From assembly GCA_029821195.1 (NCBI GenBank), contig JALGTU010000053.1, forward strand, positions 1-33,742: DNA of 33,742 bases, written 5' to 3'. The position numbers were made by a program, and so were the translations under genes. Below are positions 1 to 33,742 of this stretch, in pieces. Source of the stretch: Candidatus Zipacnadia bacterium (lineage in GTDB: Bacteria > Armatimonadota > Zipacnadia > Zipacnadales > Zipacnadaceae). Within the stretch, counting starts at the first letter, position 1. Each line of letters starts with the position of its first letter. A model generated the notes under the pieces. That model was not told the DNA's origin. It worked only from the letters and a program-made list of their open reading frames with translations, and made no database searches.

Positions 1-1
1 C

Positions 2-127
2 GGGCCAATGCCGCGCTCTGTCGAGTTGGCTGTCACCGGCCAGTCGGGAATGGTCACGGTCGAGACGGATGGGGAAGAGGGAAGAGTATGCGGCTTCCTG
101 CACGGCTGCCGGAAGTTAGAAAACTGA
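2..127 (+). CDS. C-terminal end of an unidentified protein (5' truncated)
   Basis: Reading frame 2 is open from the window edge to a TGA at 125-127 and gives about 41 residues ending in FLHGCRKLEN. The stop lies 2 bases from the end of the converging DUF1232 gene, a tight spacing that fits a genuine gene end. No family is recognisable from so short a piece, and an open frame of this length can arise by chance in GC-rich DNA. Treat it as a possible gene end only. Confidence 0.35.
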   Translation, partial: GPMPRSVELAVTGQSGMVTVETDGEEGRVCGFLHGCRKLEN

Positions 128-129
128 GA

Positions 130-435
130 TCATTCGCTGCGTGATTCTGTGCGTACCCCACCACCGGTTACCTTCGCCCGGCAGTCCTCTACGACCTGTG
201 GCGGGATAATCTTCAGCGCGAGAGCTATCAAGCCGGGGACGAGGATAACATCATCCAGGTACCCCAGCACGGGAATAAAATCGGGGATGATATCAATCGG
301 CGACAGCGCGTAGCCAACCGCCACCGCCAGCAGTGCCTTAGCCAGCCGCGGCGTGCGGCGGTCTTTGAGCACGAGCTGATAGACCTTCAGCTCGCGCTTT
401 GCGTTTCTGGCTACTGATCTCAGTTTCGCCAGCAC
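130..435 (-). CDS. DUF1232 (YkvA-like) small membrane protein
   Basis: The 101-residue product carries the hallmark of the DUF1232/YkvA family, a hydrophobic stretch with the motif SPIDIIPDFIPVLGYLDD (about residues 45-62) followed by a second hydrophobic segment. Family members are small proteins of unknown molecular role that often sit near envelope genes. The start is a GTG at 435. It lies 11 bases after the stop of the upstream membrane protein, so the two are probably cotranscribed with the GIY-YIG gene before them. The C-terminus (RAKVTGGGVRTESRSE) is a polar tail. The family call is secure, but the function is unknown. Confidence 0.9.
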   Translation of the reverse strand: MLAKLRSVARNAKRELKVYQLVLKDRRTPRLAKALLAVAVGYALSPIDIIPDFIPVLGYLDDVILVPGLIALALKIIPPQVVEDCRAKVTGGGVRTESRSE

Positions 436-446
436 ATCATTGCTCG

Positions 447-974
447 CTATTTCCTGGCTTCATAGGCCGCCCAGTGATGCCACCGGGAGACGACCCGCTC
501 GTCCAGGAAAGGGTACTCCTTCAGCGGAGCATCACCTGTCGCCTCGATGAGCCACTCACCCAGCAGCTTCAGGAAGTCGGGAGCTTCTATCGCGTATCCC
601 GACAACGTCTTCGGGCGGGCAGCATTTATCACCAGGCAATCGTCGAGTGGCAGCCATATATCCACGGGGACACCTTCGGCCTGATGCAGGCGTGCGAAGA
701 AGGTGTTTGCTTCATGACAGCGAGTGGCGTAAGGCAGACCAACGCCGCTGTACCACGATACAGCTTGGCGTAACTGTTCGAGCCGCTCCGCGTCTGACCA
801 CTCTGCAAGCTTGTGGCCCTTGTAGAGAACATGGACCTGCTGGAGTTGGCCCAGTGGCACTTGATAGGCCGGGGTATATATCCACCAATACGACCATAGG
901 AACCAGCCGAGGCCAATCAACACCGAGACTGTGAGCATTCCTAACAAGAGGTAACCTGTTTTCGCTCTGGGCAC
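447..974 (-). CDS. hypothetical protein with one N-terminal membrane helix
   Basis: The ORF track starts this frame at 1091, but that would overlap most of the end of the GIY-YIG gene. A GTG at 974 has an AGGAG ribosome-binding site 8 bases upstream (983-987) and starts just after the upstream stop at 1006, so I take that start. The protein is then 175 residues: a short basic N-terminus, one transmembrane helix (YLLLGMLTVSVLIGLGWFLW) and a soluble domain of about 140 residues outside or inside the membrane. No family is recognised. A region with WLPLDDCLVINAAR and the C-terminal tryptophan/histidine-rich segment show no catalytic motif I can name. It is likely cotranscribed with the flanking GIY-YIG and DUF1232 genes. 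Confidence 0.75.
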   Translation of the reverse strand: MPRAKTGYLLLGMLTVSVLIGLGWFLWSYWWIYTPAYQVPLGQLQQVHVLYKGHKLAEWSDAERLEQLRQAVSWYSGVGLPYATRCHEANTFFARLHQAEGVPVDIWLPLDDCLVINAARPKTLSGYAIEAPDFLKLLGEWLIEATGDAPLKEYPFLDERVVSRWHHWAAYEARK

Positions 975-1005
975 AGGGCGGTCTCCTGTCTGTGAGGCGA
1001 ATGCT

Positions 1006-1248
1006 CTACCACAGATGCTGCTGGGGAACCCCACGGCCCGAGCCGGACTTGAGATAGCGTTCGAATTCGTCAGTTCTGTCATCGTCATCAAAGTACATAG
1101 CTACGCAAACCCTCCACGGTGTGTGCTTGGCTGTGTGGAAGGATTTCCCCTCATTATGTGCTTTTAGGCGCTCTTTGAGGTTCGAGGTGATGCCTATGTA
1201 GCGTTGTTGAGGGTGGGTGGTGCTCTGGATGAGGTATACGCACTTCAT
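1006..1248 (-). CDS. GIY-YIG domain protein (YhbQ/UvrC-like single domain)
   Basis: This 80-residue protein consists of a single GIY-YIG nuclease fold. The two signature elements are seen as VYLIQ near residue 4 and RYIGIT near residue 16, followed by the conserved arginine in NLKERLKAHN and a downstream glutamate in DEFERYLKS. Proteins of this size (COG2827 type) are stand-alone and their substrates are mostly unknown; the fold is shared with UvrC and homing nucleases. It is the first gene of a small minus-strand cluster with the membrane protein and DUF1232 genes. The family call is firm, but nuclease activity is not shown by sequence alone. Confidence 0.9.
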   Translation of the reverse strand: MKCVYLIQSTTHPQQRYIGITSNLKERLKAHNEGKSFHTAKHTPWRVCVAMYFDDDDRTDEFERYLKSGSGRGVPQQHLW

Positions 1249-1363
1249 GCTTGCCCCCGTGGCGTCAATGACCGTCTGTGAGCTCGGCTTACGAGTTGTG
1301 TCGGGGTAGCTTCTTCAGCAGGTTGCAGCCCTCCTTCGCCCAACTGCGTTGGGCTACGGCGGG

Positions 1364-1455
1364 CAGCCTTCGCTCGGAAAACTCTGACGATCCGGAGACA
1401 GGGGCTTGCCAGCCGTAGCTCGGGGAACTTGTCAGAGTCTTCTGAGCGAAGGCTG
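1364..1455. repeat. 92-bp imperfect palindrome abutting the tmRNA 3' end
   Basis: Arms of 25 bases at 1364-1388 (cagccttcgctcgg...) and 1431-1455 (gtcagagtcttctgagcgaa...) are complementary except for two mismatches, with 42 bases between them. The right arm touches the terminal CCA of ssrA. Inside and left of the arms there is a second inverted pair, gctacggcgggca at 1353-1365 against tgccagccgtagc in the spacer, so the whole block from about 1331 looks like a REP- or MITE-like palindromic unit. On the ssrA strand it would form a large hairpin directly after the RNA and could act in 3' end formation, but no T-run follows it. Confidence 0.7.
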
Positions 1456-1810
1456 GTGGAGGCGGCGGGAATTGAACCCGCGTCCGAAGAGGTGCCGTTA
1501 AGGCGTCTACAGGCTTAGTGCGCGTATTGAGTTTCGCTTCTGATGAGCCCGCGCTCGGGGCTTAACCCAGAAGCTAGCCGGGCTTAAGTTTCCCCGGCGG
1601 CCGGCCCGGCGGCAACCGGCGGGTAGCTAATCTTTATGACGCCACACCCCAACCTGATTAGCGAGGTCGGGAGGACGTGCTGCTTAGTGATTAAGCAGCA
1701 AGTGCCACTTGGTTATTGGCAGTTATTGGTTTCCGCGTTTTACGAGGCAGCGGAGATCTCGGCCTGCAGCCCTAGCGCACTGACCTCCCCGTCGAATCCA
1801 GTTCGCCCCC
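1454..1810 (-). ncRNA. ssrA: transfer-messenger RNA (tmRNA)
   Basis: This RNA rescues stalled ribosomes together with SmpB and tags the unfinished protein for proteolysis. The 3' end reads GGTTCAATTCCCGCCGCC then TCCACCA on the minus strand, the TpsiC arm and acceptor of a tRNA-Ala-like domain. The 5' end reads GGGGGCGAACTGGATTCGAC. The seven acceptor pairs GGGGGCG/CGCCTCC are complete and include the G3-U70 wobble that alanyl-tRNA synthetase recognises. The tag frame at 1720-1691 is GCC AAT AAC CAA GTG GCA CTT GCT GCT TAA, giving ANNQVALAA, with the stop inside a GCTGCTTA/TAAGCAGC helix. Length is about 357 nt, usual for one-piece tmRNA, with CCA encoded in the DNA. Confidence 0.97.
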
Positions 1811-1819
1811 ACTGTCTAT

Positions 1820-1825
1820 ATTATA
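1820..1825 (-). promoter_or_regulatory. extended -10 promoter of ssrA
   Basis: On the minus strand TGGTATAAT provides a perfect -10 hexamer with the extended TGn element, and the first base of the tmRNA lies 10 bases downstream of the hexamer. No good -35 is present at 17 bases (TTAGGG), which is common for extended -10 promoters. Confidence 0.75.
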
Positions 1826-1958
1826 CCACAAACCCGTCTGTTCCCTAACATAGACGAATGTGCACGGGGCAAGTTCAGCGGCTGGCGACTGATAAGGTTG
1901 CGCTCAAGCCGTGGCGAGGTCATCGCGACAATAATGTCGCTCCTACCAGCGCGGGCTG

Positions 1959-2228
1959 CTACTCGACGCGGTAGACCCTGTCGCCCTCGCGGACCTTGTC
2001 GGTTACCAGGACGGCTGCGTCGTCGCCCGGCCCGGCCGCACCCACGTCCACGTGGTCAATCTGCATTGACTCGACGGTCTGGGTGAAGTCGGTGGTGTGC
2101 CCGGCGATGTGGATGGTATCCCCGACCTTGAGCTCCGTATTGAGCTTGAAGACCGCCGCCCCCACGTGTGGGAAGTAGTGAGTGACCTCGCCGATCAGTT
2201 CCTCGGGACTGGCTTGCTGTTCGCTCAT
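1959..2228 (-). CDS. small translation elongation factor-like protein (EF-Tu domain 2-like barrel)
   Basis: The 89-residue product matches the small 'translation elongation factor-like' family: one beta barrel resembling domain 2 of EF-Tu/EF-1A, recognisable from GEVTHYFPHVGAAVF, LKVGDTIHIAGHTTDF and TQTVESMQIDHVDV. There is no GTPase domain. In other genomes such proteins are often found near U32 peptidases; none is in this window, and their function is not established. A strong ribosome-binding site (AGGAGAGGGG) precedes the ATG at 2228. It follows the small membrane protein gene by 20 bases and is probably the last gene of a three-gene unit with the response regulator. Confidence 0.85.
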   Translation of the reverse strand: MSEQQASPEELIGEVTHYFPHVGAAVFKLNTELKVGDTIHIAGHTTDFTQTVESMQIDHVDVGAAGPGDDAAVLVTDKVREGDRVYRVE

Positions 2229-2248
2229 CGCAATTCCCCTCTCCTGAT

Positions 2249-2527
2249 CTATTTTTTCTTGCGCCGCTTGGGCACAAACTTCTTGCGTTCCTGGCGCGCC
2301 TTCTCCCGGCGCGTCTTATCCAGTTTGGCGGTGATATAAAGCGTTACCCATCCTCCCGCCACCATGCCCAGCGCCGGCAAGCCAAACAACACGATTCCCG
2401 CTACGGTCGGATTCCGCTGAATGGTCTCGCCGAACCTGCCAAAGACCAAGAAATCAGCCAGCAGGCCCACCCCCAACCCCACAAGCGCGCCGAGTAGGGC
2501 CCAAAGCAAGTTGATAAGATCCTTCAT
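2249..2527 (-). CDS. small membrane protein with basic C-terminal tail
   Basis: The 92-residue product has two predicted membrane helices (about residues 5-27, LLWALLGALVGLGVGLLADF, and 43-66, VAGIVLFGLPALGMVAGGWV) and a strongly basic cytoplasmic-type tail ending KKFVPKRRKKK. I do not recognise a family. It lies between the response regulator, whose stop is 28 bases upstream, and the elongation-factor-like gene, with short spacing on both sides, so cotranscription is likely. The basic tail could contact nucleic acid or acidic lipids, which is speculation. Confidence 0.7.
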   Translation of the reverse strand: MKDLINLLWALLGALVGLGVGLLADFLVFGRFGETIQRNPTVAGIVLFGLPALGMVAGGWVTLYITAKLDKTRREKARQERKKFVPKRRKKK

Positions 2528-2555
2528 CTACGCTCGCGGTCTCCTTGGGCAAAGG

Positions 2556-2966
2556 TCATCCCGCAGGTGGTTGGCCGCCGTGTTTGCCCGAGTTAACGAT
2601 GTGTTGCCGGATCTCGTCGGCAAAGCGGCTGACGTCAATCGGCTTGGTGATGTAGCCGTCGCAGCATGCGGCCAGCGCGCGCTCACTATCTTCGGGCATG
2701 GCCCAGGCACTGATCGCCACAATCGGGACGTTCTGGGTGGCCGGCAGGGCGCGCAGCCGCCGTACTAGTTCCAAGCCTTCCATATCAGGCAGCCTCACGT
2801 CGAGTACAATGGCGTCGTAGTCGTGGTCGGCCACAGCGCTGAGCGCCTCGTGGGCGTTCGCGGCACCATCCACAGTAAAACCAGCATGTTCCAGCACCAG
2901 CGTCGTCATCTTCATGTTCATCGGTGTGTCTTCAATTAACAGTATATGGTAGGCAGTTGCGTTCAT
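2556..2966 (-). CDS. single-domain response regulator (CheY/DivK-like receiver)
   Basis: The ORF track begins at 3176, but the receiver domain starts at MNATAYHILLIED, and the ATG at 2966 is preceded by AGGT at suitable distance, so the true protein is about 136 residues. Receiver features are complete: the acidic pair in LLIEDT, the phosphoacceptor Asp56 in IVLDVRLPD, the Thr/Ser position in VAISAWAM and the invariant lysine in YITKPID. There is no output domain, so it is expected to act through protein contacts as CheY or DivK do. No histidine kinase is present in this window. About 230 bases upstream (2967-3195) have no gene and no clear promoter or hairpin. Confidence 0.92.
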   Translation of the reverse strand: MNATAYHILLIEDTPMNMKMTTLVLEHAGFTVDGAANAHEALSAVADHDYDAIVLDVRLPDMEGLELVRRLRALPATQNVPIVAISAWAMPEDSERALAACCDGYITKPIDVSRFADEIRQHIVNSGKHGGQPPAG

Positions 2967-3195
2967 TGGCCAATACCTGCGATTATCACTGGTACTGGAA
3001 TAGTATTTCGTCGCTCTATCGGTTGGTTCCTGCATGCCGGAGGGAAAGTACGGGGGCATTTTCCTCCCGCCAGCCCCGATATGCGAATCACCGGAGGTGT
3101 TGGCACCTCGTCGGGGAAACCAAGCCAGGCCCAATGGCTGGTCGGGGCAAGGGTGCCCCTCCCACGAGTTTTGCAACAGTCTCTAGCCCCAGCTT

Positions 3196-4491
3196 TCAGC
3201 ACAGGGCCAACTCGAAGGTCTGCCGGGCTAGAGCGGCAATGGAGTTATGCTGGCTGCCGAAGACCGCGCTGATCAGCGTGTCATTCAGGGGTTCGGTCCA
3301 GGGCCCAGGGATCGCCTGTGCGCCAAGCAGAGCGCCGATCACCGAGCCCGCGGTCGCTCCGTTGCAGTCGGTGTCCCACCCGCCTTGCACGGCCAGGCAG
3401 ATCGCCTTGCCGAAATCAGCCTCGGCACAGAGCAGCGCTGCCAGGACCAAGGCGGCATTGTTGAGCGTGTGGACCCGGTGATATGCGCCGTACTCCTCCT
3501 CGATGCGGTCACGAGTCCGCTCCCAGTCGTTGCCCGCTTTACACCACTCGATACAGTTGGCCACAACTTCCGCGAAGCGTGACCGGGCTGGGATGGTCTG
3601 GCAAGCGCCAGCGATTGCAGTGGGTAGATCGTCAGTTGCCAGAGCCGCCGAGATCAGGGCAGCGAAGAACATCTCACCGTAGATACCGTTGCTGGTGTGA
3701 GAGACACAGGCGTCGCGAAAGGCTAGTTCCGCCGCGATCTCAGGCTGGCCGGGTGCCACATACCCCCACAGGTCCGCACGGATCTGCGCCCCGATCCATT
3801 CCCGATAGGGATTGAAGTCGAGCGCCGACTGCGGCGGCGCAACTTCGTTCACTAGATTCCGATATGCCGCGCGCTCAGCCGTGTAGACGCGGTGGTAGGG
3901 GAGGTAGGCGAGCCAACCCGAGGCCACGTCTTCCGGGGCAAGCTGGGCGGCGTGTTCGGCCCACAGTTTCAGGTTCAGCACGGTATAGTCGGTGTCGTCG
4001 TCCCGCTCGGCCCGGGTGATATTGCCGCGCAGCAGGGGGGAGTGGGAGGTGGGGTAGGGCGTGCCGCCTGGTACTGAAGCCAACGGTGGGAAGTAATCTG
4101 CCAGCGGATATTCGCCAGCGGAGGTGAGTATCTGCCGAATCTGCTGGCGGCTGCGGCCCTCGACCGGCTTCCCCAGCATACAGCCCGCACAGCGCCCCAG
4201 CCACCCCCCGTGGATACGCTCCGCCAGCCTGCTGGTGTCCACGGGAAATGCCGGGACAGGCCCAGGCCGGGCGGCGATGATCTCTTCCCACTCCGAGGGC
4301 TCGTCATACGGCCAGGCGGCGCGCTGGGGAAGGTGCTGCCCCTCGTGCCACAGTCGCTCGTCGAAGCTTTCCTCCCGACGGCAGCGCTCGACCAGTTCCG
4401 CAACGGCCTCCGGCTCGCGCCCCTCTTCGCCAAGCTGTTGCACTTCTAGCTCGGCAAGCGCAGACCACGACTGGCGACTAAGAATAAGCAA
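3196..4491 (-). CDS. ADP-ribosylglycohydrolase (DraG/ARH) family protein
   Basis: The product has the ARH fold signatures: RIHGGWLGRCAGCMLGKPVEG near the start of the domain, the metal-binding acidic cluster AERDDDTDYT and the late motif GGWDTDCNGATAGSVIGALL that supplies further Mg ligands. Such enzymes remove ADP-ribose from proteins, nucleic acids or small molecules; the substrate here cannot be told. An N-terminal extension of about 90 residues before the ARH domain is unassigned. The ORF track uses a GTG at 4524, but a TTG at 4491 has AGGAAGGG about 8 bases upstream and no competing site exists for the GTG, so I prefer 4491 (431 residues). The gene starts just after the subtilase stop and may be cotranscribed with it. 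Confidence 0.88.
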   Translation of the reverse strand: MLILSRQSWSALAELEVQQLGEEGREPEAVAELVERCRREESFDERLWHEGQHLPQRAAWPYDEPSEWEEIIAARPGPVPAFPVDTSRLAERIHGGWLGRCAGCMLGKPVEGRSRQQIRQILTSAGEYPLADYFPPLASVPGGTPYPTSHSPLLRGNITRAERDDDTDYTVLNLKLWAEHAAQLAPEDVASGWLAYLPYHRVYTAERAAYRNLVNEVAPPQSALDFNPYREWIGAQIRADLWGYVAPGQPEIAAELAFRDACVSHTSNGIYGEMFFAALISAALATDDLPTAIAGACQTIPARSRFAEVVANCIEWCKAGNDWERTRDRIEEEYGAYHRVHTLNNAALVLAALLCAEADFGKAICLAVQGGWDTDCNGATAGSVIGALLGAQAIPGPWTEPLNDTLISAVFGSQHNSIAALARQTFELALC

Positions 4492-4531
4492 GGCGTATCC
4501 CTTCCTGGGAGAGACTCCTGACACCTGTGTA

Positions 4532-7500
4532 TCAGCGTGTTACGTTCAGGCTGCGCAGGGCGCGGGCGACGGTGCCGTTGGCGGCAGCGGCCTCGACCTG
4601 GATCAGGTAGCGCCCGCTGGGCACGCTGCTGCCGGTGTCGGCGCGGCCGTTCCAGGGCACAATGCTCTGGCCGGCAGCGCGTGCCTGGTTGCGCTCAAGG
4701 ACGCGGATGGTTCGCCCAGCAATATTCATTATGCGTATGTCACACTGGGCTGGCTGAGAGAGAGTAAAGACGAGCTCGCCACCACCGCTGCGTGGTACTG
4801 CTGCAATTGAGGTGAGCATAACGGGTTGATCAGCGGTCGGCGTCACGGACAGCGCGAAGTGGCGGCTGCCGGGCTGCTCAGCGGTGAAAGTATACCGGGA
4901 CTGGAGCCGGAGGTTGACAGTAGCGCCGCCGTCGAGGTCGGTGAGCACCGCAGTGTGGCCGCGGGGCAGAGCGGCTATGTCCGGCCAGGAGATGCTCACC
5001 TCGCCGTGGGGCTGCGACCAGGTCACCACCACGTCCCACTCGTGCTCGCGAGCAGCATGGGTGTCATAGCTGGCCGCAAGCCGGCGGTCCGAATCCGCGG
5101 CCATGATGTACAGGTCAACCCCGCCGCTCACCGCCGGCGGGTTGTCAACCTCGGTGATCACCGCGCGCGGACGCAGTCCGCAGAAGTTGTCGGTATCCCG
5201 GCTGGTAGCGCTGCTGGCGACCAGCCGCAGCGACCAGTCGCCATCGTTGGGCGGGGACTGGCTGGGTTCCTGGGGCACACTCACGACCCCGGTGGGGCGG
5301 GGGATAGTAAGCGTGCACGGTTGGTAGGCCAGCAGCCAGAAGCCGCGCCAGGGGGCGATCTGGCGCTGGCCGACGGCGTCGCCAGCGACGATCTTGTAGC
5401 CGGCGTCAGCGGGATCGTAGATCCAGGCGATGGCGCTGATGATATGCTGGGTGTAGGCGCTGAGCAGGTCCATGGTGTTGCCCTGGTGGGTCACGGTGCA
5501 TGCGCCGAAGTCAATGGGACCAAAGAACGGGTTGCCCGACATCTGCCAGCCGGGTTCCAGAGGCACATCAAAGTCACCGCCCGGTGCTGAGGCCCCCTCT
5601 GGTGTCACCGTAACCGGGCTGGCCAGGTTCACCCAGAAGCCGCGCGCCAAGGCGAGCTGGAGGATCTCGGGCAGGGGGTCCCCGGCATAGATTACATACT
5701 CCTCAGCCAGTCGGTCATACCGGGCGTAGCACCCGATGAGCTCCGCCGGATTCAGGCCGAACAAGGTGGCGGGATGTTGGTCAAGGGGTATGGCCGGAGC
5801 CGACAGGAACTGCACGCCGGCGTCAAAGGGGATGTCGTTGTTGGGATAGGACTGCACCGGGCCGGCGGTCTGAACGAAGTTGTACTCGTTGTCATCCTCG
5901 TCGGTCGCGGTGATCGCATAGTAGTAATCGGCGCCATCCACCACGCTGGTATCGGTCCAGCTCGTGGTAGCTGGATCGCTGAAGGTTATCAGGGGCGTAC
6001 GGCCCTCGACGGTAGTGAAGTCCCGGTGGGAACGGTACAGGCGGTAGAAGGCAAAGTCGTCGGGCGGGGTGTAGGTCCACGCCAGCTCAATGGCGCCCCC
6101 CGAATCGCTGGGCCGGTCGCGCGCAGTCAGCGTGGTTATCTGGGGCGGCGAAGAGTCATCGCGAGATTGCACCGGCCCCACTGTCTCCGAGTCGGCATAA
6201 GTGGAGGGGCTGGTCGTTCGGACCAGGTAGTAGTAGTCTATGCCATCGGTGACTGAGCCGTCGTGGTATTGCTCAGTGCCAGGCAACAGGGCGACGATGT
6301 CGGTAAACGGTGCCGACAGGCCCGTACGCCGACGGACGATGTAAGAGGTTACGGAGTGGTTCCCGCCGCCATCGTCAACCGACTTGACCCAGGTCAGGGT
6401 GATGCTGCCGCCCTGGTCGCCGACGGTATCCCCGGCTACCAGGTCGGTGACCGGCTCCGGTGCGGTGGGCAGCCCCAGGGCACGGGCGGCGTTGACTCGC
6501 CCGGTGCCCAGTTTGCCGGCGTAGCCCGGGTTCTGCGCATCAATATCGTCGGTTGTATTCCGGATCAGCTCGTAAACGGTGGCCGGATTGCCGCGAAGCG
6601 CGGGATTCTGCGCGATGAGCAGCCCGGCAATGCCTGAGACGATGGGGCAGGAGAAGGAGGTGCCGGTGTTGGTGCCCCAGTATTCGTCGAACTTGGGAAA
6701 GGCGGGCTCGTAGAAGGTCGGGCCGTAGATGACCTGGCCCGGCGCGGCTACGTCCACCAGTTTACCACCGGAGGAGTCGTAATTGGAATGGCTCTCTTTG
6801 CGGTCGTAGCGATCAGTCGCCGCCACGCTCAACACGTAGTTGTCAATCAAGGGACTGGGCCCGTCGTTGCAGGCGGGTGACTCCCAGGTGCTCGACGCGG
6901 CGGTAAACTCGGTGCCCCCGTTGCCGGCGGCGCAGACGACGATCTTGCCCGCTTCGTAAGCTCGGTGGATCGGCGGCGAGAAGGCCGAACTGTATGGGCT
7001 ACCCAGGCTAAGATTGATGATGTCCGCACCGTTGGCCGTGGCATAGTCAATGGCCTCGACTACTTTGGAGACGGAGCCGCCCCCGCTAGCAGGGAATACC
7101 TGCAGGATCATCAGCTTGGCCTGCCAGTCAACTCCCGCCGCGCCCCAGCCTTCGTTGCCCACGGCCCCAGCGGTGCCGGCGACCAGCGTTCCGTGGGAGA
7201 CGTTTTCGTCAGCCCCGCCGGTCGGCTCAGGAGTGGGGTCGTCATCGTCGTTGTAGAAGTCCCAGCCGTAGACGTCGTCAATGTAGCCGTTGCCGTCGTC
7301 GTCCTGGCCGTTGCCCGGCACCTCGCCGGGGTTAGTCCAGATTTTGTTGGCCAGGTCGGGGTGGTCCAGGTCGCAGCCCGAATCAATGATCGCGATGGTG
7401 ACCGTGGAGCTGCCCGTCGCTTCGTCCCAGGCGTGGGGGGCGTCAATCTTGGGCAGGTGCCACTGCTTGTCGTACTCGGGATCGTCGGGCACCAGAGCGG

Positions 7501-7906
7501 GGTAGACCAGCGTGTCGGGCACCGCGAACTCGACTTCGGGTCGGCGGGAAAAGGCCTGCGCCGCCGCCAGCAAGTCGCTGCCCGGGGCCAGATTCACCAC
7601 CAGCATCCCGCTGATGGGCAGGACTTTCTCGATCTGTGTGCCAGTTGCCACCGCCAGCGGCCCGATCTGCCGGGGCCCCACGTGCGGGCGCAGCTTGACG
7701 ATCAATCGGTCGGCCACGGCCTGCGCCGGTATCACGCGCACCATGCCGCGTGCGTCGGTCGTCCGGTAGGGCCGAGCCGGCAGGGGTACGGTAACCAGTT
7801 TCCGCTCCGCCGCGTAGCTTTGCCCGGTCAGGGCAATTGCCAGCAGGCAAGCTAACAGTGCCGAGAACAAGCTGCCGCGAGTCGGGTGGTTCACGGCCAT
7901 AATCAT
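4532..7906 (-). CDS. large secreted subtilisin-like serine protease (S8) with fibronectin III and FlgD-like domains
   Basis: The first ATG in the track (8017) lies upstream of the -10 of the likely promoter, so I place the start at MIMAVNHP (7906), which begins a good signal peptide (SLFSALLACLLAIALTGQSYA). The 1124-residue product then has a propeptide resembling fervidolysin/I9 (about 60-135), an S8 catalytic domain with Asp175 (AIIDSG), His238 (VSHGTLVAGT), oxyanion Asn329 (AAGNGG) and Ser417 (GTSFSCP), two fibronectin III repeats (about 435-630), a middle region with weak repeats, and a C-terminal FlgD-Ig-like domain (GRTIRVLE... PSGRYLIQVEA). A calcium-binding-like acidic loop (NGQDDDGNGYIDD) lies between Asp and His. 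It is expected to work outside the cytoplasm as a peptide-degrading exoenzyme or surface protease. Confidence 0.93.
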   Translation of the reverse strand: MIMAVNHPTRGSLFSALLACLLAIALTGQSYAAERKLVTVPLPARPYRTTDARGMVRVIPAQAVADRLIVKLRPHVGPRQIGPLAVATGTQIEKVLPISGMLVVNLAPGSDLLAAAQAFSRRPEVEFAVPDTLVYPALVPDDPEYDKQWHLPKIDAPHAWDEATGSSTVTIAIIDSGCDLDHPDLANKIWTNPGEVPGNGQDDDGNGYIDDVYGWDFYNDDDDPTPEPTGGADENVSHGTLVAGTAGAVGNEGWGAAGVDWQAKLMILQVFPASGGGSVSKVVEAIDYATANGADIINLSLGSPYSSAFSPPIHRAYEAGKIVVCAAGNGGTEFTAASSTWESPACNDGPSPLIDNYVLSVAATDRYDRKESHSNYDSSGGKLVDVAAPGQVIYGPTFYEPAFPKFDEYWGTNTGTSFSCPIVSGIAGLLIAQNPALRGNPATVYELIRNTTDDIDAQNPGYAGKLGTGRVNAARALGLPTAPEPVTDLVAGDTVGDQGGSITLTWVKSVDDGGGNHSVTSYIVRRRTGLSAPFTDIVALLPGTEQYHDGSVTDGIDYYYLVRTTSPSTYADSETVGPVQSRDDSSPPQITTLTARDRPSDSGGAIELAWTYTPPDDFAFYRLYRSHRDFTTVEGRTPLITFSDPATTSWTDTSVVDGADYYYAITATDEDDNEYNFVQTAGPVQSYPNNDIPFDAGVQFLSAPAIPLDQHPATLFGLNPAELIGCYARYDRLAEEYVIYAGDPLPEILQLALARGFWVNLASPVTVTPEGASAPGGDFDVPLEPGWQMSGNPFFGPIDFGACTVTHQGNTMDLLSAYTQHIISAIAWIYDPADAGYKIVAGDAVGQRQIAPWRGFWLLAYQPCTLTIPRPTGVVSVPQEPSQSPPNDGDWSLRLVASSATSRDTDNFCGLRPRAVITEVDNPPAVSGGVDLYIMAADSDRRLAASYDTHAAREHEWDVVVTWSQPHGEVSISWPDIAALPRGHTAVLTDLDGGATVNLRLQSRYTFTAEQPGSRHFALSVTPTADQPVMLTSIAAVPRSGGGELVFTLSQPAQCDIRIMNIAGRTIRVLERNQARAAGQSIVPWNGRADTGSSVPSGRYLIQVEAAAANGTVARALRSLNVTR

Positions 7907-8008
7907 ACTCAAGCCATTCAGTTCACATAGACTGCACAGCAGCGGGGCACTATCGTGGGCCCCGCTATTGCGTCTGTCACTCACACCGTTACCGCTTTGG
8001 ACGTGTTT

Positions 8009-8037
8009 AGTGTACATTCGGTTCCATAAACTGGCAA
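8009..8037 (-). promoter_or_regulatory. probable sigma-70 promoter of the subtilase gene
   Basis: On the minus strand TTGCCA (8032-8037), a 17-base spacer and TACACT (8009-8014) give a reasonable promoter. Transcription would start near 8002, leaving a leader of about 95 bases before the ATG at 7906 and excluding the track's start at 8017. Confidence 0.5.
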
Positions 8038-8082
8038 GTTAAGCCTGGCGTAACGGCTAGTGTGGCAGGATGAGCGCGGGGT

Positions 8083-9063
8083 GTGGCGAACTGTAGTGCA
8101 TCGGTTATGGCCTGTGAGGAGATCGAGACAACCTGGGATCGTTGGGAGCTGCTGGTCTGCCCAACCTGCCACAGCAGGCTGCGCTGCGGGGAAGATGAGT
8201 TGTATTGTCCCACCTGCGACGTGGCCTACGCCATCACCGAGGGCGTGCCCCGCATGATTGATTGGGCTGGACTGCCTGCGGCGGTGCAACAGGAGATGGT
8301 GGGGCAGGACGAGCATTTTGCCGGTCTGCCGGATAAGGCCGTCTTCAAGCCCGACTTACATCCCCGCTACCGGCGCCGGCGCATGCAGGTGCGGCTCGCG
8401 CATCTGCTGGCAGCACTACAGGATGACCCCAGGCCGGCGAGCGCGACCCAACTGAGCGCGCGCAAGTCGGTGCACGTCGCGTGCTGCGGCACCGGCTACG
8501 AAGTTGAGGCGTTGCTGGGAGCGGGCTATGACGTCTCGGCTTCCGACCTGTCCGCCCAGGCACTCCGCGGGCTGGCCAAGCGGGCGACGGCTCGCGGCTA
8601 CCGCGTTCCCTACGTGCAAGCAGATGTGCTGCATCTGCCCTTCGCCACGGACAGCTTCGACCTGGTAGTGGTGGTCGAGGGGCTCCACCATACCCCCGAC
8701 GTGCCGGCGGGCTTTGCTGAGCTGGTGCGCGTTGCCCGGCACCGCGTGGCTCTGATCGAACCGTACACCGGCGTCGCCTTCAATCTGCTGGCTCGCGTGG
8801 GGCTTGCGCATCGCGACGAGTATTCCCGCACGCAACCGGGTCGGCTATCCGCCTCGTGGCTTGGGCAAGTGATGAGCAGTGAACGGCTTGCAGCCCGCGC
8901 ATGGCGGTTGTACCTCGACCTGCCGCCCGGGTTGGTGACCGACCGCCTGGGCGAGTTTCGTCTGGCCGGTGCCCTGCTCAGTGCAGTGACGTTGGGCCTA
9001 GAAGGAGTCCTACGCCTCTTCGGGGTGGGGAACAAGGCATTACTGAGCGTTGATTTGGTCTAG
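8083..9063 (+). CDS. SAM-dependent class I methyltransferase with N-terminal zinc ribbon
   Basis: Residues about 20-60 form a Trm112/RlmA-type zinc ribbon with two CPTC pairs (VCPTCHSRL and YCPTCDVAY) followed by ITEGVPRM, which is typical of methyltransferases carrying this appendage. The class I domain follows: motif I HVACCGTGYEVEAL, acidic residue in SASDLSAQAL, motif ADVLHLPFATDSFD and a VVVVEGLHH segment after it. The acceptor cannot be inferred; lipids, quinones, sugars or RNA are possible. The start is uncertain: GTG at 8083 (used here) or ATG at 8107 (MACEEIETT), neither with a strong ribosome-binding site. It is divergently oriented from the subtilase and is followed by the non-coding stretch before rpsT. 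Confidence 0.87.
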   Translation: MANCSASVMACEEIETTWDRWELLVCPTCHSRLRCGEDELYCPTCDVAYAITEGVPRMIDWAGLPAAVQQEMVGQDEHFAGLPDKAVFKPDLHPRYRRRRMQVRLAHLLAALQDDPRPASATQLSARKSVHVACCGTGYEVEALLGAGYDVSASDLSAQALRGLAKRATARGYRVPYVQADVLHLPFATDSFDLVVVVEGLHHTPDVPAGFAELVRVARHRVALIEPYTGVAFNLLARVGLAHRDEYSRTQPGRLSASWLGQVMSSERLAARAWRLYLDLPPGLVTDRLGEFRLAGALLSAVTLGLEGVLRLFGVGNKALLSVDLV

Positions 9064-9117
9064 CCGACGGTAGCCGCCGGGCACCACGATTCAGCCAAAA
9101 AAACTTTCGCCAGGGGC

Positions 9118-9146
9118 TTGACATATCTCCAAGAATGTGCTATAAT
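9118..9146 (+). promoter_or_regulatory. perfect-consensus sigma-70 promoter
   Basis: TTGACA at 9118-9123, exactly 17 bases, then TATAAT at 9141-9146. Both hexamers and the spacer match the housekeeping consensus completely. The start of transcription should be near 9152-9154. The closest protein gene on this strand, rpsT, has its own promoter 300 bases further on, so this one most likely drives the structured RNA described next. Confidence 0.85.
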
Positions 9147-9149
9147 CAT

Positions 9150-9163
9150 GTACAAGCTTGTAC
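9150..9163. promoter_or_regulatory. 14-bp perfect palindrome at the transcription start
   Basis: GTACAAGCTTGTAC is fully self-complementary and sits 4-17 bases downstream of the -10 hexamer, across the expected +1. This is a usual place for an operator bound by a dimeric repressor. It could instead form a small hairpin at the RNA 5' end, although with transcription starting inside it only part would be transcribed. No regulator gene is adjacent. Confidence 0.45.
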
Positions 9164-9370
9164 AGGTCTTGGCTGGCGACTCTATACAAAGCTCCATTGG
9201 AACCAGCAAACACAGCTTGAGATGTAACGGCGCTCGCCTCCTCATCAACGCCCAGGTTGAGTCGCCGGATCTGAACCGTCTACTAAATGCAGCGTGCATC
9301 ACAGACAGTAGACGGAGAAGTCCAGCCGAACTCTTTTCCGCCCCGAAAGGAGTTCGGCTGCTGTTTACTT
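9153..9370 (+). ncRNA. candidate structured non-coding RNA or long rpsT leader, class unknown
   Basis: From the consensus promoter to a strong hairpin there is about 215 bases with no credible gene. Pairings that can be read directly are: a closing helix CAGGTC 9163-9168 with GATCTG 9268-9273 (one G-U) continued by GGCGACTC 9175-9182 with GAGTCGCC 9259-9266; a hairpin CCGTCTACT 9276-9284 with AGTAGACGG 9307-9315 enclosing ATGCA/TGCAT; and a 15-pair hairpin at 9324-9359. A competing helix GCTGG 9172-9176 with CCAGC 9203-9207 overlaps the first, so two exclusive folds are possible. I see no signature of T-box, TPP, SAM, cobalamin, c-di-GMP, SRP, RNase P or 6S RNA. It may be a free small RNA or a cis-acting leader for rpsT. 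Confidence 0.5.
9324..9359 (+). terminator. 15-bp hairpin, possible terminator or attenuator
   Basis: AGCCGAACTCTTTTC pairs with GAAAGGAGTTCGGCT (one G-U) around the six-base loop CGCCCC. It is followed by GCTGTTTACTT, which is only moderately T-rich, so intrinsic termination here is plausible rather than certain. It would end the transcript from the consensus promoter before the separate rpsT promoter. Confidence 0.5.
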
Positions 9371-9426
9371 GGGAATGCCTGGTATGAGCTGAGGCGCTTA
9401 CTGGTACAGACCGTCTGCGTGAGGGC

Positions 9427-9456
9427 TTGCTTCTCCAGGCACCCCTGTGTTATAAT
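9427..9456 (+). promoter_or_regulatory. sigma-70 promoter of rpsT
   Basis: TTGCTT at 9427-9432, an 18-base spacer and a perfect TATAAT at 9451-9456. Transcription would start near 9463 and give a leader of about 65 bases containing the GGGAGAAAG ribosome-binding site. Confidence 0.65.
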
Positions 9457-9526
9457 AATATTGTCGCCGTCGGCGCAGCAAGCTGGCAGGCGGCTATTTA
9501 GTCTTAAGAACGGGAGAAAGTTGCAT

Positions 9527-9799
9527 ATGCCTCAGATCAAGGCGCGAGACAAGCACATTCGCCAGTCCGCCAGGCGGACGCGGCGCAATCGGAAACTAAA
9601 AGAACAGATCAAGTACGCAACCCGAGCGGCGCTGGACGCGGCGCGTGGCGGGGAGCAGGAAGAGATCGGAGCAGCACTCGCCCGGGCCTACAAAGCCATT
9701 GACAAAGCGGCGAAGGTAGGTACTTTCCACTCGCGGCGCAGTGATCGCAAGAAGTCGGTGCTGGCCCGGCAGGTGGCGCAACTTCAGGCTGCCGAGTAG
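9527..9799 (+). CDS. rpsT: 30S ribosomal protein S20
   Basis: The 90-residue basic protein begins MPQIKARDKHIRQSARRTRRN and has the helical, lysine/arginine-rich sequence of S20, including the late motif VGTFHSRRSDRKKSVLARQV that matches the family's G-x-x-H-x-x-x-A-x-R-K-K-S region. S20 binds 16S rRNA early in 30S assembly. The track's longer frame from 9287 is not used: the ATG at 9527 has GGGAGAAAG upstream and aligns with the family start. It converges with the PqqD-like gene, leaving 16 bases between stops and no clear terminator. In other bacteria S20 represses its own translation; whether the long upstream region takes part here is unknown. Confidence 0.96.
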   Translation: MPQIKARDKHIRQSARRTRRNRKLKEQIKYATRAALDAARGGEQEEIGAALARAYKAIDKAAKVGTFHSRRSDRKKSVLARQVAQLQAAE

Positions 9800-9815
9800 T
9801 GTTGCACGAAGCGTA

Positions 9816-10385
9816 CTAACTATCATCTGGGGCCGGAGGATCGGGTGATTCCACGGCTCCAGTTGTGTTGTCTACCGGGTCGTGTGCGTTGCCCCCTGCG
9901 GCGTCTGAGTCCGCTTCCTCGGCGCTCGCCAACTCTTGGATGCCCAAAGTTCGTTTGGTTCCCTCGCTGAGTTCGGTCATTAGCTCCCGAGGTACTGCCA
10001 CCGCGATCATGCCGCGCTTGCCCAGCATCCGTAGGTATTCGTTGAGGGAGATCTCGACCTCACGCCGGGTGAGCTTGTACTTCTGGCGAAGCGCCTCGAC
10101 TATCTGCTCGACGCTGTGCTGTCCATCGCACATATCCCAGACGAAGCTACCCACCTCGTCCAGGACAATGGACCGGGCCTCGGGCACTGCCAGGAAGAAG
10201 GTAATCACCTTGCCCTTAAGCCCGGCTCGCCGGGTCAGCGTAGCGACGACGTTGCCCTCCTCGTTATGCTTCCACTCCAGAGTGGGATTACGCAGGGGCC
10301 GCACCTGCATCGCCTGGCGGCGCGTGATCTCCGGCGGTGTTCTGCGCAGTTTCAGCTTGCTCAGCAGACTACTCCACAGCCGCAT
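9816..10385 (-). CDS. PqqD-like (RRE-fold) protein with acidic C-terminal tail
   Basis: Residues about 30-130 match the PqqD family (PF05402): R..RNPTLEWKHNEEGNVV, a strand/loop region and the helical signature LDEVGSFVWDMCDGQHSVEQIVEAL followed by KYKLTRREVE. PqqD itself presents the PqqA peptide to a radical SAM enzyme and is the prototype of RiPP recognition elements. No PqqA, PqqE or other precursor peptide is visible here, and many genomes encode orphan PqqD-like proteins. The product is longer than PqqD (189 against about 90 residues) with a disordered acidic tail (EEADSDAAGG..., PDPPAPDDS). Its start overlaps the metallophosphoesterase stop by 17 bases, so it is the last gene of the long operon. 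Confidence 0.82.
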   Translation of the reverse strand: MRLWSSLLSKLKLRRTPPEITRRQAMQVRPLRNPTLEWKHNEEGNVVATLTRRAGLKGKVITFFLAVPEARSIVLDEVGSFVWDMCDGQHSVEQIVEALRQKYKLTRREVEISLNEYLRMLGKRGMIAVAVPRELMTELSEGTKRTLGIQELASAEEADSDAAGGNAHDPVDNTTGAVESPDPPAPDDS

Positions 10386-11325
10386 GGGTGTGCCTCTCGT
10401 CGGCAGTCGCAGATCGGTTGGCCTGGGCCGTAAACCGGCGCGTGACCGGGATTGGCTGTATTGAGCCGGGCCTCAACACCAGGATGGTGACCTCCGGCGG
10501 GCATAGGAAGCGGGCCTCGGTACCCGCGTAGACGCCTCGGCTGATGTAGGCGACCGTATTGTCGCCGAACCGCAGCAGCCCGTCGGAACGCTGGCGCAGG
10601 CGCCAGACCGGGGCCCAGACGCTGCCCCAGCCGGGCAGTCGGCACTGGCCGCCGTGAGTATGGCCGGCCAGCAGTAAGTCGGCCCACTGCGCTCCGGGCA
10701 GGTCAATAGCGTCGGGGGAATGGGCCAGCAGAATCTTTAGGTCAGCCGGGGCGGAATTCGCTAAGGCAGCGTCGAGATGGTCCCGCCCGCACGAGGGATC
10801 ACCAATGCCGACGATGGTGACGGTCCGTCCGTTGATGGTAAGTGTGCGGCTGGCGTTTTCCAGCAGGTCTACTCCGGCATTGCTCAGGGCTTCTTCCCAT
10901 TGGCCCAGTGCCACGGGGGGATTAGGAGTGCCGTACAGGTAGGCGCCCAGCGTGCAGTCCCAGTCGTGGTTACCCAGCACGGCGTAAACGCCATACTCGG
11001 CACGCAGGCGTGCGAGCCGGTCCACCGCGTACGCCATATTGTGTGAGCCGTCGGCCATGTCGCCGGTGATCATGACCAGGTCGGGAGCCTCCCGGAGCGT
11101 CGCTGCTACCGCCCGCCTCGACATTTGTCCCGCAGTGGCATTCGCGGAGCAATGCAGGTCAGAGAGATGGGCAATACGCAGGCCCGCCAGCTCCTCGGGC
11201 AGATCGGGCACGGGTATGTCAAGGTGGCGTACACGCAGGCTCCGTGGCTCGATCAGTGAAGCGTAGACCCAGAAGACCGCCGTGGCAGCGACAACCGTCC
11301 ATAGGATTATCGCCACAGTGACCAT
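10369..11325 (-). CDS. membrane-anchored calcineurin-like metallophosphoesterase (YkuE/LpxG-type)
   Basis: An N-terminal membrane helix (VAIILWTVVAATAVFWVYASL) precedes a metallophosphoesterase domain with all usual motifs: HLSDLHCS, MITGDMADG, LGNHDWD, LLAHSPD and AGHTHGGQ. These residues hold a two-metal centre. Proteins of this arrangement include YkuE and enzymes that hydrolyse UDP-diacylglucosamine in lipid A synthesis in some lineages, so a membrane phospholipid or nucleotide-lipid substrate is plausible but not shown. The gene begins directly after the stop of the membrane protein gene (2 bases between) and overlaps the PqqD-like gene, consistent with translational coupling. Confidence 0.9.
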   Translation of the reverse strand: MVTVAIILWTVVAATAVFWVYASLIEPRSLRVRHLDIPVPDLPEELAGLRIAHLSDLHCSANATAGQMSRRAVAATLREAPDLVMITGDMADGSHNMAYAVDRLARLRAEYGVYAVLGNHDWDCTLGAYLYGTPNPPVALGQWEEALSNAGVDLLENASRTLTINGRTVTIVGIGDPSCGRDHLDAALANSAPADLKILLAHSPDAIDLPGAQWADLLLAGHTHGGQCRLPGWGSVWAPVWRLRQRSDGLLRFGDNTVAYISRGVYAGTEARFLCPPEVTILVLRPGSIQPIPVTRRFTAQANRSATADERHTHAAVE

Positions 11326-11327
11326 AT

Positions 11328-11747
11328 CTACTGGCCTTCTTCTGACTTCGGTGGGACTGGTGGAGCCGAATCGTCGTGAAGGGGACGCTTCCGGCTGGCG
11401 AGCGGCTCCTGAAGCTGGCGCACAGTGCGTAGGGCGACATACAATAGGATGCCGACTACAAGGAGCGCAGCAGCGGTTATGTAGAAGCTCGCGGGCGCGT
11501 CGCCGCCCAGTCGGAAGCTGCCCCGGCGGGAGGAATACTCAATGATGGGGCCGCCCAGGATGGACCGCGCGCCGGCGAGCACGATAATCGTCGCCACCAG
11601 GCAGAGCCAGACCATCACCAGGCCCCGCCAAATCGCCGTCACTTGGTGGCCCAGGTCAGTGGCCTTGACGTAGATCAGGTAGCTAAGGAAGACGGTCGCT
11701 CCCGTCACTGCCAGACCAATTGCGATCCATTCAGCGGTATTGATCAT
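11328..11747 (-). CDS. hypothetical three-helix membrane protein
   Basis: The 139-residue product has three likely transmembrane helices (about residues 6-26 IAIGLAVTGATVFLSYLIYV, 41-60 RGLVMVWLCLVATIIVLAG and 88-108 FYITAAALLVVGILLYVALR) and a charged tail ending PPVPPKSEEGQ. No family is recognised. It sits between tldD (14 bases upstream) and the metallophosphoesterase (2 bases downstream), and such tight packing suggests one transcript and perhaps a membrane partner role for the phosphoesterase, which is an inference. Confidence 0.75.
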   Translation of the reverse strand: MINTAEWIAIGLAVTGATVFLSYLIYVKATDLGHQVTAIWRGLVMVWLCLVATIIVLAGARSILGGPIIEYSSRRGSFRLGGDAPASFYITAAALLVVGILLYVALRTVRQLQEPLASRKRPLHDDSAPPVPPKSEEGQ

Positions 11748-11761
11748 TGTGAAAACCTCGG

Positions 11762-13159
11762 CTACTGCTGGCCGCCCACTACCATCTCGGCGATGCGCAG
11801 ATGCGGTCCGCCGGTGTCTACCGGCACGCCCTGGCCGCCCTTGCCACAGGTGCCGCCGTTGCGCAATACTACGTCATCGCCTACCGCGGTCACGGTTTGC
11901 AGCGTCTCCAGAGTCATTCCGGAGATGTTGACGTTGCGATAGTGCTGGCCGAGCTGGCCCTTCTCGATAGCGTAGGCTTCCTCCACGTTACAGGTGAACT
12001 GGCCCTGGGCGGTAAAGACGTAGCCCCACTGGCCACCCTTCAGATACATCCCGTGGTCAATGTCAGCGATCATCTCCTCCAGGCTGGCTTCGCCTGGGGC
12101 GATGAAGGTATTACTCATCCGTACCTGGGGCGCGAACTTGTGTCCGCCGGCCCGACCGCAGCCGTTAGGCTCAACCCCAAAGCGCGCCGCGGTCTCCAGG
12201 CTGTGCAGAAAGGTCTGCAATACGCCGTCTTCGACCAGGACGTGCCGCTGCGCCGGGATGCCCTCGTGGTCGTACCGGTACGAGCCGTTGGCGTCGGGAA
12301 GCGTGGGGTCATCTATGATGGTGACCATCGGTGCTGCGACCAGCTCGCCGATTTTGCCGTCGAGGATCGAGTTGCCCGCCCACACGGCGTCTGCCTCACA
12401 GTTGTGCCCGAAAGCCTCGTGGGTGAGCAGACCGCAGATCTTCGGATCTATGATGACCTCGAACTTGCCCGCGGGCGGCGGCGCGGCGCTGAGCAGCTTC
12501 AGAGCACGGCGGGCCACCACGCCGGCGAATTCATCCGGGTCGGTATCCTCCATTAGTTCATAGCCCACAGCGTTGGCCTGGTAATCCGCGGCGCGCTGCC
12601 GGACATCGCCGTCCTGAGCGGTGACGACTACGCCGATCAGACAGCGCACTGAATCGTACTCGATATATGTCCCGAAGGTGTTGCCCATCTGCATCTGCGC
12701 CGAACTGTCGGCGTAGAAAGCTATCGTGTTGGCGATACGTTCGGGGTCCTGTTGGCGGGCGACCTTCTCCAGTTCGAATACGGCACTGACCCGGTCATCG
12801 AGCGGGACCTGAGCGGGATCAATGCGGTAGTTGGTGCTCACTTTGGCCTCGACCGGTTCGACCTCGGCGACCCTGCCGGGCTCGGTTACATTACCACTGG
12901 CGGCGCGCGCCATAGCCACCGCGTCGTCCACACACTGGTTAAGCTCGCGGGTAGCGATCTTGTTGGTCGGCGCAAAGCCCCAGGCACCGTCCACCAGGAC
13001 GCGCAGTCCCGCGCCGTGGATGGAGGCGTGCGAGATCTTATCAGCGCGGCCGTCTTCCACGTCCACTGACGTCCGCTGGCCTTGCGCGGCCCGCAAGTCG
13101 GCAAACTCGGCGCCCTTCTGCTTGGCTCGGTTTAGTGTGCTTTCGATCAGTTCTCTCAT
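11762..13159 (-). CDS. tldD: TldD-family zinc metalloprotease
   Basis: The 465-residue product aligns in order with TldD: the N-terminal helical domain with AEFADLRAAQGQRTSVDVEDG, the central metal-site motif HEAFGHNCEAD (HExxxH type), the substrate-channel region GSYRYDHEGIPAQRHVLVEDG, and the C-terminal NISGMTLETLQTVTAVGDDV with GTCGKGGQGVPV. In E. coli TldD works as a heterodimer with TldE/PmbA to degrade unfolded or leader peptides and to mature microcin B17. The catalytic half is complete. No TldE partner lies in this window. The gene is followed within 15 bases by a membrane protein and begins 11 bases after the FemAB-like gene. Confidence 0.93.
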   Translation of the reverse strand: MRELIESTLNRAKQKGAEFADLRAAQGQRTSVDVEDGRADKISHASIHGAGLRVLVDGAWGFAPTNKIATRELNQCVDDAVAMARAASGNVTEPGRVAEVEPVEAKVSTNYRIDPAQVPLDDRVSAVFELEKVARQQDPERIANTIAFYADSSAQMQMGNTFGTYIEYDSVRCLIGVVVTAQDGDVRQRAADYQANAVGYELMEDTDPDEFAGVVARRALKLLSAAPPPAGKFEVIIDPKICGLLTHEAFGHNCEADAVWAGNSILDGKIGELVAAPMVTIIDDPTLPDANGSYRYDHEGIPAQRHVLVEDGVLQTFLHSLETAARFGVEPNGCGRAGGHKFAPQVRMSNTFIAPGEASLEEMIADIDHGMYLKGGQWGYVFTAQGQFTCNVEEAYAIEKGQLGQHYRNVNISGMTLETLQTVTAVGDDVVLRNGGTCGKGGQGVPVDTGGPHLRIAEMVVGGQQ

Positions 13160-13170
13160 TACCAGGTTCC

Positions 13171-14259
13171 CTATCGGTTAGACTTGGCGGGGATGCGCGA
13201 GCGGCGCAGCCGCGACTTGAGTTTGCCCAAGCGTTGGGTGATCGGCTGGGCCCAGTCGAACAACCGGTACGCGCCCGGCCGCAGGATCAGGTCCCAGTCG
13301 CCGATGTATTCCACGTACTGGGCGGCAAAGCCTCGCTTGAAGCGGTTCAGCCCGGCGGTGCTGCCCTGGGCCTCGCCGTTGATCTCCCGGGCAACACCGC
13401 GCATATCAAAGACCGTGCATCCCTGCTGCTTGGCCCATTGCATCATCCGCCACTGGAGCAGGTAGTTGGGCATCAGGTTGCGGTGGCGGTTACTCGAGGC
13501 CCCGTAAACATACCAGGCCTGATGCCCCAGTATGAAGGCAATGGTGCCTGCCACCAGTTCGTCTGCGACTTGCGCGAGAAACAGCCGTCCCAGACCGGGT
13601 TCGATGATCAGGTCCCAGATGTCGTAGAAATAGGATATATCGCGCACCACGAAGCCGTCGCGTTCGGCGGTGGTCTTGAGCAGCTCGTAGAAGGCGGGCA
13701 GGTCGTGCCGCCGGCATTCTTCGGGCACTTCAACGCCTCTGCGCTCCGCCAGGCGGATGTTGTAGCGCGTCTTGGGCTTGAAACTGGCGATCAGCTCGTC
13801 AAGGTCGCCGCTGATATCCACCTTCATTACATAACGCGGCTGCACGCCGCCGAAGTCTCCGCCCTGGTGACGAGCGCGAAAGCCGGCCTGCTCCAGGGCG
13901 GCTACGACCTCGGTGCGCTCCGCCGGAATGGCTGGGTCTATCTTCAGCGCCATCGCCCGGTGTGCTACGGCAACCTCTCGCATCTCGGCCAGCAAGTGCG
14001 GCCAGGCCGATTCGGCGTTGAAATCCACGATGGGCCCCCGGGGCGCGTAGAGCAGGCAACCGCCCACAACCGGGGCCGGGCGCTTGAGCAGCAGGCAGGT
14101 GGCGACAATCTGATCGCCCTCGGCCACGGCTACCGGCAGCGGCTGCCAGCCAGTGCGGGCCTTCAGCTCGCCCCACTCCCAGCACTGGAGGACATCGCCG
14201 TAGAGTGAGCGAGCCACGAAGTCATTCCACTCAATTCGTCGTTCTTCGCCAATAATCAT
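13171..14259 (-). CDS. FemAB/FemX-like peptidyltransferase (GNAT-fold)
   Basis: The 362-residue product shows the FemAB signatures: an opening WNDFVARSLYGDVLQCWEWG, GCLLYAPRGPIVDF, a central TRYNIRLAERRGVEV, and the second GNAT-like half with WYVYGASSNRHRNLMPNYLLQW followed by FDMRGVAREINGEAQG. Family members add amino acids from aminoacyl-tRNA to the lipid II stem peptide to build cross-bridges. The strong match to the segment around YGAS/NLMPNYLLQW supports that role. A clear ribosome-binding site is not seen. It is embedded in the envelope operon between the GT9 glycosyltransferase and tldD. Which amino acid it adds, if any, cannot be read from sequence. Confidence 0.9.
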   Translation of the reverse strand: MIIGEERRIEWNDFVARSLYGDVLQCWEWGELKARTGWQPLPVAVAEGDQIVATCLLLKRPAPVVGGCLLYAPRGPIVDFNAESAWPHLLAEMREVAVAHRAMALKIDPAIPAERTEVVAALEQAGFRARHQGGDFGGVQPRYVMKVDISGDLDELIASFKPKTRYNIRLAERRGVEVPEECRRHDLPAFYELLKTTAERDGFVVRDISYFYDIWDLIIEPGLGRLFLAQVADELVAGTIAFILGHQAWYVYGASSNRHRNLMPNYLLQWRMMQWAKQQGCTVFDMRGVAREINGEAQGSTAGLNRFKRGFAAQYVEYIGDWDLILRPGAYRLFDWAQPITQRLGKLKSRLRRSRIPAKSNR

Positions 14260-14292
14260 ACCAAAAGCAAATTGCTCTCCGGTGACGGCGTC

Positions 14293-15351
14293 CTATCTAT
14301 TGCGCGCCAGTAGCTCCTGGATGGCCTGGAAGACGCTTTCTGGCGATATCGCGCGCATGCACGGGTAGTCGCGGCAGGTCGGCTTGTTCCAGCAGGCACA
14401 CTCCGGCTTTGACCACAGTACGATGTTATTGTCGCCATGAGGACCGGTCAGATGGGGAAAACTCGGCCCAAACAGCGCTACCACCGGGGTGTCGAGCGCA
14501 ACGGCAATGTGGGTGGCACCGGTGTCGGCGGAGACCAGTACGGCGCAGCGGTCAATCAGCGCGGGCAACTGCGATAGCGTCGTATGCCCAACGGCATCAA
14601 TTAGCGGCACTGTTGTCTGCTGCTTGATGGACTCGGCCCGCTGGCGGTCACCAGGGCCACCGATGAGGACTATTGGCACATCCCAGTGCTGGAGCAGCAA
14701 TTCCGCCAGCTTGGCGAAGTGTGCGGTAGGCCAGCATCTGTGCGGCTTGAAAGCCCCCACATTGAGGCCGATCAGCCGCCCATCAGCAGATGCCGGATTG
14801 CCGGATAGAAAGTCAGCCGCCCATTGTCGCCCCGCCGGGGAGATCGGCAGGCGGAACTCCACCGGCTGGGTCGGGCAGCCCAGGTACTCGGCCATCAGCA
14901 AGAAGCGGTCCACGGCATGCAGGTTATGGTCGCCGGGCACTATCTCGTTTACCAGCCTGGTACTGAGCTCCCGCTCGTCATCGAATCCCAGACGGCGCGG
15001 TGCCCCCGACAGGTAAGAGATCAGCGCGCTTTTCAGCAGTCCCTGGGGGTCTATGGCCATGTCAAATTGGCGGGAGCGCAGCAGCCGCCTGGCCCGGCGC
15101 AGCTCGCCGATGAGCGGGATGATCTCGCGCGCACTGTGCCGCCGTACGGGGATGACGTCATCCAGGCAGTCATGCCCCTGGAGTATCTCCTGAAAGCGGT
15201 GGTCTACCAGCCAGGAGATGTGCGCGTCGGGGAAGCCGCGGCGCAGCGCGACCAACGTCGGCATCGTGTTGACTATGTCGCCTATGGAGCTGCGCCTGAT
15301 CAATAGCAGGCGCTGGGGAGTCTCGATTTGCGGTTTAGGTGAGGTTGCCAT
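14293..15351 (-). CDS. glycosyltransferase family 9 (heptosyltransferase-like)
   Basis: The product begins with the GT9 nucleotide-sugar fold signature LLLIRRSSIGDIVNTMPTL and ends with the donor-binding region LVSADTGATHIAVALDTPVVALFGPSFPHLTGPHG, as in WaaC/WaaF/WaaQ. These transfer ADP-heptose or related sugars to lipopolysaccharide core or other glycolipids on the inner membrane's cytoplasmic face. A cysteine-rich segment PECACWNKPTCRDYPCM near the end is like that of many GT9 members. It starts 6 bases after rdgB ends. It supports a diderm envelope, but the acceptor is unknown because no other core genes are nearby. Confidence 0.9.
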   Translation of the reverse strand: MATSPKPQIETPQRLLLIRRSSIGDIVNTMPTLVALRRGFPDAHISWLVDHRFQEILQGHDCLDDVIPVRRHSAREIIPLIGELRRARRLLRSRQFDMAIDPQGLLKSALISYLSGAPRRLGFDDERELSTRLVNEIVPGDHNLHAVDRFLLMAEYLGCPTQPVEFRLPISPAGRQWAADFLSGNPASADGRLIGLNVGAFKPHRCWPTAHFAKLAELLLQHWDVPIVLIGGPGDRQRAESIKQQTTVPLIDAVGHTTLSQLPALIDRCAVLVSADTGATHIAVALDTPVVALFGPSFPHLTGPHGDNNIVLWSKPECACWNKPTCRDYPCMRAISPESVFQAIQELLARNR

Positions 15352-15357
15352 AAAGTG

Positions 15358-15993
15358 TTATTGGGTTGTTTTGCCGCTCAGAATGCGGGTGAGGATGCCC
15401 GGCAGGTCTTGGGCAAACGCGCGTAGCGCCCGCCCCCGGTGGCTCACCTGGTTCTTCTCCTGTGGATTCATCTGCGCGAAAGTCTTTGCCGCTGGCGGAT
15501 ACCAGAACAGCGGGTCATATCCGAAGCCGCCTGTCCCTTTCGGCTCCGTTGTGATCAGACCGTCAACGCGGCCCTCCCAGGTGCCCAGTACGTTACCCCG
15601 GGCATCCGCCAGGATCAGCACACATATAAAAGAAGCCGCCCGCTGTGGGCCGGTCAGCCGACTCATCTGCTCCAGGAGCCACGCGATGCGCTCGGGGTCA
15701 CTATCCGCGATGCGGCTGGAGTGCACCCCCGGCGCCCCGTCGAGTGCGGGGACGAGAAGCCCGCTGTCGTCGGCCATCGCCAGGTACCCGCTCACCCGTG
15801 CAGCCGCGGTCGCCTTCTCCGTGGCATTGCCGGCAAAGTCGTCGTGCGATTCGTTGAGCTGCGGCGGGTTGGGCAGGTCGCCCAGCGCGATTACCTTCAG
15901 CGGTGTTTCGTGCAGCAGTTCACGGATTTCCCGGACCTTGCCGGGGTTCTCCGAGGCGACTACCACTACCTGCCGGCCGGCGTGCTGCATCAT
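15358..15993 (-). CDS. rdgB: XTP/dITP pyrophosphatase (RdgB/HAM1)
   Basis: This 211-residue enzyme removes deaminated purine nucleotides (ITP, XTP, dITP) from the pool. Signatures are present: ASENPGKVREIRELL (substrate-binding SNNxGK type), FAGNATEKA, the catalytic ADDSGLLVPALDGAPGVHSSR, GYDPLFWYP and SHRGRALRAF. The track's start at 16356 would overlap the aldo/keto reductase almost entirely; the ATG pair at 15993/15990 aligns with the family start, and I use 15993. In many genomes rdgB directly follows rph; here the aldo/keto reductase gene lies between them. The reductase stop is 1 base upstream of the start, so coupling is likely. Confidence 0.94.
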   Translation of the reverse strand: MMQHAGRQVVVVASENPGKVREIRELLHETPLKVIALGDLPNPPQLNESHDDFAGNATEKATAAARVSGYLAMADDSGLLVPALDGAPGVHSSRIADSDPERIAWLLEQMSRLTGPQRAASFICVLILADARGNVLGTWEGRVDGLITTEPKGTGGFGYDPLFWYPPAAKTFAQMNPQEKNQVSHRGRALRAFAQDLPGILTRILSGKTTQ

Positions 15994-15994
15994 C

Positions 15995-16945
15995 CTATCC
16001 CGCCCCGGTCTCTTTGAGTATCCGGTCAATGTGCACCAGTTGCTCAGCGGTGAGTTGCCAGCCTGCCGCCCCCGCTGTCTCGGCAATCTGGTCCGGGCGT
16101 TTGGCCCCGCATAGCGCGCAGGTAACTCCCGGCTGACTGAGCACCCACGCCACCGCCAGTTGCGCCATAGTCTTGCCCGCCTCCTCAGCCACTTGCGCCA
16201 TTCGGCGGACTGCTTCGACATTGTGCCTGAGTTGCTCGCCCTGCCACGCCGGGTGGCGACTGCGGTGATCGGTTTCGGGGAAGGTAGCATTCTCATCGTA
16301 TTTTCCGGTGAGCAGTCCCCGCGCCATCGGGCTGTAGCAGAGCACACCGATACCATTCTCCCGGCAGAAGGGCAGGAGCTGTTCTTCGATGTGGCGGTCG
16401 AGCATATTGTACTGTGGCTGGAGGCTGACCAGTTGGCCGATCGCCATTGATTTCTTCATCTGCTCGACGTTGTAGTTGGAGACGCCGATGTAGCGAATCT
16501 TGCCCGCCTCCTGAAGCTCGACCATCGCAGCCATTGACTCTTCGGGCGCGGTGTTCTCTTCATCCGGCCAGTGTACCTGGTATAGGTCAATGTAATCGGT
16601 ACCCAGGCGCTTCAGGCTGGCCTCGCAGGCCTGGAGCAGGTACTCTTTGCTGACGTTGCTCGTAGGCATATCGTCCGCACCGATGTACCGCCCGCCCTTG
16701 GTGGCGACAAAGACCTCGTCGCGATGACCGCGCAGCGCCTGGCCCAGCACTTGTTCGGAATGCCCCGAACCGTAGACATCCGCGGTATCGAAGAAGTTGA
16801 TGCCCAGATCAACAGCGCGGTGCACTGCGGCAATGGACTGCTGGTCCACGACATCGTCGCCCCACCACCATTTGCCCATCGCCCAGCAACCGAAACCAAT
16901 CACAGATACTTCCATATCGGTTGGGCCCAGCTTACGATATTCCAT
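15995..16945 (-). CDS. aldo/keto reductase
   Basis: The ATG at 16945 has AGGAG 8 bases upstream and opens the family sequence MEYRKLGPTDMEVSVIGFGCW. The 316-residue product has the AKR barrel residues: FFDTADVYGSGHSEQVLG (catalytic Asp and Tyr), VATKGG (Lys) and DLYQVHWPDE (His). The NADPH-binding end appears as PQYNMLDRHIEE and later helices. The enzyme should reduce a carbonyl compound with NADPH; the substrate is not predictable. The ORF track joins it to rph in one 536-residue frame, but that is a result of a frameshift in rph (see that entry), and there is no need to think of a fusion. Confidence 0.93.
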   Translation of the reverse strand: MEYRKLGPTDMEVSVIGFGCWAMGKWWWGDDVVDQQSIAAVHRAVDLGINFFDTADVYGSGHSEQVLGQALRGHRDEVFVATKGGRYIGADDMPTSNVSKEYLLQACEASLKRLGTDYIDLYQVHWPDEENTAPEESMAAMVELQEAGKIRYIGVSNYNVEQMKKSMAIGQLVSLQPQYNMLDRHIEEQLLPFCRENGIGVLCYSPMARGLLTGKYDENATFPETDHRSRHPAWQGEQLRHNVEAVRRMAQVAEEAGKTMAQLAVAWVLSQPGVTCALCGAKRPDQIAETAGAAGWQLTAEQLVHIDRILKETGAG

Positions 16946-16974
16946 ATATGAGTCTCCTTGGGTGCTATCTGTTC

Positions 16975-17605
16975 CTATGTGGTCAGGTCTGCCAGCACTT
17001 CTTTCTGCTTGGCGAACACTTCCGCCAGGCTCTTTCGCCCCAATGTCTACAGCCGCGCGCGTGTCCTCCTCGTAGCACAGGTCAAGCAGCAGCTCCCCGG
17101 CGACCAGCCCCAGCGAGATGGCAGCCACTTGGTCGCGCAGCAGTGAGGTCTTTACCAATTTCTTCTCACGCAGATAGCCGCATGCTTCAGCGAGAGCGAC
17201 GTAAGCGCCGGTAATGGCTGCGGTACGGGTGCCGCCGTCGGCCTGGAGCACGTCGCAGTCGAGATGGATCGTCCGCCGACCGAGGTGGTGCAGGTCGGCC
17301 ACCGCGCGCAGCGACCGGCCGATGAGCCGTTCAATCTCCAGACTGCGCCCGCTGCGCTGTCCGTGTGTGCCCTCCCGGACCGACCGCTGGTGGGTTGAGC
17401 GGGGCAGCATCCCGTAGTCGGCAGTCACCCAGCCCTGTTGGCTGTCCATCATCCAGTGTGGTACCCGGTCTTCTACCGTCGCCGTACAGTAGACTATGGT
17501 GTCGCCCATCTCGATGCGGCAGGATCCTTCGGCGTACTTGTTAACGCCCCGTGTGATGGTCAGGTCGCGCAGGTTGTCATTACCGCGCCCATCTATGCGC
17601 AGCAA
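16975..17605 (-). pseudogene. rph: RNase PH gene with internal deletion and frameshift
   Basis: From the TTG at 17605 (GGAGG upstream) the frame is a normal RNase PH up to residue 187: MLRIDGRGNDNLRDLTITRG, GRSLEIERLIGRSLRAVADL, LDCDVLQADGGTRTAAITG and LLLDLCYEEDTRAAVD. The next expected segment, beginning DMNVV and containing EVQGTAEG, is absent. In the +1 frame from 17043, 22 codons read LGRKSLAEVFAKQKEVLADL.. and stop at 16975, resembling the family's last helix (KGIAELIALQREVLA type). About 35 codons plus a frame are therefore missing near 17044. RNase PH trims tRNA 3' ends, and the missing piece is needed for the fold and the ring. Either a real lesion or an assembly error would explain this. 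Confidence 0.85.
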
Positions 17606-17608
17606 AGT

Positions 17609-19327
17609 TCAGTCGCCTCCGTTCGTCTGCTCGTCGTCTGGTGGTGGCTCGCCGGCAGTGGGCCGTTGGTCTGCCGTGACGTTACTCTCAGGCTCGGCCC
17701 GGCCCTCATAATACTGGCGCAGGCCGCGGATAATCGCCTCAGCCGCAGCGGTGCGCACTTCCGGTTTGGCCAGCAACCGCTCTTCTTCGTCATTATTGAG
17801 GTACATCAGCTCGACCAGCACCGAGGGAATCTCGGTCTCGCGAATGACCACAAAGTGCGCCCGCCGTACCCCGTTATCCTTGCGGCCGAGCGCCGCCAGC
17901 AGTTGCTGGTGGATGACAATGGCCAGCATCTTGCTCTGGGGCGTGTAGTAATATGTCTCGGTGCCCCAGTTGGTATTGGGCTTGGGCATGGCATTGGCGT
18001 GGATGCTGACGAAGGCATGGGCCCCCATCCTCTGGGCGAGCTTCGGGCGCTCGAACAGGTCCACCAACACATCGTGGTCGCGGGTGAGAAGCGCCGGGCA
18101 GCCGGCGGCCAGCAGCTTCTGGACCACTTGTGTGCCCACATCCAGATTGACATCTTTCTCCAGCAGCATCCGGCCGCGGGCGCCGCTATCATTCCCTCCG
18201 TGTCCCGGATCAATCATTATAAGCTTATCACAAAGCTGGGCTTTACTGAAGGTCAACTTCACCTGCCAGTTCTCATCACTAATCGGCGTGGACAGGTCAA
18301 AGCCGATCAGTTCGTTGAGGTAGATGTGAACTTCGATGCCCTCTGAGGTCGGCATTGCTTCCAGGCCCTTGACGATTTCCCCGCACCCCGGCTGGCGCAC
18401 CAACTCCTCGGGAGCCTGGACATCCCTCAGCTTCACCTGGATGCGCCACGGCTGGCTGAGCACATCGTAGTCCAGCTCCGCGGGCATGGACAGAGCGATC
18501 TCCACTACAGTGGACTCATCCGGCGTTTGATATACTCGAGTATGCTGGAGTTCGGGATAGCGGATGGGAAGCTCAGATTCGTCGCCATCGAATCGCCCGA
18601 CGATCAGCGACCCACCCCGGCCGTCGGCGCGCGGCAGCCAGACGACCTCTTGCTCCTCTGCCAGGTCCAGGACGTAGCGGGCAATCGCCGGCCGGCTGGC
18701 AAACTGTCCCCACCGCAGCCGCCACACTCCGTTCTGGCCGATGTAGCGCTTGCCCGAGGGCGAGTGCGGTTCGGCGCCGGCTATGTCCACGTACGCCCGG
18801 TACGGCTCGTCAATGTAGTTGACTTCGCCGGTTATCAGCCCGGTCGTCGCCAGTTCGACCGCCATCCCCTGCTCATCGCCACGCAGTACCGGCTCGTCCA
18901 TAGTCACCGCCACGTAAAAGTCAGTCAACTCCTTGTTCCAGGAGACTTTGCCGCCGAAAGCTTTGATGATCTCACCCAGCGGCGCGACCAGCACGTCGTC
19001 GGAGACCACCATCGGCGCGGGCAAAGGCTGCTGCTGCCCGTCCTGTTCGAAAAAGGTGGCTCCGGCCTCGAAGACGAACTCACGGCCGTCAGGCATAGTT
19101 GCCACCAGGCGGCGGGCCTCCGCTTGCCACTCCACGGTGGCCCCCAGACACCGCACCACGGCGTCTACCGGCCCCCACAGCAGGTGGTCTTGCACATAGG
19201 GAGCGGGCCCGTCGGCGATCCGGTGGGCGGCCACCTGCAAGTGGACGGCGGGGGCGGCGCCACCGTGAGCGTACCGAGGGCAGGTGAGAATGACCAGTGC
19301 TGCGGTTAGGACGTATCTAAGCTGCAT
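17609..19327 (-). CDS. N-acetylmuramoyl-L-alanine amidase (Amidase_3) with copper-amine-oxidase-N and AMIN domains
   Basis: A signal peptide (MQLRYVLTAALVILTCPRYAHG) leads to a copper-amine-oxidase N-terminal-like domain (about 30-135, VQDHLLWGPVDAVVRCLGAT and VAPLGEIIKAFGGKVSW), an AMIN-like beta region (about 220-360), and an Amidase_3 catalytic domain (about 370-550). Zinc and catalytic residues are visible in MIDPGHGGNDSGA, LLEKDVNLD, FVSIHANAM and PSVLVELMYLNNDEE. It cuts the bond between muramic acid and the stem peptide in the periplasm during cell separation or recycling. It is the first gene of the long operon, with a promoter 35-64 bases upstream, and is followed by rph with 3 bases between. 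An amidase near rph and rdgB is a known arrangement in several bacteria. Confidence 0.93.
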   Translation of the reverse strand: MQLRYVLTAALVILTCPRYAHGGAAPAVHLQVAAHRIADGPAPYVQDHLLWGPVDAVVRCLGATVEWQAEARRLVATMPDGREFVFEAGATFFEQDGQQQPLPAPMVVSDDVLVAPLGEIIKAFGGKVSWNKELTDFYVAVTMDEPVLRGDEQGMAVELATTGLITGEVNYIDEPYRAYVDIAGAEPHSPSGKRYIGQNGVWRLRWGQFASRPAIARYVLDLAEEQEVVWLPRADGRGGSLIVGRFDGDESELPIRYPELQHTRVYQTPDESTVVEIALSMPAELDYDVLSQPWRIQVKLRDVQAPEELVRQPGCGEIVKGLEAMPTSEGIEVHIYLNELIGFDLSTPISDENWQVKLTFSKAQLCDKLIMIDPGHGGNDSGARGRMLLEKDVNLDVGTQVVQKLLAAGCPALLTRDHDVLVDLFERPKLAQRMGAHAFVSIHANAMPKPNTNWGTETYYYTPQSKMLAIVIHQQLLAALGRKDNGVRRAHFVVIRETEIPSVLVELMYLNNDEEERLLAKPEVRTAAAEAIIRGLRQYYEGRAEPESNVTADQRPTAGEPPPDDEQTNGGD

Positions 19328-19361
19328 CGGGCAGTTTGGCCTCGCGCCGTCTGTTTGCTGA

Positions 19362-19391
19362 ATTATAAGCTGTTTAGTGACTCGGAGGCAA
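19362..19391 (-). promoter_or_regulatory. sigma-70 promoter of the amidase-to-pqqD operon
   Basis: On the minus strand TTGCCT (19386-19391), an 18-base spacer and a perfect TATAAT (19362-19367). Transcription would start near 19355, about 28 bases before the amidase ATG. It is the only clear promoter I see for the ten following genes. Confidence 0.65.
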
Positions 19392-19462
19392 GGTCGGGGG
19401 CCTTCGGCTGCTTCGCCCGTCGCTTGTGGGCAGGCGAGATGCCTGGTTACCGGGTGGGCCGA

Positions 19463-20101
19463 TCACGGCTCCCAGAGGTTGACGCCGGCGGTGAGCGTTT
19501 CGGCGGGCCTGATGTGCTTGGCATTACCCGCGCAGAAGACGAAATTGCTGAATTCGCTGTGGCGGGCGGCGACGTACTGGGACATATTACCCCACGAGGT
19601 CCGCCAGCCGAACGAGTTGGGCTGGCCCAGATCAAAAAACAGAATGACCTCGGCGGGATTATCTATCTGGGTTTCTATCAGGGAGGCGCCGGCGTACCCG
19701 CCGACCATCGCTACGTCCAGGTTAATGCCGTAGCTGTGTTTGAGCGAATTGGTGTACGACGGGCCGGCGGTCGGGCTCTCGTCGGCGGGGCAGAGGTAGA
19801 TGTCGCTGCTGCCCAGGTAGGGCTGAAGCAGAATATCCCAGCAGTCCTTAAGCGAGTTGCCCGGGACATCAATCAGTGCCGGAGGCAGGTAGAGGTCGTG
19901 GTCGCGGGCATACATCTGGGCCGCCAGGCCGATGTGGCGGATGTTGGCCAGGCAACTGGTTGCTTCAGCGGACTTGACCGCTCGCTCGAAAACCGGAAAC
20001 AGCATAGCCGCCAGAATGAGAATAATGGCTATCACTACTACCAATTCAATAAGGGTGAAGCCCAAGGACAGACTGCGGTGCACGAGTCTCTCCCCATCCA
20101 A
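19463..20101 (-). CDS. type IV pilin/pseudopilin-like protein, DUF1559-like
   Basis: The N-terminus has a prepilin peptidase site and methylation helix, LGFTLIELVVVIAIILILAAMLFPVF, cut after the Gly before FTLIE. The following sequence (AKSCLANIRHIGLAAQMYARDHD-like, then LLQPYLGSSDIYLCPAD) and the late histidine segment ARHSEFSNFVF identify the large group of prepilin-like proteins common in Planctomycetes and Armatimonadota, which normally end with an H-x9-DG motif. Here the expected DG reads AG (FCAGNAKHI). The function of these abundant surface proteins is not known. It is separate from the GspF gene 4.4 kb away. Start alternatives are possible; the ATG at 20101 gives a usual short leader. 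Confidence 0.88.
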   Translation of the reverse strand: MDGERLVHRSLSLGFTLIELVVVIAIILILAAMLFPVFERAVKSAEATSCLANIRHIGLAAQMYARDHDLYLPPALIDVPGNSLKDCWDILLQPYLGSSDIYLCPADESPTAGPSYTNSLKHSYGINLDVAMVGGYAGASLIETQIDNPAEVILFFDLGQPNSFGWRTSWGNMSQYVAARHSEFSNFVFCAGNAKHIRPAETLTAGVNLWEP

Positions 20102-20280
20102 AGGTGATTCAGGTTGAGCGGCAGACCGCAGCCGACAAAGGCGTAGCAGCGTTCAGTAGTTCAGAATTGGGCTTCCACCATCGCCAAGCGCTCCCCTCTG
20201 CCGGCTCATACGTTCTTCTTAGTCGTTTTGGCGCCGATATCGGTTGGTCAAATCTTGGCCAACTCGGTGAAACTGGGGTG

Positions 20281-20682
20281 TCACGGTGCCTCCGTCGGCT
20301 GGGCCAATTCCAGCGTAACGGCGGCTGTCGCGCCGTGCCGGGTTACCCCCAGATCGAAGACGCGGATTTCACCGGGCTGGAGGTCTTCGAGCAGAGTCAT
20401 ATTCATGCCGGTGGCGCTGCCGTGGGCGTCACGCAGTGTCACGTGCACCTCCACCGCCTCCACCACTGCCTCCCCAGTATTCTCAACCTCGCCCACCACC
20501 CTTACGGTGGTACGCCCCTCCTCGACGTATTCGCGGTAGCGGCGCACCTTGAGCGTGCCGATGCTCGCGGTCTTCTGTGGGCCGCCGCAGCCCGGCAACA
20601 GCGCGCAAGCTCCCCCTGCGGCCAGCAGCAGTGCCATTACGAAGATACGTGAAGCTCCAAGAAGTCGGGCGGTCATGGGCAA
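20281..20682 (-). CDS. lipoprotein with FxLYD-like domain
   Basis: The 133-residue product has a hydrophobic signal (IFVMALLLAAGGACALLPGC) ending in a lipobox LPGC, so it should be a lipid-anchored protein. The mature part (TLKVRRYREYVEEGRTTVRVVGEVENTGEAVVEAVEVHVTLRDA) is a small beta sandwich resembling FxLYD-type domains, in which the VVGEVENTG pattern recurs. No enzymatic motif is present. It lies between the prepilin gene and a small membrane protein on the same strand, with 41 bases to the latter. Partner unknown. Confidence 0.78.
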   Translation of the reverse strand: MPMTARLLGASRIFVMALLLAAGGACALLPGCGGPQKTASIGTLKVRRYREYVEEGRTTVRVVGEVENTGEAVVEAVEVHVTLRDAHGSATGMNMTLLEDLQPGEIRVFDLGVTRHGATAAVTLELAQPTEAP

Positions 20683-20723
20683 CTGGCCAATCTTGGCAAG
20701 AGTGGCGGTCCCTGTGTTAGCGT

Positions 20724-21029
20724 TCAGCGACGCCGCCGCGAACTGGGGCGTGGCGGGCGGCGCAGTCCCCGCTGCGGCTCGGTCTGGGGATATGGTTCCG
20801 TCTCCGGGCCGGCGGTGGCGGAATGGGGCAGCGAGGAGCGGCGTGAATCGCGCCGCTGGTAGGCGCCGGTAACGATTATCACACTCAGCAGTATGGTGAT
20901 CATTACCAGGCAGCCGTCAGTCACCGACATCTCTTTGTAGCCGAGCACGTCCTCGCCGAGCCATTGTACCAGGACAATGCCGGGAAAGAATAGCGCCAGT
21001 CCCAGGATGATGCCCCAGAATATTCGCAT
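20724..21029 (-). CDS. small two-helix membrane protein
   Basis: The 101-residue product has two transmembrane helices (WGIILGLALFFPGIVLVQWL and GCLVMITILLSVIIVTGAY) followed by a proline- and arginine-rich tail (RRPPRPSSRRRR). I recognise no family. Codon use and spacing fit a real gene: it starts 49 bases after the discoidin/SGNH gene ends and stops 41 bases before the lipoprotein start. The tail could be a cytoplasmic low-complexity segment. Confidence 0.65.
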   Translation of the reverse strand: MRIFWGIILGLALFFPGIVLVQWLGEDVLGYKEMSVTDGCLVMITILLSVIIVTGAYQRRDSRRSSLPHSATAGPETEPYPQTEPQRGLRRPPRPSSRRRR

Positions 21030-21078
21030 TTACTGTCTCCTTGTGCTGTGGCACGTTGTTGCGATCATTGCTGCCGGT

Positions 21079-22287
21079 TTACCATAACAGCTCTTCCAAG
21101 GCGTGACTTACGGCCAGGTGGGCCAACTGGCTCAGCGCGACATTGTCGTCGTAGAGTTCGGTAATGTCGCGCTGGCTGTAGGCCAGGATCGAGGCCGTCC
21201 GCACCAGTGCGGAACCGGTCAGTGATGCGACCTGCTCGTTGGCGAGGGCCAGGCGCATGCTGTCTTTGCCCTCGACCTGTGCGTAGCGGGCCAGCTCTTT
21301 GTGGTGAGCGAAGGGCGCCGGCGTAACCATTACGATCAGTGCGGGCACCTGCTGCTGGGCGCTGGACACCAATTCTTGGAGCTGGCGGCGGAATTGCAGC
21401 GTCGGCACCGCGTCCAGAGCGGCCTGCGTACCGTAGCTGATTATCAGCAGGTCCACCTCAGTGAAGTTTGCCAGCTCTTTGCGCGCGCCGGCCAGGCTGT
21501 CCACTCCTGGTTCGGCTACGGAGCGGATTACCTCGATGCTCTGGTAATCACCGTGGTACTTGAGGCGATTGATGAACAGGTCCAGCCAGGTGGGATGCTC
21601 CTCGTCACCGTGCCCCGCGAAACTGTCGCCCAGTACCCCGACGGTGATATCGGATTGGCCCTCCAGACAGTAGCGGCGGAATAAGCGCACGCTGTAGGGC
21701 TTGACCAGCGGCTGCTGCCAGCGAGCCAGAGCCATCACATCCGGAGGGCTGGCCGGATTGGCGAGGCTGTCATCCGAGTTGCCGTAAGCCTCGACCTCCC
21801 GCAAGTACAGACAATTGTCGCCGTTGACGCCCCCCGTCCAGGTGTCGAACATGGTGACCTTGATGTAGCGCGCCCGGCGGGCCGGAAAGGAGTGAACGAG
21901 CGGCTGAATCTTATCGGGGGGGAAGTAATACTCGCGCAAGGGCTGGAAATCACGAGCATTGATGGATGATAGCACAGCAATATGGCGGGTATTGCCATTA
22001 AGGCTGTTGTATAGCTTGACCTGAGTTACCTGGCAGATGCCACCCAGGTCAATGATGACTTCCTTGGGGAAGTTCGCCGAGTTGTCAGTGGCAAAACATC
22101 CTGGTGCCTGGTCGCTCTGGTTGAGGCCGTCAACCAACCCCGTCCATCCGGGCAGCAACTCAGTGGTGCACAGGTAAGACTTGTCCCTGGCGAGGTTGTC
22201 CTGCGCACCGCCGGGCGCGGCCAAAGCCAGTAATAGTGCCGTTACTGCGGCGGTCAGCTTGTAGCCATTCGACATCACATGCAGCAA
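21079..22287 (-). CDS. secreted discoidin (F5/8 type C) plus SGNH-hydrolase-like protein
   Basis: The track uses a GTG at 22293; a TTG at 22287 sits 5 bases after AGGGGG in AGGGGGTGATATTG and is the better start (402 residues). A signal peptide (KLTAAVTALLLALAAPGGAQ) precedes a discoidin domain (about 30-170; ARDKSYLCT, FPKEVIIDLGGICQVTQVKLYN, ARYIKVTMFD, LREVEAYG), which usually binds carbohydrate. The second half (about 215-402) resembles an SGNH hydrolase: block I VGVLGDSFAG with its nucleophile Ser, and a late segment LSQLAHLAVSHAL where block V (D-x-x-H) would be. Block III (G-x-N) is not evident (LLIISYGTQA). It may deacylate polysaccharide, or may have lost activity. It follows nadC by 36 bases. 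Confidence 0.75.
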   Translation of the reverse strand: MLHVMSNGYKLTAAVTALLLALAAPGGAQDNLARDKSYLCTTELLPGWTGLVDGLNQSDQAPGCFATDNSANFPKEVIIDLGGICQVTQVKLYNSLNGNTRHIAVLSSINARDFQPLREYYFPPDKIQPLVHSFPARRARYIKVTMFDTWTGGVNGDNCLYLREVEAYGNSDDSLANPASPPDVMALARWQQPLVKPYSVRLFRRYCLEGQSDITVGVLGDSFAGHGDEEHPTWLDLFINRLKYHGDYQSIEVIRSVAEPGVDSLAGARKELANFTEVDLLIISYGTQAALDAVPTLQFRRQLQELVSSAQQQVPALIVMVTPAPFAHHKELARYAQVEGKDSMRLALANEQVASLTGSALVRTASILAYSQRDITELYDDNVALSQLAHLAVSHALEELLW

Positions 22288-22323
22288 TATCACCCCCTCT
22301 GATCTGGTCTTTGGTTGACAACG

Positions 22324-23190
22324 CTAGGGGCTCAGTTGCAGCTCCAGACTGATGTCCAGCGACGGCGCCGAGTGGGTCAGCGTGCCCACCGATATCATAT
22401 CAACCCCGATCGCGGCTACTTCGGCGACGTTGCTCAGGTCTATCCCGCCGGAGGCCTCGATCAGCGCTTGGTCGCCGATGATCTCGACGGCTTCCCGCAT
22501 CATTTCTATGCTCATATTGTCGAGCATTATGATATCAGCGCTGGCAGCCACTGCCTCGCGCACCTGAGCAAGGTTGGTTGTTTCTACTTCTATCTTGAAC
22601 AGAGCGTGGGCGTTAGCCCGTGCTGCTTCGATAGCTGGCCGAACTCCGCCGACCAGGCGGATGTGGTTGTCCTTGATCAGTATTCCATCGTGCAGAGCCA
22701 GGCGATGGTTCTTGCCCCCTCCAGCACGGACGGCTGCGCGGTCCAACGCCCGCAAGCCGGGAGTGGTCTTTCGGGTGTCCACGATCTGCACTTTGGTGTC
22801 GGCAACAGCGTCAACGAACTTGCGCGTGAGAGCGGCGATGCCGCACAATCTCTGGACAAAATTGAGCGCGGTACGTTCCCCCGTTAACAGCGCCCGGGCT
22901 GGCCCCTTAACCTCTGCAAGTGTCTCCCCTGCGGCGAAGGGTTCACCAGGCCTCTTCAGCTCGATGAAGCTGACATCAGGGTTCAGTTGGGTAAAGCAAT
23001 GGTAAGCAACCGCCATGCCTGCTACTACGCCATCTTGCTTGGCTACAAGTACGCCGGTGGCATAGGCTGAGGTTGGAACTACGGCCCGGCTGGTTACATC
23101 ACCCGGGCCGATGTCCTCATCCAGCACCCGTGTCACAATGGCGCGAATCACGTGGTATTCAGCTTCTAGGTCGCTCTCGAGTGGCATCAT
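22324..23190 (-). CDS. nadC: nicotinate-nucleotide pyrophosphorylase (carboxylating)
   Basis: This enzyme converts quinolinate and PRPP to nicotinate mononucleotide in NAD synthesis. The product has the expected length (288) and motifs: DIGPGDVTSRAV, GERTALNFVQRLCGIAALTR, VDTRKTTPGLRALDRAAVRAGG, RLALHDGILIKDNHI, IEVETTNL, IIMLDNMS and EASGGIDL. Its start codon overlaps the panD stop by 4 bases (ATGA type), so the two are translationally coupled. NAD and pantothenate genes side by side serve two aspartate-derived coenzyme pathways. The nadA and nadB genes for the earlier steps are not in this window. Confidence 0.95.
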   Translation of the reverse strand: MMPLESDLEAEYHVIRAIVTRVLDEDIGPGDVTSRAVVPTSAYATGVLVAKQDGVVAGMAVAYHCFTQLNPDVSFIELKRPGEPFAAGETLAEVKGPARALLTGERTALNFVQRLCGIAALTRKFVDAVADTKVQIVDTRKTTPGLRALDRAAVRAGGGKNHRLALHDGILIKDNHIRLVGGVRPAIEAARANAHALFKIEVETTNLAQVREAVAASADIIMLDNMSIEMMREAVEIIGDQALIEASGGIDLSNVAEVAAIGVDMISVGTLTHSAPSLDISLELQLSP

Positions 23191-23543
23191 TGGACCGCCT
23201 CAATCCGATTACCCTCGCCCAGCACCACGACTTTCATCTGGTTGGCGTGGGCTTCGGTGTCGTCCATGGCACAGTACGACATAATATGGACCACGTCACC
23301 TACCGCGCCCCGCCGGGCGCATGGTCCGTACAGGCGTATCTTACCACTGCCCGCCGGCTCGGCGATGATATAGGTTTCGAAGCGCTCGCCGTTGTTGCAG
23401 TTCACTACCAGAACCCACTCGTCGGCCAGCAAGTCCACGGCTTCTAGAATTTCGCTGTCAATGCCGATACTTCCTTCGTAGTACAGGTTCGTATCGGTGA
23501 TCTTAGCGTTCTGGATTTTGGCTTTGGTCATCAGTCTAAGCAT
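23187..23543 (-). CDS. panD: aspartate 1-decarboxylase
   Basis: PanD makes beta-alanine from aspartate for pantothenate. The track starts at 23576; the ATG at 23543 aligns with the family (MLRLMTKAKIQNAKITDTNL) and places the self-cleaving pair at Gly24-Ser25 in YEGSIGID, the same numbering as the well studied E. coli enzyme. The protein is 118 residues. Other pocket residues appear in NCNNGERFETYII and GPCARRGAVGD. The start overlaps the panC stop by 8 bases and the stop overlaps the nadC start by 4, giving a tight panC-panD-nadC unit. Confidence 0.95.
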   Translation of the reverse strand: MLRLMTKAKIQNAKITDTNLYYEGSIGIDSEILEAVDLLADEWVLVVNCNNGERFETYIIAEPAGSGKIRLYGPCARRGAVGDVVHIMSYCAMDDTEAHANQMKVVVLGEGNRIEAVQ

Positions 23544-24393
23544 TACCACTACCTTCTTCGACTTTGACGTTATCAATCAGGCGAGTCTCGCCCAGATACG
23601 CAGCCGCAGCAATCACCATAGGCGCTCTGGCATCCCCCCGCGGCTCCAGGCTGTTCGGGTGGACCGCTTCAACATATTGTACCTCAAACAGCGGCACTTT
23701 GGCCAGCATCTTTTTTACAGCCTGCTCCACTTCCGAGCCACTCGCCCCCTGGCTGGCCAGCTCAGCACCGTGTTGCAACGCCTCGTACAGCCGCGGCGCT
23801 ACCGCCCGCTGTTCGGGGCTGAGGTACCGGTTGCGTGAGCTGACCGCCAGCCCGTCAGCCTCCCGCACCGTCGGCAGGCCGATGATTTCCACCGGGATGT
23901 TGAGGTCCGCCACCATCCGCTTTATGACGATAAGCTGCTGGTAATCCTTCTCCCCGAAATAGGCGCGGTCGGGCTGGACGATGTTCAGCAGCTTAGCCAC
24001 CACCGTCGTGACTCCCTGGAAGTGCCCCGGGCGGTAGCGCCCGCACAGGCCCTCGGTAAGCCCTGTGACGGTGACACTGGTGGTGAAGCCCTCTGGATAG
24101 ATCTCCTGGGGCGGGGGCGCGAATATTAGGTCAACGCCCGCCTCTTCGGCCAGTTCCGCGTCGCGCGCCGGCTCCCGGGGGTAGTGCTCGTAGTCCTCGG
24201 CGGGGCCGAACTGGGTGGGGTTGACGAAGATGCTGATGACCAGGAAGTCGTCGCGTCGGCGGGCAGCTTCGATCAACGCGAGGTGGCCCGCGTGCAGCGC
24301 GCCCATCGTCGGCACCAGGCCGACGGTGTTGCCCGCGGTTTTGGTCTCAGCGATGATGGATCTGGCTTGAGAGATGCGTTCGACCACTTTCAC
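23536..24393 (-). CDS. panC: pantothenate synthetase
   Basis: PanC joins beta-alanine and pantoate with ATP. The 285-residue product carries every signature: PTMGALHAGHLALIEAA (ATP HIGH motif), SIFVNPTQFGP, GRYRPGHFQGVTTVVAKLLN, YFGEKDYQQL, and SSRNRYLSPEQR (KMSKS-like loop). It opens the coenzyme operon; the promoter at 24456-24484 lies about 60 bases upstream. panB and panE are not in the window. No anomalies seen. Confidence 0.96.
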   Translation of the reverse strand: MKVVERISQARSIIAETKTAGNTVGLVPTMGALHAGHLALIEAARRRDDFLVISIFVNPTQFGPAEDYEHYPREPARDAELAEEAGVDLIFAPPPQEIYPEGFTTSVTVTGLTEGLCGRYRPGHFQGVTTVVAKLLNIVQPDRAYFGEKDYQQLIVIKRMVADLNIPVEIIGLPTVREADGLAVSSRNRYLSPEQRAVAPRLYEALQHGAELASQGASGSEVEQAVKKMLAKVPLFEVQYVEAVHPNSLEPRGDARAPMVIAAAAYLGETRLIDNVKVEEGSGNA

Positions 24394-24455
24394 TGTTGTG
24401 CATCCGAATGCTGCATTGTGGAGAAACTCACGCTAAGCACTGCTCGCTGGGATTG

Positions 24456-24484
24456 ATTATACTCCGTGTCGCTGGGCCTAGCAA
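24456..24484 (-). promoter_or_regulatory. sigma-70 promoter of panC-panD-nadC
   Basis: On the minus strand TTGCTA (24479-24484), a 17-base spacer and a perfect TATAAT (24456-24461), with the start expected near 24449, about 55 bases before the panC ATG. Confidence 0.65.
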
Positions 24485-24515
24485 TATGCCCGGGGGAGAT
24501 CTGCTGCGACCAGCC

Positions 24516-25517
24516 TCAGAACCCGGAGTAGTACTGGACGTAGAAGCTTATGACGATGTAGCCGATGATGATACCAACGAAGATGACGCCGATGGGCAGG
24601 GCCATTATGGCCATGCGGTGGATGGAGGTCTCGGCGGCGACCTCGAAGTGGTCAGCCACGCGCTCCATCGTGGCGTCCAGCTCGCCGGTCTGCTCGCCGG
24701 TCCGGAGCATGCGCATGGCCATATCGTCAATATCAGGAGCTTTGCCCAACGCCTCGGAGAGCTTCTGGCCCCTCTGGACCAGCGGCACGGCGTTTTTGAA
24801 GCGTCGTTCCAGGATGGAGTTGCCCATGGCGGAGGCTGACAGGGCGATGGCCTCTCCCATCGGCACACCTGCGGAGTAAGTATATGACAGGGCGCGGGCG
24901 AACTTAGCCAGCGCCAGGCGGCGGACGACCGGCCCGAGCAGCGGGATGTGCAGCTTCATCGAATCAACCGCCTCGCGCGACTGTTGGCTCTTCGCCATCA
25001 GCGAGTGGTAGACGAGGTAAGCCAGGTAAATCGGCATGCCCAGCCCCAGTGCCCACTTGCCGATGTTCTTGATGAATATCCACAAGCCGAGCCATACCGA
25101 GCCCGTCAGAGCTTCGATCAGCGCGGGGATAGCGCTGGGGATGATGATGCAGCAGGCCAGGAGCACCTTGGGATAAAAGGTCTCGCGCATGATCATCTGG
25201 CGAAGCTTGTATTCGCGCTCCAGGTAGGCAGCCACCTGCTCGAAAGAGTCGTCCAAGCGGCCCGTCTGCTCGCCCATAGCAATGACCGCGGCGGTCAGCT
25301 CGGAGAACTCGTCGGGATAGTTGGCGAGCACTTCAGAGAATCGGTGGCCTTTGTCAACGTGCTCGGCTCCGTCGAGGATTGCCTCGCGCAGCCTGGGGTG
25401 GGCGCGGCGGCCCGCCAGGACGTGGAGGGCCTCGCCCAGCGGCACGCCGGCCTTCAGCATCGTGGCTATCTCGCGCAGCAGCGTTGCTTTTTGCTCCAGG
25501 CGGAAAATTGCCAGCAT
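24516..25517 (-). CDS. type II secretion/type IV pilus inner-membrane protein (GspF/PilC family)
   Basis: Two tandem T2SF domains are visible: residues about 10-130 (LLREIATMLKAGVPLGEALHVLA, AAVIAMGEQTGRLDDSFEQVAAYLE) and about 205-325 (FARALSYTYSAGVPMGEAIAL, MLRTGEQTGELDATMERVADH), each followed by membrane helices. The family forms the platform that docks the assembly ATPase. At 333 residues it is slightly short of the usual 400, lacking the N-terminal extension. The ATPase, prepilin peptidase and secretin genes are not here; the pseudopilin-like gene at 19.5 kb is the only possible substrate in view. It follows the nucleotidyltransferase gene by 30 bases. Confidence 0.9.
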   Translation of the reverse strand: MLAIFRLEQKATLLREIATMLKAGVPLGEALHVLAGRRAHPRLREAILDGAEHVDKGHRFSEVLANYPDEFSELTAAVIAMGEQTGRLDDSFEQVAAYLEREYKLRQMIMRETFYPKVLLACCIIIPSAIPALIEALTGSVWLGLWIFIKNIGKWALGLGMPIYLAYLVYHSLMAKSQQSREAVDSMKLHIPLLGPVVRRLALAKFARALSYTYSAGVPMGEAIALSASAMGNSILERRFKNAVPLVQRGQKLSEALGKAPDIDDMAMRMLRTGEQTGELDATMERVADHFEVAAETSIHRMAIMALPIGVIFVGIIIGYIVISFYVQYYSGF

Positions 25518-25547
25518 AATCAGCGTAGCGCCTCCAACTCGCTCGTC

Positions 25548-26294
25548 CTACCGCTTGCGCATCCGCCCGCGAGCGATTCTTTCGGCCTCCGCATGCTGGG
25601 CACGGGTATTGATGCCCATCACTTCCTCGCAATCCTCAGCGATAATCGCCCCGACAGGTCGGCCCTGGTTGATCAGCTCGGGGATGACGTCGGTCAGGTA
25701 GTATTCGTGCTGTACGTTGGTTGGCGTTATCTTCGGCAGCGCCGCGAACAGAGCCGACGCCTCGAAGCAGTAGATGCTCGTGTTGATCTCTGTAATCTGC
25801 CGGGTCTGCTCGTCGGCATCTTTGTGCTCGACGATCTCGCGCACCATGCCCTGCTGGTCGCGGACGATCCGACCATAGCCGGTAGGGTCAGGGCAAATAG
25901 TGGTCAGGATGGTTGCTGCGGCCTGGGTGGCGGCATGGTGCCGGGCCAGTTCGACAAATGTCTGCGGGCGAACCAGAGGGATATCGGCGCAGGTGACGAT
26001 GATATCTCCCTCATAGTCAGCCAGCACTGGCTGCGCGCACATTACGGCGTGGCCGGTGCCCTTGCGTTCGGCCTGGTGGGCGATCTGTACGCCAGTGCCG
26101 TCCAGTGTTGTGCGCATCTGCTCGGCTCCCGCCCCAATAACCACGACAATGGGGTCGGCACCAGCGGCCTGGGCTGCGTCAATGGCGTGGAGGACCAACG
26201 GCTTGCCGCACAGCGGCAGGAGCGCCTTGGGGCATTTCGACTTCAGCCGGGTACCTTCCCCGGCTGCCAGGATGATGCAGGCTGATGTTGACAT
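25548..26294 (-). CDS. GlmU-type UDP-sugar pyrophosphorylase, nucleotidyltransferase domain only
   Basis: The 248-residue protein begins with the G-x-G-T-R-M-like motif IILAAGEGTRLKSKCPKALLPL and continues with ERKGTGHAVMCAQPVL, VTCADIPLV, GYGRIVRDQQG and IVEHKDA, then NTSIYCFEASALFAALPKI and NVQHEYYLTDVI. This is the order found in the uridylyltransferase half of GlmU, and it ends with INTRAQHAEAERIARGRMRKR, exactly where the linker helix to the acetyltransferase left-handed helix would begin. The acetyltransferase half is missing. It should make a nucleotide sugar, UDP-GlcNAc or similar; the acetylation step would need another enzyme. Its location beside a GspF gene is not informative. Confidence 0.85.
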   Translation of the reverse strand: MSTSACIILAAGEGTRLKSKCPKALLPLCGKPLVLHAIDAAQAAGADPIVVVIGAGAEQMRTTLDGTGVQIAHQAERKGTGHAVMCAQPVLADYEGDIIVTCADIPLVRPQTFVELARHHAATQAAATILTTICPDPTGYGRIVRDQQGMVREIVEHKDADEQTRQITEINTSIYCFEASALFAALPKITPTNVQHEYYLTDVIPELINQGRPVGAIIAEDCEEVMGINTRAQHAEAERIARGRMRKR

Positions 26295-26452
26295 GGGCAG
26301 TTGTTAGCCTCCGGGTTGGGGGTGATCGTGGCTATCAGTGTGGTCACCTTCACCCAGCGAGTAGCTTCACCGCGTAGCCGGCTTTGACCTTCTACGGTTG
26401 GGGAGAGGAGGACTGGGCACGTCGTCCGGCCGGGCTGGGACCAGGTCTATAG

Positions 26453-27241
26453 TTACAATCCGGGACCGGACTGAGCCGACCCGGCATAGAGTTTGGCCAG
26501 GGCAAAGAGCTGCTCGATATAGAGGTTGCCGACCACTACGCCCCAGCCGGTGCCTTTGCGCCACGCCACCATAGATAGCTGCGGTGTTGCGTCGAGGTAG
26601 AATAACTGGTCCGCGTCACGCACCTGGGTAAGGGTAGAGACGTCCAGGCTGTCGCAGGGCAGCACGAAGTAGGAGACTACAGCGCCGCGTGAGGCGTAGA
26701 CGGCCTGGCGGCCGTCGCACCACTGCGTCCGGATCGTCCGGGAGTGGCGGGGTTGCTGCCAGGCTACTTCGGTTGCAGCATTTTGGGCGCCACCGAACCG
26801 GCCGAGGTCCACCGTGCCCGACAGGATTTGGGCGGTCATGGTCCGATGGGCGTGGGCGAGGTTGCCCCAGCTCATAGCGGAGGGAGTAGCCATGTGCCGG
26901 AAGCCCAGGGCCAGGGCAACCAGCAGTACGCCGGCTGTCACCAGTGCTCCCAAGCGCCAGGCAGGCACCGGCCGGGGGCCGAGTGTGACGACCTTGTCTG
27001 CGACCGAGTCTATCTCGTCCAGTCGGCGGCGCACTCTCTTCCACAGCCCCGCCGGTACCTTTGTTGGTTCTTCATCGTAGCAGCCCACACATACCTTGAG
27101 CGCGTACAATTGCCCGATCCGTTGGCAACATGAATCGCAGGCCACGATGTGCTGCGCCAGCTCGCGTTGCTGACTGGCGGGCAGTTCGCCGTCAACCAGG
27201 GCCGACAGCTTCTCCAGTGTAATTGGGCACTGGTCAGACAT
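26453..27241 (-). CDS. anti-sigma factor with N-terminal zinc-finger (ZAS) domain and one membrane helix
   Basis: Residues 1-50 hold a putative zinc-finger of the anti-sigma type: a Lys/Asp/Leu-rich helix (LSALVDGELPASQQRELAQHI) with HIVACDSC supplying H-x3-C-x2-C. A single membrane helix follows at about residues 95-115 (LGALVTAGVLLVALALGF), and the rest (about 145 residues) lies outside the cytoplasm and has no recognised family. It directly follows the ECF sigma gene (12 bases between), the usual arrangement in which the anti-sigma holds the sigma factor until an envelope signal. The extracellular part probably senses that signal. The 158 bases after it to the next gene start have no clear hairpin. 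Confidence 0.85.
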   Translation of the reverse strand: MSDQCPITLEKLSALVDGELPASQQRELAQHIVACDSCCQRIGQLYALKVCVGCYDEEPTKVPAGLWKRVRRRLDEIDSVADKVVTLGPRPVPAWRLGALVTAGVLLVALALGFRHMATPSAMSWGNLAHAHRTMTAQILSGTVDLGRFGGAQNAATEVAWQQPRHSRTIRTQWCDGRQAVYASRGAVVSYFVLPCDSLDVSTLTQVRDADQLFYLDATPQLSMVAWRKGTGWGVVVGNLYIEQLFALAKLYAGSAQSGPGL

Positions 27242-27253
27242 ATTCCCCGGACC

Positions 27254-27847
27254 TCACAGGTAGCCGTGCTTTTCGGCGTACTCTTTGAGATGAGCGGCCA
27301 GTATCCGCCGGCCGCGGCAGATGCGACTGCGCACGGTGCCCAGCGGCACCTTCAGCACCTCGGAGACTTCTCGGTAACTGAGTCCCAGGATATCACAGAG
27401 TATAATTGCGCTGCGAAACTCTTCCGGCACTTGGTCGAGCGCCTCCTGAACCGGCTCATCAAGCTGCTGATTGAGGACCGTTGCTTCAGGCGCAGGCTCA
27501 TCAGACTTGTGCCAGGGGCGCGGCGGGCTATCCTCGCCCTGGTCGGCTTCCCAGCTTATCGTCCTGGGCTGGCGCAGTTCCTTGCGCACCTGGCTGATGT
27601 GCGTGGTGGTAACTACCTTGAGCATCCACGCCCGGAAATTAGTGCCTGGCTCGAACTGGTCAAAGGATATGTATGCCTTGATCAGCGCTTCCTGAGCTAC
27701 ATCTTCGGCATCGCTCAGAGTGTTAGTGAGCCGTCGGGCGGCATTGAAGATGTCCCGCTGGTGCCGGCGTGCCAGCCGCTCGAATTCCCGCCTCCGGTTG
27801 CCACGTGGTTGTCTACGGTCGAGTACGCCCAATGACACTCTCTCCAC
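27254..27847 (-). CDS. ECF-type RNA polymerase sigma factor
   Basis: The product has sigma region 2 (FERLARRHQRDIFNAARRLT, DAEDVAQEALIKAYISFDQF, FRAWMLKVVTTTHI) and region 4 (LDQVPEEFRSAIILCDILGLSYREVSEVLKVPLGTVRSRICRGRRIL), with a linker and no region 3, as expected for an extracytoplasmic-function factor. The start is uncertain: GTG at 27847, GTG at 27838 or TTG at 27832, which has GGAGA upstream; I keep the track's start. It is followed by its anti-sigma gene. A GGAACT element and a GTTTCTA element lie upstream, which could be its own promoter. The regulon is unknown. Confidence 0.9.
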   Translation of the reverse strand: MERVSLGVLDRRQPRGNRRREFERLARRHQRDIFNAARRLTNTLSDAEDVAQEALIKAYISFDQFEPGTNFRAWMLKVVTTTHISQVRKELRQPRTISWEADQGEDSPPRPWHKSDEPAPEATVLNQQLDEPVQEALDQVPEEFRSAIILCDILGLSYREVSEVLKVPLGTVRSRICRGRRILAAHLKEYAEKHGYL

Positions 27848-27984
27848 CGGCCCGGCGGCAATGCACAGCCGGTTTCCGTATCTAGAAACGCTGCAGCATC
27901 ACTGGATAGTTCCCAGCCGGGCCAGAGTAATCGGCAAGTTATTACTACGACGAATTCGATGGCCAGTGCTCCGCCGGGCTGGTC

Positions 27985-28659
27985 CTAATTCTTAGCCCAG
28001 CGCTGGATTAACGCGCGGAACGGCTCGCGTATCCGCCGGAAGATCCGCTCGCCCAGGCTGCGTCGTTCGAGGAATTCTCGCTCCTGCTCGGTGAGTTGGT
28101 GGGGGGCGATTACGCGCTTGAGCTTGTAGACACCGCGCCAGTCATCATCGCATAGCGCAGGGAATAGCAGCGCCGCCAGGGGATTGGAGCCGGTCATAAT
28201 AGCGCTGGTAAAGTCAACGATTACCGGCCGACCGTCATCGGCGATGAGTATGTTGTTCAGATTGTGCAGGTCGCTATGGGCAATGCCCCGGCGGTGCAGG
28301 GTCTCGACAAGCTGAGAGAGCAGCTCAAAAAATCCGGGAGGAATCTCGTCCGGGCCGATTTCGGTGATGCTCCTGGCCGGTACATGCTGAATAATCAGCG
28401 CATACGGGTCGAGGGTGCCATAGTAGCGTGGTATGCCCAACAGGCCGTCCAGCCGTTCATAGGCGGCCTTCTCGCGGTAGATGAGGAAGCGGCCCAGCAC
28501 GCGGCCGAATAGCGATTTGCCGCTGTGGTAGTCTTTCACCACCAGGTCGCTGCCGTTCAGAGATATCCATTTTACCTCCGGCCGGGCCTGGCGTGCCGCC
28601 CGTACCACCTCGGTAGTATGGTCGGCTAGGTTTTGGCGGCTCAGTCCCTGCACACTCAT
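27985..28659 (-). CDS. lipopolysaccharide-kinase-like (WaaP/Kdo kinase/RIO-type) protein
   Basis: The 224-residue product has kinase-fold motifs: the ATP lysine in SDLVVKDY, the Glu-containing helix EKAAYERLDGL, the hinge ALIIQHVPA, the catalytic loop HSDLHNLNNIL and the metal Asp in VIVDFTSAI. The catalytic loop differs from HRDLKxxN by Ser in place of Arg, as is frequent in WaaP/InaA-type small kinases. In diderms such enzymes phosphorylate heptose or Kdo in the lipopolysaccharide core, on the cytoplasmic side; a protein substrate cannot be excluded. The C-terminus is basic (RIFRRIREPFRALIQRW), fitting membrane contact. Neighbours are unrelated. Confidence 0.78.
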   Translation of the reverse strand: MSVQGLSRQNLADHTTEVVRAARQARPEVKWISLNGSDLVVKDYHSGKSLFGRVLGRFLIYREKAAYERLDGLLGIPRYYGTLDPYALIIQHVPARSITEIGPDEIPPGFFELLSQLVETLHRRGIAHSDLHNLNNILIADDGRPVIVDFTSAIMTGSNPLAALLFPALCDDDWRGVYKLKRVIAPHQLTEQEREFLERRSLGERIFRRIREPFRALIQRWAKN

Positions 28660-28755
28660 TATTCTGGGTTGGCAGTCAGAATTGGTTTGCCCACCGGACA
28701 GATCAAGTCCCCTCCGGTTCCGGGGTATCCAGGCCAGCAGGAATGTGGCCGGCCT

Positions 28756-29580
28756 CTACTCCCCTTGAATTAGGCTTTGCAGGTAGGCCAGGTCAGCGGC
28801 AAGCGCCCCCCGTTTCTCGTCGCCTTCGGCCCAGGAGAACTCTACCGCTATGCACCCATTATACCCTACCTTCTTGAGCTGTCGGACCAGCGGCGCGTAA
28901 TCTATTGCGCCCTCGGAGAGTGCTACGCGCTCGATCTCGCCTTCGCTAGTCATCGTTCTGTAATTCTGCGCGTGCATGTGGGCGATATAGGGCAGGACCA
29001 TCTGCATCCGCTCAAGAGGGGTTTCTTTTTCGGTATGCGTGGCTACCTGGTAGTTGAGGCGGAAATTGTCGGAGTCCACCTCTTCCGCGAGGCGCTGGGC
29101 GGTCGGGGCGGTGTCGGCTAGCGTTCCCCCGTGCATCTCCGCGACGAAGGTGATGCCCAGCTTCGCCGCCTGCTCACAAGCCTCCTGGATGTCCTGAACG
29201 GTTGTTTTCCAGACTGTTTCATTGGCCTTGGCCGACCCCACATCCGAGGCCCATACGCGCACCAGGGGAGTACCCAGACAGCGCGCTGTATGCAGGGCAT
29301 CCTGCAGTTGGATCTTGTCCTCAATGCGCTCGTTGGTAGTCCCGAAGCGCAGATAGGAGCCCAGCACCGGCGTGGTCAGGCCGCGTTGCTCGGTCATCCG
29401 GCGGACGGCGTGCACGCGGTTCTCATCGAACTGCTCGGAGATGTGCGGCTCACGGCCCCACACCTCTACTCCAGCAAAGCCGAGGTCGGCTGCGACATCC
29501 AGCACATAATCCAGCAGCCGGTCGCGGTAGGCGATTGTGCACAGGATTACTTTAATGTCGCTGCTTTGCCCCGAAGCCAT
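28756..29580 (-). CDS. sugar phosphate isomerase/epimerase (AP endonuclease-2-type TIM barrel)
   Basis: The 274-residue product belongs to the xylose isomerase-like barrel family (PF01261): VLDVAADLGFAGVEVWGREPHI, LVRVWASDVG, LGITFVAEMHGGTLADT, FRLNYQVATHTE, ALSEGAIDYAPLVRQLKKVGYNGCIAVEF. Glu/His/Asp positions of the metal site are seen in EMHGG, NYQV and VEFSW. Members isomerise, epimerise or cleave sugar derivatives. The following gene, an NAD(P)-dependent oxidoreductase, reads in the same direction and ends 52 bases upstream, a common pairing in sugar or inositol-like catabolism. The substrate is unknown. Confidence 0.88.
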   Translation of the reverse strand: MASGQSSDIKVILCTIAYRDRLLDYVLDVAADLGFAGVEVWGREPHISEQFDENRVHAVRRMTEQRGLTTPVLGSYLRFGTTNERIEDKIQLQDALHTARCLGTPLVRVWASDVGSAKANETVWKTTVQDIQEACEQAAKLGITFVAEMHGGTLADTAPTAQRLAEEVDSDNFRLNYQVATHTEKETPLERMQMVLPYIAHMHAQNYRTMTSEGEIERVALSEGAIDYAPLVRQLKKVGYNGCIAVEFSWAEGDEKRGALAADLAYLQSLIQGE

Positions 29581-29632
29581 TGGCTACCCACACTCTCTGC
29601 GCCCAGGGAGGGACTTACTGGGCTGATTACTA

Positions 29633-30661
29633 TTATCCTATCTCTACCGGCTCGGCGCGGTCAACCGATTCGTGAATGGCCGCCACGATTTCGATATTGT
29701 GCACCGCTTCTTCCAGCGAGACCAAGGGCGTCTCGCCCACGAGCAGGCAGTGGGCGAAGTGCCGGATACTCTCAATAGCGAACCCGCGCGGTACCCCGTG
29801 TGAGTCCACCACGACTAGCGGGTTAGGCCACTCGGCCACCTCGTGAGTGTACTTCTGCGAGCTGAGGTTGTGACTGCAATCGGCGTACATCGTCCCTGCC
29901 GACCCGACCAGCTCGACTTGAAAGTCAATAACCGCAGGCATAGCATCGCCCAAAATCCAGCAGTTGTCAAGGTGAACTACCGCGCCACTGCTGAATTCGA
30001 GGATGCTGTGGAAGAAGTCAGGCGTGTTCAGTCCCATCCCCGTCAAGACCCCGCTGCGGGCCACGGCGTAGACCCGGGTGACCCTATCCTCAAGCAGCCA
30101 GCAGGCCAGGTCGCTGACGTGCGAGCCCAGCCACCACGCCACCGTGGTCTGCCCGCCCCAACTGAGCAGCTCGGTCGGCACCCACAGGCGATTGCTCAAC
30201 CGGAACGAGGCCATCTTGACTTCGCCGAGTTCGCCGGCGTCAATGGCTGCCTTCATCGCGATGATGGTGGGATTCCAACGATTGTGGAAGTCCAGCATAA
30301 AGGTGACCCCGGCGTCGCGTACGGCATCAGCAATATCCAGCGCCTCATCGAGGCTGGTGGCCATCGGTTTCTCCAGCAGGATGTGTTTGCCGGCCCGGGC
30401 TGCGGCTACCGCGATATCGTGGTGGAGGAAATCCGGGGTGACCACCGATACCGCCTCAATATCGTCCTGCGCCAGCAGCTCCTGGTAGTCGGTAGTCGCG
30501 AACTGGATCCCATATTGCTTAGCACGCTCATCCAGTAGCTCTTCATTCATATCGCATATCCCGGCGATGCGCACTCCGGGCTCATCGGTGTAGGTCTTTA
30601 GATGCCACTCGCCCCAGGTGCCCAACCCGATCACGCCCACTCCGAGTTTTTGCTGTGCCAT
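29633..30661 (-). CDS. Gfo/Idh/MocA-family NAD(P)-dependent oxidoreductase
   Basis: The product opens with a Rossmann motif GVIGLGTWGEWHLKTY and the family pattern EAVSVVTPDFLHHDIAVAAA followed by KHILLEKPMATS, in which Lys of EKP is the catalytic lysine. The C-terminal alpha/beta half has DFHNRWNPTIIAMK, GGQTTVAWWLGSHVSDLACWL and EAVHNIEIVAAIHESV. These enzymes oxidise or reduce sugars, inositols and derivatives. At 342 residues it has the usual length. The clear promoter 69-98 bases upstream of its start points to transcription together with the isomerase/epimerase gene that follows. Confidence 0.92.
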   Translation of the reverse strand: MAQQKLGVGVIGLGTWGEWHLKTYTDEPGVRIAGICDMNEELLDERAKQYGIQFATTDYQELLAQDDIEAVSVVTPDFLHHDIAVAAARAGKHILLEKPMATSLDEALDIADAVRDAGVTFMLDFHNRWNPTIIAMKAAIDAGELGEVKMASFRLSNRLWVPTELLSWGGQTTVAWWLGSHVSDLACWLLEDRVTRVYAVARSGVLTGMGLNTPDFFHSILEFSSGAVVHLDNCWILGDAMPAVIDFQVELVGSAGTMYADCSHNLSSQKYTHEVAEWPNPLVVVDSHGVPRGFAIESIRHFAHCLLVGETPLVSLEEAVHNIEIVAAIHESVDRAEPVEIG

Positions 30662-30729
30662 GCTAGTCGCCTCCCGTAGAATTACTCGTTGGTCAGGCCA
30701 TCGCGCTCGACAACCACACCACTCTTGCG

Positions 30730-30759
30730 ATTATAAAGGGTTCGTTGCCGGCTTGTCAA
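30730..30759 (-). promoter_or_regulatory. sigma-70 promoter of the Gfo/Idh/MocA gene
   Basis: On the minus strand a perfect TTGACA (30754-30759), an 18-base spacer and a perfect TATAAT (30730-30735). Transcription would start near 30723, about 60 bases before the ATG. This is the second strongest promoter in the window. Confidence 0.8.
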
Positions 30760-30876
30760 CGGGTTGGGGCAGCCGGCGGCGCACCCTGGGGGAAAGCTGG
30801 CCGAAAACTGAGGGAGGGGGGAGGGTCAACTTCTGCCGATACCTGCTGCTGGCGACGCGTGGATCGTCCGTCAGCG

Positions 30877-31845
30877 CTAGGGTGGGAACGGAGGCCCTTC
30901 AGCGGTGGTAAAGGTGAAGGGGCTGCTGTAAATCCAGCCGGTACGGTACTGGCCGTTGATGTAGCAGATCGGTTGCGCTTCGCCGAGCTTCCGGCTGCCT
31001 ACGACCCACCAGTATCTCGTGCTGCCGGCGAGGGCGGAGCTGACAGCTCGATGGGTAAGGACTGTCCCGGCACTCGAGTAGATGGTCTGGCTCTGGTACA
31101 CCGCGGGCCTGCTCAGGAGCGGATTGTTGTAGACTTCCACCTGGTACTGGTCGGCGCCGGCCGAAGTCACCCATTCGAAGGTTAGGTCCGTGGGATTAAC
31201 CGATGTGCTGCCATTAAATGGCGAGATGAGCGCCGGCGAAACGAAGTAGGTGACCGGCCCGATGGCCTGACTGGGTTCGCCGAGGGCATCGAGTGGCTCA
31301 ACCTGGAACTCGGGATCTACCTGGGCCGGCGAGGCCGTCGGCACAACCGGGCGGATGGGGTCTACGACGCGGCGCAACTTGTAGAAGTAAGTCTCGCCCG
31401 GGACTAACGGCGGATCGTTGTATGTAATCTGCACCTGGCCGTCTGCCATGTCACCGCTATAGTCCCGAAAGCTGAAGGAGGTGTTGAAGGGAACGCCGTA
31501 GCGCGCGCTGGGATCATCTTCGTAGGAGTCAAGCCGCGCCGCGCTGGTCGCGCCGACGATATTCTCTGGTTCGGCCAGCAGGCTTGAGGTCGCCCGATAG
31601 AACAACCAGGCATGAATCTGGTCTGTCGTCGGCAGAGAGCTGCGCGTCACATTGACTCTGATGAAGGGCGTCCCGCCAGGCTGGGTCTGCCCCACTTGTG
31701 CGGGAGCCGGCGGAGAATCGTCGAAAGGCGAACCCGAAGTCCCCTCACCGCTACCGCACCCGGCCAGCGAGGCCAAACTCGCCACCATTGCTGCCAGCAC
31801 CATTGCCGGTGCAATTACTGGGCAAAGCCGTCTGGTGCTGCTCAT
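30877..31845 (-). CDS. hypothetical lipoprotein with Ig/fibronectin-like repeats
   Basis: The 322-residue product has a lipobox signal peptide (MVASLASLAGC) followed by a flexible Gly/Ser/Pro linker (SGEGTSGSPFDDSPPAPAQ). The mature region contains two fibronectin-III-like stretches: one with FYKLRRVVDPIRP and a second near FEWVTSAGADQYQVEVYN and GSTRYWWVVGSRKL, typical of the 'SPFNGS...TFEW' domain found in many surface proteins. No enzyme motif is present. It overlaps the alpha/beta hydrolase stop by 4 bases and probably belongs to the same transcript; it could be a surface partner of that secreted enzyme, an inference from position only. Confidence 0.78.
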   Translation of the reverse strand: MSSTRRLCPVIAPAMVLAAMVASLASLAGCGSGEGTSGSPFDDSPPAPAQVGQTQPGGTPFIRVNVTRSSLPTTDQIHAWLFYRATSSLLAEPENIVGATSAARLDSYEDDPSARYGVPFNTSFSFRDYSGDMADGQVQITYNDPPLVPGETYFYKLRRVVDPIRPVVPTASPAQVDPEFQVEPLDALGEPSQAIGPVTYFVSPALISPFNGSTSVNPTDLTFEWVTSAGADQYQVEVYNNPLLSRPAVYQSQTIYSSAGTVLTHRAVSSALAGSTRYWWVVGSRKLGEAQPICYINGQYRTGWIYSSPFTFTTAEGPPFPP

Positions 31846-33742
31846 TCTGCGCTACCTCCTTGCTCGACCTGGGGCGGGGGCGTGCGCCAGGTCAGCCGCT
31901 CGCTGAGCTGCCAGTTCATATCAAAGAAGCCTGCACAGCGGTAGAGATTGGCATTGTCGTAGTCGTACTCGTCGGCGGCGAAGATGATGAAGTCGGGCAG
32001 CAGGTCGAACTTGTGGTTGATCGGCAGGCGTTGGCCGTAGTACTCGCCCGAGTAGACCGCGACATAGCGGTCTGGCGCGGCGGGGTTGGGGTAACACATC
32101 ACCAGACCCAGCCTATCACCCTCATAGGTTTCATCGCCTACCGTGTAGTAGTGATCGCCGATGCTGATTGGAAGCAGGTCAGCAATCTGCGCCAGCACGG
32201 AGTTGGTCTGGGGCGTGCCAAAGAGGACCAGGTTATCCTGTTTCATCATCTCTTGGGTTACGGCAGTGTCATCAGCAATGCGTGGCCAGCCGTCGCCGAA
32301 CGCCTGCCACTCTTCCGCCCAGCGCTGCACTTGCGCGTTGATGCGCGCGCACTGCTCTTTATTGCCCGTGGTGCCCCGGACGACGATGAAGGCTGTGTCA
32401 AAGACCTCCTCAACCGGCCCGCAGAGGCCCTTGCGCTTGCGTAAACCCAGGTCGTAGACGACCGCATCTTCCACCCAGATGTGCAGGCCACGTTTGTCTT
32501 TTCTTAGGCCAGCAGGTCGGTGCTTGTTAACTATGACGCCGATCTCCGCGTCCTTGTTCAACGGGGAGTGTTGTGTGTCCACCGTCAGGCAGCGGACGTT
32601 CTTAGTGCGCAGGCGTAGCTTGTCGCCGCTGGTGGTGATGATCGCGCTGACCTCCGCCGGCTCGCCCCATCTTTCGAAGCCCTCGATGGTCAGCCAGAAT
32701 GCCTGATTGTACTCCAGGCTCCAGGTCTTGAAGCTGACGCGACGAGGGGAGGGCGGGGGCTTCTGCTGCGCCAGCCATTCGATTGAGCGACGCGTCACGG
32801 CCGGGTCCAGGTATACGTAATGACTGCCATTTGGTATTTCATAGTAGCTGAGCGGCAGCGCGAGTCGCTTAGCCGATGCCACCATCAGTTGCGACTGTTC
32901 GGCGGGAATAAGCGTGTCCGCAGCGCCGTGCTGGACGAATACTGACTGGCCGCGCAGGTTAACCACCTGGTCGAGGGCGTTATCCCATTCTACCAGCCAG
33001 CGCTTGAAACCTGGCGCTTGCTCACGCGGCCAGCCCCACCAGCGGAACATATCGGTATGCCCACTGATCGGCGCGACTGCGGCAAACCGGCCGGGGTGGC
33101 GCAGCGCCAGATTCCACGCGCCCATCCCGCCCATCGAAACGCCCATCATGTAGACGCGCTGTTCGTCCACACTGTAATTGTTTTGTACCTCACTTATCGC
33201 GCGCAGTACGTCAACTTCTCCGATGCCCTGGAAGTCGGTGTTACGCCGTCCGTACGGCACCAGAAGCATACAGCCAGCGTGGTCCGCCGCTCGGAAGACG
33301 TCCTCTGAGGGGATCCACGGGTCGAGCACGGTGATGCTGGGCACGTACCCGTGCAGGAAGACGATCAGCGGCCACGCTCTGTGGGCAGTGTAGTTATGTG
33401 GCAGATACAAGTAATATGGCTGAGCGCTGCCGTCATTGGCGGCAACGTAAGCCAGTTCGGTCAAGGCGCCCGGCCGAGCGTGGAATGTTTGTCCTGCGGC
33501 CAGCCGCTTCAGAGCAGCACGACCGGCTGCCAGGCACTCCGTCGCGGCCGAAGCCAAGTAGCCTGACGCCAGTGCCTCTTCGGCCTTCTTCAGTTGCAGC
33601 CGGGCCAGGGGAGAGTTGGTCCGATACGCCGGGCAGGTCGGATTACCGTACGCTGCCTCTGTTATCTGGATTTCGCGCTCGAAGCGGGCGAGGTCGTCAG
33701 GCGTGATGCTTGTGCTGGCCTGCGCGGCGGCGGGGCCAGCGG
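31842..33742 (-). CDS. secreted alpha/beta hydrolase (esterase / prolyl-oligopeptidase-like), 5' truncated by window edge
   Basis: The frame stays open past the track's start at 33557 to the window end, reading back through LARFEREIQITEAAYGNPTC to a signal-peptide-like AGPAAAQA, so the true gene begins outside. After an N-terminal region of about 90 residues comes an alpha/beta hydrolase core: LYLPHNYTAHRAWPLIVFLHG, nucleophile Ser in GVSMGGMG, Asp in HGAADTLIP and His in NGSHYVYLDP, similar to PHB-depolymerase/esterase and COG4099 peptidase-type proteins. A C-terminal part of about 290 residues (from SLEYNQAFWLTIEGFERW) is unassigned to any family I know. It is expected to be exported and to cut an ester or peptide bond. 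Confidence 0.85.
   Translation of the reverse strand, partial: AGPAAAQASTSITPDDLARFEREIQITEAAYGNPTCPAYRTNSPLARLQLKKAEEALASGYLASAATECLAAGRAALKRLAAGQTFHARPGALTELAYVAANDGSAQPYYLYLPHNYTAHRAWPLIVFLHGYVPSITVLDPWIPSEDVFRAADHAGCMLLVPYGRRNTDFQGIGEVDVLRAISEVQNNYSVDEQRVYMMGVSMGGMGAWNLALRHPGRFAAVAPISGHTDMFRWWGWPREQAPGFKRWLVEWDNALDQVVNLRGQSVFVQHGAADTLIPAEQSQLMVASAKRLALPLSYYEIPNGSHYVYLDPAVTRRSIEWLAQQKPPPSPRRVSFKTWSLEYNQAFWLTIEGFERWGEPAEVSAIITTSGDKLRLRTKNVRCLTVDTQHSPLNKDAEIGVIVNKHRPAGLRKDKRGLHIWVEDAVVYDLGLRKRKGLCGPVEEVFDTAFIVVRGTTGNKEQCARINAQVQRWAEEWQAFGDGWPRIADDTAVTQEMMKQDNLVLFGTPQTNSVLAQIADLLPISIGDHYYTVGDETYEGDRLGLVMCYPNPAAPDRYVAVYSGEYYGQRLPINHKFDLLPDFIIFAADEYDYDNANLYRCAGFFDMNWQLSERLTWRTPPPQVEQGGSAE

Follow-up and report, generated by a model that had tools for sequence, protein, structure and literature searches.

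A Candidate Stand-Alone Structured Small RNA Conserved in an Order of Candidatus Zipacnadia

Introduction

In Bacillus subtilis, the small RNAs RoxS and FsrA act on their targets via C-rich regions (PMC8216469). The C-rich small RNAs of the Firmicutes (RoxS/RsaE and FsrA; PMC8216469) and the RNA described in this paper have in common that they stand alone and, as predicted for most copies of the latter, expose C-rich regions which could pair with Shine-Dalgarno sequences. However, the Zipacnadia RNA has a different architecture with a long-range loop pairing, its C-rich loop is not present in every copy, and a relation to the Firmicutes RNAs was not indicated by the Rfam covariance models. It is also about twice as long as these RNAs. 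A further system for comparison is 6S RNA (RF00013), which is of about the same length, occurs in single copy, and likewise contains long-range pairing. 6S RNA forms a single long rod interrupted by a central bubble, whereas in the Zipacnadia RNA a hairpin at the 5' end is accompanied by two more hairpins and by a terminator of its own. With tmRNA (RF00023) and RNase P RNA (RF00010), the RNA shares a housekeeping-like distribution within the group.

Candidatus Zipacnadia is a class in the Armatimonadota, described from anoxic marine sediments (PMC10290634). A pattern of the RNA's terminator, scanned over named genomes, matched records of Candidatus Zipacnadia and Candidatus Zipacnadum vermilionense, among others, and the placement of the window in this class is based on these relatives. 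A literature search on structured RNAs in this phylum returned nothing relevant. The window, by which the whole stretch of 33,742 nucleotides analysed is meant, contains the RNA at positions 9153 to 9370; this and all other features are on the plus strand unless stated otherwise. The locus is almost certainly a real stand-alone RNA gene. In the reading that we favour, to which a probability of about 40% is assigned, it encodes a structured RNA of about 215 nt which stands alone, ends at an intrinsic terminator, is specific to Candidatus Zipacnadia and not contained in Rfam, and would act in trans on Shine-Dalgarno regions through C-rich loops.

Comparison to Known RNA Families

In the preliminary description of the locus, the RNA could not be assigned to a class. 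This still holds after a scan of the window and 15 relatives against Rfam 15, in which no family matched across the RNA at either gathering or permissive thresholds; there were only chance matches with scores far below gathering. Identity with 6S RNA was rejected: the RF00013 model matches a separate locus of the window's assembly (G000:C119) at 86.8 bits, and the structure differs. Identity with tmRNA was rejected as well, the window containing a separate tmRNA gene and the RNA giving no match to RF00023. This tmRNA gene is located at positions 1454 to 1810 of the minus strand and encodes the tag ANNQVALAA. The same applies to RNase P RNA, for which RF00010 identified separate genes in 11 of 11 genomes, while the RNA itself has no match to the model. 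RNase P RNA scores exceed 100 bits in relatives, whereas the assembly of the window gave only a weak and partial match (19.4 bits) at G000:C183:1799-1933, a site distinct from the RNA locus; this probably reflects a contig gap. The RNA is classified as a putative new family within a known kind, that of bacterial small RNAs with genes of their own, and its long-range loop pairing is unusual.

Promoter and Transcription Start

A promoter matching the consensus in all 12 hexamer bases with a 17-bp spacing had been noted upstream of the RNA, and it is present exactly as described at positions 9118 to 9146. The -35 element TTGACA (9118-9123) and the -10 element TATAAT (9141-9146) are separated by 17 nt, and the -10 element is of the extended type (TGCTATAAT). 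Within the 3 kb scanned around it, this is the sole site with 12 of 12 matches. In the 3.0-Mb assembly, the perfect pattern TTGACA-17-TATAAT was found at 19 sites, compared to none for the reversed pattern; a perfect match to the promoter consensus is accordingly meaningful in this genome. The other 18 sites of this assembly (G000) may belong to additional genes or RNAs with high expression.

A promoter of the type TTGACA/T-17-TATA precedes almost every copy of the RNA. For 34 of 37 copies, 10 to 12 of the 12 hexamer positions are matched with a spacing of 16 to 18 nt directly upstream of the RNA; for the remaining three, the 5' end was placed too far upstream by the model, and TTGACA is located at or just before that point. 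From its promoter, the RNA would be expected to be highly expressed and abundant.

Upstream of the -35 element, an A-tract (9097-9103) may serve as an UP-like element, and A-tracts at this site are also present in many relatives outside family f5. Following the -10 element, a perfect palindrome of 16 bp, TGTACAAGCTTGTACA (9149-9164), extends across the transcription start; it is possibly an operator or merely the 5' end of the RNA. In about half of the copies, a TGTNNA-like repeat is located 10 bp upstream of the start of the first helix. A role of this upstream repeat as an operator was considered and rejected; the other branch of the window's genus lacks the repeat.

Distribution and Gene Neighbourhood

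A DNA search detected the RNA in each of the remaining six genomes of the genus but gave no match in 54 further relatives. With a first covariance model built from the seven genus copies, full-length copies were identified throughout most of the order, on contigs different from those with rpsT, and a second model built from 24 copies extended this to 36 of the order's 41 genomes and to one class-level genome. Full-length copies normally occur once per genome, with E values down to 1e-51. Among the 255 phylum genomes searched with the second model, the remaining ones gave no copy, and a more permissive search of the genomes lacking a match did not change this result. The five genomes of the order without a full-length copy are 76 to 90% complete, and the genomes are mostly metagenome assemblies. 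A class-level match in G044 (E 0.001) is not preceded by a promoter and was treated as chance; matches of the model on the antisense strand were attributed to terminator palindromes or to chance. Single-copy structured RNAs which are near-universal in a lineage and have no Rfam entry are uncommon.

In the window, the RNA is followed by rpsT, the gene for ribosomal protein S20 (9527-9799; PF01649, 1.2e-16), which lies outside the RNA. The alternative put forward in the preliminary description was that the region forms a long regulatory leader of this gene, and the two are indeed adjacent on the same strand in all seven genomes of the genus, with the RNA behind a near-perfect promoter in each of them. 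However, the strong terminator of the RNA and a separate rpsT promoter intervene. This promoter, which had also been predicted before, consists of TTGCTT (9427-9432) and TATAAT (9451-9456) with a spacing of 18 nt (9427-9456 in total); it is conserved in the genus, and its -10 element is kept in seven of seven genomes. In addition, the adjacency to rpsT is confined to the genus: in the other genera of the family, RNA and rpsT are on different contigs, and the two are not close to each other in the rest of the order either. A leader function is thus very improbable.

Instead of a fixed downstream gene, the neighbours differ between the families and include a methyltransferase with rpsT, a member of the Mur-ligase family (folC-like), an ABC transporter, a GFO/IDH/MocA protein, MarR with FeoB, a radical SAM protein, and RNase P RNA. 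In the last case (L037, G009:C28), which belongs to genus g4, apparently Candidatus Zipacnadum, the RNA precedes the RNase P RNA gene by a few hundred bases, with both on one strand. The varying neighbourhood argues for a stand-alone gene rather than for an rpsT leader.

A small protein gene can practically be dismissed as an explanation. A few short reading frames exist, but none is common to the copies, the genus alignment contains single-base indels, and what is conserved is base pairing, in agreement with the earlier statement that the region holds no credible gene.

Structure of the RNA

The predicted RNA starts about 7 nt downstream of the -10 element and ends at the terminator tail (9153-9370). 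Its extent is supported by the covariance-model homologues and by a folding energy of -76.6 kcal/mol, compared to -61.1 +/- 4.9 kcal/mol in dinucleotide shuffles (z -3.2). In its overall architecture, a 5' hairpin (P1) is followed by the internal helix P3, which has the parts a and b and carries a C-rich loop at its top, then by the hairpin P2, and by the terminator.

P1 is formed by TGTACAGG (9159-9166) and TCTATACA (9181-9188); its consensus is UGUAUAGG/CCUAUACA with a mismatch in the middle of the helix. The apical loop CGCCTCCTC at positions 9235 to 9243 is followed by a conserved strand, CCCAGGTTGAG (9251-9261; consensus GCGCCCAGGCUGAG), which includes the 3' side of helix P3b and in which CAGGTTGAG is invariant in the window's genus. 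P2 (9276-9315) consists of a 9-bp helix of CCGTCTACT and AGTAGACGG (9276-9284 with 9307-9315) and an inner 5-bp helix, ATGCA/TGCAT (9287-9291 with 9295-9299), closed by a loop of 3 nt; two-sided changes were identified at several of its pairs. The intrinsic terminator (9323-9370) has the loop CGCCCC and a hairpin (9323-9360) followed by the T-rich tail CTGTTTACTT. The region of about 215 bases and the 9-bp hairpin with its inner helix were thus recovered as initially described, and so was the terminal hairpin, except that its stem comprises 16 pairs and not 15.

Conservation of these helices was analysed in a plain MAFFT alignment of 24 sequences, which was not fitted to the structure and in which five helices were scored. 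The helices were paired in 80% of the cells, compared to at most 41% for versions slid along the alignment, and the covariation score was 0.412, compared to 0.220 +/- 0.011 after shuffling and at most 0.122 for slid versions; since the helices were partly picked by scanning the same alignment for good registers, the comparison to slid versions is in their favour. The terminator stem showed two-sided changes at 14 of 15 pairs with 91% of the cells paired, P3b (helix 3) was paired in 83%, and P1 in 80% with two-sided changes at three pairs. A model-fitted alignment of 37 sequences, which leans towards the structure by construction, gave the same picture. When RNAalifold was used alone, the P1 hairpin was not recovered from the genus alignment, and only P3 and the terminator were kept from the larger alignment. 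P1 and the long-range pairing were first spotted by inspection and then analysed by pair counts or by exchange of the partner strands.

The predicted promoter and intrinsic terminator are conserved across the order together with the covarying helices, which agrees with the earlier proposal of an independently transcribed structured small RNA. The assignment as a stand-alone gene is based on this joint conservation, on the single copy, and on the lack of a fixed neighbour. With a structure backed by covariation, a consensus promoter, and defined ends, the expression, structure, and targets of the RNA are directly testable.

Possible Function of the C-Rich Loops

Most copies expose a C-rich apical loop of the type CCUCC or CCCCC. 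A C-rich apical stretch was identified in 29 of 37 copies, compared to 17.8 +/- 2.7 after shuffling of the segment, while a G-rich control gave none. The stretch is mostly unpaired, with a mean unpaired probability of 0.71 compared to 0.38 for the whole RNA. The loop of the window's copy resembles the anti-Shine-Dalgarno sequence of 16S rRNA. Terminator loops of the CCCC type are present in many copies and missing from nearly all members of family f5.

With these apical and terminator loops and the precedent of RoxS and FsrA, regulation by pairing with mRNAs appears as the likeliest single mechanism. The compact body of the RNA, composed of the P1 hairpin, the long-range pairing, P2, and the terminator, would present one or two C-rich loops; these would pair with purine-rich Shine-Dalgarno regions, so that the RNA would act in trans, and the pairing would block or modulate translation of the mRNAs, as by the C-rich small RNAs in Firmicutes. 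If this is the case, anti-Shine-Dalgarno regulation would be extended to the Armatimonadota.

Several observations argue against this mechanism. P1, the long-range pairing, and P2 are conserved beyond the needs of a bare antisense seed, eight of the 37 copies lack the C-rich stretch (L038, L043, L049, L052, and four copies from the window's genus), and Hfq was not detected in some families which carry the RNA. Hfq was identified in the window's genome and, in all, in 27 of 41 genomes of the order; families f2 and f4 and genus g4, where it was not detected, carry the RNA, and their genomes may be incomplete.

A role as the core of a ribonucleoprotein appears nearly as likely. Here, the RNA would be a lineage-specific housekeeping RNA which binds a dedicated protein, the ribosome, or RNA polymerase in a role like that of 6S RNA or further structured RNAs, and the C-rich loops would be protein contacts or a matter of composition. 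The order-wide occurrence in single copy, the consensus promoter, the conservation of structure in all parts of the molecule, and the absence of the C-rich loop from some copies are consistent with such a role. KH proteins of the KhpA/B type, identified in 41 of 41 genomes of the order, are compatible with it and not specific. However, a fixed neighbour gene hinting at a dedicated protein is lacking, and the sequence outside the helices diverges fast between families. A ribonucleoprotein core would represent a new lineage-specific housekeeping RNA.

Long-Range Pairing and Its Alternative Partner

In the preliminary description, a two-part helix closing the structure had been drawn between positions 9163-9182 and 9259-9273. 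Both pairings exist, one of 8 bp (GGCGACTC, 9175-9182, with GAGTCGCC, 9259-9266) and one of 6 bp (CAGGTC with GATCTG). However, the P1 hairpin was absent from that description, and the outer 6 bp of the long-range helix overlap with it. The interaction is better described as a pairing of the P1 loop with the strand following P3b, a pseudoknot relative to P1, than as a closing helix.

When cognate strands were compared to strands swapped between species, the pairing of the P1 loop had a mean energy of -15.2 versus -12.1 kcal/mol, a difference reached in none of 10000 permutations and in 7 of 2000 when one sequence per group was used. A second strand, P3a, competes with the P1 loop for the same bases of the downstream strand, and its pairing gave -13.5 versus -10.1 kcal/mol (0 of 10000; 6 of 2000 with one per group). 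In both cases, relatedness is not fully removed by the permutations, and the version with one sequence per group has only eight groups. Pairing of the P1 loop is favoured in family f2, in genus g3, and in most of g1 including the window, where the energies of the isolated strands are -22.9 kcal/mol for the P1 loop and -4.0 kcal/mol for P3a. P3a is favoured in f3 and f5, and both pairings are strong in g2.

Either an exchange of partners in evolution or a switch would explain these differences between lineages. As a conformational switch, the 3' strand (region 9259-9273) would pair in turn with the P1 loop and with P3a, the internal strand, with a ligand, a protein, or the target shifting the fold. 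Both pairings passed the swap analysis, and f5, g2, and most of g1 can form both on one strand with overlapping bases. Nevertheless, a switch is improbable as the main explanation: one pairing is weak in several lineages (f2, g3, and the window keeping to the P1 loop, f3 to P3a), the energies are those of isolated strands, and evolutionary replacement of the partner fits at least as well. It is somewhat less doubtful, while still unlikely, that the RNA combines the two roles as a lineage-specific housekeeping RNA, as central as 6S RNA is elsewhere, whose 3' strand pairs with the P1 loop or the internal strand, some lineages having fixed one pairing and others keeping both as a switch. That one strand has apparently changed its pairing partner between families is uncommon in the evolution of RNA structure. 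In two copies of genus g3, L038 and L041, an additional insertion of about 40 to 50 nt is located between P1 and P3.
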